From Maridesulfovibrio salexigens DSM 2638 (GTDB lineage Bacteria > Desulfobacterota > Desulfovibrionia > Desulfovibrionales > Desulfovibrionaceae): a stretch of 64,000 nt of DNA. Below are positions 1 through 64,000 of this stretch, in pieces. The stretch covers positions 1,245,501 through 1,309,500 of the forward strand of contig NC_012881.1 of NCBI RefSeq assembly GCF_000023445.1, in the 5' to 3' direction. The stretch's first letter is position 1; each line of letters begins with the position of its first letter. The notes under the pieces were generated by a model. It searched no databases. It was not told the DNA's origin and worked only from the letters and a program-made list of their open reading frames with translations. Made by a program: the position numbers and the translations under genes.

Positions 1-1
1 C

Positions 2-82
2 CCTCCCCGCAAACGCAGTACCCTGTTTAAAGGACAAGCTGTTATGGCTATGAGTCTTGCCCACCCAGAAAGGGAAAATTAG
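2..82 (+). CDS. C-terminal end of an upstream gene (partial)
   Basis: An open frame runs in from the left edge and ends at TAG 80-82, three bases before the next ATG at 86. It gives 26 residues, basic at first and ending in Pro-Glu-Arg-Glu-Asn. The tight spacing suggests the upstream gene is in one transcription unit with the binding-protein gene that follows. The protein cannot be identified from so short a tail, and the frame could be open by chance. Confidence 0.45.
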   Translation, partial: PPRKRSTLFKGQAVMAMSLAHPEREN

Positions 83-85
83 TTT

Positions 86-1291
86 ATGAAAAAGATATTG
101 CTTCTGGTTCTGTTTTTGGTCCTTGTTGCCTGTGAACGCTCTGTGTCAGTAGAAGTTGAAGAAACCGATCATTCAGGTGTTTATCCTGACAAAGTTGTTC
201 TTGGTGCTTCACTCGCCCTTAAGGGACATGCCAGTTATCTCGGAACTCAGACCATTCATGGGGCTCTTGCTTATCTTAAGCATATCAATGAGCAGGGCGG
301 AATTCACGGTCGTGAAGTTGAAGTAGTAACATATGATGATTCCTATGATCCGCCAAAGTGTTTGATCAATACCCAGAAGCTGCTCATAGACGATAAAATT
401 TTTGCTCTATTCTGCTATGTAGGAACCCCCACAACGGTAGAGGTTTTGCCGCTGGTAGAGGATGCACGTATTCCTTTGCTCGGAATGTTTACCGGAGCGG
501 ATGCCCTGCGTAAGCCCTTCAACCGCTATGTGATTAACATCCGTCCTTCATATTATCAGGAAACCCGCGAAGCCGTGCGACATATGGTCGAGGACCTTGG
601 CATTACGAAAATTGCTGTTTTTTACCAATATGACGCCTTCGGTTTTGACGGTCTTACCGGAACAGAATTGGCATTGAAGGATTTTGATCTTGAGCCGGTA
701 GCAAGAGGCTCTTATACCCGGGGTTCATTAGATGTCAGCGAGGGAGTTGAGCGCATCAAGGATTCCGGGGCGCAGGCGGTATTCATGATAGGAACCAGTG
801 GGCCGTGTATTAAGTTCATGAACCATTTGCAGCAGGAGGGACTTTCTCCTGTCTACTACACCGTTTCATTTATGGGCGCGCGTGAATTTGCTAGGCACCT
901 GAAATCGGACAAGGAACTTGTGATCATGTCGCAAGTGGTTCCGCCTTTTGCTGATGACCGTGATTTATCCAGCTCCGAAGCTGCCAGCTATATTGAATTG
1001 TTAAAGAGATATTATCCTGAGGACACACCAAACCTTGTGGGACTGGAAGGTTTTTTCAATGCCCGCATTCTTGTGGAAGGTTTGCGTCGCAGTGGGCGGG
1101 ATCTGGATCGAGAGGTCTTTATCAAGGCTATTGAGTCTATGGATAAATATGAAATAGCACCGGGAATAACTGTTTCATACGGTAAGCACGACCATCAGGG
1201 CATGGATAAAGTCTATTTTACCCGTTTCAAAAACGGCAGGTTCGAGTTGATAAGAAATTGGGCTGAGTTAAAGCAGGGGACATTGAAATGA
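86..1291 (+). CDS. Periplasmic binding lipoprotein, branched-chain amino acid (LivJ-like) family
   Basis: The 401-residue protein begins with a lipoprotein signal: two lysines, a hydrophobic core, and a lipobox ending at Cys16 (LVAC). The rest has the type I periplasmic binding fold seen in LivJ/AmiC-like receptors (GASLALKGHASYLG near residue 40, then HINEQGGIHGREVEVVTYDD). No transporter permease or ATPase lies beside it. Instead its stop overlaps the ATG of a membrane histidine kinase by four bases (ATGA, 1288-1291). That coupling suggests a ligand receptor that feeds the kinase rather than an importer subunit. The ligand cannot be read from the sequence; amino acids, amides or short organic acids are typical of the family. 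Confidence 0.85.
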   Translation: MKKILLLVLFLVLVACERSVSVEVEETDHSGVYPDKVVLGASLALKGHASYLGTQTIHGALAYLKHINEQGGIHGREVEVVTYDDSYDPPKCLINTQKLLIDDKIFALFCYVGTPTTVEVLPLVEDARIPLLGMFTGADALRKPFNRYVINIRPSYYQETREAVRHMVEDLGITKIAVFYQYDAFGFDGLTGTELALKDFDLEPVARGSYTRGSLDVSEGVERIKDSGAQAVFMIGTSGPCIKFMNHLQQEGLSPVYYTVSFMGAREFARHLKSDKELVIMSQVVPPFADDRDLSSSEAASYIELLKRYYPEDTPNLVGLEGFFNARILVEGLRRSGRDLDREVFIKAIESMDKYEIAPGITVSYGKHDHQGMDKVYFTRFKNGRFELIRNWAELKQGTLK

Positions 1292-3318
1292 AAAAGATTT
1301 CAATGCAGGAACTTGTTGAGCGTTTTTCCGGTCTTACCCTCAAGAATAAAATTTTTATCTCTACTCTGGGGGTTATCCTGATCATCAGCGCTATTATTGC
1401 GTTGCTGGCCCGCTGGATTCTTGTGTCCTCATTGACCAAAGAGCTTGAGTTGCGCGGAGTAGCAATTGCCTATTCCATTGCTGAGCGCGGGGCCGGATAC
1501 ATTCTGGATAAAGATTATCCCAAGCTGCTCAGCCTTGCTTTCGAGGAAGCCAAACTTCGTGAACGGCAGCACCTGATCACTTACATATATATCTTGGACA
1601 AGGACGGTAAGGTGCTTTGCCACACTTTTACCAAGCCTTTTCCCGGAAAACTGGCTCAAGCCAATCCCGTACCTGAGGAAGCAGACAAGTCTTTGCGACT
1701 TATCGATCTGGGGAAAACCTCAGCTTACGACATCGCCGTACCTATCAAAGAAGGTTTGTACCGAATCGGAACAGTGCATGTGGGGCTGAACAAAATTCAT
1801 ATCGACCAGCTCGTCTCCACTCTCCGATTTACGTTTTTGGGTTTTATTTCATTTGTGGTTGTGATCATCTTTTGGATCAGTCACAGGCTGGCGAAATATA
1901 TTACGCAACCTGTAAGTACTCTGACCCGTGTTTCAGATGAGCTTTCCAAAGGCAATTTTGATATCAGTCTGGATCTGCTTGCGGGTGGATCGGACTGGAA
2001 TCCTTCCGCCTGTCCTGCCTACTACAATACGGATTTTCCCTGCTGGCATTTTGACCTGTCTACCAACGATGATAATCGTGAAGCGGATGGACGACCCAAT
2101 CGCCAAAAATGCCGGGACTGTCATTTCTATTACAAGCGTGATGGCGATGAGGTGGTGCAGCTCGGGGATAGTTTCCGCAATATGGTTTGGTCCATCAAGC
2201 TTTACCGCCGCAAATTGCGTGAGTCCGAGGAAAAATACAAATCACTTTTTGATAGTGGGCCGGATCCTGTTCTGGTTGTTTCCTGTGACGATTTTACTAT
2301 CATGGATGCCAACCCGCGTGTGACAGAGCTTTACGGCTATTCCCGCAATGAACTTATCGGTGAGCAGTTTTTGAGACTGGGGCCGGAGTCCAACGGTGAA
2401 TGTATCAAGGCTTTTGAGGAATATGGCGGTCCTTCCGGCTGCATTTATTTTCCTAAAATCATTCATTACCGCAAGGGTGGAACTCCGGTTTATGTAAACA
2501 TGCATGCCTGTCCCATTACCTATAAGAGTCAGCCGTCCATAATCGTAGCGGTTAATGACATTACCGAGATTATCGAGAAAGATGCCCAGCTGGTGCAGGC
2601 TGCAAAAATGAAGTCCCTCGGGGAGATGTCCGCCGGCGTAGCGCATGAGGTCAATCAGCCGCTAAATGCTATTAAGATGGGCAGTGAGTATCTTGCTCTT
2701 ATGGCTGAACAGGGGCGGGACGTTCCTGCCAGTCAGTTGCAGGAAGTGGCTAAAGAGGTCAGCAATCAGGTTGATCGTGCTGCCGAGATTATCAGTGCTT
2801 TGCGGGCCTTCGGTCGCAAATCCGGTTTCAAGACTGACAAGGTGGATATTAATGCTCCTATCCGCAGTGTCCTTGCCCTTGTTACCAAGCAGTTTGAGTT
2901 GCAGAATATTTTTATTCGTTTGAACCTTATGGATGGATTGACCAAGATTGTCGCTGAGGATAACCGTTTACAGCAGGTAATGTTCAACTTGGTGAACAAT
3001 GCTCGTGATGCCATTGCCGAGAAGCGGGAAAACCTTGGGTTGGACAGCGAAGATTACATCAATATAGACACTTATGAAGACGGTAAATTGGTGTATGTGC
3101 GTGTTTCTGATACCGGGGCAGGTATTACCGAGGAAGTACGCAATAAGATTTTCGAGCCGTTTTTCAGTACCAAAGAGGTAGGATATGGCATGGGTTTGGG
3201 CCTCGCTATTACCTATGGCATAGTAAGAGACTACAAAGGCAGTATCGATATTGAGAGCGAACCCGGAAACGGAACTTCGTTCATAATCAGTTTCCCGGCT
3301 GCTCCGAATGAAAATTAG
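1288..3318 (+). CDS. Membrane sensor histidine kinase (HAMP with Cys insert, PAS, HisKA, HATPase)
   Basis: 676 residues. A first membrane segment lies at about 22-45, a periplasmic sensor at about 46-178, and a second membrane segment at 180-202. A HAMP-like linker starts near 203. A PAS domain follows at about 312-430, then HisKA with phospho-acceptor His453 in [11 protein letters not shown], and a HATPase domain with the N box near 567, DTGAGI at about 608 and GMGLGLA at about 635. Between the HAMP start and the PAS sits an unusual segment (about 235-290) with Cys242, Cys252, Cys275 and Cys278, which could bind metal or be redox active. The gene overlaps the binding-lipoprotein gene by 4 bp and precedes a response regulator, so the three probably form one pathway. 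Confidence 0.9.
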
Positions 3319-3357
3319 TTTTACCTAGTTTAATATAAAGTTATCCAGGGGTTGGGT

Positions 3358-4071
3358 GTGAGTAGAATTCTTGTAATTGATGATGAAAAAGCAACCTTGA
3401 ATATGTTCAAGATGCTTTTGACCGCATACGGTCATGAGGTCCTTACTGCTGAAAACGGCGAGGAAGGGATCAGTGTTTTTGATGCTGAAAAACCTGATCT
3501 GGTCATGACAGACATAAAAATGCCCGGCATGGACGGTTTGCAGGTTTTAGGAAAAATTAAATCAATTTCACCTGATTCCGAGGTTATCGTGATTACCGGT
3601 CATGGAGATATGGACCTTGCGATTAAGGCGCTCAACCTTGATGCTACAGATTTTCTCAATAAACCGGTCAAGCGGGAGGAGCTTGAGAAGGCTCTTCAGC
3701 TGTCAGCGGACAGGATTGAATTTGCCCGCAGCAGGCAGAAAGATATTGTGCTGACCCTTGAAGATGATCTGGCGGTGATCAATGTCAGCGGCAACCTGAC
3801 TTCTAAATCAGAAGGGCTTTTGCAGGATGTTTTTGATGAGGCTCTTGCCACAGCCAAGGGAAGTTTTCTGCTCGTGTTCGAAGAGAAATCCTCTATCAAT
3901 GGAGCGGCTATGGATTCCCTGTACAAGCTGGTGGAGAAGGCCCGTACCCGTGGTTGCGGAGTGCATATCGCAGGCCTTTCCGAGAATTTCCGTTCCGTAC
4001 TCGATTCCATGGGCATCACCCAGATGGCTTCTGTTTATGAGACTGAGCAGGAGGCGCGAGGAAGTTTCTAG
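3358..4071 (+). CDS. Response regulator: receiver domain fused to a STAS-like domain
   Basis: I place the start at GTG 3358 because AGGGG at 3347-3351 sits six bases upstream. A TTG at 3352 would be too close to it. The 237-residue product has a receiver domain (Asp8-Asp9, phospho-acceptor Asp52 in TDIKMPG, conserved Thr in VITGHG and Lys in NKPVK). From about residue 127 it continues into an anti-sigma-factor-antagonist-like (STAS) fold: a short strand VINVSGNL, then LLVFEEKSSINGAAMDSL and a terminal helix. No DNA-binding domain is present. Output is therefore expected through protein partner binding, like SpoIIAA-type switches, downstream of the kinase at 1288-3318. Confidence 0.85.
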   Translation: MSRILVIDDEKATLNMFKMLLTAYGHEVLTAENGEEGISVFDAEKPDLVMTDIKMPGMDGLQVLGKIKSISPDSEVIVITGHGDMDLAIKALNLDATDFLNKPVKREELEKALQLSADRIEFARSRQKDIVLTLEDDLAVINVSGNLTSKSEGLLQDVFDEALATAKGSFLLVFEEKSSINGAAMDSLYKLVEKARTRGCGVHIAGLSENFRSVLDSMGITQMASVYETEQEARGSF

Positions 4072-4104
4072 GTGATATACCTATAGCGCGGAAAATTGTT
4101 TTTC

Positions 4105-4152
4105 AAAAGAAAAGCGGTCCTGAGTAGTGCTACTCAGGACCGCTTTTCTTTT
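4105..4152. terminator. Bidirectional intrinsic terminator
   Basis: A near-perfect inverted repeat, with AGCGGTCCTGAGTAG pairing with CTACTCAGGACCGCT, is flanked by A-rich DNA on the left and T-rich DNA on the right. It lies between the converging response regulator (ends 4071) and mltG (ends 4169), so it can terminate both. Confidence 0.9.
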
Positions 4153-4168
4153 GAGATATGGGTTTCGT

Positions 4169-5290
4169 CTAATTGTAAGATCGATATGTGTCTCTATTCC
4201 TACGCAACTGATATTTTTTAACCGCTGCGTTGTGCTCTTTGAGCGATTTGCTGAAATAGTGAGATCCGTCACCCTTGGCTACGAAATAGAGGTAGGAGTG
4301 CTGCTCAGGGTTAATCGCTGCCTTAAGCGATTCAAGACCGGGTGAGCATATGGGGCCGGGGGGCAGACCCCGGTGCTGGTAAGAATTGTAGGGGTTGGAT
4401 TTGTCGGTCAGGTGTTTTTTGCGCAGGTTGCCGTCAAAGGTCTCACCCAGACCGTAAATAATGGTCGGGTCACATTGCAGCAGGTAGCCTTTCTTGAGGC
4501 GGTTGGCGAATACCCCGGCAATGGTGCGTCGCTCACTTACATCCCCGGTTTCCTTTTCCACGAGGGAAGCAAGGATCACGGTCTTGTGGATTTCTGCAGG
4601 GGAGGGCAGCTTGCCAGCCCAAGCCTTGTTAGCGGCTTTATGAAATTCTTTGAGCATGGTTTCGACCATGACTTTGCCGGTTTCATTTTTGGGTCTGGTC
4701 AGCAGGTATGTTTCCGGGAAAAGATAGCCTTCAGCATTCTTTGCCGGGATTTTATATTTCGCCAGCAGTTCCGGATCGGATACAGCCTGCTTGAATGCTG
4801 CGTATTCGGTTAGACCGGATTCATCAGCTTTTGCTGCTGTGGCCCACCAAGTGAGTCCTTCTCGTACTGAAAATTTGTGCAGGATGCCGGAAGATGTAGT
4901 CAGGGTATCAAGCACCTGCGGAGCGGTCATGTTGGACCAGAGTCTGAATTCCCCGGCGCGAACCTTGGAAGCTTTGCCTTGGGCCTGTGCATATTCACGG
5001 AACTGTTTGACGTCGGTAATGAGTCCGGCCTCGGCAAGGTCGCTTGCTACGGTCCACAGGGGCTGGCCCTGTTCAACGGTAAAAAGAATCTCACGTCCTT
5101 CAAGCTCCGGGGGAACATTGAGGAAGGTCCAGTTGCGGTACATAAACCAGCCTGCCACCAGCATAAGTGCCATACACCCGAAGGCGATGGTAGGCATTAC
5201 ATAACGTAGAACTACGCTCGGGCGAGCCACGTTTCCAGAATTATTTTCGCTGCCTGGCTGTCCAGATTCTTCTTTCTTTTCCGGTCCCAA
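4169..5290 (-). CDS. mltG: Endolytic murein transglycosylase MltG
   Basis: 373 residues of the YceG/MltG family, which cuts nascent glycan strands and helps end peptidoglycan chain growth in the inner membrane. A short cytoplasmic tail is followed by one membrane segment at about 33-52, a LysM-like region (GREILFTVEQGQPLWTVASDLA), and the catalytic domain with the family signature ASLVEKETG (catalytic Glu), FANRLKKGYLLQCDPT and NPYNSYQHRGLPPGPI. The start is TTG at 5290: a perfect AAGGAGG (5304-5298) lies seven bases upstream, whereas ATG 5197 has no ribosome site. This start lies inside ruvX and gives a 79-bp overlap, which suggests translational coupling. Confidence 0.93.
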   Translation of the reverse strand: MGPEKKEESGQPGSENNSGNVARPSVVLRYVMPTIAFGCMALMLVAGWFMYRNWTFLNVPPELEGREILFTVEQGQPLWTVASDLAEAGLITDVKQFREYAQAQGKASKVRAGEFRLWSNMTAPQVLDTLTTSSGILHKFSVREGLTWWATAAKADESGLTEYAAFKQAVSDPELLAKYKIPAKNAEGYLFPETYLLTRPKNETGKVMVETMLKEFHKAANKAWAGKLPSPAEIHKTVILASLVEKETGDVSERRTIAGVFANRLKKGYLLQCDPTIIYGLGETFDGNLRKKHLTDKSNPYNSYQHRGLPPGPICSPGLESLKAAINPEQHSYLYFVAKGDGSHYFSKSLKEHNAAVKKYQLRRNRDTYRSYN

Positions 5291-5619
5291 AGTCCGGCCT
5301 CCTTGAGTTCGTCTTCCGCTGCAATTGAGCTGAGTCTTTCATCAACAAGATGTATAGGCAAGTCAACCCGCCTTTCCAGTGATGCCGCAAAGTTGCGGAC
5401 CTGACGGGTGGTCAAAGTATCTTCCCCGTCCAGAGATAAGGGAAGGCCGATGACGATGTCACCGACCTTCTCATTTTCTATAATTTCAAGCAACTCCGAG
5501 AACATGGCGTCGCGGGTAGTGCGTTCCATCACTTTATATGGAAACGCAAAGATTTGATCAGGGTCACTGATCGCCAAGCCCACGCGCTTTGTACCAAAGT
5601 CTATGCTTAGTACTTTCAT
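5212..5619 (-). CDS. ruvX: RuvX/YqgF putative Holliday junction resolvase, also linked to pre-16S rRNA processing
   Basis: 135 residues, the normal family length. The RNase H-like fold is recognisable from SIDFGTKRVGLAISD at the N terminus (first catalytic Asp), DIVIGLPLSLDGE in the middle, and LVDERLSSIAAEDEL with the later acidic residues. Asp near SQAAKIILETWL completes the family pattern. The gene overlaps mltG downstream by 79 bp, and the DNA encoding KEAGLWD of ruvX also supplies the mltG ribosome site. A palindromic intergenic repeat lies just upstream of its start. Confidence 0.93.
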   Translation of the reverse strand: MKVLSIDFGTKRVGLAISDPDQIFAFPYKVMERTTRDAMFSELLEIIENEKVGDIVIGLPLSLDGEDTLTTRQVRNFAASLERRVDLPIHLVDERLSSIAAEDELKEAGLWDRKRKKNLDSQAAKIILETWLARA

Positions 5620-5648
5620 ATAAAACCAAAATCAAAACTATTAAAACG

Positions 5649-5712
5649 TTTTGGGATTCTTAAACCCTTTTGGAAAGGGTTTAAGGGCCCCGGCAGGGTC
5701 GCCGAAGGCAAG
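5649..5712. repeat. Palindromic intergenic repeat (REP-like), copy 1
   Basis: The core is TTTTGGGATTCTTAAACCC followed by a perfect 12-bp hairpin: CTTAAACCCTTT at 5659-5670, loop TGG, AAAGGGTTTAAG at 5674-5685. A GC-rich tail then ends in GCCGAAGGCA. The same GGGATTCTTAA(A/G)CCC opening recurs at 44803 and 47286. It sits between the end of the dehydrogenase gene and the start of ruvX, and may also act as a terminator. Confidence 0.7.
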
Positions 5713-5713
5713 C

Positions 5714-8700
5714 TTATATCAATACGAGTTCATCCTGACGGGTGGCTCTTTCAAGTTCTTTCTTGAAATCTTTGCGCCACTTGGGTCCGCCGATAAGCTC
5801 GGCCATGTATTCCACAGTGTGGAGTACGCGGTTTTGTTTTTTCAGGGTATCCATGTTGCGCTTGATACCTACTTTACAAGACGGGCAGCCTACCAGTACC
5901 GGGGTTTCCTTACCATATCCCTGAAGATCTTTCTTGAGTTGTCCGCCCTTGCGGTCGCGCAGCTTGTTATAGATTTCAGGGCTGGTGATGGAGCCGAGAC
6001 CGGATTCTCCGCAACAGCCGGGAGAGAGTTTTACCTCAGCACCGAGCATGTCGGCAACTGCTTTTCGGTACATTTCCGGGGCCTTGTTCTTTTTCACATC
6101 GGTCCATTCGGTGTGGCAGGAGGCGTGGTAGATCACATCTCTTGCTGCATTGGCAGTGTTGAAATTGAGGTTGCCCGGATTGGTCAGCAGATATTGAACG
6201 GCATCACTACGGTTAATATCGTAACCAAGCTCCTTGAATTCATATGATTCAAGGGATTCGCGACAGGTTCCGCAGGCGGTGATCAGGGTGGAAACCTTCA
6301 TGCCTGCAATGGAAGCCTTGGCGATTCGGTATTGAATGTCGCTGATGTTGCGGTGGCGGTTGGTGTTGTAAGCTTCAACACAGCCGCTTGCCAGCAGCGG
6401 ATAACCGCAGCAAAGGTGCTTGGCCGGCATGATTACGTTCACGCCGGATTTGAGCAGCAGGTACAGGGTTGCCATACCGATGTCCTTGGAGAACAGGGAC
6501 GCACCGCAGCCGGGGAAGTAGTAGACACTGTCCGGTGCGGGGGTGTTCTGCAGAAACATGGAACCCTTGTCGAGATTGATGGTCTCGGACAGGTTTTTGA
6601 AATCCATGGCCGGGGTCTTGCTGTGCAGCATGGGTGATTCCATGCGTCTGCGCCAGTGACCGGGAATAAGTCCGATTGCCTTGGCCTGCAATCCTGCGGA
6701 CAGGGACAGGAATTTGGCTGCCTTGGGTAATCTGCTCTGCGGGTCCTTGGCTACGAAACCGAGTACGGCATTCTTGATGGGATGTCCGCTGTCACCTTTG
6801 TATTCGAGGAAAGAACGGATCTGGAGTGCTGCTCCTGCGGAATCAATCTTGATCGGGCAGACAGAGGTGCAACGGCCACAGGCGGTGCAATGCTCCATGA
6901 GCTTCCTGAGTCTGGTCATAAGATTCGGAGAAGGTTCGCCGCGCTGTACCTGTGAATAGTAGATGGCCTCAATGAGTGCACCCAGTGCGATGTTTTTGTT
7001 GCGCGGATGGTACATGAGTCCTTCTTGAGGGAAGAACATGGGGCAGACCTGCTTGCATTTTCCGCAACGGGTGCAGGTCTGGATGTTCTGGAGCAGCTCC
7101 ATCAGGTGTTCCTTATCCTTGATAGCAGTCTTGTTCAGGTCGTTAATGAGCCTGTTGAACGAGAATGTGTATGCCGGAGAAGGAAGATTCCTGCGGGTCA
7201 GCTTGCCGGGGTTGAGGATATTGAGCGGGTCCACCTTGAGCTTGTAAGCTTTGATGGCTTCGATCTTTTCCTCGGAAAGGTAGTCGATCTTGGTGATGCC
7301 GATTCCGTGTTCACCGGAAACCTCACCTTTAAGTTCAAGAACTTTCTTAAATACATCGTCAACTGCTTCGTGGGCGCTGTGCAGCATATCCGGGTCGTTG
7401 GAGTTGACCGGAATGTTCACGTGGCAGTTACCGTCACCGGCATGCATGTGGTTGGCGATGATGATGCGCTGTTCTTTGAGCTTGGCAAGAATCTTGTTGA
7501 TTTTTGAGTCCAGCTTGGGGAATTCGTCGCGCAGTTCCTGAAAGAGGTAATAGACCTGACTTTCAAGTTCCTGGTCACTCATATCCTTGCCGGTAATTTT
7601 GCCTTTGAGGATGTTGGTGGTCCGCTCAAGGGCCAGCTCAACTTTGGGTTCCTCAATCGGGAATCCCTGCAATTCCTTGATGGAAAGCAGAGAACGCCGG
7701 TAGATTTTGGCAAGGTAGATCAGGTTCAGATCTTCAAGGAAGTCCGAGAAGTCCGGTATAACTTCAAGAGGAATAACGATATCTTCGTTAACCTTGAAGC
7801 CGGAAGTGCGTTTAGCAATAGCGGAAAGCTTGTGGCGGTCTTCCCAGAAGAGTTCCGCCTCCTTTTCGTCTCGGGCTGCAAATATGTCCACCCCGTCATA
7901 GGGCTGGGCAATGGAAAGGATAGTGTCTACTGCACTCTGCAAAGCAGCTTCGTCATCGGAATCCAGCTGCAGAATGAGTACGGAAATGGGATCACCTTCG
8001 TACTTTTCGGATTTTTTAACGTACTTGATAGCCTGTACGTACTTGGGACCGAATTCTTCCAGTGCAGAGATTTTTACAAGGTCACCTTCCTCACGGATGG
8101 TGTCGCGCAGTGCTACAACATCTTTGATAACCAGCATGGCGTTGCGCATGGAGCGACCGAAGAATTCAAGGCAGAGCACGCGAGAGTTGCTCGGCTTGGG
8201 ATAAAGGGCGAAGCAGCATTCAGTAATGATACCGTCGACCCCTTCCTTCTGTACGCCGGGCAGTCCACCAAGGTACTTGTTGGTTACGTCCTTGCCGAGT
8301 CCAGTGGTGCGGATTTCTTCGGCGGTGAGTTCGATAGTGTCGATGAGACGGTCTTTGGAATCAAAGATTTCAAAAGTTGCATTCTCGTTGGCGAAAATCT
8401 TGTGACCGGGATGACCTTTGCGGCGCACTTCAATAAGTTCGCCTTTAGGCATGACCATTTTATAACTGATGATGTTATCGATGGTGCAGCCATATTCGAA
8501 AGCAAAGGGGCCGCCGGAGTTCTCGGAAATGTTACCGCCAAGGGAAGATCCGGCTTTTGATGCGGGGTCTACGGTAAAGAGCACGCCTTTTTTATCCGCA
8601 GCTTTTATGGCATCAAGGGTGATTACACCAGCCTGAGCACAAAGGGTCATGGCATCGGTGTCTACGCTGAGAATTTTTTTGAAGCGAGCAAGGGAAAGAA

Positions 8701-9256
8701 CGGCTGTGCGGTCAAGAGCCGGGATAGCGCCCCCGGTTGCTCCGGTTCCGCCACCACGAGGGATCAGGCCGAACTGCATTTCGTTCGCAAGGCGTACAAT
8801 GGCCCGGACCTGTTCGGTATCTTCCGGAAAAAGAACCGCGATGGGCAGTTCAATACGCAGGTCAGTGGCATCTGTTGCGGATTGCACAACAGTGTGCGGC
8901 TCAAGGCCGATACAGTGTTCAGGCAGGATTTCTTTCATCTTTTCGACGAATCTGTCCCGAAATTCCATATCCGCATCCTGCTTAAGCCAGAAATTTTCCA
9001 CTGCACGGGTTAAGCGTTGCGGGTACTCACCGGAAAGGGTGGGGCGGGCAAGGGTGAGTGTGCGGGATACTGATTTGCGGACCAGTTCCGGATTGATGAA
9101 TGGGTTGTAGCGCACAAGGAAAAGCTCAGCTGCGATGCTTTCCGCAAGGGTACGCACATCTTCGGGCCAGCCTTTAAATTCAAAGGGATCAAGGCCGAGT
9201 ACCCTTTGTAGCAGGGCTTCGGCAGGAATAGAAATATGGGGACCTAATTGAGGCAT
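5714..9256 (-). CDS. Fused FAD-linked oxidase / Fe-S (GlcD-GlcF-like) D-2-hydroxyacid dehydrogenase
   Basis: A 1180-residue fusion of two proteins that are separate in many bacteria. Residues about 130-300 form the FAD-binding domain (PRGGGTGATGGAIP phosphate loop) and about 340-700 the FAD-oxidase C-terminal domain, with HMHAGDGNCHVN and SGEHGIGI. Two 4Fe-4S ferredoxin motifs follow (CTRCGKCKQVC and CTACGRCTSVC). Two CCG domains come last, with CCGYPL and CCGESG, as in heterodisulfide reductase and GlcF subunits. By family this is a membrane-associated D-lactate or glycolate dehydrogenase passing electrons from FAD through Fe-S clusters, which suits a lactate-using sulfate reducer. Which hydroxyacid is used cannot be told. 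It is monocistronic with its own promoter-operator. Confidence 0.9.
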   Translation of the reverse strand: MPQLGPHISIPAEALLQRVLGLDPFEFKGWPEDVRTLAESIAAELFLVRYNPFINPELVRKSVSRTLTLARPTLSGEYPQRLTRAVENFWLKQDADMEFRDRFVEKMKEILPEHCIGLEPHTVVQSATDATDLRIELPIAVLFPEDTEQVRAIVRLANEMQFGLIPRGGGTGATGGAIPALDRTAVLSLARFKKILSVDTDAMTLCAQAGVITLDAIKAADKKGVLFTVDPASKAGSSLGGNISENSGGPFAFEYGCTIDNIISYKMVMPKGELIEVRRKGHPGHKIFANENATFEIFDSKDRLIDTIELTAEEIRTTGLGKDVTNKYLGGLPGVQKEGVDGIITECCFALYPKPSNSRVLCLEFFGRSMRNAMLVIKDVVALRDTIREEGDLVKISALEEFGPKYVQAIKYVKKSEKYEGDPISVLILQLDSDDEAALQSAVDTILSIAQPYDGVDIFAARDEKEAELFWEDRHKLSAIAKRTSGFKVNEDIVIPLEVIPDFSDFLEDLNLIYLAKIYRRSLLSIKELQGFPIEEPKVELALERTTNILKGKITGKDMSDQELESQVYYLFQELRDEFPKLDSKINKILAKLKEQRIIIANHMHAGDGNCHVNIPVNSNDPDMLHSAHEAVDDVFKKVLELKGEVSGEHGIGITKIDYLSEEKIEAIKAYKLKVDPLNILNPGKLTRRNLPSPAYTFSFNRLINDLNKTAIKDKEHLMELLQNIQTCTRCGKCKQVCPMFFPQEGLMYHPRNKNIALGALIEAIYYSQVQRGEPSPNLMTRLRKLMEHCTACGRCTSVCPIKIDSAGAALQIRSFLEYKGDSGHPIKNAVLGFVAKDPQSRLPKAAKFLSLSAGLQAKAIGLIPGHWRRRMESPMLHSKTPAMDFKNLSETINLDKGSMFLQNTPAPDSVYYFPGCGASLFSKDIGMATLYLLLKSGVNVIMPAKHLCCGYPLLASGCVEAYNTNRHRNISDIQYRIAKASIAGMKVSTLITACGTCRESLESYEFKELGYDINRSDAVQYLLTNPGNLNFNTANAARDVIYHASCHTEWTDVKKNKAPEMYRKAVADMLGAEVKLSPGCCGESGLGSITSPEIYNKLRDRKGGQLKKDLQGYGKETPVLVGCPSCKVGIKRNMDTLKKQNRVLHTVEYMAELIGGPKWRKDFKKELERATRQDELVLI

Positions 9257-9729
9257 AATTGTCTTACCGTGAATTGTTGTTGTTTTTACAGGGAGCAGAA
9301 CACCCGCCTGTGAAGAAAAAAGGGAATATAGTGACCACAGTGGTTAAAATCAAGCAACTATTTTGCAAAATAATGATTTTTATCAGCTTGTAAATTTAAG
9401 CTTAGATACTTAAATCCCTGAATTTCTATGCAATATTTTATGATGCAGAGGATTAAGGAATGCAAGATAGATTTTGCTTTTCCGGCTGAAAACGTCTTTT
9501 GCGCTGAGAAGCGGGAGACCTATAATGATGGGCCGGACTTCATTAGATATAATGGCGGTACCGCCGATTGTAAAGGTCTGTATGCGGTTAATGCTTGACA
9601 TAAAAGGTGGAAGTGAATGATTATTTCTGCCTCCATATTTCTCACTTTTGATCGTTTCTTAAACTTCATTTCGAAATTCGTAATATAAATCTAAAAAATT
9701 AATAAATTTGAAAAAGAGAGGGCCTATTA
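9257..9729. other. Intergenic region between divergent genes, no convincing gene
   Basis: This 473-bp stretch separates the divergently read dehydrogenase and aminotransferase genes. The left part holds the dehydrogenase promoter and leader. The rest is AT-rich. A 63-codon minus-strand frame (9601-9410) has no ribosome site and no recognisable product, so I do not call it. I saw no clear promoter for the aminotransferase. Confidence 0.6.
9325..9353 (-). promoter_or_regulatory. Promoter with palindromic operator for the dehydrogenase gene
   Basis: On the minus strand TTGATT (-35, 9353-9348) and TATATT (-10, 9330-9325) are exactly 17 bases apart. The spacer contains the perfect palindrome ACCAC-T-GTGGT (9344-9334). 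Transcription should start near 9318, about 60 bases before the ATG at 9256. A dyad filling the spacer is the usual layout for repression by a dimeric regulator. The regulator is not encoded nearby. Confidence 0.7.
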
Positions 9730-10869
9730 ATGATCGGTGACGATTTTGCAGAACTCAAACTTTTTATAACCGGCCCCATTCTTTTGCGCGAAGAAGTGCG
9801 TAAAGCCGGGCTTCTTCCTGAATTCGGACACCGGGATGCAGAAAATCCTAAGCGTTTCGAACCAATCATGCGCAATCTTAAAACTATTGCCGGAAATCCT
9901 GAAGGATATAGTCCGGTTATATTCAATGGTTCCGGTACCAATGTGCTCGAAGCCTCCATTCGCTCACTTGTTGCGGATTCCGATAAGGTGCTGAATGTTT
10001 CTGTCGGCGCATTTGGTGATCTTTACCACAAGCTGGCTGTTGTTAACGGTAAGAATGCTGTTCAGCTTAAATTCCCCTATGGTCAGGCTATCAGTTTGGA
10101 AAAATTGGAAGAAGCCCTCAAAGAACATAAGCCCAATGTGGTTACTTTCACTCATAACGAAACCTCGACCGGTGTAATCAACGATGTTGTTGCGGTTTGC
10201 GAAATGATTCGTGCTCATGGAGCTGCCCCGATCATTGATGCTGTTTCGATTTTTGGAGGTGCACCAACATTTATTAATGAATGCAGACCGCTCATGTACT
10301 GCACCTCTACCCAGAAATCTCTGGGACTGCCTGCAGGATTCGGTATCGGTTTTGTTTGCGAGGAGGCTTTACAGAAAGCTGAGTCCGTTGCGAACCGAGG
10401 ATACACCACTGACATTATCGCTCAGGTCGGTAAGGCCAAGATCAACCAGACCCTTACTACCCCCAACGGCACTCTCGCTAACCAGATGTGTGTGCAGTTG
10501 GACTATATAGTTAATGATGAGACTGTAGCAGGTCGATTCAAGCGTCATGAAGATATGCGTACTATTGCCCATAAATGGGCTGAGACAATGGACGGCTACG
10601 AACTTTTCGCACAGGAAGGCTTTCGCTCTCCCAGCCTGACCACTTTCAAAACTCCTTCTCATATGAGTATTGATAAGCTTAAGGAAGTGAAAGAGCTCAT
10701 GCGCGGGCATGGTTACCTGTTTGATCCGGGATACGGCAAGATTAACAAAGAGCTGGAAGAGCAGGGCGAATCCCCAATCTTCCGTGTAGGACATATGGCA
10801 GATATTCAACCGGAAATGGTTGAGGAATATCTTGATGTTCTTGGCGGAGTGCTGAAGGTATTTAAGTAG
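9730..10869 (+). CDS. Class V PLP-dependent aminotransferase (alanine/serine-glyoxylate type)
   Basis: 379 residues. The start ATG has GAGAGGG eight bases upstream. The fold-type I pattern includes ITGPILLREEV near the N terminus, NGSGTNVLEASIRSL near 58-72, HNETSTGVIND near 140, an Asp in PIIDAVSIFGG that contacts the PLP ring, and the Schiff-base Lys in CTSTQKSLGLPAG near 198. Family members transfer amino groups between alanine or serine and glyoxylate, or act on related substrates; phosphoserine aminotransferase is a more distant relative. The substrate is not decided by sequence alone. The gene stands alone and ends in a strong terminator. Confidence 0.85.
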   Translation: MIGDDFAELKLFITGPILLREEVRKAGLLPEFGHRDAENPKRFEPIMRNLKTIAGNPEGYSPVIFNGSGTNVLEASIRSLVADSDKVLNVSVGAFGDLYHKLAVVNGKNAVQLKFPYGQAISLEKLEEALKEHKPNVVTFTHNETSTGVINDVVAVCEMIRAHGAAPIIDAVSIFGGAPTFINECRPLMYCTSTQKSLGLPAGFGIGFVCEEALQKAESVANRGYTTDIIAQVGKAKINQTLTTPNGTLANQMCVQLDYIVNDETVAGRFKRHEDMRTIAHKWAETMDGYELFAQEGFRSPSLTTFKTPSHMSIDKLKEVKELMRGHGYLFDPGYGKINKELEEQGESPIFRVGHMADIQPEMVEEYLDVLGGVLKVFK

Positions 10870-10892
10870 TCCAGATAAATTGATTTGAATTC

Positions 10893-10929
10893 AAAGCCCT
10901 GATCTGCGTGAGCGGATCAGGGCTTTTTT
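10893..10929 (+). terminator. Intrinsic terminator after the aminotransferase
   Basis: The stem AGCCCTGATC pairs with GATCAGGGCT, closed further by GC/GC around a GTGA loop, and is followed by six T residues. Confidence 0.92.
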
Positions 10930-11060
10930 GTGTTTAATTATAAATGATATTTTTTAAATAATTATTTTGCTGTTATGTCTAAAGACTTTCTAGATATGCC
11001 CGATAAAAGTTTAATTGGAATTGTTCTAATAAGTGTAAACTTTAAATTTAGGAGTTTTGA

Positions 11061-11507
11061 ATGAGAGTTTTAAAAATTGTTGTGATGACTTGTATTGTGT
11101 CGATGATGTTGTGCTCTGCAGCGATTGCTGGGAGTGGGAAAGCCATTGTTCCGTTTTGGTTGGCGGTTCAAGATCAGTATGGGGGAAATGAGGTGACTAC
11201 AATTAACATAAGTAATATCTCAAAAAGTGATCTTATCGTGAAAGTGACAGTTTATAATAAAGATTCATCGATTAAGACTGACTATGTTACCTTGGACAAT
11301 TTTATGAATAGTAATACTGAAATTGGTGCAGGTAAATCGGCAATAGTACGTATTGAAGCAATGGGGCAGGGGTATTCCCATGAATATGGCTATGCGGTAA
11401 TTGAGTGGGAAAACAAGAATCTCGAAGATGACATTGTTGGTTTAATAGCACAAGGTGGGGTAAATTCTTCTCAGGCAATTATCATTAATAATGGGTTACC
11501 TTTTTAG
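11061..11507 (+). CDS. Small secreted protein of unknown function
   Basis: 148 residues with a clear Sec signal peptide: MRVLKIVV, a hydrophobic core, and a likely cut after AIA near residue 23. AGGAG lies eight bases before the ATG. The mature part is short and predicted beta-rich, with alternating patterns such as EVTTINISNISKSDLIVKVTVYN and SAIVRIEAMG, resembling an immunoglobulin-like or pilus-assembly-like sandwich. I do not recognise the family. It has no cysteine in the mature part and no lipobox, so it should be soluble in the periplasm or exported. It is transcribed alone, with its own terminator. Confidence 0.75.
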   Translation: MRVLKIVVMTCIVSMMLCSAAIAGSGKAIVPFWLAVQDQYGGNEVTTINISNISKSDLIVKVTVYNKDSSIKTDYVTLDNFMNSNTEIGAGKSAIVRIEAMGQGYSHEYGYAVIEWENKNLEDDIVGLIAQGGVNSSQAIIINNGLPF

Positions 11508-11537
11508 TTAGTAAAAAACATTATCATGCATTTATTT

Positions 11538-11564
11538 GGCCTCGCGAAAGCGGGGCCTTTTTTT
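11538..11564 (+). terminator. Intrinsic terminator after the small secreted protein gene
   Basis: The stem GGCCTCGC pairs with GCGGGGCC (one G-U pair) around a stable GAAA tetraloop, and is followed by seven T residues. Confidence 0.92.
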
Positions 11565-11713
11565 AGGTAAACATACTAAATATAAGATAACTATTTGGAT
11601 ATTATCCGAGCAGATTAGCCATAAATTAGAGTCGCATTTTAAAAATAATGTTATTTTTATGTGGCTGTGTTATAAAGTGGTGGCTGTGTGAATTTTTATA
11701 AAGGGTGGGCGTG

Positions 11714-12472
11714 ATGTTTAAATATGTTTTAAGTGCATTCTTCTTGGTGATGTCTCTATTGATGGTTGGAGTTTTGCCCTCCTTTGCTAAACATAAAACA
11801 CTTACCCTCGTAACTCATAAGCCGATAACTAATCCTGACGGATTGTATTTAAACCTTGTTTACACGGAAGTTTTCAATCGTCTTGGAATAATACTTAATT
11901 ACAAAGTATATCCAGCCAAGCGGTGTGAATTGTTGCTGGATGCAGGAGAGGTTGATGGTGATTTTTCACGTATATACAGCTATGGGGATTCTAAGCCCGA
12001 TTTAATCAGGGTTGAAGAGCCGCACTGGGAATCTGGTTTTATTGCTGTGGCCATGAAACCCAATATCGAGTTGGACGGTTGGAGTAGTTTAAATGGAACG
12101 GGGTATAGGACTGTTTACCGTAGAGGAATCAAAGGGTGTGAGGTTAATCTTCCCAGGTATGTTAAACGAAGAAAGCTGGATAAGGTCGCCAGTATCTCAA
12201 GTGGATTTCAGAAACTAATTCGTAGCTGGGCAGATGTGTACATCGGGGCGGAAATGGATGTCATGAGTGCTTTGGATTCTGATGAGTTCAGAGACAGTGG
12301 TTTAAAGATCGTTGGGGTCATGGATAAATTTACCGCGCATTTGTACTTGCATAAGAAAAATAAGCATCTTGCGCCGAAGGTTGCCGCAATTTTGCGTTCA
12401 ATGAAGGCTGAAGGTTTGTTGGATAAATATAAAGAACAGGCTGGCCTTAAGTCATACATTGAAAGTAGGTAG
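11714..12472 (+). CDS. Periplasmic amino-acid-type solute-binding protein (SBP_bac_3-like)
   Basis: I use ATG 11714; GTG at 11705 and 11711 are in frame upstream, but AAAGGG at about 11700-11705 is well placed for 11711-11714. The 252-residue protein opens with MFKYVL, a hydrophobic core and a cut site near SFA-KH. The mature part resembles the truncated type II binding proteins common in this lineage: TLTLVTHKP, LVYTEVFNRLGIILNYKVYPAKRCELLLDAGEVDGDFSRI, and a C-terminal KVAAILRSMKAEGLLDKY. No transporter genes are near. It may be a ligand-binding or signalling accessory; the ligand is unknown. Confidence 0.8.
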   Translation: MFKYVLSAFFLVMSLLMVGVLPSFAKHKTLTLVTHKPITNPDGLYLNLVYTEVFNRLGIILNYKVYPAKRCELLLDAGEVDGDFSRIYSYGDSKPDLIRVEEPHWESGFIAVAMKPNIELDGWSSLNGTGYRTVYRRGIKGCEVNLPRYVKRRKLDKVASISSGFQKLIRSWADVYIGAEMDVMSALDSDEFRDSGLKIVGVMDKFTAHLYLHKKNKHLAPKVAAILRSMKAEGLLDKYKEQAGLKSYIESR

Positions 12473-12512
12473 CAAAAAAAGTAATTGATACATATTCTAA
12501 AGTGAGTTCGAG

Positions 12513-12537
12513 AAGCCCATTTTTTGGGCTTTTTTTT
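12513..12537 (+). terminator. Intrinsic terminator after the solute-binding gene
   Basis: The short stem AAGCCCA pairs with TGGGCTT across a T-rich loop and is followed by eight T residues. Confidence 0.85.
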
Positions 12538-12586
12538 GTGGTGTGCACTCAGTTTTTCTTGCAAAAACGAAAAAAATTTGTCAATT

Positions 12587-12610
12587 AAAACCGAGTGGTG
12601 ACTCAGTTTT
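12587..12610. promoter_or_regulatory. Possible second TetR-type operator (imperfect dyad)
   Basis: AAAACCGAGT-ggtg-ACTCAGTTTT is an imperfect palindrome that shares the ACTCAGT arm with the operator at 12771-12790, though with a wider centre. It lies about 160 bp upstream of the promoter. It may be an auxiliary site or a decayed copy. Confidence 0.4.
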
Positions 12611-12735
12611 AAGGATAAAAATGAGTTATGTGAAAAAAATATCATGTCGATTTTAGGGTTAAAAATACATAAAAACACAAATATTAAAAATATTTATAAT
12701 GTTATTTGTGTCATATTTGTGAAAAAATGGACGGG

Positions 12736-12790
12736 TTGACATTGAACCCGGATACAGATTATTTTAGATTCCGACTGAGTGCTCAGTCGG
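12736..12790 (+). promoter_or_regulatory. Promoter and TetR operator of the SulP signalling island
   Basis: TTGACA (12736-12741) and TATTTT (12760-12765) are spaced by 18 bases, so transcription should start near 12772. Exactly there lies the 20-bp dyad CCGACTGAG-TG-CTCAGTCGG (12771-12790), broken only at its two central bases. This is the expected layout for autorepression by the TetR protein whose ATG follows at 12812. Confidence 0.85.
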
Positions 12791-12811
12791 TTTTTTCAAA
12801 GAGGAGAAACA

Positions 12812-13405
12812 ATGACCAAGATGTCCAAAAAGAAGGCGGCAATTCTGGAGGCTGCCACCATCCTATTCGCTAATAAGGGTTTTGCAGACACTTCCATGCA
12901 GGAATTGTCCAAGATGACCGGAGCGGCGGAAGGAACCATTTTCTATCACTTCAAGAATAAGGAGCATCTCCTGTTGACGATCCTTGAGGCAACCAAGGCT
13001 CGTATATTGGAGGAGTTCGAGGCTCATATGGATCAGCATCAGCCTGGAACCGGTATTGAAGAGATGGAAGAGGTGGTTGCGTTTTACCTTCTTCTTGCTG
13101 GACGGATGGAATATCAGTTTCTGCTTCTGCACCGACATTTTCTTTATCAGTTCGCCGAAAGCCGACCTGAATTCCGGGAAAACCTCGAAGCCATCTATAA
13201 CTGTCTGGTCATACTTTTTGAACAGGCTATCCAGAAGGGGTTGGATGATGGCTCCATCGGCGAGGTCAACCCCCGGAAGAGTGCACTCATCATTTTCACG
13301 ATGGTCGATGGTTTAGTGAGATTCAAGAATTTTAATCTCTACGATGCGGGTGCTCTGTTCAATGACTTGATTGAGTCCATCCGTAGGATGTTGAAACCTA
13401 ACTAG
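12812..13405 (+). CDS. TetR/AcrR-family transcriptional repressor
   Basis: 197 residues from ATG 12812, which has GAGGAG five bases upstream; the in-frame ATG 12779 lies within the operator and would precede any transcript leader. The N-terminal helix-turn-helix is typical: ILEAATILFANKGFADTSMQELSKMTGAAEGTIFYHFKNKEHLL. The C-terminal ligand-binding part (about 60-197) is family-variable and all helical. Directly upstream is a 20-bp dyad over its transcription start, so it very likely controls itself and the SulP gene that begins 13 bases after its stop. The inducer is unknown. Confidence 0.93.
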   Translation: MTKMSKKKAAILEAATILFANKGFADTSMQELSKMTGAAEGTIFYHFKNKEHLLLTILEATKARILEEFEAHMDQHQPGTGIEEMEEVVAFYLLLAGRMEYQFLLLHRHFLYQFAESRPEFRENLEAIYNCLVILFEQAIQKGLDDGSIGEVNPRKSALIIFTMVDGLVRFKNFNLYDAGALFNDLIESIRRMLKPN

Positions 13406-13418
13406 GGGTGTTTATCTC

Positions 13419-15554
13419 ATGCTTACTAGAATTTTTCCTTTTCTGGGCTGGTTCAAAAAGTACAGCGGAGCGGCTTTTAGAGCGGACATCATTTCCGGTC
13501 TGACCGTTGCACTGGTTCTTATTCCCCAGTCCATGGCGTATGCGCAGCTTGCAGGTATGCCTGCTTACTACGGTCTTTACGCCTCTCTGCTTCCTCCCAT
13601 GGTGGCAGCGTTGTTCGGCTCCAGCCGTCAGCTCGCTACCGGTCCCGTTGCTGTTGTATCCCTTATGACCGCAGCTTCCCTTGAGCCTCTGGCAACCGCA
13701 GGTAGTGAAGGCTATATCGCCTATGCATTGCTGCTGGCACTGCTGGTAGGTGTCTTCCAGTTCCTGCTCGGCGTTTTGCGCCTCGGTCTGGTTGTTAACT
13801 TCCTGTCTCACCCGGTTGTTAACGGTTTTACCAACGCAGCGGCTATCATTATTGCCTCTTCTCAGCTTTCAAAAATGTTCGGCGTTTACGTGGACAAAGC
13901 TGAGCTCCATTTTGAAACAATTATGAGAGTAATTAAGGGAGCAATGCATTATACCCACCTACCTACTTTGGGTATGGGGATTCTGGCCTTCGCCATCATG
14001 GTCGGGCTGAAGCGGGTTAACCCAAAGATTCCAAACGTACTTTGTGCTGTTGTAATCACCACTCTGCTTTCATGGGCTACCGGCTTTAACCATGATGCGA
14101 GAGTTGATATCTCCGCTATTCAGGATGCTGAGGTACAGACCCTTATTGCTGATTTCAATAAGTCTGTTACCGGCATTGAAGACCTTGCGGTTAAACGTAC
14201 TGAAATTGCGGCCCTTGAAGATAAGGCCAAGGCAGATAAAAACCAGATCGGTTACTACGATGCAGAGCATGATCTTGCGGTAGTTAATTATCAGGTTAAT
14301 GTTCTTAAGCATAAATCCCATGAACTGCGCGCTTCTTTGCGTCATCTCCTCTTTGACGGTGTAGAGCAGGTCGATGGCTCCATGACTTTCTACGTACAGG
14401 GTAAAGCTCCCGAGGGTGTAACCACCGATGGGCGTACCTGGCGTGTAAAAGTTGGGAACAAATTACTCGACACCGCTTCTTTGAAAATGATGGGCGGCGG
14501 GGCTGTTGTCGGAAACGTTCCTTCAGGCTTTCCCGCAATTGCGGTTCCCTCTCTTGATCTTAAGGTTATCCTTAAGCTGCTTCCTTTCGCAGTTATCATT
14601 TCTCTGCTTGGTTTCATGGAAGCTATCTCTATTGCAAAGGCTATGGCTGCCAAAACCGGCCAGAGACTTGACCCTAACCAGGAACTTATCGGTCAGGGGC
14701 TTGCCAACATGCTTGGTGCTTGCGGTTCTGCATACCCTGCTTCCGGTTCGTTCTCCCGTTCCGCAGTTAACCTGCAGGCTGGTGCTGTAACCGGACTTTC
14801 CAGTGTATTTACCTCCGCCATTGTGGCCGTAACCCTGCTGTTTTTCACTCCGCTGCTGTACCATCTGCCGCAGGCTGTTCTGGCTGCCGTTATCATGATG
14901 GCTGTTATCGGACTGATCAACGCATCCGGTTTTATCCACGCATGGAAGGCCCAGAAATATGACGGAGCTATCTCAATTATTTCATTTATTGCAACTCTTG
15001 CCTTTGCACCGCACCTTGATAAGGGTATCATGATTGGTGTGGCTCTTTCGCTTGGCGTGTTTCTTTATAAGAGTATGCGTCCGCGCGTTTCAAGCCTGTC
15101 AAAGGGAGAGGATGAAGTGTTGTGTGATGCAAGTATTCATGGTCTGCGTGAGTGTGATCATATCGCGATTGTCCGTTTTGGCGGTCCCCTGTTCTTCGCA
15201 AACGCTAGTTTTCTTGAAGACCAGATTACCGATCGTCTGATGAATATGCCTAAGTTGAAGCATATCATTCTTGTTTGCAGCGGTATTAACGATATTGACG
15301 CATCCGGCGAAGAAGCTCTTTCCTTGATTGTTGATACTGTCAGAAGCGGTGGAAGAGATATCTCTCTTTCTGGCGTAAATGAGAGTGTTATGGATGTGCT
15401 TGAAAGGACTCATTTGCTTGAGAAAATCGGAAAAGATCATGTGTTTGCAGATACCGACAGTGCTCTTTGCAGAACCCATGCTCAAGCTCATCATGATGGT
15501 ACTGAGGATGATTGTCCGCTCACAACATATTGCCGTGTTCGCGGTAACGCCTAG
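13419..15554 (+). CDS. SulP/SLC26 anion permease with STAS domain and a large central insert
   Basis: 711 residues. The N terminus has the SulP signature (DIISGLTVALVLIPQSMAYAQLAGMPAYYGLY), followed by about 12 membrane segments and a C-terminal STAS domain (about 565-675) with DIDASGEEAL, like the phospho-site loop of SpoIIAA. The family carries sulfate, bicarbonate or other anions. Residues about 226-362 are an extra block between FNHDARVD and NVPSGFPAIAVPSL, where ordinary members have only a short loop. The block is a charged, heptad-like helical stretch followed by a strand-rich part. The C terminus is Cys/His-rich (CRTHAQAHH...CPLTTYC). It is followed closely by a kinase-like/receiver gene, suggesting transport-linked signalling. 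Confidence 0.92.
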   Translation: MLTRIFPFLGWFKKYSGAAFRADIISGLTVALVLIPQSMAYAQLAGMPAYYGLYASLLPPMVAALFGSSRQLATGPVAVVSLMTAASLEPLATAGSEGYIAYALLLALLVGVFQFLLGVLRLGLVVNFLSHPVVNGFTNAAAIIIASSQLSKMFGVYVDKAELHFETIMRVIKGAMHYTHLPTLGMGILAFAIMVGLKRVNPKIPNVLCAVVITTLLSWATGFNHDARVDISAIQDAEVQTLIADFNKSVTGIEDLAVKRTEIAALEDKAKADKNQIGYYDAEHDLAVVNYQVNVLKHKSHELRASLRHLLFDGVEQVDGSMTFYVQGKAPEGVTTDGRTWRVKVGNKLLDTASLKMMGGGAVVGNVPSGFPAIAVPSLDLKVILKLLPFAVIISLLGFMEAISIAKAMAAKTGQRLDPNQELIGQGLANMLGACGSAYPASGSFSRSAVNLQAGAVTGLSSVFTSAIVAVTLLFFTPLLYHLPQAVLAAVIMMAVIGLINASGFIHAWKAQKYDGAISIISFIATLAFAPHLDKGIMIGVALSLGVFLYKSMRPRVSSLSKGEDEVLCDASIHGLRECDHIAIVRFGGPLFFANASFLEDQITDRLMNMPKLKHIILVCSGINDIDASGEEALSLIVDTVRSGGRDISLSGVNESVMDVLERTHLLEKIGKDHVFADTDSALCRTHAQAHHDGTEDDCPLTTYCRVRGNA

Positions 15555-15566
15555 TGGAGGTTGCTA

Positions 15567-16781
15567 ATGTCTGATCTATTTATCTTCAGCGGTCTGTTTT
15601 GTCAGGCTGATGCCATTGTAAAACGCTTGATAGATGACATTAATTTCAAGCTGGTTACAGATGGTGACCTCGTTGCTGATGCTGCAGCGCTTGGAGGAAT
15701 GAGTGAAAAGGCCATAATTAAGGCTTTTTCTCCCAAGACTTCGATTTTCAATAAATTCAGCCATGAAAAAGAACGTGCTATTTCCTGGCTTCGTTTGGCT
15801 CTTGCTCAGAAACTTGCCGAAGGTCAGGCTCTGCTTGTATCTGGAATGGTTACTCAGCTTTTGTCTCAGGAAATCAGCCATATTCTCAAGGTTTGCATTA
15901 TCGATGACTTGCAGAAGAGGGTGGAAATTGCTCGTAATGAGTCCGGTCTTTCCAAAAGTGAGGCTGAAAAAGAAATTCATCATAGTGATGAAGAGCGTGC
16001 CATATGGGTTCGCGACATAACCGGGAACAATGATCCCTGGTCTTCATCTCTCTACGATATGATTATCCCTGCAGATAAAACCGGTGCCGATGAATCCGTA
16101 GCTTTGATTAAAGAACAGCTGAACAACGCAGCTGTAGAGGTTACTGAAGCATCCAAAAAGGCTGTTCAGGATTTCCTGCTTGCTGCTCAGGTTGAGACTG
16201 CGTTGGTAACCAAAGGACATAATGTTCTCGTCAGTGCAAAAGAAGGCAAGGTAACTCTCGCCATTAATAAAAAAGTGCTCATGGTTGACCGCCTTGAGAA
16301 GGATCTGCGCGAAATAGCCGAACCTCTGGAAGGCGTGAAGAGCGTGGATGTGACCTTCGGCAAGGAATACTATGAGGCTGATATCTATCGCCGCATGGAT
16401 TTCGAACTTCCTTCCCGTGTCCTGCTGGTTGACGATGAGCGTGAATTTGTTAAGACCCTCTCTGAACGTTTGCTGCTTCGTGACCTCGGTTCCGCAGTCG
16501 TTTACGACGGTGAGTCCGCACTTGATGTTGTTAAGGATGATGAGCCTGAAGTAATGATTCTTGACCTGAAGATGCCCGGCATCGACGGTATTGAGGTTCT
16601 GCGTCGTGTTAAATCCGACCGTCCCAACATTGAAGTTATCATCCTTACCGGTCACGGTTCCGAAGACGATCGCAAGACCTGTATGGAACTCGGCGCGTTC
16701 GCTTATCTGAATAAGCCTGTGGATATCGATGTTCTCAGCAAGACTCTTAAGGATGCTTACGCCAAAGTGCGTAACGCTTAA
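15567..16781 (+). CDS. Cytidylate-kinase-like (degenerate) domain fused to a response-regulator receiver
   Basis: The start is ATG 15567, with GGAGG six bases upstream. The 404-residue protein has an N-terminal part (about 1-200) that resembles Cytidylate_kin2 proteins in layout (ISWLRLALAQKLAEGQALLVSG, then IDDLQKRVEIARNESGLSKSEAEKEI, then DMIIPADK). Its phosphate loop is degraded: SGLFCQAD replaces the usual GxxGxGK, with no lysine. A small alpha/beta linker (about 205-275, BON-like) leads to a receiver domain with phospho-acceptor Asp near 332 (ILDLKMPGIDGIEVL) and Lys in LNKPVD. It probably binds rather than phosphorylates a nucleotide or effector and is phosphorylated by a neighbouring kinase. 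The domain call is by pattern only. Confidence 0.75.
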   Translation: MSDLFIFSGLFCQADAIVKRLIDDINFKLVTDGDLVADAAALGGMSEKAIIKAFSPKTSIFNKFSHEKERAISWLRLALAQKLAEGQALLVSGMVTQLLSQEISHILKVCIIDDLQKRVEIARNESGLSKSEAEKEIHHSDEERAIWVRDITGNNDPWSSSLYDMIIPADKTGADESVALIKEQLNNAAVEVTEASKKAVQDFLLAAQVETALVTKGHNVLVSAKEGKVTLAINKKVLMVDRLEKDLREIAEPLEGVKSVDVTFGKEYYEADIYRRMDFELPSRVLLVDDEREFVKTLSERLLLRDLGSAVVYDGESALDVVKDDEPEVMILDLKMPGIDGIEVLRRVKSDRPNIEVIILTGHGSEDDRKTCMELGAFAYLNKPVDIDVLSKTLKDAYAKVRNA

Positions 16782-16805
16782 TAACTAACCTCTCCGGGGC
16801 GGGAC

Positions 16806-18545
16806 ATGAACATAAAGGGAATATTCAAGCCGGAATTCTGGGATGCGGACCCCAAGTCCGCAGGACCTTACAAGCAGCTGTTTGACTACAAGCGAATCTG
16901 GCAGCTTTGTATTGGAATCCTTGTTGCGGTATCTCTTGTTCCCATTTTGATTATGGCTTCCATCGATTTCAGCGTCACCCGGGGAGCGATTATATCTGAA
17001 AATACCCTGGAGGCGGCTAGGACTACGTCCAATACCCGCCGTTCGGTTTCTTACTTTCTGGAGGAGCGGAAATCAGCATTACAGCTGCTGGTTGAAATGC
17101 ATGATTTCCGCTCTTTCCATGATCCTGAGAAACTGGGTGAGATGCTGAGTTCATTGAAAAAAAGTTTCGGTGGATTCATTGATCTCGGTGTTATTAACAA
17201 AGCTGGTAAGCAGGTTGCCTATGTTGGTCCTTACAATCTTGAGGGCCGGGAATATGCAGGACAGGACTGGTTCGAGCAGACTGTGGAGCAGGGCATTTAC
17301 ATCAGTGAAGTCTTTCTGGGATTTCGAGATAGCCCGCACCTTGTCATCGCCTTAAAGCATATGCTTGACGAGAAGACCAACCATTTCAAGATTCTGCGTG
17401 CTACTCTCGATACCAAGCAGTTTAACGGAATTCTGTCTTCATTGGTTCTTTCTGCCGGGGAAGATGTCTTTCTGGTGAACAGGGAAGGGATTCTACAAAC
17501 TCCATCCAAATGGAACGGTGAGATTTTCTCAAAGATAGGTTTTGAACTCCCTGAAGAATCCTTCCGTACCAAAGTGGAACAAATTTCTTATCGCAAGGGT
17601 GCTCCGGCCATGGTTGGCTACGCCTATCTTGAAAATACCCCTTTCGTACTTCTCTATGTGAAGACTGAAGCCGAGTACATGGGCGGTTGGCAGAGCTCCC
17701 GCGATACGGTGACCTGGTTCACCATTATCAGTATTGCAGTCATTATTCTGGTTATGTGGGCGGTAGCTTCTTATCTGGTTGATCGTATCTACATAGCTGA
17801 TATGACCCGTTCCAAGGCTTTGCAGCAGATGGAACATCATAATCGCATGGCCTCCATTGGACGTCTGGCTGCCGGGGTGGCTCACGAGATCAATAACCCC
17901 TTGGCTATCATCAATGAAAAAGCCGGACTGCTTAAAGATCTTTTTACTTTCAGCAAGGCTTACGATGCTGATGAGCGGGTTATAGGACTCGTGGATTCAG
18001 TTATCGGTTCTGTTGAACGTTGCGGACGGATTACCAAGCGGCTGCTGGGATTTTCCCGTCAGACCGATATGGAATTTCGTCCGGTTTATCCACGTAAGGT
18101 GATCGATACAGTTCTGAGTTTTCTGGATAAGGAAGCTGAGTATCGCTGCATTGATGTGAGTGTGGACGTGGATGATGGAATTTATGAGGTGGTCACTGAT
18201 AGAGGCAAGCTTGAGCAGGTTTTACTGAACCTGATTAACAATGCCTTTCAGGCCATGAAAGACGGGGGAGCCCTTTGGATCAGGGTTGAGCGTGGAGATG
18301 AAGGGCAAGTGCTGTTTTCAGTGAAAGATAACGGATGTGGCATTCCCGAATCTGACTTGAAAAGAATTTTTGAACCGTTTTATTCAACTAAAAAACAATC
18401 AGGCGGAACCGGGCTGGGATTATCTATTACCTATGGTCTGGTGCAGGATCTTGGCGGTGAAATGAAGGTTCAGAGCCAGCTGGGTAAAGGTACTGAGTTC
18501 AGCTTCATGCTGCCTGTTGTTCCCAATATAAATGGGGAGAGTTAG
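16806..18545 (+). CDS. Membrane sensor histidine kinase of the SulP island
   Basis: 579 residues. A membrane segment lies at about 30-52, an extracytoplasmic Cache-like sensor at about 55-295 (NTRRSVSYFLEERKSALQLLV, then DLGVINKAGKQVAYVGPYNLEG, typical of dCache folds), and a second membrane segment at about 300-325. HisKA follows with GRLAAGVAHEINNPLAIINEKAGLL (phospho-His near 361), and an intact HATPase with NLINNAFQAM, DNGCGI and GGTGLGLS. It is complete, so it is the likely phosphate donor for the receivers around it. GGGGCGGG precedes the ATG; only 24 bases separate it from the upstream gene. Confidence 0.92.
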   Translation: MNIKGIFKPEFWDADPKSAGPYKQLFDYKRIWQLCIGILVAVSLVPILIMASIDFSVTRGAIISENTLEAARTTSNTRRSVSYFLEERKSALQLLVEMHDFRSFHDPEKLGEMLSSLKKSFGGFIDLGVINKAGKQVAYVGPYNLEGREYAGQDWFEQTVEQGIYISEVFLGFRDSPHLVIALKHMLDEKTNHFKILRATLDTKQFNGILSSLVLSAGEDVFLVNREGILQTPSKWNGEIFSKIGFELPEESFRTKVEQISYRKGAPAMVGYAYLENTPFVLLYVKTEAEYMGGWQSSRDTVTWFTIISIAVIILVMWAVASYLVDRIYIADMTRSKALQQMEHHNRMASIGRLAAGVAHEINNPLAIINEKAGLLKDLFTFSKAYDADERVIGLVDSVIGSVERCGRITKRLLGFSRQTDMEFRPVYPRKVIDTVLSFLDKEAEYRCIDVSVDVDDGIYEVVTDRGKLEQVLLNLINNAFQAMKDGGALWIRVERGDEGQVLFSVKDNGCGIPESDLKRIFEPFYSTKKQSGGTGLGLSITYGLVQDLGGEMKVQSQLGKGTEFSFMLPVVPNINGES

Positions 18546-18548
18546 TCG

Positions 18549-18905
18549 ATGAAGATTTTATTGGTTGATGATGAATCAGAACTGGTTTCAGCGTTGGCGG
18601 AAAGACTTTCCTTTAGGGGATTTGATGCTGATTGGGCCTGTTCCGGGGCGGAAGCAATAGATAAAGTTAAAAATAATGAATACGATCTCGCGGTTTTGGA
18701 TGTGAAAATGCCTCGTATGAGCGGGCTGGAGCTCCGGGCCGAGCTGAACAATATTCGTTCAGGTATGAAATATATTTTTCTTTCGGGCCACGGTTCGGAA
18801 GATGATTACAAGGCGGGAGCGGCCGAAGCAGAGTGTTATCTGGTCAAGCCCGTTAAGATTGAAGAGCTGGTGGAAAAGATCAATCTGGCTCTGGGATCTA
18901 AATAA
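18549..18905 (+). CDS. Single-domain response regulator (first of the duplicated pair)
   Basis: 118 residues, a receiver domain and nothing else: LLVDDESELVSALAERLSFRGFDADWACSG, phospho-acceptor Asp near 51 in AVLDVKMPRMSG, the Ser/Thr switch in FLSGHGSEDD, and Lys in YLVKPVK. It follows the kinase gene by three bases. Its N-terminal helix matches the receivers at 15567 and 19595, suggesting duplication within the island. Without an output domain it must act by protein contact or phosphate relay. Confidence 0.93.
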   Translation: MKILLVDDESELVSALAERLSFRGFDADWACSGAEAIDKVKNNEYDLAVLDVKMPRMSGLELRAELNNIRSGMKYIFLSGHGSEDDYKAGAAEAECYLVKPVKIEELVEKINLALGSK

Positions 18906-18925
18906 ACATCCACAAGGAGTATCGC

Positions 18926-19558
18926 ATGGGAGCATCAGCACAGCATAAAGACCGTGACGGACTCTGCTTTTTCGGGCAGATCAGCGCGGCTATTTCCCAT
19001 GACCTCAAGAATGTCTTGGCAATCATCAATGAAGATGCCGGCCTGTTGCAGGATTTTTCACTCATGGCTGCGCAGGGCATGGAACTTGATCCCCAACGGC
19101 TGATTAAGTTGGCTGAGAAAATTCAGGGGCAGGTCAAAAGAGGTGACGGAATCATCAAAAACATGAATCGGTTTGCGCATAGTGTGGACCTTCCGGTATG
19201 TGATGTTGATTTCCGCGAACTCACGGAACTGGTTATTTCCCTGTTGACCCGCATGGCCTCACGTAAGTGTGTCACTGTCACTCTCAAAGAAGGTGAACAG
19301 GTCAACGGCAAGGGCGACCCGTTTACTATCCAGATGCTCATGGCTAAAGCTCTTGAGTATTCTATGGATAGTGCCGGCAGGGATGGAAAACTTGGCATCG
19401 AGGTAAGCTCTGTAGGTGGCGTTAATGCCGTAGCAATTTCAGGATTGAGTGAAGTCCTTTCTGAAGAACAACTTGCAGAGCTTGAATCAATTTCCGTTAA
19501 AGCGGGTGCTAAATCCGCATATGTCCAGCAGGACAATATATTAACTCTTAATTTTTAA
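18926..19558 (+). CDS. Histidine-kinase-like protein lacking a working ATP site
   Basis: 210 residues. The dimerisation and phospho-acceptor region is well preserved (FGQISAAISHDLKNVLAIINEDAGLL, His near 26) and closely matches NPLAIINEKAGLL of the kinase at 16806. The region that should be the HATPase (about 110-210) lacks the N box Asn, the DxGxG motif and the GTGLGL loop. It has no membrane segment. It is therefore likely a phosphotransfer or scaffold protein derived from a kinase, with a phosphorylatable histidine but dependent on a partner for phosphate. It sits between two receivers, 20 bases after one and 36 before the next. Confidence 0.8.
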   Translation: MGASAQHKDRDGLCFFGQISAAISHDLKNVLAIINEDAGLLQDFSLMAAQGMELDPQRLIKLAEKIQGQVKRGDGIIKNMNRFAHSVDLPVCDVDFRELTELVISLLTRMASRKCVTVTLKEGEQVNGKGDPFTIQMLMAKALEYSMDSAGRDGKLGIEVSSVGGVNAVAISGLSEVLSEEQLAELESISVKAGAKSAYVQQDNILTLNF

Positions 19559-19594
19559 TTACTTTAAACTGCTTCATGCAGGTGGAGAGAAAAG

Positions 19595-20023
19595 ATGGCA
19601 GAAAAAGTACTTCTGGTTGATGACGAAAAGGAATTTGTTGAAGGTTTGGCTGAACGTATGGAACTGCGCGGTATGAATGTAACCGCATGTACCAATCCGC
19701 AGGAAGCTCTCGACAAGGTTGATTCTGAAACTTTCGATGCAATTGTACTCGATCTCCAGATGCCCGGAATCGATGGTATCGAAGCCCTTAAGCACATCAG
19801 AAAGTCCAGACCCGAAATGCAGGTTATCCTGCTTAGCGGTCACGCAACCGTAGAGAAAGGCATTGAGGCAATGAAACTCGGCGCGATGGATTTTGTTGAA
19901 AAGCCTGCCGACATCAACGTGTTGACCGACAAGATCAAGAAAGCACAGGCTAAGAAGATGATCCTCGTGGAAGAAAAGACCGAGGAAAAAGTTAAGGATA
20001 TTCTGAGCCACAAGGGCTGGTAA
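19595..20023 (+). CDS. Response regulator receiver with charged C-terminal tail
   Basis: 142 residues. The receiver domain is standard (LLVDDEKEFVEGLAERMELRGMN, phospho-acceptor Asp near 53 in IVLDLQMPGIDGIEAL, LLSGHATVEKG, and Lys in EKPAD). A 20-residue Lys/Glu-rich tail ends in HKGW and has no DNA-binding features. It resembles the receiver part of the 15567 protein more than receivers elsewhere in the window. It is the last gene before a strong terminator, so it closes the transcription unit begun by the TetR gene. Confidence 0.92.
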   Translation: MAEKVLLVDDEKEFVEGLAERMELRGMNVTACTNPQEALDKVDSETFDAIVLDLQMPGIDGIEALKHIRKSRPEMQVILLSGHATVEKGIEAMKLGAMDFVEKPADINVLTDKIKKAQAKKMILVEEKTEEKVKDILSHKGW

Positions 20024-20051
20024 ACTAAATAGTATATTACTGACTATAAAC

Positions 20052-20092
20052 AAAAAAAGCCCCCTACTCTTTTGGAGTAGGGGGCTTTTTTT
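20052..20092 (+). terminator. Intrinsic terminator closing the SulP island
   Basis: A perfect stem, GCCCCCTACTC pairing with GAGTAGGGGGC, is flanked by seven A and seven T residues. The A-tract also allows it to work for minus-strand transcripts. Confidence 0.95.
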
Positions 20093-20276
20093 GTTTATGT
20101 TCATCAGTGGATGTTTATATCTGTCGTATTTATAGGCTGTTATGAGTCGAATCACCGGTGAGGGAAAAATTATAACACGATTTGTTTTGCTCCGGCAGAA
20201 TGGCTGTGCTAGAGCTCCGGACAATTTGCTTCTCACAGAAGTGGTATACTTATAATTATTATACAAAGAGGTTAGA

Positions 20277-22679
20277 ATGTTAAAAATACGTACTCAACTT
20301 ATTCTGGGGTTCGGAGCTGTCCTTACCCTGCTTCTAGTTCTAGGAGGAAGCACCTATGTTCTGAATTTGAAAAGTATAGCAACTTCCAAAGAGATTGCTG
20401 AGGACGATGTTCCGGGTGCGATCTGTTATCTTCTGCTACTTGATAAAATTGGTGATATGCAGACCTGTGTTCTGGAATATTTGTCTGGTGAAGTCGAAGA
20501 GGCTCAGGGGTTTAAAGAAAACCATAGGGAATTGAATTCGCGCTTTGCGGCTTTAGTCAAACTGGAGTCAAATCATTCCGAAGAAGTTGCAAAGGTTAAA
20601 CAGATATCGGGACTTATAGATTCTTTTGCAGATTCTGCAGAGAGGGAAGTTTTTCGAGCCTACAATCCCGAAACGGAAAAGTGGGCTTACGGCAAAGCGA
20701 AAGAAATTGAAGAAACTCTGGGTACTGAGTTGGAAGATATTCTGGATCGGTTAAAAGACGAAGAATATGAAAACGGGATGAAGGCCGCCAGCATTGATGA
20801 GATAAGAAACCAGTTTTTACCAGGCTTGAAATACTATTATGAAATGGTTGATGAGACAGAGGATATGCTTGGCTCAATCAGAGGTTATGTCTCTGGGACA
20901 GAAACCAAGAAATCTTTCGAAAAAGATGCAGATTCGTTTCGTGCGTTTCTTAAAGAAATAAAGAAATTCGATCATGCGCCTGAAGAGCTGGTCGAATTTG
21001 AACGTATAGAAAAAATATTTCTGGCAATAGAATCTGAAGCGCAGAATATTTTTAACAAGTATGATCCACAGTCCCGCCAGCGTGCGATTGATGCCGCCGA
21101 TGTCATGGAAAATGATATTTTCGACAAGTTGGAAACTATCTTGGACACTTCTGCACACGAAGAAGTTGCGGAAGCAAAAACTGCACTTTTTGATTTAGAG
21201 GATTCTTTAAATAAAGTGAATTTGGTGGTGATTGTTGTAACTGCTGTTTCATTTTTGCTCGGTGTAATAATCACTTTGTTGATCACCAGACGCCTCAACT
21301 GTCAACTCGGAGGAATCCGTGACTTTGCCGGTAAGGTTGCAGCCGGAGATCTGAATGCTAAGCTTGAGGGTGATCATCCCGCAGAGTTGGAGTCAGTTAA
21401 GGTTGAAATTGAACGGATGGTAATTAATCTCAAGCAGCGTTTGGGCTATGCTCAGGGTGTACTGGACGGAATCTCTGCACGTTTTCCTGTATTGACTCTT
21501 GATTCCGATGGAAAAATTAATTTCACAAACAAGATGTTGCTGGATGCGTACGGGCATAGCGGAAGTCCTGAATCCTATAAGGGTAAAATGCTTTCCGCCA
21601 TTGATGCCGATTACCATAATTCTCCTGTTTTGGAGGCTTTGAAATCGCGTCGGATGGCACAGCAGGAATTGACTGTTCGAGCCGGTAATGAGGATCATAT
21701 CCTAGAAGTAAACGCCAACCCAGTTTTTGATTTGGATAACAATCTAATGGGAGTCTTCTGTGTCTTTTATGATCTTACTCCCATTAGAAAACAGCAGAAA
21801 GAAATTGAAGATAAAAACATATTGATGGCGGATATTGCAGAGCAGGCAACAGGAATAACCGATCTGGTTTCCCGTGAGTCCGATAAGTTGGCTGTGCAGG
21901 TCTCTCAAACAAGTCAGGGCGCGCTTCGCCAGAGTGACCGTACTTCTGAAACTGCTACGGCTATGGAAGAGATGAATGCCACTGTCATTGAGGTGGCCCG
22001 CAATGCCTCGGATGCAGCACATAATGCATCATCTGCAAGGGATGCTGCTTCCAGCGGAGCAGACATGATTCAGAGTCTGATTTCATCCATTACTGATGTT
22101 TATGCCGAGATGGATCTTCTGCGCAATAATATGGATGATCTCGGTACTCAGGCACAGGACATCGGAGCGATCATTACCGTGATCGAAGATATCTCTGACC
22201 AGACTAACCTGCTGGCATTGAATGCTGCTATTGAGGCTGCCCGTGCTGGGGAGGCCGGACGCGGTTTTGCCGTGGTTGCGGACGAAGTACGCAAGCTGGC
22301 AGAAAAGAGTATGGATGCCACCAAGGAAGTTGCTCAGGCTATCTCAAATATTCAGATCGGAACTACGGCGAGCATAGAAGCCACCGGAAATGCGACCCAA
22401 TCCGTTGAGCACAGCACAAAGCTTGCTGAGGAATCCGGCAAAGTTCTTGATTCTATTGTGGGAATTGTCGGTGAAACCGCGGTTCAGGTAGAATCCATTG
22501 CTGCTGCCAGTGAAGAACAGTCCGCAGCCAGTGAAGAAGTTACTCATGCTATGGATGAGATAAACACAATCTCAGGTGAGACAGCTAAATCCATGCAGCA
22601 TGCGGCATCGACAGTTGAATCTGTTGCCCATAACGCTCAGGAGTTGAAATCACTGATCTCACAGTTGAAGAAAAGCTAA
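20277..22679 (+). CDS. Methyl-accepting chemotaxis protein with HAMP and PAS domains
   Basis: 800 residues. The first membrane segment is at about 8-28. A long helical extracytoplasmic domain spans about 29-312 (helical-bundle type by its length and heptads). The second membrane segment is at 313-337 and a HAMP domain at about 338-390. A PAS domain lies at about 400-500 and the MCP signalling domain at about 520-800, with the conserved hairpin [46 protein letters not shown] precedes the ATG. No cheA, cheW or cheB is beside it, so it feeds a chemotaxis core encoded elsewhere, probably together with the CheV proteins at 47783 and 54757. The ligand is unknown. Confidence 0.93.
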
Positions 22680-22698
22680 GTTAAATGTGATTAAAGTC

Positions 22699-22730
22699 AT
22701 CCGGCGGAGTTTTTGCTTCGCCGGATTTTT
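22699..22730. terminator. Terminator between converging chemoreceptor and ATPase genes
   Basis: The stem ATCCGGCG pairs with CGCCGGAT and is followed by a T-run on the plus side. It lies between the stop at 22679 and the minus-strand stop at 22742. Confidence 0.85.
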
Positions 22731-22741
22731 ATTTTGTTCAT

Positions 22742-23872
22742 TTAAAATGCCTGTCGCAACCAAACTCTAAAAACAGGATCAACAATCCCCCAGTGTTTGT
22801 CGGCATTCTGCTCAATCAAATCCTGTTCACTGAGAAATTTGCGGGCTGATTGTACTCCGCCGAGAGTAAGGTTGTAGGCTTGCAGGAAGCTGTTTGAAGT
22901 GAGGGCCGCTTCTCCTTCAGCAGCAATGGCGCGGAGCAGCTTGAGCTGTCCTGTACTCATTCCTTGAATGATTCCTTGATACCCGTAGCGTTCGTTTTCA
23001 AGCAGAGTATCGTATGCTTTTGCTACGTCCTGTTTGGTGCATTCTTTATCGCAGAGTTCAAAAGTTCGGTAGGCCAGAGCTTGCAGGTAATAAGGATATT
23101 GTTCGACCTTCTGCGTTATTTCTCTGGCAATGTCTTGAGAACATTTTTTACCGGCCTGCGCGAATTGTTCTACTATAAATTCTACACTTTCATCTTCCGG
23201 CAGGGGGGTGAGTTCCATCATGATTGCACTCTGGTAAAAAGGTCTGCCCCTGTTGTTGAAAATATCGAGCAGTACCCGGCGGCGGCTGCCAAGAAAAATG
23301 TATGAAGCTTTGTGGCGTTGGATGTGTTCACGAAGCAGGGCTTCTACACGAGGCTCCTTAATGTCTACTATATCCTGAAATTCATCCAGAGCAATGCAGA
23401 CCTGAAAGTCTTCCTTTTCGAGGAAACTACCCACTTCATCCATTATCGTTTCGAGGGCAACTATGGGATCAAGCTGACGTTTAGCCAGTTGCACTTCTAT
23501 TGATGGAATCCCGGTTACCGGATCAAATGTGAATGATGTCTGAATTGACGGGAAGTGGGCCAGCCACCTTTTTCCCTTTTCAAGTATGGATTCGTATTCA
23601 TCCAGTCCGTTGATGATAGCTTTTGCTAACCTGTGTACCAGATCTTCCACTGAAACCAGTCGCATGAATTGGGCGTAAATCACGCAGATATTTTCCGAAC
23701 TCAGACTGTGCTGCACGCGCTTGACCAGCGAGGTCTTGCCGTAGCGTCTGGGTGCGAAAAGAACAGCGTTCATGCCGTTTCGACCGTGACTGGTAAGTTC
23801 GCGCAATTCATCCACGCGGTTACAGAATGGTTGGTCCGGTTCCAGAATGTCGGTATGAAATGGGTTTCTCAT
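22742..23872 (-). CDS. Archaeal-type AAA ATPase (ATPase_2 family) with C-terminal winged-helix region
   Basis: 376 residues from ATG 23872. The N terminus (MRNPFHTDILEPDQPFCNRVDELREL) and the Walker A variant FAPRRYGKTSLVKRV are typical of the PF01637-like STAND/AAA ATPases. Walker B is ICIALDEFQDI. The C-terminal part (about 300-376) reads as a winged helix (MSTGQLKLLRAIAAEGE...SVQSARKFLSEQDLIEQN). The biological role of the family is poorly known. No ribosome site precedes the ATG, and the region upstream is filled by ACTATTGT-type repeats, so the mRNA may be leaderless and the gene may control itself. It lies 100 bp downstream of hypF on the same strand. Confidence 0.85.
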   Translation of the reverse strand: MRNPFHTDILEPDQPFCNRVDELRELTSHGRNGMNAVLFAPRRYGKTSLVKRVQHSLSSENICVIYAQFMRLVSVEDLVHRLAKAIINGLDEYESILEKGKRWLAHFPSIQTSFTFDPVTGIPSIEVQLAKRQLDPIVALETIMDEVGSFLEKEDFQVCIALDEFQDIVDIKEPRVEALLREHIQRHKASYIFLGSRRRVLLDIFNNRGRPFYQSAIMMELTPLPEDESVEFIVEQFAQAGKKCSQDIAREITQKVEQYPYYLQALAYRTFELCDKECTKQDVAKAYDTLLENERYGYQGIIQGMSTGQLKLLRAIAAEGEAALTSNSFLQAYNLTLGGVQSARKFLSEQDLIEQNADKHWGIVDPVFRVWLRQAF

Positions 23873-23966
23873 AACTATTGTTTTTAAATTATTGTAAAGC
23901 AATAGTCAAAACTATTGTAAAACAATTATTAAAGTACAATAGTAAGGATTATTCAAAAACAATAGT
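23873..23966. repeat. Array of seven ACTATTGT/ACAATAGT motifs before the ATPase gene
   Basis: Forward or reverse copies of ACTATTGT start at 23874, 23888 (variant), 23899 (variant), 23911, 23922 (variant), 23936 and 23959. Spacing is mostly 11-14 bp, about one helical turn. Two adjacent inverted pairs (23888-23906 and 23911-23929) sit between an outer pair, AACTATTGTTTTT and AAAAACAATAGTT. A minus-strand TTGACT (23909-23904) and TAAAAA (23886-23881), spaced 17, lie within the array, so the repeats overlap the likely promoter. A cooperative operator is the simplest reading. Confidence 0.75.
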
Positions 23967-23972
23967 TATCGA

Positions 23973-26315
23973 CTATCCCCTGTTAAGAAGCAGCTGCCCA
24001 TAAACTGCCTGTCCGAGTGAAATGCATCCGTCATTGGGCGGAAGGTAGCGGTGGACCAGTGGAGTCAAACCACGCTTTTGAAGTTCCTCTGGAAGCTCTA
24101 CGGCGATGGTCAGGTTTTGCATAACCCCGCCGCTTAGACCAACTGTTTTGATTCCGGTTTGAGCGGCAATCTGCTCTGCACAATCGGCAAGTCCCACTAT
24201 CAGTCCGCGATGGAAACGGCGGCTGATGATTGCTGGTGAAATTCTGTTTTGGAAATCTGTGAAAGCCTGTTTGAAAAGCTCTCCAGTGCAGATTTCGTAA
24301 GGTTCGGCTGTTTCATCTAGCGGGCAGTCATAAACTCCTTGGTCATCCATATCCTGAACCTTTTCAAGGATGATTGCCGCCTGCCCTTCGTAAGATATGG
24401 CTGGGCAGAGTTCTAGCATGGCTGAGACTGCGTCAAAAAGGCGTCCGCAACTGCTGGTCGGCGGGCAGTTAATATTCTTTTCAAGGATTTGATCAAACAT
24501 TTTCAGACCGCCTTGAAATTGTTTCGGTATTGCAATCTGATCCGGGTCAAGGCCGAGGTCTTTTGCAGCTGCACGGGCAATGCGCCAGGGTTCTCGTACA
24601 GCTGCTTCTCCTCCGGGGAGGCGTAGGTGGCTAAAACGGGCAAGCCGTTTGTGCTCCAGTTTTTCGTTATCAACCAGCAGACATTCACCGCCCCAGATGG
24701 TGCGGTCTTCCCCCAGTCCGGTCCCATCTAAGGCTAGTCCCAGTGCCGGGCCCTGATGCTTGTTCTCGGCAAGTACGGAGTGGATATGGGCGTAATGGTG
24801 CTGTAATGCTGCTGTTTTGATTTCCTCTGCATGTGAAATTTCTTCGGCAAATCCTGTCGTCAGGTAATCGGGGTGTAAATCGTGGACAATAAGTTCCGGT
24901 TTAACCTTAAGGATGGATTGCAGGTGCATCCGTATTTCTTTCCAGAAATTGGCAGTCTCAAGGTTTTGCATATCACCTATATGCTGACTGCTGAATGCTT
25001 GATCTCCTTTGGTCAAACAAAGGGTGTTCTTTAGTTCCGGTCCGGTTCCCAGAACGCATGGTCCTTCCTGTGCAAGAAAAACAGGGGATGGAGTGTAACC
25101 TCTGGCTCTGCGCATGAAGACTGTGCGTGATTCAGATTCACCGTTAAATTCGGGTACAGAACGTGCTACCGAATCATCTACCCTGATAAGGATATCACGG
25201 TTATGGAAGAGGAATACGTCTACGATATGAGGCAGTCTTTTCAGGGCTTCGCGGTTACCAATGCAAATGGGAGCGGAACTCATGTTGCCTGAAGTCATAA
25301 CCAGCGCTGACGGAAGATCGGAATCATTCAAGGTTGAGACATATTTAAGCAATACCTGATGCAACGGGGTGTAAGGCACCATTAAACCGATGAAGTCTGT
25401 GTCCGGTGCAATTTCCGGAGCAAGGGAATAATTATCGCCTTTGGGTGCCAGCACGATGGGGCGCTGCAAACCTTCCAGAAGTTCTATGTCGTTGTCGGTG
25501 AGGTCTGCTAGTTTGCGTGCTTCGTCAACATCGCGGACCATAACAGCCAGTGGCTTGTCGGGGCGGTTTTTACGTTCGCGCAAAGTACGCACGGCATCAG
25601 GATTGGATGCATCACATACAAGATGAAATCCGCCGAGGCCCTTCACTCCGGCGACTTTCCCGCCTGCAAGCAGTTTTGCCAGTTCGCGCAGAGCTATGCC
25701 CGGTCCGGCAAGATCATTACCCTCGTTATCGGTCAACCAGACCTTCGGTCCGCAATCAGCGCAGGCATTGGGCTGGGCATGGAAGCGGCGATCCAGCGGA
25801 TCCTCATACTCTGTGCGGCAGTCATCACAAAGTTCAAAGCAGGCCATGGAAGTGACCGGACGATCATATGGAATTGATTTGGTAATTGTATAGCGCGGGC
25901 CGCAATTGGTGCAGTTGGTGAACGGGTATTCGTAGCGGCGATTCCGCGGATCATTCATGTCTGCAAAACAGTCCGGGCAGGTCGCCACATCCGGGCTTAT
26001 CAGTACGCAATGTCCTTCTCCGACAGTTGAGGCCAGAATGCAGAATTGTTCTTCACCTTCGACAACTGCAAGATTTTCCTTTTCCAGCGAAACTATACGG
26101 GCCAGTCTTGGCAGGTCGTCCTTAAAGCTTTGGTCAAAGCCGTTGAGTGCATCTTCACTTCCCTGCAATTCTATGAGCACACCTTCCGGACTGTTCAGTA
26201 CTGTGCCGGAAAGTTTGTGTTTGAGTGCTGTCTTGTAAACAAAGGGCCTGAAACCAACTCCCTGCACCTGTCCGGTGACAGTGAGGAGTCTTCGGGAAAT
26301 TCTGTTGTCGGTCAT
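23973..26315 (-). CDS. hypF: Carbamoyltransferase HypF, [NiFe]-hydrogenase maturation
   Basis: 780 residues, full length. In order: an acylphosphatase domain (VTGQVQGVGFRPFVYK, residues about 10-100); two zinc-finger motifs (CPDCFADMNDP...CTNC and CDDCRTEYEDP...CADC, about 108-195); a YrdC/Sua5 domain (about 205-395); and the Kae1-like C-terminal domain with the HYAHIHSV metal site and DGTGLGEDRTIWGGE. HypF converts carbamoyl phosphate and ATP into a carbamoyl adenylate and passes it to the C-terminal cysteine of HypE, the source of the CN ligands. Its partners hypD and hypE are 23 kb away at 49492-51595, so the set is split here. Confidence 0.96.
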   Translation of the reverse strand: MTDNRISRRLLTVTGQVQGVGFRPFVYKTALKHKLSGTVLNSPEGVLIELQGSEDALNGFDQSFKDDLPRLARIVSLEKENLAVVEGEEQFCILASTVGEGHCVLISPDVATCPDCFADMNDPRNRRYEYPFTNCTNCGPRYTITKSIPYDRPVTSMACFELCDDCRTEYEDPLDRRFHAQPNACADCGPKVWLTDNEGNDLAGPGIALRELAKLLAGGKVAGVKGLGGFHLVCDASNPDAVRTLRERKNRPDKPLAVMVRDVDEARKLADLTDNDIELLEGLQRPIVLAPKGDNYSLAPEIAPDTDFIGLMVPYTPLHQVLLKYVSTLNDSDLPSALVMTSGNMSSAPICIGNREALKRLPHIVDVFLFHNRDILIRVDDSVARSVPEFNGESESRTVFMRRARGYTPSPVFLAQEGPCVLGTGPELKNTLCLTKGDQAFSSQHIGDMQNLETANFWKEIRMHLQSILKVKPELIVHDLHPDYLTTGFAEEISHAEEIKTAALQHHYAHIHSVLAENKHQGPALGLALDGTGLGEDRTIWGGECLLVDNEKLEHKRLARFSHLRLPGGEAAVREPWRIARAAAKDLGLDPDQIAIPKQFQGGLKMFDQILEKNINCPPTSSCGRLFDAVSAMLELCPAISYEGQAAIILEKVQDMDDQGVYDCPLDETAEPYEICTGELFKQAFTDFQNRISPAIISRRFHRGLIVGLADCAEQIAAQTGIKTVGLSGGVMQNLTIAVELPEELQKRGLTPLVHRYLPPNDGCISLGQAVYGQLLLNRG

Positions 26316-26420
26316 CTTATGAAAATCACTTTGTTAATAATTTGTACAAGCTGTCAGCGCAGGTTATGAAGCATAATAAATTTTCTTGGCCCTTGGCGGA
26401 TACCGAAGGTTAAATCAAAA

Positions 26421-27353
26421 TCAACCGAATCTGCTTAGGAAGGATTTGATTCGTCCTTTTACAAAGCGGACGGGTTCAAATTCCATGGGACTCAGTTGTT
26501 CTGGAACTTTGAAATCAGTAGTGTCGAAGTCGTCAGGAGGTTCGATTACATATTTAATGTGGTCAGGATTATAGCCGTGTATCTTCTGGTGTGCGGTTTC
26601 CCGCCAGAGCAGAATCTTTTTGGGGCTTAAGCCAAGCAGCATGTATATGGCGGTATCAAGGGCATAGGGATTGGTCGATCCTGCCAGCAAACTCATGGAG
26701 TAGGGCTTGCCGCTGATCGGTCCGGTTTCATGCATAGGATAAATTGCATCCATTAAGTTAAAGGCCAAGGGCATGGATTGGACCACTTCAATGATCATCT
26801 TTTCCATTAGTCCGGGTGTTTCACCAAAGCGGGTATGAGCGTAAGCCTTGCGGAAACCTACCACTGTTCCGAACAGGTTTTTCACTGCCCCGGTGACTAC
26901 GAATTGACCATGAGCCTTGAGTTTGGGGACATTTATGATCATGTCCGATTCAAGGGCATCACGCGAGATACCGATGGTTTCTCCAAAAGAAAGTTTGAGC
27001 GGGGTAGGGCGGCCGAGGCTTTTGGGTTTCAGTCCCATCTTTTTCAAGCCGTCAGTCATGCCGATGGCTTTGGAAACCTGTGCAGCACTACCGTAGCCCG
27101 GAGAGTCCGCTACTGTGATCTGCGCTCCGCAATCCTTGAGGTAACGGCAGAGCGAAAGAGTCACGTTCGGATGGGTACAGGCCAATGGATTCTTAGAGGA
27201 AACAAGATTGGGCTTAACCAGCACTTTGGTGCCGGGGTGAACTTTTAGTCCGCATTCTTCCACGGTCATAGCGACTGCCGTATCCAGAAATGTGGATTCA
27301 TATTCAAGGATACGGAAAAAGGCGACAGGGATTTTCGGATTATTACTGCTCAT
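26421..27353 (-). CDS. DUF362 family protein
   Basis: 310 residues. The family pattern is clear: GTKVLVKPNLVSSKNP, ACTHPNVTLSLCRYLKDCGAQITVADSPGYG, DMIINVPKLKAHGQFVVTGAVKNLFGTV, and an Asp in LMDAIYPMHETGP. DUF362 proteins are of unproven function; some carry ferredoxin domains, but this one has none and only scattered cysteines. It has no signal peptide. Its start overlaps the end of the Lys-rich membrane protein gene by 11 bp, so it belongs to the TauE transcription unit. Confidence 0.88.
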   Translation of the reverse strand: MSSNNPKIPVAFFRILEYESTFLDTAVAMTVEECGLKVHPGTKVLVKPNLVSSKNPLACTHPNVTLSLCRYLKDCGAQITVADSPGYGSAAQVSKAIGMTDGLKKMGLKPKSLGRPTPLKLSFGETIGISRDALESDMIINVPKLKAHGQFVVTGAVKNLFGTVVGFRKAYAHTRFGETPGLMEKMIIEVVQSMPLAFNLMDAIYPMHETGPISGKPYSMSLLAGSTNPYALDTAIYMLLGLSPKKILLWRETAHQKIHGYNPDHIKYVIEPPDDFDTTDFKVPEQLSPMEFEPVRFVKGRIKSFLSRFG

Positions 27354-28686
27354 CTGGTTTTATCTCTTTTTTGGCCGCTCGTTTAACTTTTTCCGGTTTT
27401 GTTGCTGATGGTTGGGCAGCGGGCTTCTTTGTCTGTTTTTGGCCTGGTTCCGGTTTGGGCTTGGTTGCAGCTTTTTTTCTCCCCTGCTGAGTAGTTACTT
27501 TTTTGCCTTTGTTTTGTGAAGTGGACTCTTTTACTTTTTTGGCGGAGGCTGTTTTTTTGACAGGTTTGCCGCTAGCATCCTTTTTAACCGGACGCTTTTT
27601 TGGTTCTGCTGGTTTTACAGCCTTTTTCTTTGCGTGCTCAGCCGGATTCGGTTTTGCTGCGGATTTCTGAAGGGCAGTCTTCTTTTTGAGCACTTTCTTG
27701 GCCTGCTGCTCCCCTGATGGTGCCGCAGCTTTTTTAGGACTCGGTTTTGCTGCTTGGGCCGGGGCGGATTTTTCCTTTTTCCCAGCTTTTTTTGCAGCTG
27801 TGGCGGCGGTCTCTTGTTTGAGTTTCGGTTCAGGTTTCTTTTGCAGTGCTTCTTTGTTGGTTCGCGTGCTTTTGACTTTTTGGCCCTGATCCCCTTTTTT
27901 CTTTTTTGCGGCCTTAGCTTTTGCTGCTCTTTTTTTCTTGGCGGCAAGGGCATCCTTTTGAGCATCCGATAATTCTCGGCCTAGTCTGATGCGTACGCTT
28001 TTCATGAAATCTTCAGAAGCTAGGGTACCGAAGAAAAAGAAATTGGACATATCCCAGAGGACGGCAAATAGAAGTATACCTATTGTTCCTAATGCAAGAT
28101 ATGCGAAGCCTGATGTTTGGCTGACCGGTAGTGCTTCTCGCAGGTTATAGGCAGGAATGAGCAGTTTTTGACGGATTTTATTGATCAGCATTTCCGCCTT
28201 ATCTTGCTTTTGAGAAGCCATTGCACCGGACATTTTTTGCAGTATCCGGTTAAGGTAATACATAGCCTGAATTGCAGGCATGGAATATCTGCGCTCTAAG
28301 GCATCAAACCTGTTGAAGTATAGCAGGTGAATATCATCCATGAAAAATTTGAGAGTGTAGCCGAGGTCGCCCTGAATGTTTATCTTTCGACCTTTTGGAG
28401 TGACGGTCAGCTTATTGCGCAGGAACATCATTGTCGCGATTCGGGCTTCATCGTTGTCCCTGAAGACTAGTGTTATATTGAAATTTTTGCCGAGAAATTG
28501 TTTGTTCTCAGCTTCAATTATTTTGAAGGGAGGTTTTATTCCTTTGCGCAAAGAGTTGAAGGTGGATTCCATGGCCTCAAATCCGTCTGCACCTTTAAAG
28601 AAAGGCAGATGCATGGCCCCGACTATAAGCATGCTGGAAATGAAAAGCATGGCCGCGATGATGAGGGTTTTAATAGAGTAGGTCAT
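27343..28686 (-). CDS. Two-pass membrane protein with histone-like Lys/Ala/Pro-rich tail
   Basis: 447 residues, family not recognised. A membrane segment lies at about 7-25, a folded extracytoplasmic region of about 170 residues comes next, and a second membrane segment follows at about 196-225 (YLALGTIGILLFAVLWDMSNFFFFG). The last 200 residues are low complexity, almost wholly Lys, Ala, Pro, Thr and Gln, with KKAAKP-like repeats reminiscent of histone H1. With both membrane segments counted, this strongly basic tail should be cytoplasmic. Its ATG overlaps the stop of the TauE gene (ATGA, 28683-28686). The TauE protein has a strongly acidic loop, so contact between the two is plausible. Confidence 0.8.
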   Translation of the reverse strand: MTYSIKTLIIAAMLFISSMLIVGAMHLPFFKGADGFEAMESTFNSLRKGIKPPFKIIEAENKQFLGKNFNITLVFRDNDEARIATMMFLRNKLTVTPKGRKINIQGDLGYTLKFFMDDIHLLYFNRFDALERRYSMPAIQAMYYLNRILQKMSGAMASQKQDKAEMLINKIRQKLLIPAYNLREALPVSQTSGFAYLALGTIGILLFAVLWDMSNFFFFGTLASEDFMKSVRIRLGRELSDAQKDALAAKKKRAAKAKAAKKKKGDQGQKVKSTRTNKEALQKKPEPKLKQETAATAAKKAGKKEKSAPAQAAKPSPKKAAAPSGEQQAKKVLKKKTALQKSAAKPNPAEHAKKKAVKPAEPKKRPVKKDASGKPVKKTASAKKVKESTSQNKGKKVTTQQGRKKAATKPKPEPGQKQTKKPAAQPSATKPEKVKRAAKKEIKPDEQ

Positions 28687-30152
28687 TTCTTTTCCTCCTC
28701 TGCCTCAACCGGTTGTAAGGATTTATATACTCCGCTTAGAAAGGCGAAAAACATCCATCCTCCGAAAATCCCGGCTCCGATGAGCAGAATGTATGATCCG
28801 CTCGAATCAAAAGTAGAAACCAATCCTGCGTCAATGGATGCACCAGCTTTGCGCAATAGAGCAGGGATAGCCAGTATGCGGTTGATGATCACTGAGACTA
28901 CCAGTAGGGCAACCAGCCCTTTGACCCGGTAGGGAAGGATATTCTTAAGACTTTTGCTGCCTATATGGAGGCCGGTTATGGTTCCGAAGACCAGCCCTGT
29001 TATGCAGTAAATGTTGATGAATCCGTTCAAACCGTATGTAGACATTGTTAAGCCCCCAGTTGAAAGGGCCAGCCTTGCCAGATCTGTCCCGGCTACCAGT
29101 GCGGCTACGCAGGCAAAGCCTTTGGTCATAACGGTGAAGGTCAGGATTACCCCGCCTGATCCGGTCATGGCCATGAAAAAGCCACCAACGACTGTTAGAA
29201 AAAAGATCGGCAGAATGGGGATGCTTTCTGCTTTGTCCTCTTCTTCTGCCGTATCCAGATCAGGCTCTTCCCCGCCCCGGCGCATTTCAGCCGGTTCCAG
29301 TTGGTCCTCTTCTTCATCTTTTATGGTTGAAGGAAATTTTATGTACGGCGGTAGCTTCATGCTTCGCATGCTGCGGGCAATTTCCCAAGGTTCTTCGTCC
29401 GGGTATAATTCATCTTCAAATTGCGGTTCGGGTTCAGGCTTCGGCTTTTCTTCTTGTGGTTGGGCTTGCTCGTCCTTTCCTTCTTTGGGTTCTCCTTCCT
29501 CTTTTTTTTTCTCTTCTTTCTTAGGCTGTTCTGCCGGGGCTTCAGCTTGCGTGTTTATTGCCTGTTGTTCTTGATCTTTTTCCTGCTCTTTGCGCAGAAG
29601 TTCAAGAGCATATTTTTGTGCAGCTTCACGGAAATCCGGGATAATAATGAATGAGTATATGATAAGCCAGAGGGCGATCATGGATGAGATGAAAACATCA
29701 TTTCCGGCTGGGTCGGCAATGAATATTTTTTTGCATAATGTGTAGCCGGCGAGTCCACCAAGGACTGTACCGAAAGTCATGATCAAGGCCAGTGTATATT
29801 TGATACGACGGTTGATGCCCATGCGCAGGCTTTGGATGGTGCTGAAGATAAAAAGCCGAAACATCTCTGAACCGACAGCGTATATTCCGCTTACTCCTGC
29901 AGTCATCAGTGCCGGAACAACCAGCAGCCCGCCGCCTGCCCCTATTACCGCGCTGAGCATTCCGGTAACAAGGCCGATGGCTGTGCATTGAAAAAATCCC
30001 GGACCGTCAGCGTCCGGCAGAATGTATGGGTTGTTGGCTCGTCCGATGTAGGCTGGAATTTTGATGTCTGCTGCGTGCAACAGCAGGGGGCAGAGCAGGA
30101 GAAATACTGCACTGATGAGTAGAAAAATGTCTCGGCCGGAAGGTTTCTTCAT
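28683..30152 (-). CDS. TauE/SafE-family anion exporter with acidic central loop
   Basis: 489 residues. A signal-like first segment (FLLISAVFLLLCPLLLHAA) precedes the TauE core. The core's two half-repeats are marked by GLVTGMLSAVIGAGGGLLVVPAL near 60 and GGFFMAMTGSGGVILTF near 320. The family moves sulfite, sulfonates or other sulfur anions across the inner membrane. Between the halves (about 190-310) is a long Glu/Lys/Pro/Gln-rich stretch with net negative charge, which most members lack. It is the first gene of a minus-strand unit that continues with the Lys-rich membrane protein and the DUF362 protein. A role in sulfur-anion traffic fits a sulfate reducer but is an inference. Confidence 0.88.
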   Translation of the reverse strand: MKKPSGRDIFLLISAVFLLLCPLLLHAADIKIPAYIGRANNPYILPDADGPGFFQCTAIGLVTGMLSAVIGAGGGLLVVPALMTAGVSGIYAVGSEMFRLFIFSTIQSLRMGINRRIKYTLALIMTFGTVLGGLAGYTLCKKIFIADPAGNDVFISSMIALWLIIYSFIIIPDFREAAQKYALELLRKEQEKDQEQQAINTQAEAPAEQPKKEEKKKEEGEPKEGKDEQAQPQEEKPKPEPEPQFEDELYPDEEPWEIARSMRSMKLPPYIKFPSTIKDEEEDQLEPAEMRRGGEEPDLDTAEEEDKAESIPILPIFFLTVVGGFFMAMTGSGGVILTFTVMTKGFACVAALVAGTDLARLALSTGGLTMSTYGLNGFINIYCITGLVFGTITGLHIGSKSLKNILPYRVKGLVALLVVSVIINRILAIPALLRKAGASIDAGLVSTFDSSGSYILLIGAGIFGGWMFFAFLSGVYKSLQPVEAEEEKK

Positions 30153-30353
30153 GTGAGTCCCTGCCTGATTGAGTAATGATTTTATTTACATATAAAAAGA
30201 ATTGGGAAATATATCAACCATCTGTCTTTTCTTCTCGTCTGTAATCATGAGCACAACTTGCACTTGTTATTTTTAAGTAGTAGAAGTTTAGCCCTGATCA
30301 TAAATATTGGTTTATATTTTAAAAGCTTAAGTATAAGGCGAAGCGGGGTTGGC

Positions 30354-31838
30354 ATGAGCGGTAAATTGGTTTCCATGAACGATCTTTCACTTACACTGGA
30401 TCGTGGACCGGTGTTGCAGGGTATCGATTGGGATATCCGTTCCGGTGAGCATTGGGCAGTACTCGGGCCTAACGGTGCAGGTAAAACTACATTGATGATG
30501 ATTTTGGCCGGTGAAGTCTGGCCGGATGACGAGACCAGCCGGGAATTCAGGGTTGAGGGTGAGATCGTCCACAGCCCGCTGGAACCCCTTGAGCGTTACC
30601 GTATGATTTCCCCGGAACATCAGGATATTTTTGAGAAATTGGCCTGGGACGTAACCGGGGAAGAAGTCGTTTTAGCCGGTAAGGATAATACTCCATTTTT
30701 ATATCGTCTCGCAGATGATGAAGAGTACGTGCGGGTCCGTGATTTTATGGAATCGTTGGGGATGCTGGACCTTGCCAAGCGCAGCATGGTTAAGATGTCT
30801 CGAGGTGAGGGACGTAAGATTCTCATTGCCCGCGCTTTGATGGCTGAACCGGAAATACTTATTCTGGACGAATTTCTTGAGGGCATTGACCAGCAATCCC
30901 GTGAGCAGTTGATCCGGGCAATTGATATTGCCGCTGCCAACGGAACGACTATTGTTTGCTCCGCTCATCGAAAGGAAGAACTGCCTTCCTGCGTCAATAA
31001 GACTTTATATATCCGTGACGGCAAGATTGATCATTGCCGGGACGGAGATGGACTTGAAGTCTCCTGCGCAAGTCCTCGGGATTTGAAGCGGACTCCGCCT
31101 GAAGTGAACAGCATTGAGCCGGGACGGACTTTATTTAAACTTTCCGATGCAAGTGTTGTTTTTCTCGGTAAGACTGTGCTGAACAACATTGACTGGGAAA
31201 TGACCGGCGGTCAAAGCTGGGCTGTTTTGGGTCGTAACGGTGCCGGGAAATCCACTCTTTTGCGTTTGCTCTACGGAGATGCCGCAGCCTATGCCGCTGA
31301 AGATGAGATGAAACGTCTGCCCGAGAGAGGCGATAGTTTGCGTTCTGTTCGTGGACGTATGGGCATGGTTTCCGCTTCTATGCAGGCTTCATTCGGCGAA
31401 GCAGTTGGTAAGCCTATACCGATTTTCGATGTGGTGCTTTCCGGGTTCTTTGCTTCCGCAGGAATTCTGGATGATATTTCAGATGAAATGCGTGAGAAGA
31501 CATGGGAGTGGTTACGTTTCTTCGGTATTTCTGATCTGGCGAATCGGCCTATGGAACAGGTTTCTTACGGGCAATTGCGCAAGGCATTTATTGCCCGTGC
31601 ACTGATCTCTGGGCCGGATGTTCTGTTGCTTGATGAGCCGCTGGCCGGAGTTGATGAAGAATCCCGGCATGAGATTTATCAATTGTTGGAATTACTCGCT
31701 AGGGCCGGAGTCGCCATGGTCTACGTGACTCACCACCGTGAAGAATTGATTCCGTCAATCTCACATGTTCTCGAAATTGAAGGGGGCAGGGTCGCCTTCC
31801 GGGGAACTAAAGAAGATTATTTCAAGTTGCGCGACTAA
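30354..31838 (+). CDS. Twin-domain ABC ATPase, ModF/PhrA-like
   Basis: 494 residues from ATG 30354; an upstream TTG/ATG extension would begin in AT-rich leader DNA. Two complete ABC domains are present. The first has Walker A GPNGAGKTTL, a modified signature MSRGEGRK and Walker B ILILDEFLEGID. The second has GRNGAGKSTL, VSYGQLRK and VLLLDEPLAGVD, with a His switch in VTHHREE. No membrane domain is present and no permease is near. ModF-type proteins share this twin layout and are tied to molybdate genes; others regulate or repair rather than transport. The partner is unknown. Confidence 0.88.
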   Translation: MSGKLVSMNDLSLTLDRGPVLQGIDWDIRSGEHWAVLGPNGAGKTTLMMILAGEVWPDDETSREFRVEGEIVHSPLEPLERYRMISPEHQDIFEKLAWDVTGEEVVLAGKDNTPFLYRLADDEEYVRVRDFMESLGMLDLAKRSMVKMSRGEGRKILIARALMAEPEILILDEFLEGIDQQSREQLIRAIDIAAANGTTIVCSAHRKEELPSCVNKTLYIRDGKIDHCRDGDGLEVSCASPRDLKRTPPEVNSIEPGRTLFKLSDASVVFLGKTVLNNIDWEMTGGQSWAVLGRNGAGKSTLLRLLYGDAAAYAAEDEMKRLPERGDSLRSVRGRMGMVSASMQASFGEAVGKPIPIFDVVLSGFFASAGILDDISDEMREKTWEWLRFFGISDLANRPMEQVSYGQLRKAFIARALISGPDVLLLDEPLAGVDEESRHEIYQLLELLARAGVAMVYVTHHREELIPSISHVLEIEGGRVAFRGTKEDYFKLRD

Positions 31839-31839
31839 G

Positions 31840-31870
31840 AAAAAGGGGATGTTGAACATCCCCTTTTTTT
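31840..31870. terminator. Bidirectional terminator
   Basis: AAAAAGGGGATGTT-ga-ACATCCCCTTTTTTT is a perfect hairpin with A- and T-tracts, between the converging twin-ABC gene and the small lipoprotein gene. Confidence 0.93.
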
Positions 31871-32132
31871 ATTTCTTGATCCAGCCTTTGGCATTCATAC
31901 AGCGCTGGAAGGCTTTAACTTCCTTGGTGTAAAGATCTTGATCTTGTGTGTAAGTCCTTTGCGGAAGATCGTTGTCCGGGGCGGAGTTGGTAGCCTTTTG
32001 CGATCTTTCCAGACATTCGGACCTGTCTGCGGCAAAACGTTCACTTCTGTTTACAGAAAGATCCAGAGTGGGGTTGTGCCATGATGTGCAGCCACCTAAC
32101 AGCAGAAGTCCGGTCAGTACGATATATTTCAT
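31869..32132 (-). CDS. Small lipoprotein of unknown function
   Basis: 87 residues from ATG 32132, which has AAGGAC seven bases upstream. MKYIVLTGLLLLGGC is a textbook lipobox with the acylated Cys at position 15. The mature part carries two more cysteines (RSECLERS and FQRCMNAKGW), spaced as if to form a disulfide in the periplasm. It begins 13 bases after the cysQ stop on the same strand, so the two are cotranscribed. No family was recognised. Confidence 0.8.
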   Translation of the reverse strand: MKYIVLTGLLLLGGCTSWHNPTLDLSVNRSERFAADRSECLERSQKATNSAPDNDLPQRTYTQDQDLYTKEVKAFQRCMNAKGWIKK

Positions 32133-32145
32133 GTGTTGTCCTTCA

Positions 32146-32901
32146 TCAGGCTTTGACAATGAAGCCTGCATTTCTCAAATTTTCTTTGTTGTAAGGGAAT
32201 TCCTTCCCATCCAGTCCAAGCATGGAGCCGCCCGCAGCCTCAACAATAGCTTGCCCTGCTCCCGTATCCCATTCCATGGTAGGGTTAAAGCGTGGGTAAA
32301 GATGTGCTTTGCCTTCAGCAACAAGGCAGAATTTTATAGCACTGCCCGCAGGAGTCATTTTTTCCACGTTGAGAGTTTCCAGATAATCCGCAAGTTCCGG
32401 TGCAGGGTGTGACCTGCTTCCGACCACGATTAGTCCTTCGTTTTCAGCTGGAGGACGGGTGGATATGGCTACAGGAGGTTCGCCGTTTTTGCTAACCTGT
32501 GCTCCAGTTTCGATGCTTCCGGTATAGAGCGCGTCCTGAGTTGGGGCGTAGACTACTCCCAGAATCGGGCGTTTCTTACGCATCAGTGCTATGCATACGC
32601 AGAATTCACCATTGTCCTTGATAAACTCTTTAGTGCCGTCCAATGGATCTATGAGGAAAAAAATATCCCATTGTTTTCTTTCTTCGTAGGGTATTTTGGT
32701 TCCCTCTTCCGATAATATGGGTATTTCTGGATATAGTTCTTTCAGACGTTTGGAAATCACTTCGTTTGAGGCAATGTCAGCTTCAGTAACAGGTGATTTA
32801 TCATTCTTGTTTTTCACGTCAAAGCCTTTATTACGGACAGCCATGATAGCAGCTCCGGCTTCGCGTGCAATACAGGATAGATTCTTGATTATTTCTTCCA
32901 T
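32146..32901 (-). CDS. cysQ: 3'(2'),5'-bisphosphate nucleotidase CysQ (inositol monophosphatase family)
   Basis: 251 residues. The Mg-dependent, Li-sensitive phosphatase motifs are all present: KSPVTEADIASNEVI, LSEEGTKIPYEER (metal-ligand Glu), IDPLDGTKEFI (the WxDPLDGT motif) and EWDTGAGQAIVEAAGG near the C terminus. The KEFI extension of the second motif and overall length fit CysQ better than SuhB. CysQ removes 3'-phosphoadenosine 5'-phosphate, a by-product of PAPS chemistry. In a dissimilatory sulfate reducer the exact substrate could differ. Confidence 0.9.
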   Translation of the reverse strand: MEEIIKNLSCIAREAGAAIMAVRNKGFDVKNKNDKSPVTEADIASNEVISKRLKELYPEIPILSEEGTKIPYEERKQWDIFFLIDPLDGTKEFIKDNGEFCVCIALMRKKRPILGVVYAPTQDALYTGSIETGAQVSKNGEPPVAISTRPPAENEGLIVVGSRSHPAPELADYLETLNVEKMTPAGSAIKFCLVAEGKAHLYPRFNPTMEWDTGAGQAIVEAAGGSMLGLDGKEFPYNKENLRNAGFIVKA

Positions 32902-33013
32902 GTGGTAAGCATTATCAAAGCTTTATCAAAGTGTCATCTATTGTAATAGCTTGTTTAGTTGATTTTAACTTGTCTGTGTGTGAAGTTTATCTTTGAATGT
33001 TACAGGGGGAATT

Positions 33014-33856
33014 ATGAAGATAGATGTCAAAGTTTCAGAGATGCTTGACGGGCAGTTCACGGAAAAGCGTTTTGCCTCTGGAGAACAGGTTCTTATTGCT
33101 CCACATGCTCTGCTTAGGAAGACTTCTCGTGATCTCGGACTGGATATGAATTGTGTTGAGCGGGCCGTTTTTTCTAAGGGAGCTGTCCCGGAGCGCTACG
33201 CTCGAAATTTTATGACTTTCTCTGCGGATGAACAGCGGCAGTTGTTTTTTTCAAAGGTGGCCATGGTTGGCATGGGCGGGCTTGGAGGACATCTACTCGA
33301 GTCTTTGGCCCGAGCCGGAGTAGGGCATATAACAGCATGCGATGGTGACAGCTTTGAGCCTTCCAATCTTAACAGGCAAAGATTTGCAGTAGAAAACACT
33401 CTTTACAGCAAGAAAAGCGAGGCCGCTTTTGAAATGATAAGGGAAGTTAATCCTGCTGTGTTTCTGGATGTTCGATCAGAGTTTATTGATGAAGATTTTG
33501 AGTCTTTTATCAGAGGTGCTGATCTTGTTGCTGATTGTCTGGGAGGACTTGAGTACAGAGGAAAGCTCAAAAGTGCTGCTGCAAAGTTAGGTGTCCCTTT
33601 AGTGACGGCATCTGTAGCCGGTTGGGCCGGGGTTGTTTCTACAGTTTTTCCGGGAGACATTTCTCCTGCTGATTTTTTTGGCTCTAATAATGGTCTTGAG
33701 GAGGAATTGGGTACTCCTATTCCAGCTATTTCAACTGCTGTTGGAGTTCAGTGTGGTGAGATTCTAAAGATACTCAGCGGTAAAAAATCTTCTCTTTCAG
33801 GGAAAGCTTTAATGTTTGATTTATCTAAGTCATATTTTGAAACAGTCTCCCTTTAA
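33014..33856 (+). CDS. ThiF/MoeB/HesA-family ubiquitin-activating-like adenylyltransferase
   Basis: 280 residues from ATG 33014, which follows AGGGGGA. The Rossmann nucleotide-binding motif is clear (VAMVGMGGLGGHLLESLARAGVGHITACDGD), followed by the Arg finger region FEPSNLNRQRF and LVADCLGGLEYRGKL. Family enzymes adenylate the C-terminal glycine of a small sulfur-carrier protein (ThiS, MoaD or similar). The usual pair of CxxC zinc motifs is absent, and no sulfur-carrier gene lies beside it. The first 80 residues are an extra N-terminal segment. A partner carrier is presumably encoded elsewhere. Confidence 0.85.
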   Translation: MKIDVKVSEMLDGQFTEKRFASGEQVLIAPHALLRKTSRDLGLDMNCVERAVFSKGAVPERYARNFMTFSADEQRQLFFSKVAMVGMGGLGGHLLESLARAGVGHITACDGDSFEPSNLNRQRFAVENTLYSKKSEAAFEMIREVNPAVFLDVRSEFIDEDFESFIRGADLVADCLGGLEYRGKLKSAAAKLGVPLVTASVAGWAGVVSTVFPGDISPADFFGSNNGLEEELGTPIPAISTAVGVQCGEILKILSGKKSSLSGKALMFDLSKSYFETVSL

Positions 33857-33916
33857 TCCGTTGGTATGAAAACTGGTTCTTAGGATTTTTATTTTTTACA
33901 GATGAATATTTTAGAG

Positions 33917-33954
33917 AAAACCGAGGCACAATAAAATGTGCCTCGGTTTTTTTT
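33917..33954 (+). terminator. Intrinsic terminator after the ThiF-like gene
   Basis: The stem AAAACCGAGGCACA pairs with TGTGCCTCGGTTTT and continues into eight T residues. Confidence 0.94.
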
Positions 33955-34373
33955 GGGAATATTATTTTATTTTTTAAAATTTAAATATGTATAAGCGTCT
34001 ATTGGTTGTAGTACTAATGTATAAAATTGTGCCTATGGCAATTTTATTGAGTGTTTACGTAAATATATATCTATTAGATTAATGAATGTTTTGTAAATAT
34101 ATGACTGTTGTATGCATGTTTGGTATGGATGTTTAATATAATCTACTGTAGGATTAGTGTGTTTTGCATTGTGCTTAGTTTAGTTTGTCTTTGTTTGTTA
34201 GTTTATAACGCGATTTAGGAAAAACTTTTTAAAATATTAAAATGAAATTAGCAATGCAAACAGGCGAATCTATTGGAAAAAATTCATAATTGTGTGGACA
34301 AGATAGTCTTTTGAATATATTTCTACGTTTATTGTTTTTCTTAACTGAAATAATTTAAAGGTAGGAAATACTT
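33955..34373. other. AT-rich intergenic region without a recognisable gene
   Basis: About 420 bases, clearly richer in A and T than the flanking genes, with runs such as TAAATATATATC. No open frame of useful size, tRNA or hairpin terminator was found. It must hold the promoter of the small gene at 34374, but several AT-rich hexamers could serve as the -10 box and I cannot choose. It could hide a small RNA or be decayed foreign DNA. Confidence 0.5.
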
Positions 34374-34604
34374 ATGAATAAGCATTTTGAAGAAGCTATT
34401 GTAGAAATGAATAACGTTTCTGCTGCTCTTGAATTTATAAGCGAATCTATTGAGTGCCATGCTGCTGAAGGACGTTCTCTCAATGCATGTGGTTTGGCCT
34501 ATTTGACTAAGATGTTGGGGGTAAGTTCTTCCAATGCGGCTGATATCTGTTGGGGTATATTTCCTGAGGGGACGGCCGGAAGTAGCGAGTCTTGCGATTC
34601 GTGA
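34374..34604 (+). CDS. Small cytoplasmic protein of unknown function
   Basis: 76 residues with AAGGTAGG nine bases before the ATG. The first 45 residues are predicted helical and amphipathic (FEEAIVEMNNVSAALEFISESIECHAAEG). Three cysteines lie in the middle and one near the C terminus. No signal peptide and no known family were recognised. It is 136 bases upstream of the receiver-phosphatase gene on the same strand and may be cotranscribed. The ribosome site and codon use support a real gene. Confidence 0.6.
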   Translation: MNKHFEEAIVEMNNVSAALEFISESIECHAAEGRSLNACGLAYLTKMLGVSSSNAADICWGIFPEGTAGSSESCDS

Positions 34605-34740
34605 TTATGAGCCTGTTTATACTACATAATCGGTTTGATTTGTGCTAACCTCATTCTGAATTTAAAGTATTAAATGGCATTAATTCCTGTTGGTGCTGCG
34701 GAATATATTCTAGGATTGTTATGTTAGCGGAGGTTTTCAG

Positions 34741-35934
34741 GTGAGCAAAAGTACCCTTGATGTAAAGGCGGGTGAAGAAATTCCAAAAATATTGGTGGTG
34801 GATGATTCTGCAACTATGAGGAATTTTTTGACCCGAGTGCTCGAAGGCGATTACGATGTTGAGACTGCCTCCGATGGGCTTGAATGTATTGCCCAGTATA
34901 TGAAAGTGAAGCCCAGTGTAATATTACTTGATTTGCTTATGCCGGGGATGGATGGTTTCGATGTTATTGATAAGATTAGAAATGTCATTAACGATCAGGA
35001 AGTTATCATCATTGTTCTTACGGGGCAGGATGAGCAGGAAATCAAAGCCCGGGCTCTTAATAGCGGAGCTAACGATTATCTGACGAAGCCATTTCATGTG
35101 GTTGAACTTAAGGCCAGGGTAGGGGTCGCTATCAGGCAGGTAATGCTTACCCGTCAGTTGCAGGCTGCGAACAAAAGCTTGCAGCGTGCCTACGATATTA
35201 TTGACGATGAAGTTAAACTTGTTGCCCGCTTGCAGGATAAACTTTTACCAACGGTTATCCCGGTCATTGAAGGTCTTGATATCAAGAGCATGTATCGTCC
35301 GTCAGGCCGTGCAAGCGGAGATTATTATGATGTTTTCGGTCTGAAGGATGGTGTGGTCCGGGTTATAATGGCCGATGTTTCAGGACATGGTCCGCAGGCG
35401 GCTTTCATTATGGCTATCGTACGCACTCTTTTTAAAGCTGATGGAGCAAACCACAATGATCTTGCAGAGAGCTTAAACCAAATCAACGAACATCTTCTCG
35501 ATCTCATTGGTAAAGACAGTTATTTTGTGACCTTGTTTGCTGCTGACATTGATTTCAATAAAGGTGTGATGAAATACATGAGTGCCGGGCATTGTCCCGC
35601 TCTGGCCATGCTGGATGGAGAAATGAGTGATCCGTTGGTAGCCGATGTTCCGCCTTTAGGTTTCTTTCCGGTGAACTGCGTTCTTTCTGAGTGTAGGTTT
35701 ACATCTTCCTTGCGGTTGTTTTTGTTTACCGACGGCTGTTATGAATGGCGTATGAATGATGACTTTTTCAGTCTTGAGCCTTTTGTGGAAATAGCAGAAG
35801 AATTGATGCTAAGTAACTCTCTGCATCTTGATTCCATTGAGGATATATTGGAAGAAAAGACCGGGGTTCGTCCTGTCTTTGATGACGATGTCACGGCGTT
35901 GTCGATAGATTGGTCCGGATCCGTAGTTGGCTGA
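34741..35934 (+). CDS. Response regulator with PP2C-type serine phosphatase output (RsbU-like)
   Basis: 397 residues from GTG 34741, preceded by GGAGG. The receiver domain (about 15-135) has VDDSATMRNFL, phospho-acceptor Asp in ILLDLLMPGMDGF, LTGQ and Lys in LTKPF. A helical linker leads to a SpoIIE/PPM domain (about 185-395) with the metal Asp residues in GRASGDYYDVF, ADVSGHGPQAAFIMA, SAGHCPALAM, LFTDGCYEWR and DDDVTALSI. Family members dephosphorylate anti-sigma-factor antagonists (STAS proteins). The receiver-STAS protein at 3358 is one imaginable partner, but nothing in the sequence proves that. Confidence 0.92.
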   Translation: MSKSTLDVKAGEEIPKILVVDDSATMRNFLTRVLEGDYDVETASDGLECIAQYMKVKPSVILLDLLMPGMDGFDVIDKIRNVINDQEVIIIVLTGQDEQEIKARALNSGANDYLTKPFHVVELKARVGVAIRQVMLTRQLQAANKSLQRAYDIIDDEVKLVARLQDKLLPTVIPVIEGLDIKSMYRPSGRASGDYYDVFGLKDGVVRVIMADVSGHGPQAAFIMAIVRTLFKADGANHNDLAESLNQINEHLLDLIGKDSYFVTLFAADIDFNKGVMKYMSAGHCPALAMLDGEMSDPLVADVPPLGFFPVNCVLSECRFTSSLRLFLFTDGCYEWRMNDDFFSLEPFVEIAEELMLSNSLHLDSIEDILEEKTGVRPVFDDDVTALSIDWSGSVVG

Positions 35935-35939
35935 TCTTG

Positions 35940-36794
35940 TTAAACTAATTTGTCTTTGACGAATTTGAAGGCTGTCCGGATCTCGTTGCGGTGTATGTAT
36001 GTCATTGCTATTAAGGCTAAAAAAACAATTGCGGCTGCTGTTTTACGGTGTTCCTCACTATCGGGCGTAAAGTCCAGCCATTTATTTATGATCGTTTTTT
36101 TCCTTTTCTGAGGTATGGCGGCCATGTCCAAATTGATTCTTTTGATTAAGTCTGGGTTATGCCTGCCCACAGTTGGGTAAAGATTTCTTGTGTATAGATC
36201 CTTAACGCATTTGAATGAATTCGCTATGCCCAGTTCGCTTAGCAGATAGATGGCTACAGGATAATCGGCTACAAAGGCTTTAACTCTTCCTTCCGCCGCT
36301 GCATTGAACATTTCTGCTGCAGAGTTGAAAAGCATTAACTTGGTATAAGGAAAATGTTCTTCCATGAAAATTTTTGAATAGTCAGCCTTGATTACACCGC
36401 AGCTTTGTCCATCTGCAATTTGGTCATTTACAATGATGTCCGGGGTTGTAAAAAGACTCCCTTTGATATGGAAGAGGTAGTCTCCGTAGAGCAGTTTCTT
36501 TGCGCGACTTTCTGAATAGAACATACCTCCATTGATATCTGCCTTGCCATTGACAGTCTCCTGTACGGCCTCTTTCCAAGGCTGAAGCTTGAATATTATT
36601 TCTACCTCTACCTGTTCAGACCATTCTTTCCAGAAATCAATGAGAACTCCATCCGGTTCACCTTCTTTGTTAATGAAAGCCAGAGGGGGCATGCTGGAAG
36701 AGTGGGTAATGATTAAAGGAGTAGATGCAGCAGCTATTGCAGGCAGCAGGATTAATATTGCGGCAATGAAGGAGAGTAGTATGGATTTATTCAT
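35940..36794 (-). CDS. Solute-binding protein of the SBP_bac_3 type with C-terminal membrane anchor
   Basis: 284 residues. The N-terminal signal peptide is cut near AIAAAS. The mature domain matches amino-acid-type binding proteins (LIITHSSSMPPLAFINKEGEPDGVLIDFWKEWSEQ, and later ADYPVAIYLLSELG). Unlike normal binding proteins it ends in a predicted membrane helix (about 252-268, TAAAIVFLALIAMTYI) and a short basic tail. This fits a kinase or cyclase sensor that lost its cytoplasmic output, or a receptor that signals through partners. It is read in the same direction as the flagellar operon and starts 150 bases after the fliI stop. Confidence 0.82.
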   Translation of the reverse strand: MNKSILLSFIAAILILLPAIAAASTPLIITHSSSMPPLAFINKEGEPDGVLIDFWKEWSEQVEVEIIFKLQPWKEAVQETVNGKADINGGMFYSESRAKKLLYGDYLFHIKGSLFTTPDIIVNDQIADGQSCGVIKADYSKIFMEEHFPYTKLMLFNSAAEMFNAAAEGRVKAFVADYPVAIYLLSELGIANSFKCVKDLYTRNLYPTVGRHNPDLIKRINLDMAAIPQKRKKTIINKWLDFTPDSEEHRKTAAAIVFLALIAMTYIHRNEIRTAFKFVKDKLV

Positions 36795-36944
36795 TTTTAT
36801 GCCGAGGCGTTTTTTAGGTAGTAGTGCTACTTCAAAAATCGATTATTAGCAGTAAACGACAGTTTAATCCACGACAAAGTCAATAGGTCTAGACTGGCAT
36901 AAATCAGGTGTACTTAAGGATGTTTTGTGGCTGGTAGAATCTTG

Positions 36945-38258
36945 TTAACTAGCTGCTGCAAGTTCCATCAGTTTAGCAAAGCTTTCGTCAATCGTCTGTT
37001 TGTCTTCAACAAGCTGTTGCAGGAATCCATTGATCGCCGGGACCATTTTTATAGCAGTGTCAATTTCCGGGTTTGCACCTTTCTGGTAGGCACCGATATT
37101 GACCATGTCTTCCACTTTACGGAAAGTAGCCAACTGGCCGAGGACCTTACGTCCGGCAGCAACAATGTCGTTTTGAACAATGTCTCCGCGAACACGACTG
37201 ACACTTTTAAGAACATCGATGCAAGGGTAGTGCCCTTGGTCGGCAAGGTCGCGAGTGAGCACGATGTGACCGTCAAGAATAGAACGTACAGCATCGGCAA
37301 TGGGTTCGGTGAAGTCATCACCATCAACAAGTACTGTGTAGACCCCGGTTATGGAACCGTTTGGGTTTTTACCTGCGCGCTCCAGAAGTTTAGGCAGCTG
37401 TGCGAAAACTGAAGGAGTGTACCCCCCACGTGTCGGCGGTTCACCTGCTGCAAGACCTACCTCACGACCGGCCATGGCAAAGCGGGTAACTGAATCCATC
37501 ATTAAGAGCACATCTTTATTCAAATCCCGGAAATATTCGGCAATGGCGGTGGCGGTATAGGCCGCACGCAGACGGATAAGCGGACTTTTGTCCGAGGTGG
37601 CGATAACCAGCACAGAACGGGCGAGTCCTTCCGGTCCTAAATCGCGTTCTATAAATTCCACAACCTCACGACCACGCTCACCGATCAGGGCGATGACGTT
37701 GATGTCAGCTACTGTGTAACGGGCCATCATGGAGAGTAGTGTCGATTTACCGACACCGGAGCCGGCCATAATACCCATGCGCTGACCCTTGCCCAGTGTC
37801 AGCAAGCCGTTGATGGCTTTAACACCAACATCGAGCGGTTCATTGATACGCGGGCGTTCCAGCGGGTTGGGTGGGTCGCGATGCAGGGGATTGTAAGCAT
37901 CGGGAATGATCGGCCCTTTGCCGTCAATTGGTTCGCCAAATGCGTCTACAGCTCGTCCCAGCAGGTTCATGCCTACAGGGACTTTGGGAGGTGTTTTGGA
38001 GTTCTCAATCAGACTTCCGGGGCTGATGCCATGCATTTCTCCGTAAGGCATGAACAAGCAGGCTCCATCCCGGAAACCGACTACCTCGGCAGCGATGGGG
38101 GATTCTGCTTCTTCGGGAATGAGTTGGCAGACTGATCCTAAGGGGGCCTTGATGCCTTTACCTTCGGCAATTAAGCCTACAACCTTGCTGACCCGGCCGT
38201 AGCTGCGGCAGGGGTCCAGTGCGGAGAGGAGTTGAGTGCAGCCTTTCATGTCGGCCAT
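36945..38258 (-). CDS. fliI: Flagellum-specific ATPase FliI
   Basis: 437 residues, normal length. Walker A is GIMAGSGVGKSTLLSMMARYT near 165, Walker B LLMMDSVTRFAMAGREVGLAAGEPPTRGGY near 250. These are diagnostic of the F1-beta-like type III export ATPases. FliI drives substrate unfolding and release at the flagellar export gate, with FliH as its stator. It begins two bases after the fliH stop. No recognisable fliJ follows; the next minus-strand gene is the anchored binding protein. Confidence 0.97.
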   Translation of the reverse strand: MADMKGCTQLLSALDPCRSYGRVSKVVGLIAEGKGIKAPLGSVCQLIPEEAESPIAAEVVGFRDGACLFMPYGEMHGISPGSLIENSKTPPKVPVGMNLLGRAVDAFGEPIDGKGPIIPDAYNPLHRDPPNPLERPRINEPLDVGVKAINGLLTLGKGQRMGIMAGSGVGKSTLLSMMARYTVADINVIALIGERGREVVEFIERDLGPEGLARSVLVIATSDKSPLIRLRAAYTATAIAEYFRDLNKDVLLMMDSVTRFAMAGREVGLAAGEPPTRGGYTPSVFAQLPKLLERAGKNPNGSITGVYTVLVDGDDFTEPIADAVRSILDGHIVLTRDLADQGHYPCIDVLKSVSRVRGDIVQNDIVAAGRKVLGQLATFRKVEDMVNIGAYQKGANPEIDTAIKMVPAINGFLQQLVEDKQTIDESFAKLMELAAAS

Positions 38259-38260
38259 GA

Positions 38261-38998
38261 CTATTCTCCTGTTCCTGGCGTGAGTTGTCCGAGAATTTCC
38301 TGAACGCCTTCCCAGCGGGAAGTCACCGTGTTTTCGATCATAGCATCGGCGGCTTCAACAATTACACCGCCATTGTCGATGGCAGGATCAGCTTTAATCC
38401 GCCACTTGGCGAGGTCGGGATGTTCAGTTCGAGCCTGTTCCAGCAGGGGACCGATGATTTCACTGTCAGCAGGTGAGACCTTAATTACAAGCTGTGTCAT
38501 GGAATCAATGCGGTTCAGGGCATCATCCAGCAAGGATGCAAGAATTTCCTGTCTGCGGGTTTCCATTTCTACGGCCAGTGTCTTTTCAATGACCATGAAG
38601 ATCAGTGATATGGCATCAGCTGACTGAGCCATCATGACATTGTGTGATTGGTCCTGAATGTTTTGCAGGGTTTGAGCAACATTCTGGCTGAAGCCTATCA
38701 AATGCTGTTCAGCTTCCTGCGCAGCCTGTTGCTGGCCTGCTGCGTAACCTTCGGCTTGAGCATTGGCACGGATCTGTTCCGCCTCAGCCATGGCCTTGGC
38801 AATAATTTCCTTGGCCATGTTCTGAGCTTTGGCTTTGACCCGCTCATAATATTCGCGGTCAGTGTCTTCGTTCCAGGTCGGCTTCTTCTTGCCTTCCATT
38901 TCCTGTATAGTCATCTCTTGAGTCTTGTTGTTGGAATCAAGACCCATGATAACCCTACCGGTGTAGAACTTATTGTCTTCAGTCTTAGACAAAGACAT
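38261..38998 (-). CDS. fliH: Flagellar export stator protein FliH
   Basis: 245 residues. A central Ala/Glu/Gln-rich coiled coil (about 50-125: AKEIIAKAMAEAEQIRANAQAEGYAAGQQQ) and a C-terminal V-ATPase-E-like part (VIVEAADAMIENTVTSRWEGV) are typical of FliH. The protein regulates and anchors the FliI ATPase at the C ring. The start overlaps the end of fliG by 14 bp, and the stop is two bases before fliI. Confidence 0.93.
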   Translation of the reverse strand: MSLSKTEDNKFYTGRVIMGLDSNNKTQEMTIQEMEGKKKPTWNEDTDREYYERVKAKAQNMAKEIIAKAMAEAEQIRANAQAEGYAAGQQQAAQEAEQHLIGFSQNVAQTLQNIQDQSHNVMMAQSADAISLIFMVIEKTLAVEMETRRQEILASLLDDALNRIDSMTQLVIKVSPADSEIIGPLLEQARTEHPDLAKWRIKADPAIDNGGVIVEAADAMIENTVTSRWEGVQEILGQLTPGTGE

Positions 38999-39986
38999 CT
39001 CCTGAACCTCTGCTGATCATAATCCGGCCCTCGTCTTCGAGGCGGCGGATGTTCTTAACAATATTCTGCTGTGCAGCTTCCACATCGGAGAGCTTTACAG
39101 GTCCCATGATTTCGAGGTCTTCGCGGATCATATTGGAAGCACGCTCGGACATGTTCTTGAAGAAGAGCTCCTGTAAATCGTCGGAGGCACCCTTGAGTGC
39201 GGTGGTGAGCTCTTCGTTTGAAACTTCCTTGAGCAGTTCGCGGATCGCGCGGTCGTCCAGTCCCTTGATGTCTTCGAAAACGAACATGAGGTTCCTGATT
39301 TCTTCGGCCATCTGGGTGGATTCTTCCTCGATTTCTGAAAGAACTTCCTCTTCGGTGGAGCGGTCTACGGCGTTGAGGATTTCTGCTACTGCGGGTACGC
39401 CGCCCACTTTCTTGCCTTCCTTGCCGCCCATGGCGATCAGCTGGCTTTGCAGCACCCGATCAACTTCCATGAGCATTTCTTCTGCAACAGCTTCAAGCTT
39501 GGCAAGTCTCATAAGCACTTCGGCTCTTACGCCGCCGGGCAGGTTGGATATAAGGTCCGCTGCCTGATCCGGGTGCAGATGCCCGATAATAAGGGCCAGT
39601 GTCTGCGGGTGCTCGTTTCTGAGAATCTGAGCCAGAATCTTGGGGCTGACGTTCTGGAGTTCCTGAAACGGAGCAGGCCCGCTTTCAAGGTCGAGCTTAT
39701 CCAGAATGTATTTTGCGGTTTCCTCATCAAGGGATTTGCTGAGCAGTCTTTTGACCTGATCGGCTCCGCCCATGAGGAGCTCAGCTCCATATGCCAGAGT
39801 TTCATTAAACTCTTTGAGTACTTCCAAAACCTGTTCTTTAGGGACTGAATCCATCTCCAGCATGGCTCTTGACACGTCGGCAATTTCCTGACGGTTCATG
39901 CGTTTGAAGGTTTCAGCGGTAAACTTGTCCCCAAGGGCAAGAAGTACAATCGCTGTTTTTTGATTACCGGTGAACGGCGTAGACAA
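38985..39986 (-). CDS. fliG: Flagellar motor switch protein FliG
   Basis: 333 residues, full length. The N-terminal domain (FTGNQKTAIVLLALG) binds FliF. The middle domain carries the HPQTLALIIGHLHPDQAADLI EHPQ-like motif (NEHPQ). The C-terminal torque domain has FVFEDIKGLDDRAIRELLKEV with the conserved charged residues that face MotA. It follows fliF by one base and overlaps fliH. Confidence 0.97.
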   Translation of the reverse strand: MSTPFTGNQKTAIVLLALGDKFTAETFKRMNRQEIADVSRAMLEMDSVPKEQVLEVLKEFNETLAYGAELLMGGADQVKRLLSKSLDEETAKYILDKLDLESGPAPFQELQNVSPKILAQILRNEHPQTLALIIGHLHPDQAADLISNLPGGVRAEVLMRLAKLEAVAEEMLMEVDRVLQSQLIAMGGKEGKKVGGVPAVAEILNAVDRSTEEEVLSEIEEESTQMAEEIRNLMFVFEDIKGLDDRAIRELLKEVSNEELTTALKGASDDLQELFFKNMSERASNMIREDLEIMGPVKLSDVEAAQQNIVKNIRRLEDEGRIMISRGSGDVFV

Positions 39987-39987
39987 T

Positions 39988-41592
39988 TTAAGCTGCCTCC
40001 TGCTTCAGCCAGCTCTTCAGCACCTGCACAGCCTGATCCATGTTCTTTTCCGAGAGTTGCAGAGCCTGAGCCTTGGCGTTCTCCAGTCTACGTGCCGTAT
40101 CAAGAGCCTCTTCGTCAAGATCACTTTCATCAATTGCGAGTCTTTCTCCTGCTTCAGGCAGACCTGCAACTTCATCAATTTCTTCTTCAGCCACACGGGG
40201 CTTGATCAGGGCCATGATTACCGGGCGTACAACCAGGATCAGGAAGAGGAAGATCAACAGGCCGTTAAGGAAAGGCTTACCAAGGCGTTGTGCGTATTCA
40301 AGCATGGTGCGCATGAGACCTTCATCGCCGAACATATCCTGCATGCCGAAGGACATATTGGAGACCTCAACGATGTCACCGCGTACTTCGTCATAGCCTA
40401 CAGCTGAGCTGACCAGTTCCCGGATGCGCTGCATTTCTTCTTCAGAGCGGGGTACGTAGGTCATTTCGCCTGTGTCAGGATTTTTAGTGTAAGTTCCGTC
40501 AACAATAACCGCTACGCTAAGGCGTTTGAGTTCTCCGACGGGAACTATGATCTGCTGTTCTTCTTTGTTGATTTCATAGTTGGTGGTACGGGTTTCACGA
40601 GCTGAATCCTGAGTGGTCGCTGTTCCGGTGAAACCGTCACCCCTGAAGTTTGCTTCGGGTACGCCGCCGTCAACGTTAGCGGTTCCACGGGTAGTTTCTT
40701 CGCTGGTCTGTTCAGAACGCGCAACCTGACCGTCAGGGTCGTATGCTTCTGTCTTGATGGTGCGCTGTCTGAAGTCGAGATCCGCGTTGACTTTTGCAAT
40801 TACTTTGTCCGGGCCGACGATGGGCATGAGCAGGCGCTGGATGCGCTGCTCGATCTTGGATTCAAGGCCGGATTTGTATTCGAGCTGGCTGTTGGTGATG
40901 TTCAGTCCCAGACCGCCGTCATCTTCAGGCTGGTAAAGTACCTGACCACGCATATCAGTAATAGTGACATGTTCCGGCTTCAAGCCTTCAACAGACATTA
41001 CTACAAGGTTAAGAACACCTTTAATCTGCTTGTCTGCCAGTTTTTCGCCGTCTTTGAGCTTAAGTACTACGGAAGCAGAAGGATCAACCTGTTCTTCAAT
41101 AAAAAGGGATTTCGCAGGCAGTACCAGATGGACTCTGGCGCGTTCAACCTGTGGGAATTCGCTGATTGTTCTGGCCAGTTCACCCTGAAGGGCTCGCTGG
41201 TAGTTGATTCGCTGGATGAAGTCTGTCTGTCCGATCTGGACTTCATCGAAAATTTCATAACCGATTCCCTGCCCGTGCAGAGCTCCTTCTCCGGCAATTT
41301 TCAGACGCAGGTCGTACACCTTGTCTGCAGGAACCAAAATGGTAGAGCCGTTATCCTGAATTTTGTAGGGCTCTTTGGTGGATTGCAGGATGGAAACAAC
41401 ACGGGAAGCATCTTCAGCATACAGCTTGGTGTAGAGAACACGGTATTCTGTCTGGTTGAGCCAGAAAACCATGAGGATGAAGGCAATTACGACTGTGGCC
41501 GCTAGCCCACCGATCATAATTCTCTGCGAAACAGTTCGGTCGGACCAGAAGGTCTGAAATTTACCCAGATACTCAACGATGAAATTTGGCAT
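39988..41592 (-). CDS. fliF: Flagellar MS-ring protein FliF
   Basis: 534 residues. Membrane segments lie near 24-44 and near 440-460. Between them is the YscJ/FliF secretory domain (VLYTKLYAEDASRVVSILQSTKEPYKI and ERARVHLVLPAKSLFIEEQVDPSASVVLKL), followed by the FliF C-terminal beta-collar region. The last 30 residues (AQALQLSEKNMDQAVQVLKSWL) are the FliG-binding tail. The ATG follows CAGGAG. A strong stem-loop lies upstream, between it and fliE. Confidence 0.97.
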   Translation of the reverse strand: MPNFIVEYLGKFQTFWSDRTVSQRIMIGGLAATVVIAFILMVFWLNQTEYRVLYTKLYAEDASRVVSILQSTKEPYKIQDNGSTILVPADKVYDLRLKIAGEGALHGQGIGYEIFDEVQIGQTDFIQRINYQRALQGELARTISEFPQVERARVHLVLPAKSLFIEEQVDPSASVVLKLKDGEKLADKQIKGVLNLVVMSVEGLKPEHVTITDMRGQVLYQPEDDGGLGLNITNSQLEYKSGLESKIEQRIQRLLMPIVGPDKVIAKVNADLDFRQRTIKTEAYDPDGQVARSEQTSEETTRGTANVDGGVPEANFRGDGFTGTATTQDSARETRTTNYEINKEEQQIIVPVGELKRLSVAVIVDGTYTKNPDTGEMTYVPRSEEEMQRIRELVSSAVGYDEVRGDIVEVSNMSFGMQDMFGDEGLMRTMLEYAQRLGKPFLNGLLIFLFLILVVRPVIMALIKPRVAEEEIDEVAGLPEAGERLAIDESDLDEEALDTARRLENAKAQALQLSEKNMDQAVQVLKSWLKQEAA

Positions 41593-41750
41593 ACTTAAAC
41601 TCCTGACGATTTTTCATTTGTTTAAGCAAATGGTGGGCCATTGCAAGAAATGGTATTTATATAAGCCGTTTACGTAGTGTTTTTTTGTTGAGACTAAGTG
41701 GTTGGTGAGCGAAGATGACAAAATAATGTCAATGTGGATGATATATGAAA

Positions 41751-41789
41751 GCTACCACGAAACCCCTCGTAGCAGGGGCTCGTGGTAGC
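41751..41789 (-). other. Strong two-part stem-loop between fliE and fliF
   Basis: GCTACCACGA (41751-41760) pairs perfectly with TCGTGGTAGC (41780-41789), and CCCCT/AGGGG form an inner stem around CGTAGC. On the operon strand only a short T-run follows (TTTCAT). It is therefore more likely an attenuator, a mRNA stabiliser or a processing site than a full terminator, since fliF and downstream genes need read-through. Confidence 0.75.
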
Positions 41790-41828
41790 AATATTTGCAA
41801 GACAGATAAAGGAGCGGTTCTGTCAGAA

Positions 41829-42155
41829 TTAGAAAGGCATTTTCATGACTTCCTGGTACGCAGTCATAACTTTGGTGCGTACAGTGCTGGTCATGGTCAT
41901 GGCAACGCTGGCTTTTTGTAATGAAATCATCAATTCGTGAACATTCTGGGTTTTGCCGGAAGCGAATTCTTCTATCATCTGTTTTTTCTGGCCCTGAAGT
42001 TCGTTAACACCTTTAATTGAGTCAGTCAGGGTTTCGGAAAAAGAGTTCGGCTCGGCCTTGTTAAGGTCCATGGTCTTGTCGAACTTTTTGTCAAACTTCT
42101 GCTGGTTCTGGATGGCATTGGTGTATGCCTGCATTGCTACGTTTCTAATAGACAT
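41829..42155 (-). CDS. fliE: Flagellar hook-basal body protein FliE
   Basis: 108 residues. The C-terminal half has the FliE signature: KTQNVHELMISLQKASVAMTMTSTVRTKVMTAYQEVMKMPF. FliE links the MS ring to the proximal rod. It lies 53 bases after flgC and precedes fliF in the standard order. Confidence 0.95.
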   Translation of the reverse strand: MSIRNVAMQAYTNAIQNQQKFDKKFDKTMDLNKAEPNSFSETLTDSIKGVNELQGQKKQMIEEFASGKTQNVHELMISLQKASVAMTMTSTVRTKVMTAYQEVMKMPF

Positions 42156-42208
42156 GTTTTGCTCCTTTTTCGAAAGTCGGAAATCCGTCGTTCAGGGTCA
42201 GCCGTTTA

Positions 42209-42652
42209 TTACTGGCCCATTCCAATTCTCAATGCACGGTTGAACATCCGTTTGGCAGAGTCCACTGCCTGCGCATTGGCTTCGTACGATCTGCTGATGG
42301 TGATCATGTTGACCATCTCTTCAACCACGTTGATGTCCGGATATCTGACGATTCCCTTTTTATCTGCATCAGGGTGGTTGGGCTCATAAACCTCTTTAAA
42401 GGGACGGGTGTCGGAGACGATGCCTCGGACAGTTACGCCCCGCAGCTGCTGGTTAAGCTGCTGGTTCATGGCGGTTTCGAAAGGTGAGAGAACAGGGCTT
42501 GACTCCATGGAAACACTTTTGCGGCGGTAGGGACCGCCTTCGGCTGTACGTGTTGTCTTGGCGTTTGCCATGTTCATGGACACAACGTTCAGATACTCCC
42601 TTTGGGCTTTGAGACCCGAAGCTCCGATATCAAGTGCTGTGAAGAAGTTCAT
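42209..42652 (-). CDS. flgC: Flagellar proximal rod protein FlgC
   Basis: 147 residues. The N-terminal rod motif GASGLKAQREYLNVVSMNMANAKTTRT and the C-terminal motif EEMVNMITISRSYEANAQAV are those of FlgC. It is exported through the flagellar type III system. The start overlaps the flgB stop by one base. Confidence 0.96.
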   Translation of the reverse strand: MNFFTALDIGASGLKAQREYLNVVSMNMANAKTTRTAEGGPYRRKSVSMESSPVLSPFETAMNQQLNQQLRGVTVRGIVSDTRPFKEVYEPNHPDADKKGIVRYPDINVVEEMVNMITISRSYEANAQAVDSAKRMFNRALRIGMGQ

Positions 42653-43062
42653 TACCTAGCTCCTTCCTGAATGATTTTGGTCATTCCCTGAAAATTTTTC
42701 CCAATAACCTGAGAGAGGGCATTGTAGTAAAGAGTGTTCTTGGCCATGGTGACCATCTCTTTATCCATGTCGACACGGTTTTCACCGTGAATGACTCTGG
42801 GTTCGAACTTTGAAATAGTATCCCCTTCAAATTTGTTTGCATCAAAAGCTGTGGGGATATGCATCTTGCTGGTTCTGGTCATTTTTCCCTTCGCATCAAG
42901 GTTCATGGCTTTCTGAAGGTCTTCTTCAAATTCAAGGCGTTTTTCCTTGTAGCCGGGGGTGTTGACGTTAGCCAGATTGGAGGAGACAAGGTTTTGACGC
43001 TGCAATCTCAGGTCGAGTACTTTGCCTGTCAATTGGATGTGGCTTCCGAAAAGTCCTTTCAT
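42652..43062 (-). CDS. flgB: Flagellar proximal rod protein FlgB
   Basis: 136 residues from ATG 43062, which has AGGAGG eight bases upstream; an in-frame start at 43113 would add residues lacking a ribosome site. The rod motif is LRLQRQNLVSSNLANVNTPGYKEKRLEFEEDL, and the C-terminal coil is VTMAKNTLYYNALSQVIG. It is the first gene of the seven-gene basal-body operon and has a sigma-54-like promoter about 80 bases upstream. Confidence 0.96.
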   Translation of the reverse strand: MKGLFGSHIQLTGKVLDLRLQRQNLVSSNLANVNTPGYKEKRLEFEEDLQKAMNLDAKGKMTRTSKMHIPTAFDANKFEGDTISKFEPRVIHGENRVDMDKEMVTMAKNTLYYNALSQVIGKNFQGMTKIIQEGAR

Positions 43063-43140
43063 GTTTATATCCTCCTGCAAAAAATTCCCGGTTCCCATCT
43101 GGGGCGGAAACAATTGATGATTTTCATTTGATTTGTTGTT

Positions 43141-43156
43141 AGCAAAAGGTGTTCCA
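43141..43156 (-). promoter_or_regulatory. Sigma-54-type promoter of the flgB operon
   Basis: On the minus strand TGGAAC-ACCTT-TTGCT keeps the essential GG and GC exactly ten bases apart and differs from TGGCAC-N5-TTGCW at one position. Transcription would start near 43130, about 70 bases before flgB. RpoN control of basal-body genes is common in flagellated proteobacteria. Confidence 0.7.
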
Positions 43157-43283
43157 TTCCTGTAAGTAGTTGGTTTGTGTAGCTTAAATTTGAGTTTTAG
43201 CCTGTCTGCGCGAGTGGGTGTCGGAAATCGGGCACGTAAGAATTGCTTTCTTCTATATAATGTAGTGATGCTGCTTTACGTTT

Positions 43284-43298
43284 TGGCACGGGGTGTGC
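43284..43298 (+). promoter_or_regulatory. Sigma-54-type promoter of the TPR gene
   Basis: TGGCAC-GGGGT-GTGC has a perfect -24 box and a -12 box with one change, with GG and GC ten bases apart. It faces away from flgB; the predicted start near 43310 lies 70 bases before the ATG at 43382. Confidence 0.72.
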
Positions 43299-43381
43299 AT
43301 TAAGTTTGGCAGGCCCCGAGGGGTCGAAAAAAATGCCGCTTTGGATTGTCTTGCGGTAAATAAAATTTCCGGAGGGGAATT

Positions 43382-43936
43382 ATGAGTCATTTAGATTATG
43401 AAATTAACAAGGAACTCGGTGAGTGTTATCTGTTCATGGGCGAACTGGATAAGGCTGAAGATTACTACAAGAAGGCTGCCGGCTCCAACGGCGTGCATCC
43501 CGATCCTTATATCGGGCTTGCTACCATCGCGGTTCAACGCGGTGAATACGACGCCGCCATGTCCCTGTACGAAAAAGCACATCAGGTAGAAGCTACCGAT
43601 AAGAGCTTTGCAGGTATGGGCTTGATTCAGATGGAAACCTCCCGTCAGGACGAAGCTTTTGAGAATTTTTCTCAGGCTCTCGAAATCAACATCAGCAACA
43701 TGGTTGCTCTTTTCGGCATCATCAGGATCGGTCACGAGGCTGAAAGAATGGCTGAAGCTATTCCTTTCCTCGAGAGATTCCTCGAAGTTGATCCCGAGAA
43801 GCACGAAGTCCGCTACTCCCTCGCAGGTCTTTACATCTGCATGGAGCAGAAGGATAAGGCTGTCGAGCAGCTTGAAATGATCCTTGAAAAGGATCCCGCA
43901 AATGAAGCGGCTAAGGAACTGATGAGCCAGATTTAG
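43382..43936 (+). CDS. Tetratricopeptide-repeat protein, probably in the flagellar regulon
   Basis: 184 residues built almost wholly from about five TPR units (ELGECYLFMGELDKAEDYYKKAA; IGLATIAVQRGEYDAAMSLYEKA; MGLIQMETSRQDEAFENFSQAL; and so on). No signal peptide or catalytic domain. CGGAGGGG precedes the ATG. TPR proteins are scaffolds, so function is not defined by sequence. The divergent sigma-54-like promoter shared with the flgB intergenic region links it to motility. Its partner might be a flagellar export or assembly protein. Confidence 0.85.
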   Translation: MSHLDYEINKELGECYLFMGELDKAEDYYKKAAGSNGVHPDPYIGLATIAVQRGEYDAAMSLYEKAHQVEATDKSFAGMGLIQMETSRQDEAFENFSQALEINISNMVALFGIIRIGHEAERMAEAIPFLERFLEVDPEKHEVRYSLAGLYICMEQKDKAVEQLEMILEKDPANEAAKELMSQI

Positions 43937-43972
43937 CTCACACAGATCCTTTATATATAGCCGACTCCCCTC

Positions 43973-44025
43973 CCGGTTGGTCCCGTTCCTGTTCGTGTGG
44001 TTCGGGAGCGGGGACCAACTACCGG
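43973..44025 (+). other. Large structured leader hairpin upstream of the IMP cyclohydrolase gene
   Basis: CCGG-TTGGTCCC (43973-43984) pairs with GGGACCAA (44012-44019) and CCGG (44022-44025), with a second stem TTCC/GGGA inside and a loop rich in G and T. It ends 81 bases before the ATG. No T-run follows, so it is not a simple terminator of the TPR gene. It could be a regulatory leader for purine control. It lacks the conserved CCGCC(U)GGGC segment of the ZTP riboswitch. Confidence 0.6.
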
Positions 44026-44106
44026 CGAGAAAGGTGCGGTCCGGAACTTGCCTTTACTGCGTAAATCCGGCACAACTCCACAAAAACAATAATCTGGAGA
44101 TGTGTT

Positions 44107-44706
44107 ATGGATATGTTGCCTGTAAAGCGCGGAGTACTCAGTGTTACTGATAAATCCGGTCTTGCTGAATTTGCGGCTGAGTTGGCTGGCTTCGGTGTGG
44201 AACTCATCAGCACCGGCGGCACAAGAAAAATGCTTCTTGATGCCGGACTTGAGGTTAAGTCTGTAAGTGATGTGACCGGTTTTCCCGAAATCATGGGCGG
44301 TCGCGTAAAGACCCTGCACCCCAGCGTGCATGGTGGTATCCTTGCGGACAAGGATAATCCTGAACACCTGTCGACTCTTGATGAACATGGAATCGAGACT
44401 ATCGATATGGTTTGCGTTAACCTCTACAATTTTGCCAAGGCTGTTAGCGAAGGGCAGGATCTGAAGAACGCTGTCGAGCAGATCGACATCGGCGGTCCTA
44501 CTATGCTGCGTGCTTCAGCCAAGAATTTTCATTCTGTTCTGGTTGTCCCCAGTCCGGTACATTACCCCCGTATTCTTGAAGACATGAAAAAGAACGACGG
44601 CAAGGTTTCTCTCGCCCTGAGAAAAGACCTCGCTGCGGAAACTTTTGCGCTTGTATCTGAATACGATTCCATGATCGCCAAATATCTGGCAGATCACGAC
44701 GCTTAG
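44107..44706 (+). CDS. IMP cyclohydrolase, stand-alone (N-terminal domain of PurH)
   Basis: 199 residues, matching only the MGS-like cyclohydrolase half of bifunctional PurH (about 520 residues). Motifs are VKRGVLSVTDKSGLAEFA, ELISTGGTRKMLLDAG, FPEIMGGRVKTLHPSVHGGIL, NLYNFAKAV and DIGGPTMLRASAKNF. It closes the ring of FAICAR to make IMP, the last step of purine synthesis. The AICAR formyltransferase half is absent here and must be encoded elsewhere. The end is natural, with a stop and a terminator, so this is not a truncation. GGAG precedes the ATG. Confidence 0.92.
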   Translation: MDMLPVKRGVLSVTDKSGLAEFAAELAGFGVELISTGGTRKMLLDAGLEVKSVSDVTGFPEIMGGRVKTLHPSVHGGILADKDNPEHLSTLDEHGIETIDMVCVNLYNFAKAVSEGQDLKNAVEQIDIGGPTMLRASAKNFHSVLVVPSPVHYPRILEDMKKNDGKVSLALRKDLAAETFALVSEYDSMIAKYLADHDA

Positions 44707-44714
44707 TTTTCAAT

Positions 44715-44746
44715 AGCGGGATGTCATTTATATGGCATCCCGCTTT
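44715..44746 (+). terminator. Terminator after the IMP cyclohydrolase gene
   Basis: The stem AGCGGGATG pairs with CATCCCGCT, and is followed by TTTCTATT, an imperfect T-run. Confidence 0.8.
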
Positions 44747-44794
44747 CTATTATTATAAGATAAACCAATTCAGCCTCAAAAGTGGCGAAGCCTG

Positions 44795-44930
44795 TTAAAA
44801 GCTTTGGGATTCTTAAGCCCTGTTGAACAAATCCGCAGGAAAGCAGATTTGCCCGGTGCCAGAAAGCACCGCCCCGGAGGGGGAAGCCCCAGGACGGGAC
44901 GCAATAAAAGGGTTTAAGCCGCAAGAGGCA
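44795..44930. repeat. Palindromic intergenic repeat (REP-like), copy 2 with internal hairpins
   Basis: It starts with the GGGATTCTTAAGCCC motif (from about 44806) and ends with AAAAGGGTTTAAGCCG, so CTTAAGCCC and GGGTTTAAG can close a long outer stem. Inside are at least two smaller hairpins, AAATCCGC/GCAGATTT and GGTGC/GCACC, and a GC-rich block. It is the largest of three copies in the window and lies just upstream of hflX, after the purine gene terminator. Confidence 0.7.
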
Positions 44931-44949
44931 AAATACTTGGAGAACGACC

Positions 44950-46593
44950 ATAGCTCTTAAAGCCAAAGGTAATACTCAGGGCCTTAAGCCCAGCGAGTTG
45001 AAACGCATCAATCGTCTTGCGGACCGCCGTTACAATGATCCCAACGGGTTCACCAACGAGCAGGCCCGTGAGCTCTCTTTTCTCAGTCATGAAATCGGAC
45101 GCCAGATAGGTCTGCTTGTTAACAGGCAGGGCAAACCGGAAATGATTCTGGTCGGTGATCCGGGCTCAATCTATATCCCCGAATTGCCCAGAGCACGTCA
45201 GGCCGAAGGGCGTTTGCGCGGTTTGAGGCTCCTGCACACCCACATTTCCGGAGAAAACCTGTCCGAGGAAGACCTCATGGATATGGTTTTCCTGCGTCTG
45301 GACAGCGTCAGCGTTATTGCTTCCGATCCTCATGGTGAGCCTGATTTCGTTCAGTATGCATATCTGCTTCCTCCCGGCGCTGGTTCTAAGCCTTATGAAC
45401 AGTTGGCACCAGTTCGTTGGGACCGTGCAGATATGGACCTGCCGGCCCAGATTAAAGCGCTTGAAGATGAATTTCGCCGTGCGGACCGTACCCGCGATAC
45501 AACAGATAAACGTGAACGGGCCATTGTGGTCAGTGTTTCACAGGACCCCAAGTCCGTGCAGGAACGCTCCCTTGATGAACTGGAAGATCTTGCCGATACC
45601 GCGGGACTGAAGGTTGAAGGGCGGCTGGTTCAGCGTATCCGTAAGCTCAATCCTAAATTTATCATGGGTAAAGGTAAGCTGGCTGAACTTGAAGTTATTG
45701 CTTTGCAGGCTGACGCGGAAGTGATCCTTTTTGACCAGGAACTTTCTGCCGCCCAGATGCGTAACCTCGCCAAGCTGACCGAGCGGAAGATTCTTGACCG
45801 TACTCAGTTGATTCTTGATATTTTTGCTCAGCACGCCACTACCCGCGCCGGTAAATTGCAAGTGGAAATGGCGCAGCTGAAATATACCATGCCGCGTCTT
45901 GTTGGTAAGAACCGGGCTATGTCCAGACTCATGGGTGGTATCGGTGGTCGTGGCCCCGGTGAAACAAAACTGGAAATCGACCGTCGCCGGATCAAAGACA
46001 AGCTGACCAAGTTAGGTAATGAACTCAAAAAAGTCAGCCGCCAGCGTGGGTTCACCCGTGAACGCCGTGCCCGTGCCGGGGTTCCGGTTGTATCGCTTGT
46101 CGGGTACACCAACGCCGGAAAATCTACCTTGCTCAACACTCTGACCAACAGCGGAGTGCTGGCTGAAGACAAGCTCTTCGCTACCCTTGATCCTACCAGC
46201 AGACGTATTCGTTTCCCGCGTGAGCAGGAACTTATCCTTACTGATACGGTTGGATTTATCCGTCAATTGCCGAAGGAATTGAAGGAAGCTTTCCGAGCGA
46301 CTCTCGAAGAATTGGAGGCTGCGGATGTATTGCTTCACGTTTGTGATTCATCACACCCTGAAGTGGATGAGCAGATAGCGGCGGTGAATAATATTGTTGC
46401 CGATATGAAACTTGGTGATGTGGCGACCATCCTCGTGCTCAATAAATGGGATAAGCTGGATGATGAACAGCGAGAACTGATGCGAAACACATATCCGCAG
46501 GGTATTCCGTCCAGTGCAGTGGACCGCCGTTCACTGAATCTTTTGGTGGAAGAAATTCTCAACGCCATCGATAGGCTCGGGCATAAATTGTAA
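44950..46593 (+). CDS. hflX: GTPase HflX, probable ATA start
   Basis: 547 residues if begun at 44950. The first normal start in frame (TTG 44998) would cut off KGNTQGLKPSELKRINRL, a segment that HflX proteins conserve. The frame is closed by TAA at 44905, and between them no ATG, GTG or TTG exists. GGAGA (44939-44943) lies six bases before ATA 44950. The rest is classical: an N-terminal domain with MGKGKLAELE and ILFDQELSAAQMRNL, a coiled linker (GGRGPGETKLEIDRRRI), and a G domain with GYTNAGKSTLL, DTVGFIRQLP and NKWD. HflX splits stalled or heat-stressed ribosomes. Confidence 0.93.
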   Translation: MALKAKGNTQGLKPSELKRINRLADRRYNDPNGFTNEQARELSFLSHEIGRQIGLLVNRQGKPEMILVGDPGSIYIPELPRARQAEGRLRGLRLLHTHISGENLSEEDLMDMVFLRLDSVSVIASDPHGEPDFVQYAYLLPPGAGSKPYEQLAPVRWDRADMDLPAQIKALEDEFRRADRTRDTTDKRERAIVVSVSQDPKSVQERSLDELEDLADTAGLKVEGRLVQRIRKLNPKFIMGKGKLAELEVIALQADAEVILFDQELSAAQMRNLAKLTERKILDRTQLILDIFAQHATTRAGKLQVEMAQLKYTMPRLVGKNRAMSRLMGGIGGRGPGETKLEIDRRRIKDKLTKLGNELKKVSRQRGFTRERRARAGVPVVSLVGYTNAGKSTLLNTLTNSGVLAEDKLFATLDPTSRRIRFPREQELILTDTVGFIRQLPKELKEAFRATLEELEAADVLLHVCDSSHPEVDEQIAAVNNIVADMKLGDVATILVLNKWDKLDDEQRELMRNTYPQGIPSSAVDRRSLNLLVEEILNAIDRLGHKL

Positions 46594-46710
46594 GATCGAC
46601 CCTGTTCGTTAAGCTCTTTCCTTATTGCATTAATACCTGTAAATTAGTAAAAATGTTTGAACAACAGCAGTACTAATTTTTTTCAGCAGCAGTTGTTGGC
46701 GGAGGTAGCC

Positions 46711-46929
46711 ATGGCTAAAGAAGAAGGTATTGAAGTAGAGGGTATAGTTCAGGAAGCATTGCCTAATGCTATGTTCAAGGTTGAGCTTGAAAACGGGCAT
46801 GTCATTCTGGGGCATATTTCCGGTAAAATGCGCAAGCATTACATACGCATTCTGCCGGGTGACAGAGTTAAGGTCGAGCTTTCGCCATATGACCTGACTC
46901 GAGGGCGGATTACCTTCCGCATGAAATAA
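46711..46929 (+). CDS. infA: Translation initiation factor IF-1
   Basis: 72 residues from ATG 46711, which follows GGAGG; an earlier in-frame ATG (46657) has no ribosome site. The single S1/OB fold is typical: [70 protein letters not shown]. It binds the 30S A site during initiation. Many relatives carry a second infA copy, so which role this one has is uncertain. Confidence 0.95.
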
Positions 46930-46973
46930 TTTATGTAGCAGATTCCAGTCATGATCCGACTGATGAGGGTTTT

Positions 46974-47183
46974 ATGAGTTTAAAAGGGGTAGTCAGCTGG
47001 TTCAACGATATCAAGGGATTCGGCTTTATTGTGGATGAAGCCGGAAGGGATATCTATGTCCATTATTCTGAAGTGCTTCGCGATGGATTCAAGACCTTGA
47101 ATGTTGGTGAGAAAGTTGTCTTCGAAGTAATAGATGAAGACACGGCTCCCAAAGCTACTGCTGTTCGAATCATTAATTATTAG
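46974..47183 (+). CDS. Cold-shock-domain protein (CspA family)
   Basis: 69 residues. The RNP1-like motif is KGFGFIVDEAGRDIYVHYSEV and the start LKGVVSWFNDIKGFG is classical, with Trp, Phe and His in the RNA-binding positions. It is a small RNA chaperone. It lies 44 bases after infA and ends in a strong terminator, so the two may be cotranscribed. Confidence 0.94.
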   Translation: MSLKGVVSWFNDIKGFGFIVDEAGRDIYVHYSEVLRDGFKTLNVGEKVVFEVIDEDTAPKATAVRIINY

Positions 47184-47206
47184 TTTTTTTGATTAAGCAA
47201 AATTTT

Positions 47207-47239
47207 AAGCCCGTCTGTTGATCAACAGACGGGCTTTTT
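47207..47239 (+). terminator. Intrinsic terminator after the cold-shock gene
   Basis: AAGCCCGTCTGTTG pairs with CAACAGACGGGCTT around the short AT loop, with five T residues after it. Confidence 0.94.
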
Positions 47240-47279
47240 ATTGGAATATTTTTAAAACTAAGTGGTAATGCCGTATTGA

Positions 47280-47300
47280 ATAAGTTTGGGATTCTTAAAC
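47280..47300. repeat. Palindromic intergenic repeat, partial copy 3
   Basis: AGTTTGGGATTCTTAAACTC repeats the opening motif of the copies at 5649 and 44795, but the downstream arm is missing. It overlaps the end of the following minus-strand gene region (ends 47311), as though only half of the element remains. Confidence 0.6.
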
Positions 47301-47310
47301 TCTTTCTATC

Positions 47311-47637
47311 TTATCTCTGACCTGCTTCGTTCTTAGTCGGTTCGAGAACTGCGTCTACATTGACGACACGTGAGGTCATCTTGTTGTTCTCGATTTCGTA
47401 ACGGGTCAGCTGCCAGTCTATGTGGTCGATGAAATCTACTTTTGCCCATCCTTCGGGGGGCAGGCGTTTTACCATTTCGTCGAGAAAGTCATCGATATCG
47501 ATGTAATGTCCTTCGTAATCGACGTTCAGGACTTTGTCCTTGTATACAATTTTTTCAAACGGAAGTTCCATTTTAATATCCTCGAAGTCTTCTTCGGATA
47601 AGCCATGGACATCTCCGTAAACTCTTACGTCTTCCAT
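47311..47637 (-). CDS. Small acidic protein of unknown function
   Basis: 108 residues, acidic and without signal peptide or cysteine. The N-terminal part is helical (GLSEEDFEDIKMELPFEKI), the middle has alternating strand-like stretches (KVLNVDYEGHYIDIDDFLDEMVKRL), and the end is charged. GGAGA precedes the ATG. It is read alone. I do not recognise the family. Its regular codon use and ribosome site make a real gene likely. Confidence 0.75.
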   Translation of the reverse strand: MEDVRVYGDVHGLSEEDFEDIKMELPFEKIVYKDKVLNVDYEGHYIDIDDFLDEMVKRLPPEGWAKVDFIDHIDWQLTRYEIENNKMTSRVVNVDAVLEPTKNEAGQR

Positions 47638-47782
47638 ATAAATCTCCTCTGTGAAGGGGATAATTTTTTAGTTGAATACCATTCCGAAATAGGAAGATAT
47701 TGCCTCATTTGGATTCATGCAACAAAAAACGGTCCACATAGCTGCGAACCGTTCATGTTTGTGTTTTAAAAAGGGCAGCCAG

Positions 47783-48733
47783 CTAATGAGGCTTACGGCT
47801 CTCAATCAGCTTGATTGCTTTTTCCGGCAGTAAGTGCAAATCCGGTTTCGAAATTTGTTCATCTGCTCCGACAGAATCACCTTTGTGGCGCAGTTCTTTA
47901 GTGATAATAGAAGAGTACAAAATGATAGGCAGGTCTTTAAGGTCCTGATCATCCCTGATCCATTTGGTAAGACTGAATCCATCCATGAGCGGCATTTCAA
48001 TGTCTGAAACCACTATTTCAACGTAATCTTTTATCGGGCGGTTTTCCTGTTTGGCTACCTCTTTGATGTTTAGCAGGGTGTTTCTGGCTTCTTCTCCATT
48101 ATGGACAATAGTGTGCCTGAAGTTTGCTTTTTCAAGGCTTTTTTCAAGCATGGCCCGGATAGTGGGGGAGTCATCGCAGACCAAGGCATTGTATGCTTCG
48201 GTTGCAACTGCTGAAGGAGCATCGAAATCTCCACCAAGAGTAGGGTCAAGATCCGCAAGTATGGATTCAAGGTCCAGCAATTGGATAAAGCGATCTTCGC
48301 GTTCAACTATTCCTACAATGCAGCTTTCATCGAAACTGCTCATGAATTTGTCAGGCGAAAGGACCTGTTGCCATCCGACACGATGGATTTCTGTTACCCC
48401 GCTGACTTGAAAACCCGATACGGTCTGACTGAATTCAGTCACAATAACAATGTCGTATTTTTGTTTCTTGCGTTCCATTCCCAGCCACACAGCAAGGTCC
48501 AGAACGGGCAGAATGTGATTGCGGAGGGGAATTGTTCCCATAAAGCAGGGATGCTCTGCCGACTCGGGATGTTCGAGGTCGGGGCTTTCAATTACCTGCA
48601 TTACTTTGGCAACGTTTACACCGAAATGGCATCTTTCTTCCGGCCCATCATCGGATGCGGGTAGGTCGATATAAAATTCAAGAATTTCAAGCTCATTGGT
48701 GCCGGTTTCAAGCAGGATTTCTGTCTTTGCCAT
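47783..48733 (-). CDS. cheV: Chemotaxis coupling protein CheV (CheW-receiver), first copy
   Basis: 316 residues. The N-terminal CheW domain (about 10-165) includes FGVNVAKVMQVIESP, MGTIPLRNHILPVLDLAVWLGM and VSGVTEIHRVGWQQV. The C-terminal receiver (about 190-316) has LVCDDSPTIRAMLEK, phospho-acceptor Asp in VVSDIEMPLMDGFSL, and a Lys in QISKPDL. CheV couples chemoreceptors to CheA and is thought to adapt them through phosphorylation. The sister copy at 54757 shares its whole layout. No che gene cluster surrounds it. Confidence 0.95.
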   Translation of the reverse strand: MAKTEILLETGTNELEILEFYIDLPASDDGPEERCHFGVNVAKVMQVIESPDLEHPESAEHPCFMGTIPLRNHILPVLDLAVWLGMERKKQKYDIVIVTEFSQTVSGFQVSGVTEIHRVGWQQVLSPDKFMSSFDESCIVGIVEREDRFIQLLDLESILADLDPTLGGDFDAPSAVATEAYNALVCDDSPTIRAMLEKSLEKANFRHTIVHNGEEARNTLLNIKEVAKQENRPIKDYVEIVVSDIEMPLMDGFSLTKWIRDDQDLKDLPIILYSSIITKELRHKGDSVGADEQISKPDLHLLPEKAIKLIESRKPH

Positions 48734-48922
48734 GATAGTGGCTCCTGAAAAAATTATATTAAAGATGTTTAAGTTCTTATTCTAGTAAGTTACAATATTA
48801 GAAAGTTCAGGTCCATAAATTTTGAATGGAATGTATTTCTTTTTATAATGGATAGTTCTTTACAAAAACAGCTTATTTAGCTTAGTTAGTTGAGAATAGG
48901 TAAATCAAATGAAGAGGGATTC

Positions 48923-49288
48923 ATGTATAAAATATTGATTGCTGAAGACGACAAGATCTCTCAAAAGCTTGCAGCCAGGTTTGTTGCGGATCTGGGACAC
49001 GTTGCTTTTGTCAGCCCTCACGGTAAGCACGCTTATGAAGCATTGAAAGCTGAGAATCATTTTGATGTGCTGGTTACAGATATAATGATGCCGGAAATGG
49101 ATGGGCGTCAGCTGGTGCAGACCTTGAGAGGAGATTCTCAATTTATGGACCTGCCTATTGTGATCATGTCCGCAGTGGTAGGGGTCTCGGATATTTCTAA
49201 TTTATTGGCTCTTGGGGCGACATATTTCCTGCCCAAACCTATTGATAAAGAGGAATTTAACGAGGTTATCAACCGCTGTTTGAAATAA
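48923..49288 (+). CDS. Single-domain response regulator (CheY-like)
   Basis: 121 residues from ATG 48923, which has AGAGGGA six bases upstream. Only a receiver domain is present: ILIAEDDKISQKLAARFV, phospho-acceptor Asp in VLVTDIMMPEMDGRQLV, IVIMSAVVG, and Lys in LPKPID. It is divergent from cheV at 47783 and might share its stimulus. The output must be by protein contact. The receiver face differs from the SulP-island receivers (no AERLxLRG helix). Confidence 0.92.
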   Translation: MYKILIAEDDKISQKLAARFVADLGHVAFVSPHGKHAYEALKAENHFDVLVTDIMMPEMDGRQLVQTLRGDSQFMDLPIVIMSAVVGVSDISNLLALGATYFLPKPIDKEEFNEVINRCLK

Positions 49289-49318
49289 TATTCAGCTTTT
49301 ATATGTAAATTTTATTAA

Positions 49319-49347
49319 GGCTCCGTCATTTTGGCGGGGCCTTTTTT
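49319..49347 (+). terminator. Intrinsic terminator after the single-domain regulator
   Basis: The stem GGCTCCG pairs with CGGGGCC (one G-U pair) around TCATTTTGG, followed by six T residues. Confidence 0.88.
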
Positions 49348-49491
49348 AGTAGCTCGAAATATCCGACCTAACGGGCTTGTTAGTAAACGTGATTGGGTAT
49401 AATGAGAACAAAAGCTTTATGAATAACAAGGTTATATCTGTGTGTGAAAAGTATAATCTGTTTATGGAAATGTTAACTTTGGGGGTGCTCC

Positions 49492-50586
49492 TTGTCGCTT
49501 GAGATTTTGGATAAATTTAACGACCCTGGACTGTGCAAGGAACTTCTGGCTTGTTTGCGGGACGAGCTGGATGAGGAAATACGGTTCATGGAGGTCTGCG
49601 GAACACATACTGTTTCCATTTTTCGCAGCGGGCTGCATTCGGTTCTGCCGAAAGAGGTTGTTCACCTCAGTGGGCCCGGCTGTCCTGTATGTGTGACTCA
49701 TGAGTCCGAGGTAAATGCTTTTCTGGATCTCGCAGGTAAGGACGGGGTCATCGTTGCTACCTTTGGCGATCTGATCAAGGTTCCCGGCGACAAAGGACAC
49801 TGTTTGAAAAATGCTCAGGCAGACGGGGCACGGGTGGAGATTATTTATTCCCCTTTCGATGCATTGGAGCTTGCGCGGAACAATCCTGACAGTACGGTTG
49901 TCTTTTTAGGGGTGGGCTTTGAAACAACTGCTCCGACCATTGCCGCCACAGTGCTCATGGCGCAGCAGCAGGGACTCGAAAATTTTAAAGTGCTTTCATT
50001 TCATAAGTTGGTTCCTCCGGCGTTGGATGTTCTGATTTCCGATCCGGAAACACGTATTGATGGATTTATCCTTCCCGGTCACGTTTCTACCGTTATCGGA
50101 ATTCATCCCTATGATTTTATCGGAGAAAAATACGGTAAGCCTTCTGTTGTTACTGGGTTTGATCCTGTTGATATCCTGCAGGCATTGCTGATGATGGTCC
50201 GGGCATCCGGGCAAGAACATCCAGCCATTCAGAATCAGTACGTTCGTGGTGTTTCCGAGAATGGCAACCCTAAAGCAGTCGAAGTTATGTATCAGGTTTT
50301 TGAGGAATCAGATGCTCTTTGGCGCGGTATTGGAATGATTCCCGGTAGCGGTCTCGAATTTAGGGCAGAATTTGAAAAATACGATGCCAAGAAAGTTTTT
50401 GACCTGAATATTGGTGAATGTCCGCCGCTTAAGGGCTGTAAATGCGGGGAGGTTTTGAAGGGTAAGATGACTCCTGAAAAATGTCCTCTTTTCGGAAAGG
50501 CTTGTACTCCGGCCAAACCGGTAGGTCCTTGTATGGTTTCAACTGAAGGCAGCTGTGCCGCTTATTTCAAATACAAAGTAGATTAA
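49492..50586 (+). CDS. hypD: [NiFe]-hydrogenase maturation protein HypD
   Basis: 364 residues. The start is TTG 49492; TAA closes the frame at 49474, and no ATG or GTG starts earlier. GGGGGTG lies four bases upstream. Motifs are FMEVCGTHTVSIFRSGL, SGPGCPVCVTH, GFETTAPTIAATV and the C-terminal Cys-rich GKCKCGEVLKG...CPLFGKAC that holds a 4Fe-4S cluster. HypD is the scaffold on which the Fe(CN)2CO group is built with HypC. It lies one base before hypE, and hypF is elsewhere (23973-26315). No hypA, hypB or hypC is in the window. Confidence 0.95.
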   Translation: MSLEILDKFNDPGLCKELLACLRDELDEEIRFMEVCGTHTVSIFRSGLHSVLPKEVVHLSGPGCPVCVTHESEVNAFLDLAGKDGVIVATFGDLIKVPGDKGHCLKNAQADGARVEIIYSPFDALELARNNPDSTVVFLGVGFETTAPTIAATVLMAQQQGLENFKVLSFHKLVPPALDVLISDPETRIDGFILPGHVSTVIGIHPYDFIGEKYGKPSVVTGFDPVDILQALLMMVRASGQEHPAIQNQYVRGVSENGNPKAVEVMYQVFEESDALWRGIGMIPGSGLEFRAEFEKYDAKKVFDLNIGECPPLKGCKCGEVLKGKMTPEKCPLFGKACTPAKPVGPCMVSTEGSCAAYFKYKVD

Positions 50587-50587
50587 T

Positions 50588-51595
50588 ATGTCCTCAGATA
50601 AAGTTTTACTCGATTACGGTTCCGGCGGAAGGGCTTCCCAAAGACTTATTTCCGAACTTTTTCTTAAGCATTTTGCCAATGATGAGCTGGACAGACTCAA
50701 TGATGCTGCCACTTTGAATTTGAAAGGGCAGATTTCAATGAGTACCGACAGTTTCACTGTTGATCCGATCTTTTTTCCCGGTGGGGATATCGGTTCTCTG
50801 GCTGTTCACGGGACAGTGAACGATGTGGCTATGCTCGGCGCAATTCCCCGCTATATGACCTGCGCTTATATTATTGAAGAAGGTCTGCCTATGGATGATC
50901 TGGAAAAGATTGTAAAATCCATGGGGGAAGCATGCCGGCATGCCGGGGTTAATATTGTTACCGGTGATACCAAGGTTGTCCCTAAAGGTATGGTTGATAA
51001 GATTTTTATCAATACTACCGGAGTCGGCGAAATTATCGCTGATCCTGCTCCCAGCGGTGATCGTGCTGCTGTTGGGGATGCTGTTCTTGTCAGCGGAACC
51101 ATGGGCGATCACGGATTAACCATTCTTGGTACCCGTGAAGGTCTTTCCCTTGAGTCCAATGTAAAGAGTGATAGTGCTGCCTTGAACCATCTTTTAGTCA
51201 AACTGGTGCAGGAAATTCCGGATATTCATGTTTTGCGGGATCCGACTCGTGGCGGATTGGCAACCACATTGAATGAAATAACTGTTTCCTCCAATGTTTG
51301 TTGTGAACTGGAGGAATCCACCATTCCGGTCCTGCCTGAAGTGGCTGGAGGTTGTTCCTTTCTTGGCCTTGATCCTCTGTATCTTGCTAATGAGGGTAAA
51401 TTCTTGTGTATTTTACCGCAAAAATATGCAGAGCAGGCCCTTGAAATTATGCGTGCTGATGATTTGGGTAAGGATGCCTGTCAGGTCGGTACCATCACAG
51501 ATACTAATCCGGGCAAAGTTATTCTGGTTACTCCGCTTGGCGGCAGAAGACTGCTCAATATGCTGGAAGGTGAGCAGTTGCCCCGCATTTGTTAA
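50588..51595 (+). CDS. hypE: [NiFe]-hydrogenase maturation protein HypE
   Basis: 335 residues of the PurM-like fold: DYGSGGRASQRLISELFLKHF at the start, STDSFTVDPIFFPGGDIGSLAVHGTVNDVAMLGA, and the obligatory C-terminal PRIC, whose cysteine carries the thiocarbamate/thiocyanate that becomes CN. It follows hypD by one base. A strong terminator ends the pair. Confidence 0.97.
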   Translation: MSSDKVLLDYGSGGRASQRLISELFLKHFANDELDRLNDAATLNLKGQISMSTDSFTVDPIFFPGGDIGSLAVHGTVNDVAMLGAIPRYMTCAYIIEEGLPMDDLEKIVKSMGEACRHAGVNIVTGDTKVVPKGMVDKIFINTTGVGEIIADPAPSGDRAAVGDAVLVSGTMGDHGLTILGTREGLSLESNVKSDSAALNHLLVKLVQEIPDIHVLRDPTRGGLATTLNEITVSSNVCCELEESTIPVLPEVAGGCSFLGLDPLYLANEGKFLCILPQKYAEQALEIMRADDLGKDACQVGTITDTNPGKVILVTPLGGRRLLNMLEGEQLPRIC

Positions 51596-51618
51596 GGGAA
51601 ATAATTAATTGGTATTTT

Positions 51619-51650
51619 AAAGGCTTCTCCGATGGGGAAGCCTTTTTTTT
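51619..51650 (+). terminator. Intrinsic terminator after hypDE
   Basis: GGCTTCTCC pairs with GGGGAAGCC around a GAT loop, followed by eight T residues. Confidence 0.93.
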
Positions 51651-51719
51651 ATCTAAAAATATGGTGTTATATGTCATCAATATCGTGCTATACTCAGATC
51701 AAAATTATAGGAGTATAGC

Positions 51720-52970
51720 GTGGAAGGCGATATTAAAAGCTGCATTACAGCCATTAGTAAAGTTGTTACCGAAGATGGTATTACCATATTATTTCAGCCT
51801 GTTGTCTCTCTCTTGTCTCGCGCCGTGGTCGGTTTTGAAGCTTTTGCGCGTGGTGTTGATGAAAAAGGGGAAACCATTGCTTCTCCCGGTTGTCTTTTCA
51901 ACTCCTCTTTACCGATCCAAGCACAACTGAAAGTTGAAGAAATGTGTCTCAAAAAGGGTTTCGAAGCCTATAAACCCTTGTCAGAGAAATATTGGGATAT
52001 GGTTCTTTTTCTTAATATTAATTGCGGAATATACTCTCATGAAGAAAGTAAAGGCAGCAGCCCGCATCTGTTGGCAAAAACATTTAATTATTCCCCTCGC
52101 ATGATTGTTTTTGAAATGGATGCTGGTCAACTTAAGGGAAACCCACCCTTGGAAATGATCCATTCGGTCCGAGATATGGGGTATCGGCTATCGGTAGATA
52201 ATATTGTGCCATCAATGGATTGGATGGATTTTTTGCATATAATCAAGCCTGACTTTGTTAAGTTTGATCGCAGATTTTATGAAGGAATTGAAAACTCACA
52301 ACGGATCAAGAAAAAAGTGAATTCTGTTGCGCGTCTGTTTTCTTATTGTAGCGTTCTGCCTGTGGCAAAAGGTGTAGAAACGGAAGCTGAAGCAATAGCT
52401 CTTATGCAAAGCGGATTTTATTTACAGCAGGGTTATTTTTATTCCGACAGCACTGACGATGAAGGTAATAAAGATTTATTTAAGGATAAGGTTAACCGGA
52501 TAAGTAGGTCTGTAAATGGGGATATGAAAATTAAATCCGAGAATTCCCGTGAAAAATTTCGTGACTCACATTTGTTACTTAAAAGCACGATGACGCGTTT
52601 GCAACAGGGTGGAGATGGGGATATGAACCGGATTCTTGAAGAATTGGTTAAAAAAAATGATTCTGTTGTTTCAGTATACATTCTGGATAGTTCCGGTAAA
52701 CAGCGAAGCAAACGGCTGGCAGGAAGGGCTTCTGATCCGTTTGGATTGCGTGTCATGCCTTCAGCTGTGGGAAGTGATCACAGCTGTCAGGATTATTTTA
52801 CGTATTTAAATTCTGGGTTTGAAAAAACTGCGGGGGTGCGCAGTCCTGATGCCCTGCACAGTGACGGATACAATTATCTGGCAGGATTTTATTATAAGGA
52901 AGGCAGCCGCCGGGGTAGGATTTTGGTTCTTGAATACGTAGATTCTACGCCGGATGATACAAATGATTAG
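51720..52970 (+). CDS. EAL-domain protein with degenerate active site and YkuI-like C-terminal domain
   Basis: 416 residues from GTG 51720, preceded by AGGAG. Residues about 15-245 form an EAL (cyclic-di-GMP phosphodiesterase) fold: VVGFEAFARG (EAL position), LFLNIN, VFEMDAG, VKFDRRF and QQGYFYSDS. Two key sites are altered: DDFG is DNIV, and the Glu of AEGVET is Lys (AKGVET). It is probably catalytically dead and could act as a c-di-GMP sensor. Residues about 290-410 resemble the PAS-like domain of YkuI (VVSVYILDSSGKQRSKR, FGLRVMPSAVGSDHSCQDYF). No membrane segment. The last four bases overlap the clc stop on the other strand. Confidence 0.85.
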   Translation: MEGDIKSCITAISKVVTEDGITILFQPVVSLLSRAVVGFEAFARGVDEKGETIASPGCLFNSSLPIQAQLKVEEMCLKKGFEAYKPLSEKYWDMVLFLNINCGIYSHEESKGSSPHLLAKTFNYSPRMIVFEMDAGQLKGNPPLEMIHSVRDMGYRLSVDNIVPSMDWMDFLHIIKPDFVKFDRRFYEGIENSQRIKKKVNSVARLFSYCSVLPVAKGVETEAEAIALMQSGFYLQQGYFYSDSTDDEGNKDLFKDKVNRISRSVNGDMKIKSENSREKFRDSHLLLKSTMTRLQQGGDGDMNRILEELVKKNDSVVSVYILDSSGKQRSKRLAGRASDPFGLRVMPSAVGSDHSCQDYFTYLNSGFEKTAGVRSPDALHSDGYNYLAGFYYKEGSRRGRILVLEYVDSTPDDTND

Positions 52971-54739
52971 ATCGATGAAGAAAGAATTTTATTTTTGTAT
53001 CTTTTTTTGCGAAAAATATTCATAGCCTCTTTGGACTTAATTATCCCGGCTACGGTCTCATCCTGATTCACGAGTGGCAAGAAGGAGACACCGGTCCTTT
53101 CGAATTTCATAATGGCTTCTTTTAGGTTGGAGTTTACGGGAAGCGATACCACGGTGCGGACCATCAGGGTGTCCACTATTTCTGCCCCACCTTTTAAGTC
53201 TTGCGCATTTTTGAGAAATGCACGCATATCCCGAAGGGTCAGGATTCCGGCAAGCTTATTGTCTTTATTTAGAACCGGAAAATGCGGAAATTCAGAGTCT
53301 AATACCATTTCGGCAGCTTTTCTGAGGCTGTCTGTGGTACATAGGTAATCAAAATCAGTCTCCATTACTTCCTGAACTGGAATATTGACCATAACCGATT
53401 CGTCATGGCCGCGTAGAATATTAATGCCCTGACGCAATAATTTTGCTTCATAAACAGAATATCCTTTTAGTATACGGACAACCAGTGCACTGGTAATGCA
53501 GCCTACCATCATGGGCAGGATTATTTTATATGAGTATGTCAGTTCAAAAACAGTGAGTACCGCCGTAATGGGCGCGAGGGTGGTTCCGGCCACAACTGTT
53601 CCCATGCCGACGAGAGCATATTGTCCATGTGTAAGGGCCAGTTCCGGAAAAATCATATTAATAGTTGAGCTGACCGATACCCCTAAGGCCGCCCCTAAAA
53701 CCAGCGAGGGAGCAAAAATACCACCGCTCATTCCCGATCCGATACAAAGAGAAGTGGCAACAAGTTTGGCCCCTAGTAGTATTATGGCTAGATCAAGGGG
53801 CAGGACACCTGTCAAACCCATATTTACAGCTTCATAACCAACGCCCAGTACCGCAGGGATTTTAAGCGCGATTGCTCCAAGAATCAGCCCTCCAAGGCCG
53901 GGTTTTACCCAGCCGGGGACAGGGATCTGGTCAAAGGTGAATTCGCAAAGCCTTATCATTTTCACAAAAGCAATAGAAACTAGACCGGCTAGGATTCCGA
54001 GCAGAAAGAAGATGATCAGCTCTTCGAAATTACTGAAAATAAATTTAGGCGCATCGAAGGTAGGGAAGTCTCCCCAGAAAAATTTTGAGAGGGCGGATGC
54101 TGTTACCGATGCTACAATTATGTGGCTGACGTAGGACATCTCAGTATCGAGCAGCAGGATTTCAATGGCAAATAAAGTTCCTGTTAAGGGGGCATTGAAG
54201 GTTGCCGCAATTCCTGCTGCCGCTCCTGATGCAACGCAAACCGGAAGCATGGACGGATCTAGGCGAAATATTCTTGCCGCTGAAGAACCAAGCGAAGCTC
54301 CTATCTGAACAACAGGTCCTTCACGTCCGACAGAGGCTCCGCAGCCAATAAGCAGGCTGGTGGCTAATGCTTTAAGAAAGGTAATACGATGACGAATTAC
54401 CCCGCCCCGTACTGCCAGTGCTTTTATTACTTCGGGTACACCCGGTCCTTGAGCTTCAGGAGCCCAATTGGTGATAATCACCCCGGCGATAAGCCCGCCA
54501 ATGCAGGGAAGGAAGAGAACCAGCCACCAAGGAGAATTGGCCGCCATATCAAGGAAAGAATTACCACTGGCCCAGAAAAAGTGCTGGAAATTTTCAATCA
54601 ACCAGCGAAAAAGGAAGGCACCGCCTGCCGCCGCCATACCGATGGCCACGGAAAAAGACATAAGTAAAACGTACTGGACCCTCGGATTAAATGAGGTTCC
54701 AGTACGTTTTTTTGTTTTGGAATCGGAAGGGGAAACCAT
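52967..54739 (-). CDS. ClC-family chloride channel/antiporter with C-terminal CBS pair
   Basis: 590 residues. Ten or more membrane segments occupy about 20-435. The family selectivity motifs are GCGASVGREGPVVQIG (with the gating Glu), GSGMSGGIFAPSL and a Tyr in the AGITLAPIT-like VVAGTTLAPITAVLT. Two CBS domains fill about 450-575 (YLCTTDSLRKAAEMVLDSEFPHFPVLNKDNKLAGILTLRDMRAF and SFLPLVNQDETVAGIIKSKEAM) and may bind adenine nucleotides. ClC proteins exchange Cl- for H+ or conduct Cl-. It has no clear cotranscribed neighbour; cheV lies upstream on the same strand by 18 bases. Confidence 0.93.
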   Translation of the reverse strand: MVSPSDSKTKKRTGTSFNPRVQYVLLMSFSVAIGMAAAGGAFLFRWLIENFQHFFWASGNSFLDMAANSPWWLVLFLPCIGGLIAGVIITNWAPEAQGPGVPEVIKALAVRGGVIRHRITFLKALATSLLIGCGASVGREGPVVQIGASLGSSAARIFRLDPSMLPVCVASGAAAGIAATFNAPLTGTLFAIEILLLDTEMSYVSHIIVASVTASALSKFFWGDFPTFDAPKFIFSNFEELIIFFLLGILAGLVSIAFVKMIRLCEFTFDQIPVPGWVKPGLGGLILGAIALKIPAVLGVGYEAVNMGLTGVLPLDLAIILLGAKLVATSLCIGSGMSGGIFAPSLVLGAALGVSVSSTINMIFPELALTHGQYALVGMGTVVAGTTLAPITAVLTVFELTYSYKIILPMMVGCITSALVVRILKGYSVYEAKLLRQGINILRGHDESVMVNIPVQEVMETDFDYLCTTDSLRKAAEMVLDSEFPHFPVLNKDNKLAGILTLRDMRAFLKNAQDLKGGAEIVDTLMVRTVVSLPVNSNLKEAIMKFERTGVSFLPLVNQDETVAGIIKSKEAMNIFRKKRYKNKILSSSI

Positions 54740-54756
54740 GTCGATTTCCGCCTGTT

Positions 54757-55704
54757 TTATTTTTCAATCAAGGCAATGGCGCGTTGTGCCAGTTGGGTTA
54801 CCTCGGGTTTTGAAATCTGGTCGTCAGCACCGACAGATTCCCCTTTGTGGCGAAGCTTGTCAGTAATGATTGAGGAGAAAAGGATTACAGGTAACTGCTT
54901 TAATACTTCATCGGCCTTAATGCGTACTGTCAGGTTATGTCCGTCCATCACCGGCATTTCAATGTCAGAGATAACGACATTGACGAAGTCGGTTATTGGG
55001 CGTTCTTCCTCAATTGAGCGCTGTTTGTATTCTTGTAACTTGTCCCAGCAGGCACGTCCGGTATTAGCCATTTCAACAGAAAACTTTGCCCGGACCATCA
55101 TTTCAAAGAGCATCTCGCGGATCAGGGTGGAGTCATCTGCAATGATGGCTTTGTAGCCAGCGTGGTTGGTCCAGTCGATAGAGTCATCAAGCTGCAGTCC
55201 GAGATCTGGATTAAGCTCTGCCACGATTTTTTCAAGGTCGAGGATCAGAGAAATTCTGTCTTCGAACTTAACAACACCGGTAATCGAATCTTCAGAGAGG
55301 GTGGATACGTAGTTGGAAGGAGCTTCAACACGCTCCCAACTGATCCTGTGGATTCGAGTTACACCGGAAACAAGAAAAGCAGAAGAGACGTTGTTAAACT
55401 CAGTAACAATAACTTTAGGCGGTTCAGTTTCAACGCGAGGTTTTTTCAGCCAGTGGCTCAGGTCCACAAGCGGAATTACCTTATTTCGCAGGTTGAAAGT
55501 TCCCATGATCGCAGGGTGCGCAACCTTAGGAAGCTTTGTTATTTTTTCAGGAATTCTGATGATTTCCAGAACCTTGGCAACGTTAACGCCATAAAATCCG
55601 CGATAGTTGCCTTCGCCTTCTTCGCGCGGTTCTTCTTCAAGCCAGAATTCAACGATTTCTAGTTCATTAGTACCGGCTTCAAGTAAAATATCAGTTTGAG
55701 CCAT
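54757..55704 (-). CDS. cheV: Chemotaxis coupling protein CheV, second copy
   Basis: 315 residues, with the same architecture as the copy at 47783: CheW domain (about 10-165, FYGVNVAKVLEIIR, MGTFNLRNKVIPLVDLSHWL, VSGVTRIHRISWERV) and receiver (about 190-315, AIIADDSTLIREMLFEM, Asp in VVISDIEMPVMDGHNL, Lys in QISKPEV). Both begin with TDILLEAGTNELEI-like and end in KLIE/ALIEK-type sequence, so they are ancient paralogs. Because it starts 18 bases before the clc gene and lies on the same strand, the two may share one mRNA. Confidence 0.94.
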   Translation of the reverse strand: MAQTDILLEAGTNELEIVEFWLEEEPREEGEGNYRGFYGVNVAKVLEIIRIPEKITKLPKVAHPAIMGTFNLRNKVIPLVDLSHWLKKPRVETEPPKVIVTEFNNVSSAFLVSGVTRIHRISWERVEAPSNYVSTLSEDSITGVVKFEDRISLILDLEKIVAELNPDLGLQLDDSIDWTNHAGYKAIIADDSTLIREMLFEMMVRAKFSVEMANTGRACWDKLQEYKQRSIEEERPITDFVNVVISDIEMPVMDGHNLTVRIKADEVLKQLPVILFSSIITDKLRHKGESVGADDQISKPEVTQLAQRAIALIEK

Positions 55705-55805
55705 GTGTCTCTCCGATTAAATTCAGATTCTGTAATTCGATTACACTACGTATATTACGCTTTAAATACTATTATCGTCAACAATCGCTTAAAAAAAATA
55801 AATGA

Positions 55806-56777
55806 TTAGCAACGGTCCCGGGTAAGAGTCGATACTTCGCGTGCGGCTTCAAGAAGTTCTTCCCAGTCTTCGCAGGCTGTCAGTTTTGTTCGGATGGAGC
55901 GTATGCCGTCCATTCCTTTAGCGTAGCGGGGAAGTATGGATCTGATTTTCCTGAATGAGCGGTTGCTGCCGTCAAAATCTCTGGTCATATTGATATGCTC
56001 TTCCATTGTCTTGCCAAGATCGAAAGGCGGCAGGGTGGCACATTTAGGATCATCAAGCAGTTTAAGATAGCGAGCGAAGATTTCAGGATCAAAAAGAGCG
56101 CCGCGGGCAAACATAATCCCGTCTATACCCGTTTGCTTAATGCATTCCATACCGTCTTCTGCAGTAAAGAGATCGCCGCTGCCTATTACTGGTATGGAAA
56201 CATTTTGTTTTAATACTGCAAGCTTGGACCAATCTGCCTGACCAGAGAACATCTGTTTTGCATATCGAGGATGCATTGTAAGCCATGCAACACCGGTATC
56301 TTCCAGTCTCTTGGCGATTTCGAGGAAGTTGTCTTCTCCATTCATGAAACCGAGCCTGATCTTAACCCCGACCTTACCTTCGCCTGCTACACGAACCATA
56401 GCAGATGCAGTTTCAACCAGACGGTCAGGATCAAGATGAAGGGCGGAACCGCCTCCAGTTTTGAGGACTTTCTTGACCGGGCAGCCTGAGTTTAAATCAA
56501 AAAAAGAGTAGCCCTCATCTATCAGTTGGGGCATAGTGTCTGAATAGTCTTGCGGCTCTCCGCCGAACAGTTGGACGACCAATGGATTGTCTTCCGGGCA
56601 GGTGGCTAGCAGGGCTTTGGTCCCTTTACCGTCATATTTTAATCCCTTGACGCTGACCATCTCTGTGCAGGCAACGGCGCATCCCCGTTTGCGGCAGAGC
56701 ATGCGAAAGGGCAGGTCTGAATATCCGGCTAAGGGCGCCAGCCAAGGTTTATCTGGGCTTATTGGAAGTGATTTCAT
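55806..56777 (-). CDS. dus: tRNA-dihydrouridine synthase (Dus family)
   Basis: 323 residues. The FMN-binding TIM barrel opens with PWLAPLAGYSDLPFRMLCRKRGC. The catalytic Cys lies in FFDLNSGCPVKKVLKTGGGSAL, with VKIRLGFMNGE and the terminal GIDGIMFARGALFDPEIF also conserved. It reduces specific uridines in tRNA with NADPH. The layout is nearest DusB, but the subtype is not certain. The gene is followed (upstream side, plus strand) by an rRNA-promoter-like region and the tRNA cluster. Confidence 0.92.
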   Translation of the reverse strand: MKSLPISPDKPWLAPLAGYSDLPFRMLCRKRGCAVACTEMVSVKGLKYDGKGTKALLATCPEDNPLVVQLFGGEPQDYSDTMPQLIDEGYSFFDLNSGCPVKKVLKTGGGSALHLDPDRLVETASAMVRVAGEGKVGVKIRLGFMNGEDNFLEIAKRLEDTGVAWLTMHPRYAKQMFSGQADWSKLAVLKQNVSIPVIGSGDLFTAEDGMECIKQTGIDGIMFARGALFDPEIFARYLKLLDDPKCATLPPFDLGKTMEEHINMTRDFDGSNRSFRKIRSILPRYAKGMDGIRSIRTKLTACEDWEELLEAAREVSTLTRDRC

Positions 56778-56872
56778 GTTTTTGTACCTGAGAATCTTAT
56801 GTTCTTTGTTTGTACGGCAATAAGTGCCGAGGGCAGTGAATTACGTCCAAACGTCCGCAAAGTCAAAACCTG

Positions 56873-56900
56873 CCTGCGTTTGTAGCATATACTACGCAGG
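56873..56900. other. Hairpin between dus and the tRNA operon
   Basis: CCTGCGT and GTAG pair with CTAC and ACGCAGG around CATATA, with a short TT bulge. It lies in the divergent region between dus (starts 56777) and the tRNA promoters. On the plus strand TTATTTTC follows. It could end transcripts entering from the left. Confidence 0.5.
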
Positions 56901-56938
56901 TTATTTTCGAAAAAATTAAAAAAAGTTTAAAAAAGGTG

Positions 56939-56967
56939 TTGACTTCAAAGGCGATTTCCATTTAAAC
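56939..56967 (+). promoter_or_regulatory. Possible upstream promoter of the tRNA-tuf operon
   Basis: TTGACT (56939-56944) and TTAAAC (56962-56967) are 17 bases apart, preceded by an A-tract of the UP-element type (AAAAAATTAAAAAAAGTTTAAAAAAG). The predicted start lies near 56975, before a GC-rich stretch. It is placed as the first of two tandem promoters. Confidence 0.5.
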
Positions 56968-57048
56968 CCCGCTTCGTTGCTTCGGCGGATCACGAGTTCA
57001 ACGAAGTTTTCAAGCCGAGAACGGATTTGAAAAAAATCAAAAAAGTTC

Positions 57049-57077
57049 TTGCAATTTGAAAACAGAGCTTGTAGAAA
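57049..57077 (+). promoter_or_regulatory. Main promoter of the tRNA-tuf operon
   Basis: TTGCAA (57049-57054) and TAGAAA (57072-57077) are spaced by exactly 17 bases, after an A-rich run. Transcription would start near 57084, nine bases before the first tRNA. A GC-rich discriminator follows (TCGCTCACGAGG), as in stringently controlled tRNA promoters. Confidence 0.7.
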
Positions 57078-57092
57078 GATTCGCTCACGAGG

Positions 57093-57168
57093 GCTGGCGT
57101 AGCTCAATTGGTAGAGCAGCTGATTTGTAATCAGCAGGTTGCGGGTTCAAGTCCCATCGCCAGCTCCA
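57093..57168 (+). tRNA. tRNA-Thr (anticodon TGT)
   Basis: 76 bases including encoded CCA. The acceptor stem GCTGGCG/CGCCAGC is perfect, the anticodon loop is TTTGTAA with TGT, and GTTCAAGTC marks the T arm. It is the first of a four-tRNA cluster. Confidence 0.97.
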
Positions 57169-57191
57169 GTGAAGACAACAACATATATAGT

Positions 57192-57276
57192 GGTGGGGTT
57201 CCCGAGTGGCCAAAGGGAACAGACTGTAAATCTGTCGGCAACGCCTTCGGAGGTTCGAATCCTCCCCCCACCACCA
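57192..57276 (+). tRNA. tRNA-Tyr (anticodon GTA)
   Basis: 85 bases with a long variable arm, as expected of class II tRNA-Tyr. The acceptor stem GGTGGGG pairs with CCCCACC, the anticodon loop has TGTAAA, the T arm GGTTCGAAT, and CCA is encoded. Confidence 0.96.
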
Positions 57277-57339
57277 CTAAAATTGTAAATCGCGCTGTAG
57301 GAGGCAGGTAGGCCTGCTGTTAAACTACGGACATAGGGT

Positions 57340-57415
57340 GCGGGAATAGCTCAACGGCTAGAGCATCAGCCTTCCAAGCTGAGGGTTGCGGGTTCGAATC
57401 CCGTTTCCCGCTCCA
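57340..57415 (+). tRNA. tRNA-Gly (anticodon TCC)
   Basis: 76 bases. The acceptor stem GCGGGAA pairs with TTCCCGC, the anticodon TCC lies in CTTCCAA, the T arm is GGTTCGAATCC, and CCA is encoded. Confidence 0.97.
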
Positions 57416-57461
57416 ATTTGGTACTTACCCTAGTCCAAGACCTGCGCGTTTATAAGAGGAT

Positions 57462-57537
<76 letters not shown>

Positions 57538-57607
57538 TACATTTGTGTAGTATGACCTTTGACGCTTTAAATCATTAAAAACTCTATTTATTTTAGGGGG
57601 ATTTATC

Positions 57608-58801
57608 ATGGGTAAGGCTAAATTTGAACGCGGTAAGCCTCATGTTAATATCGGTACCATTGGTCACATTGACCACGGTAAAACCACTCTGACTGCTGCT
57701 ATCACCAAGATCGCTGGTCTTGCTGGTAACGGCGACTACGTAGCTTTCGACGAAATCGACAAAGCTCCTGAAGAAAAAGAACGCGGTATCACCATTGCTA
57801 CCGCTCACGTAGAATACGAAACCGAAGCACGTCACTACGCTCACGTAGACTGCCCCGGTCACGCTGACTACATCAAAAACATGATCACTGGTGCTGCTCA
57901 GATGGACGGCGCAATTCTCGTTGTTGCTGCTACTGACGGTCCCATGCCTCAGACTCGTGAGCACATCCTGCTCGCTCGTCAGGTTGGTGTTCCCGGAATC
58001 GTTGTATTCCTGAACAAGTGCGACATGGTTGATGATGAAGAACTCCTCGAGCTCGTAGAAATGGAAGTTCGCGAACTTCTCTCTTCCTACGACTTCCCCG
58101 GTGACGATCTTCCCGTTATCCAGGGTTCCGCTCTTAAAGCTCTCGAGTGCGAAAGCGCAGACGAAGATGCAGCTAAGCCCATCCTCGATCTCCTCGCAGC
58201 TTGTGACTCCTACATTGAAGAGCCCGAGCGTGACATCGACAAACCTTTCCTCATGCCTATTGAAGACGTTTTCTCCATCTCCGGTCGTGGTACCGTTGTT
58301 ACCGGTCGTGTTGAGCGCGGTGTAATCAAAGTTGGTGAAGAAGTAGAAATCGTTGGTATCAGAGACACCGCTAAGACTACTTGTACTGGTGTTGAAATGT
58401 TCCGTAAGCTCCTCGATCAGGGTCAGGCTGGTGACAACGTTGGTGTTCTCCTTCGTGGTACCAAGCGTGATGAAGTTGAGCGTGGCCAGGTTCTTTCCGC
58501 TCCCGGTTCCATCAACCCCCACACCAAGTTCAAGGCAGAAGTATACGTTCTGTCCAAAGACGAAGGTGGACGTCACACTCCTTTCTTCTCCGGCTACCGT
58601 CCTCAGTTCTACTTCCGTACAACTGACATCACCGGTGTAGTTACCCTCGACGAAGGCGTTGAAATGGTTATGCCTGGCGATAACGCTACCTTCAACGTTG
58701 AAATGATCAACCCCATCGCTATGGATCCGGGTCTGCGCTTCGCTATTCGCGAAGGTGGCCGTACCGTAGGCGCAGGAGTTGTTACTGAAATTCTGGAGTA
58801 A
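57608..58801 (+). CDS. tuf: Elongation factor Tu
   Basis: 397 residues, full length. The G domain has [18 protein letters not shown], the switch-region [30 protein letters not shown] and NKCDMVDD; beta-barrel domains 2 and 3 follow to the end. It delivers aminoacyl-tRNA to the ribosome. AGGGGG precedes the ATG. The codon use is strongly biased, typical of very highly expressed genes. Another tuf may exist in the str operon, as often in proteobacteria. Confidence 0.98.
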
Positions 58802-58804
58802 GAC

Positions 58805-58954
58805 ATGCGTGTCAAAGTTCAGATGCAGTGCACCGAGTGTAAGCGTCGTAACTATTCGACGATGAAGAACAAGAAGAACACTACTGGTCGCATCGAGCTG
58901 AAGAAGTATTGCCCTTTCGATAAGAAGCATACTCTTCACAGAGAGTCCAAGTAG
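58805..58954 (+). CDS. rpmG: 50S ribosomal protein L33
   Basis: A 49-residue gene that starts four bases after the tuf stop. The product begins [19 protein letters not shown] and ends HTLHRESK. One zinc-type CxxC pair (CTEC) is present. In the second site only one Cys remains (YCPFDKKH), so it is intermediate between the zinc and non-zinc forms. It is cotranscribed with tuf and the following tRNA-Trp. Confidence 0.94.
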
Positions 58955-58969
58955 TTTCTATAAATAAGC

Positions 58970-59046
58970 AGGCCAGTAGTTCCAACGGCTAGAACGTCGG
59001 TCTCCAAAACCGAATGCTGGGGGTTCGAATCCCTCCTGGCCTGCCA
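58970..59046 (+). tRNA. tRNA-Trp (anticodon CCA)
   Basis: 77 bases. The acceptor stem AGGCCAG pairs with CTGGCCT, the anticodon loop CTCCAAA carries CCA, the T arm is GGTTCGAATCC, and CCA is encoded. It lies between rpmG and secE, as in many relatives. Confidence 0.96.
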
Positions 59047-59066
59047 CTTCATTTATGGGAATCAAT

Positions 59067-59318
59067 ATGGCCAAGAAAAAAAATAAAGGTGCGGGAGTTC
59101 AGGCTAAGGCTGAAACTCAGGGTACCGGTAGCAAGATTAAACAGTTTACCGAATTCTTTGAGCAGTCCAAGGTCGAAATCAAGAAGGTCGTATGGCCTAC
59201 TCAGAAAGAGACTATACAGACCTGTACCGCCGTCTTGGTCCTTGTCGTAGTCATGTCGCTTTTTCTGGGTGTTGTTGACATGGGTCTCAGCAAACTTGTT
59301 GAGGCAATCCTGTCTTAA
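59067..59318 (+). CDS. secE: Preprotein translocase subunit SecE
   Basis: 83 residues from ATG 59067, which has GGGAA upstream; the in-frame ATG 59055 directly follows the tRNA end and has none. The family motif is FFEQSKVEIKKVVWPTQKETIQT, followed by one membrane helix (VLVLVVVMSLFLGVVDMGLS). It stabilises SecY. The short N-terminal tail is lysine- and glycine-rich. Confidence 0.95.
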   Translation: MAKKKNKGAGVQAKAETQGTGSKIKQFTEFFEQSKVEIKKVVWPTQKETIQTCTAVLVLVVVMSLFLGVVDMGLSKLVEAILS

Positions 59319-59345
59319 ATAACCCGTAGAAAAGGAAAGAGCTCC

Positions 59346-59906
59346 ATGAACGCAGACGCTGAAAAACCTCAGGGAAGGAAGGCCCGTTGGTACATTGTTC
59401 ATACCTATTCAGGTTTTGAACAGCGGGTTGAGCAGACTGTCCGTGAGATGATGAGAACTGGTCAGGACAATGGACTGATCGAAGAAGTTGTCGTCCCCAC
59501 GGAAAAAGTTGTCGAGCTGGTTAAAGGGGAAAAAAGAACATCTACCCGGAAATTTTATCCGGGTTATGTCATGATCAAAATGATCATGGAGGATGAATCA
59601 TGGCATCTCATCCAATCTATTCCTCGTGTTACCGGATTCATCGGTGGCAAAAACCGCCCGACTCCAATGCGCGACAGCGAAGCAGCCAAAATCCTGAGCC
59701 TGATGGAAGACCGTCAGGAACAGCCGAGACCCAAGTTCAACTTTGATCGTGGCGATGAAGTCAGGGTCATTGATGGACCGTTCAGCGGTTTCAACGGCGT
59801 TGTAGAAGATGTTAACTACGACAAAGGCAAGCTTCGGGTGTCAGTCTCCATTTTCGGCCGCCAGACCCCGGTGGAACTTGACTTCGTTCAGGTAACCAAA
59901 GGGTAG
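59346..59906 (+). CDS. nusG: Transcription elongation/antitermination factor NusG
   Basis: 186 residues. The NGN domain opens RWYIVHTYSGFEQRVEQTVRE and includes FYPGYVMIKMIMEDESWHLIQSIPRVTGFIG. The KOW domain is DEVRVIDGPFSGFNGVVEDVNYDKGKLRVSVSIFGRQTPVELDF. It couples RNA polymerase to Rho and to the ribosome. It lies 27 bases after secE in the standard order. Confidence 0.97.
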   Translation: MNADAEKPQGRKARWYIVHTYSGFEQRVEQTVREMMRTGQDNGLIEEVVVPTEKVVELVKGEKRTSTRKFYPGYVMIKMIMEDESWHLIQSIPRVTGFIGGKNRPTPMRDSEAAKILSLMEDRQEQPRPKFNFDRGDEVRVIDGPFSGFNGVVEDVNYDKGKLRVSVSIFGRQTPVELDFVQVTKG

Positions 59907-59980
59907 TCCTGACCGCACTGCTGCATATTCATTTCCGACAGTGAGTACCCTCACTGGAATTTAATATAGGACATAAAGCG

Positions 59981-60406
59981 ATGGCCAAGAAAGAAATAGG
60001 CAAAATCAAGCTTCAGATACCTGCTGGCTCTGCAAACCCGTCCCCACCGGTCGGTCCTGCACTCGGTCAGCACGGTGTAAATATAATGGAATTCTGCAAG
60101 GCGTTCAACGCCAAGACGCAGGATCAGAAGGGCATGATCATTCCGGTGATCATCACTGTCTACCAAGACAGGTCCTTTTCCTTCATTACCAAGACTCCGC
60201 CGGCATCCACCCTCCTGCTCAAGGCTGCAAAGCTGCAGAAAGGTTCCGGCGAGCCTAACAAGAACAAGGTCGGTAAAGTAACCAAAGCTCAGGTTAAAGA
60301 AATTGCTGAGCTTAAAGCTCCCGACCTGACCGCTGCCGATACTGAAGCTGCCATGAAATCCATCATGGGAACAGCCCGCAGTATGGGCATTGAAGTCACA
60401 GAATAG
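59981..60406 (+). CDS. rplK: 50S ribosomal protein L11
   Basis: 141 residues. The start is [38 protein letters not shown], followed by the C-terminal RNA-binding domain ([21 protein letters not shown], ending [11 protein letters not shown]). It forms part of the GTPase-associated centre with L10 and L7/L12. Confidence 0.98.
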
Positions 60407-60422
60407 GTAAGGGGAATAGATC

Positions 60423-61127
60423 ATGCCTAAGCACGGAAAAAAATACAGAAAAGCAACAGAAGGTACCGAACAGATCGGTCTGACCGTTGAACAGGCGGTA
60501 GCTTCTGCTGTAGAAAAGGCATATGCCAAGTTCGACGAGACTGTTGATGTTGCCATCAACCTCGGCGTAGACCCCAAATACTCCGACCAGATGATCCGTG
60601 GTGCAGTAACCCTGCCCAACGGTCTTGGTAAGGAAATTCGCGTAGCTTGCTTCGTGAGCGGGGAAAAAGAAGCGGAAGCCAAGGAAGCCGGCGCTGACTT
60701 TGTCGGTGGCGATGACCTGGTTGCCAAAGTTAAGGACGGATGGCTCGATTTCGATAAAGCTATCGCAACTCCTGACATGATGGCTAAAGTCGGTCAGATT
60801 GGTCGTGTGCTCGGACCTCGTGGTCTGATGCCTAACGCTAAGACCGGCACCGTTACTTTTGACGTGGCTTCTGCCGTTAAAGAAGTAAAAGCTGGACGCG
60901 TAGAATTCAAGGTCGACAAGGCCGGTGTTCTGCATGCGCCCATCGGTAAGGTTTCTTTCGGAGCTGAAAAGCTTCTCGAAAACCTTAAATCTCTGCTGGA
61001 AACAGTGAACAAACTTAAACCTTCTTCCGCAAAAGGTACCTACATGAAGGCTGTTGCCGTAGCTACCACCATGGGACCCGGTTTTAAGATTGATCCTCTG
61101 GCAGCGAGAAAATACTCAGAGTCCTAA
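60423..61127 (+). CDS. rplA: 50S ribosomal protein L1
   Basis: 234 residues. Conserved stretches are [54 protein letters not shown] and the C-terminal [21 protein letters not shown]. In many bacteria L1 represses the rplKA mRNA. It starts 16 bases after rplK. Confidence 0.98.
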
Positions 61128-61138
61128 AAACATCATAG

Positions 61139-61160
61139 GCCGCCCGCAAGGGCGGCTCTT
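61139..61160 (+). terminator. Weak terminator or attenuator after rplA
   Basis: The perfect stem GCCGCCC pairs with GGGCGGC around GCAA, followed by only TCTT. With the L10 leader downstream it should reduce rather than block read-through. Confidence 0.6.
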
Positions 61161-61179
61161 GATGTAATAAATACACGGG

Positions 61180-61270
61180 AAGTTTAGTCGAAGACGGCAG
61201 GGGGGATGGTCCCTTAATAACCTGCTTAGACAACACTTTGACTTGCTTTCCGGGTCAAATCATTAGGAGT
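61180..61270 (+). promoter_or_regulatory. L10 leader (autoregulatory mRNA structure before rplJ)
   Basis: GAAGACGGCAGGGGGGATGGTCCC followed by AATAACCTGCTTAGAC has the L10-leader layout: a GCAGG/CCTGC stem with an internal loop that binds the L10-(L7/L12)4 complex and represses translation. A ribosome site follows at 61265-61269. Confidence 0.65.
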
Positions 61271-61276
61271 GTTAAG

Positions 61277-61798
61277 GTGAACAGGCAAGAAAAAGCCCAG
61301 ATTATTGAGCAGCTTAAAGAAAAAGCTGAAAGGGCGAGTATTGCCATCGTTACCGACTTCAAAGGCCTTGGTGTGGAAGAGTTTACTCAGCTCCGCGCTA
61401 ACCTGCGTAATGTCGGTGTCGATTGCCAGGTCGTCAAGAACACTCTGGCCCGGTTGGCTTTCACTGGTACTGATCATGAAGTACTGGCTGACAAATTCAA
61501 GGAAAACTGCGCTATCGTAATTGGATATGATGATCCTGTTGCAGCAGCAAAAGCAGTTGCTGATTTCGCTAAAGAAAGCAAGACTTTCGACATGCGTTTC
61601 GCATCCCTTGAGGGCAAATATCTTGACGAAGATGGCGTGAAGGCGCTTTCCAAGCTTCCAAGCAAGGAAGAGCTCCTCGGCAAAGCTCTGGGTACAATGA
61701 ATGCTGTACCCACCAACTTTGTGAGCTTGCTCGCAAACGTACCCCGTGGCTTCCTCAACGTTCTGACTGCATTGAAAGATCAGAAAGAAGCTGCATAA
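61277..61798 (+). CDS. rplJ: 50S ribosomal protein L10
   Basis: 173 residues from GTG 61277, which has AGGAG seven bases upstream; an ATG further out (61238) lies inside the leader. The protein opens [40 protein letters not shown] and ends with the L7/L12-binding helix ([13 protein letters not shown]). It anchors the L7/L12 stalk. Confidence 0.96.
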
Positions 61799-61845
61799 CA
61801 GCCTAGTCAAGGCAATTCAAAGTTAATTCCCAGGAGGAAATTTCC

Positions 61846-62235
61846 ATGGCAGATATCACCAAAGATCAGGTAGTTGAGTTTATTTCCAACATGACCGTTC
61901 TCGAACTCTCCGAGTTCATCACCGAACTGGAAGAAAAATTCGGCGTTTCCGCTGCAGCTCCCGTAGCAGCAGTAGCAGCTATGCCCGGCGCAGCAGGCGG
62001 CGAAGCTGCCGGTGGCGAAGAGCAGACTGAATTTGACGTAATCCTGAAGTCCGCTGGCGGCAACAAGATTGCAGTTATCAAAGCTGTTCGCGCTCTGACC
62101 GGTCTTGGCCTCAAAGAAGCTAAGGCTAAAGTTGACGAAGCTCCCGCAGCTATCAAAGAAGGCGTAGAAAAAGCAGAAGCTGAAGAAGCTCTTAAGCAGC
62201 TTGAAGAAGCCGGTGCTGAAGCCGAAATGAAGTAA
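61846..62235 (+). CDS. rplL: 50S ribosomal protein L7/L12
   Basis: 129 residues. The N-terminal dimer domain is [32 protein letters not shown], followed by an Ala/Gly-rich hinge and the factor-binding C-terminal domain ([47 protein letters not shown]). AGGAGG precedes the ATG. Codon use is highly biased, as for tuf. Confidence 0.98.
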
Positions 62236-62260
62236 TTCCAGCGAATTTATCGCTAATGCA

Positions 62261-62301
62261 AGAGGAGCGCAAACCCCTGTAAAACGGGGTTGCGCTCTTC
62301 T
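62261..62301 (+). terminator. Attenuator or processing hairpin between rplL and rpoB
   Basis: AGCGCAAACCCC pairs with GGGGTTGCGCT (one bulged A), with AGAG/CTCT extending the stem. The following bases are TCTCG, not a T-run, so it is likely a partial terminator or a ribonuclease III site. In E. coli the same position holds both an attenuator and a processing site. Confidence 0.7.
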
Positions 62302-62315
62302 CGCTGTTAAAAAGA

Positions 62316-62343
62316 TTGACAAAATTGCCTGATCAATTATTTT
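62316..62343 (+). promoter_or_regulatory. Possible internal promoter for rpoB
   Basis: TTGACA (62316-62321) and TATTTT (62338-62343) are 16 bases apart. The remaining 195 bases to the rpoB ATG form a long AT-rich leader without an open frame of note. The same two boxes (with 18 bases between) form the TetR promoter at 12736. Confidence 0.55.
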
Positions 62344-62538
62344 GGTAGGATTCGGAAAAGGCGCAGCCGGATCTTTTAGCGCGATCAAAATAAACCCTAT
62401 AAAAATTTCTTTTCAGGCATGTTGTTCTGCCGCCTACGTTTATCTTGCACTTTTTGACTTGTAACTGACTATTTATTGGTTGATGTTCGTCAAATTGCTT
62501 CATTCCAACCCTAACCTTCTCACTTGATTGAGGATACG

Positions 62539-64000
62539 ATGGGTCAGCTCAGAAAAATATTTGGAAAGATCAAAGTCACTCTGCCGATTCCCCACCTGCT
62601 CGAACTGCAGGTGGATTCCTTCAAAAAATTCCTTCAGGAAGGCGTAGCCCCCGCAAGCCGGGCGGACGTTGGCCTTGAAGGGGTTTTTCGTTCGGTTTTT
62701 CCGATTGAGGATTTCAACAAAACTGCTAGCCTCGAATATGTCAGCTACGACATCGGCGAGCCTAAATACGATATGGACGAGTGTATCTCCAAGGGGCTTA
62801 CTTATGAAGCTCCTATCCGTATCAAGGTTCGTTTGGTAGTCTTTGACGTTGATGAAGAGACTGAAAGCAGAACTATCCGCGACATTAAAGAGCAGGATAT
62901 CTACTTCGGAACCGTGCCGCTCATGAGTGAGCAGGGGACTTTCATTATAAATGGTACTGAACGCGTTATCGTTAACCAGCTTCAGCGTTCCCCCGGTATT
63001 ATCTTCGAACACGATTCCGGTAAAACTCATACCAGCCGTAAGGTTCTTTACAGTTGCCGCATTATTCCTATGCGCGGTTCTTGGCTGGATTTTGACTTCG
63101 ACCACAAAGACATTCTTTATGTGCGTATCGACCGTCGCCGCAAAATGCCTGCGACTGTTCTGCTCAAGGCCATGGGCCTCTCCAAGCAGGATATTCTCGA
63201 CTACTACTATGATGTGGAAGAGTACCAGATCGATCGTCACATTGTGCGTCGCAAAGTCGTTGAAAATCAGTACCGCAAAGAAAACGCATGGGTTGATCTC
63301 TGCCTTGAAGACGGCAAAGTTATTGTTGCCCGTGATAAACAGATCACTAAGTTCGGCTGGAAAAAGCTTGTACGTGGCGGTGTAGAATATATTGAAGTAG
63401 ATCCTAAGTCTCTCGTAGGCCAGTTTGCTTTCAATGATATTACTGACCCCGACACAGGTGAAGTTATTGCTGAAGCCGCTGACGAGATCACTGAAGAGAT
63501 CTTTGAACGTATTCAGGAAGTTGGCCTCAAAGATGTCAAGGTCCTGCATACTCAGGGTGCTGACGTTTCTTCCGCACTGCGCGATTCTATGATGCTGGAC
63601 AAAACAACTGATGTTGAGTCCGCACAGATTGAAATTTACCGCAGATTGCGCCCGAGCTCTCCGCCTACCGCTGAGATTGCTGCGAACTTCTTTGAAAACC
63701 TGTTCCGCAGCTCTGATTACTATGATCTCTCCAGCGTTGGTCGTTATAAGCTGAACGCACGTCTCAACATCGAGACTCCCCTTGAACTGCGCACCCTGAC
63801 CAATGAGGATATCCTCACCGCGGTTAAGGTTCTTTGCAAACTCAAGGATAGCCACGGTCCCGCTGACGATATCGATAACCTCGGTAACAGACGTGTCCGT
63901 CCGGTTGGTGAACTGGTTGAAAACCAGTACCGCATCGGTCTTGTTCGCATGGAAAGAGCCATCAAGGAGCGCATGAGCCTCCAGGAAGTGGCGACCCTCA
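62539..64000 (+). CDS. rpoB: RNA polymerase beta subunit (partial, runs off the window)
   Basis: 487 codons of a gene that normally has about 1370. It starts at ATG 62539, preceded by GAGG. The product opens [36 protein letters not shown] and includes [32 protein letters not shown], the standard beta lobe. The last residues read [16 protein letters not shown], just before the rifampicin region. It is the largest subunit gene of this operon; rpoC is expected beyond the edge. Confidence 0.98.

Follow-up and report, generated by a model that had tools for sequence, protein, structure and literature searches.

What recognizes the compact repeat array that runs up to the start codon of a solitary ATPase gene in Maridesulfovibrio salexigens DSM 2638, and to what end? 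The gene lies in a 64,000-nucleotide stretch of contig NC_012881.1 (hereafter the window), and a preliminary description of that stretch had suggested that the ATPase might bind the repeats itself, or that the array could be an origin- or recombination-like site. The first suggestion is strongly supported by the fixed geometry of the array among relatives, by its covariation with the recognition helix of the ATPase and by a near-single operator site per genome. Judged from these sequence comparisons, the array is probably a private autoregulatory operator that the ATPase would bind via its winged helix, most likely repressing its own gene.

The ATPase gene and its upstream array

The array is real and lies where the preliminary description had placed it. 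Six of the 34 matches to ACTATTGT in the window (at most one mismatch) fall within 23874-23966, four of them exact and two with one mismatch, in both orientations; six matches in 93 bp have a Poisson probability of about 5.5e-11, given a shuffle rate of 40.55 per 64 kb. Over the 100 bp preceding the ATG, the repeat z is 12.2 relative to dinucleotide shuffles of the same AT-rich stretch. On the gene (minus) strand, the array is resolved into two complete 33-bp units with a period of 37 bp and one 19-bp dyad, each unit consisting of three 7-bp half-sites in the layout -> N5 <- N7 <-. The seven copies counted earlier become eight if degenerate half-sites are included, and the structure is more regular than had been noted. 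The features are as follows:

22742-23872, minus strand: ATPase gene (376 aa, including the stop codon), with a PF01637 ATPase_2 AAA+ domain and a C-terminal winged helix
23874-23906, minus strand: operator unit B, ACTATTG-CTTTA-CAATAAT-TTAAAAA-CAATAGT (-> N5 <- N7 <-), separated from the ATG by 1 nt
23881-23909, minus strand: candidate promoter with the best conservation, TTGACT-N17-TAAAAA, lying within unit B and having a weak -10; a prediction read from orthologue sequences
23911-23943, minus strand: operator unit A, ACTATTG-TACTT-TAATAAT-TGTTTTA-CAATAGT, with the geometry of unit B and 37 bp upstream of it
23948-23966, minus strand: distal 19-bp dyad, ACTATTG-TTTTT-GAATAAT, with two half-sites

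The encoded protein matches Pfam PF01637 with 38.5 bits, above the curated cut-off of 33.2; in alignments, the GK of Walker A is invariant and its T nearly so, and DE-Q follows Walker B. The AAA+ domain and winged helix take up all 376 residues, without a separate sensor domain. In the AF2 model (pLDDT 93), the recognition helix of the winged helix comprises residues 337-349, and the ATPase stretch T336-L-G-G-V-Q-S-A-R-K-F-L347 has Ser at position 342. The ATG (23872-23870), separated from the last half-site of unit B by a single T, is backed as the start codon by a conserved N-terminal xNPF motif.

The closest solved folds are 2qen (Z 28.5) and 2fna (Z 26.9), which align over 330 residues, nearly the full length. 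These are the archaeal-type PF01637 ATPases PAB2304 and SSO1545, respectively, with which the protein shares an AAA+ plus winged-helix fold and, by Pfam and by profile (E 2e-21 and 4e-15), the family itself. They are followed by Orc1/Cdc6 initiators (Z of approximately 18-21; 1w5t 21.4, 2qby 18.5) and by STAND proteins, and plant NLR and CED-4 STAND folds also match. The likeness to Orc1/Cdc6, which likewise combine AAA+ and winged-helix domains and have a repeat array beside their own gene, is one of fold only, and we claim no membership; unlike the initiator arrays, those described here are on bacterial chromosomes, overlap the promoter, occur at one site per genome and diverge in sequence among paralogs. 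Candidate status as a defense system was rejected, the PADLOC and NCBIfam matches being sub-threshold only.

STAND regulators such as MalT and IniR resemble the ATPase in joining a P-loop ATPase to a DNA-binding C-terminus, but they differ in having extra sensor domains and other target genes (the maltose system and iniBAC, respectively), whereas the only detected target of the ATPase is its own gene. The nearest described regulator is mycobacterial IniR, which carries a MalT-like sensor domain, targets iniBAC and has an ATPase domain that has been compared with SSO1545 (PMC5760070). No operator, DNA target, regulon or function for PF01637 ATPases was found in the full-text literature searched, largely non-subscription papers; relative to that literature, a self-operator shared across the family and read by a recognition code is provisionally novel.

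The TTGA[CT]T-N17-TAAAAA promoter candidate is conserved among orthologs and would set the +1 at or next to the ATG. It has a poor -10 and is absent from the list produced by a promoter consensus scan, and the position of the promoter of this gene is uncertain. The missing ribosome site of the preliminary description was borne out, as neither the window gene nor any of six orthologs showed a Shine-Dalgarno-like sequence; outside the Bacteroidales, 44 of the 56 relatives scored have one. A leaderless mRNA is plausible for the window gene and fits with the promoter position and the absence of a Shine-Dalgarno sequence. Of the 41 non-Bacteroidales loci with a recognizable promoter, 31 have an operator that covers the -10 of the best sigma70-like candidate, and the operator often itself supplies the -10 (TATTAT, TACAAT, TAGAAT).

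Operator geometry among relatives

The possibility, raised in the preliminary description, that relatives lack the array fails decisively. The array is retained in six relatives of the genus, with unit B kept in all six orthologs, and three of these orthologous genes are at other chromosomal places with unrelated neighbors; the array therefore travels with the gene and not with hypF. Homologs with dyads at the matching place, spelled with other letters, are found in the Desulfobacterota, Nitrospirota, Chlorobi, Bacteroidales, Elusimicrobia, Aquificota and others. The upstream sequences of 95 relatives contain more repeats than those of 91 neighboring-gene controls (p=3e-11). Using exact 6-mers with no motif assumed, a direct spacing of 14 was found in 32 of 79 loci versus 4.7 expected, and inverted spacings of 11/13 and 25/27 were found in the same 79 loci at six to eight times expectation; the direct and inverted spacings together yield the layout -> N5 <- N7 <-. 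Among 139 fresh loci, a spacing of 14 is present in 52 and of 15 in 48, with other spacings in about six, and the control upstream regions of neighboring genes have spacing 14 in 1 of 91. The spacing of 15 is an N6/N8 variant that is common in Bacteroidales.

Each half-site reads N1N2N3-TAA-Y, in which the TAA-Y end is shared and the first three bases vary (CAA, GAA, GTA, GCG, TAG, TTG and others). A clear operator was not seen at three loci (L053, L054, L095). In a Bacteroidota subgroup (L098, L116, L119), the recognition helix is SSSL and the half-sites are of the TACGACA/TGCGACA type, off the TAA-Y core; this subgroup possibly uses a different recognition register. A distant homolog with 20% identity (L018, genome G006) carries TTATACTT as direct repeats upstream of its start codon, so the self-operator habit may extend beyond the subfamily.

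Each of ten genomes whose operators are of the CAA class has the 33-bp pattern (at most three mismatches) at the ATPase gene, and elsewhere in the ten genomes there is a single match in all, with three mismatches, overlapping registers and both strands aside. The M. salexigens genome has one paralog (47% identity), with the differing motif GAATAAT. A genome-wide regulon was sought and rejected: apart from the flanks of the paralog itself, neither motif of the two ATPases occurs elsewhere in the genome above a reversed-pattern control, so the search for further arrays proposed in the preliminary description returned nothing above chance. The predicted regulon is the ATPase gene itself.

The gene is set in the chromosome between unrelated genes. 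A conserved operon partner was rejected as an explanation, because the hypF, glycan, outer-membrane and enolase/uvrA-side locations have different neighbors, and no nuclease, recombinase or partner gene was found to travel with the ATPase at the sites examined. In the window, an 800-aa methyl-accepting chemotaxis-type protein (20277-22679) separates a response regulator from the ATPase; several relatives have hypF and the response regulator as immediate convergent neighbors. Positions 27343-28686 encode a protein of 447 aa whose N-terminus is of membrane type and whose very long tail is rich in Lys, Ala and Pro.

At the paralog loci L177 and L178, and also at L019, the gene is flanked on either side by a full 33-bp GAA-class operator, the two being oppositely oriented; at L020, the downstream copy follows the terminator and is situated between a convergent gene pair. 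Just after the hypF stop codon in two relatives, G004 and G008, there is a three-dyad relic of the array (L158, L159) without an ATPase gene there, the two having a common end point, CAATAGTCAG; G004 is without any family member. A history for the hypF site was considered and set aside: the relics share their end point, yet G004 and G008 are not sisters on the hypF tree, the inner branches of which are poorly supported.

Half-site bases and the recognition helix

Lys and Arg usually pair with guanine and Gln with adenine. From the first loci, before any new ones were read, we fixed the rule that Lys or Arg at residue 342 corresponds to N1=G. The held-out set consisted of the 75 of 141 loci that had an operator above the preset score (about half had none), after removal of proteins at least 85% identical to the training proteins or to each other (90% had been planned). 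N1 was G in 28 of 32 proteins with Lys/Arg-342 versus 7 of 43 others (75 held-out loci, p=4e-10). Some Bacteroidales members are exceptions, having N1=G without Lys or Arg at 342. A second rule, that GG at 338-339 corresponds to N2=A, held weakly, with p=0.04 at the preset cut-off and 0.008 at a score of 17.5.

Across 104 loci, residue 342 was the alignment column most strongly associated with N1=G (p=1.9e-15, against 3e-9 for the next one); for N2=A, the top four columns were 336, 341, 339 and 338, each of them at the recognition helix. Gln-341 was present in 36 of 36 loci with N2=A, and N2=A was found in none of 37 loci without Gln. Column p-values are inflated by shared ancestry, and a tree-aware test was run on a tree of the ATPase domain only. 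Residue 342 and N1 underwent concordant changes on a shared branch five times versus 1.24 expected (p=0.0018), and never opposite ones. For N2, the test gave p=0.01 for residue 338 and p=0.03 for residue 339; it was not significant for 341 with N2 (0.64) or for 338 with N3 (0.09). The operator letters thus covary with the recognition helix of the ATPase, most clearly for N1 and residue 342 and more weakly for N3. Selection for differing triplets among the paralogs of one genome found no evidence, 2 of 22 pairs sharing a triplet versus 1.95 expected.

Probable self-regulation and its alternatives

We propose that the ATPase (ATPase_2/MNS-type) docks by its C-terminal winged helix on the 33-bp, three-half-site units, which overlap the promoter of its gene and, at the window gene, extend as far as the start codon. 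Several protomers would occupy each unit, and the two and a half units would favor cooperative loading. The recognition helix would read the first two specificity bases, residue 342 contacting N1 and residues 336-341 N2. Autorepression is the most likely outcome, as deduced from the -10 overlap by itself, since bound protein on the -10 would exclude RNA polymerase; activation or a non-transcriptional role are the alternatives. The bound ATPase would cover the -10 and start region and shut down its own transcription until released by its nucleotide state or by some ligand. Operator and protein would drift together, so that every gene keeps its own address. Controllers of toxin-antitoxin and restriction-modification systems also have private, fast-diverging operators that overlap their own promoters; the ATPase shares this private own-promoter operator and differs in being a single solitary protein, with no partner gene at the sites examined.

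The ATPase might bind the array for a purpose that is mainly not transcriptional, the array serving a mobile or selfish gene as a cis site (terminal repeats, recombination, replication) or being an Orc1/Cdc6-like initiator site. We consider this unlikely. The proximity of Orc1/Cdc6 as the nearest fold relatives beyond the family would suit it, as would the full operators in opposite orientation at both gene ends in the paralog and its two orthologs, the gene-less relics at hypF, and the patchy presence of the family at varied places, with some members on plasmids and on two phage-like contigs. Both-end arrays were nonetheless rejected as a general rule: a downstream operator with a matching triplet occurs in only 3 of 52 loci, all in the single paralog clade, and the window gene, which lacks transposon-type matching repeats at its two ends, is not among them. 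The solitary state of the ATPase and the operator's coverage of the -10 at most loci where a promoter can be recognized also argue against such a role, and the origin- or recombination-like site of the preliminary description finds little support at the window gene, given one site per genome, no partner gene and unrelated chromosomal neighbors. The flanking paralog operators and the gene-less relics do not follow from plain autorepression, however, and they leave a low probability for a mobile or bridging role. In one rather doubtful form of it, the ATPase would mark and bridge the DNA of its own gene, which in some members has operators at both ends; gene and address would then travel together as a minimal selfish or mobile unit that is self-addressed, its specificity diverging so that paralogs avoid cross-talk.

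A palindromic promoter array alone names no binder, and a different, unlinked transcription factor could in principle bind it and control the ATPase gene. This is highly improbable, as the half-site bases covary with the ATPase's own helix, the motifs differ among family members while the geometry is fixed, the motif is essentially found once per genome, and the array relocates with its gene to unrelated places. Chance is a near-negligible explanation: local AT richness and the relic arrays beside hypF might suggest an AT-rich accident or a transposon remnant, but the excess of repeats over dinucleotide-preserving shuffles and retention in six orthologs speak against it, and we take conservation of the geometry across phyla as refuting it.

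PF01637 ATPases are widespread and often multicopy, and a family-wide self-operator would be their first concrete, testable activity. The recognition code would make operators predictable from sequence for hundreds of uncharacterized members, and the series of operators and helices provides natural material for studying the co-evolution of a protein and its DNA site. Used as a reporter, the ATPase's own promoter may offer a route to what PF01637 ATPases do.
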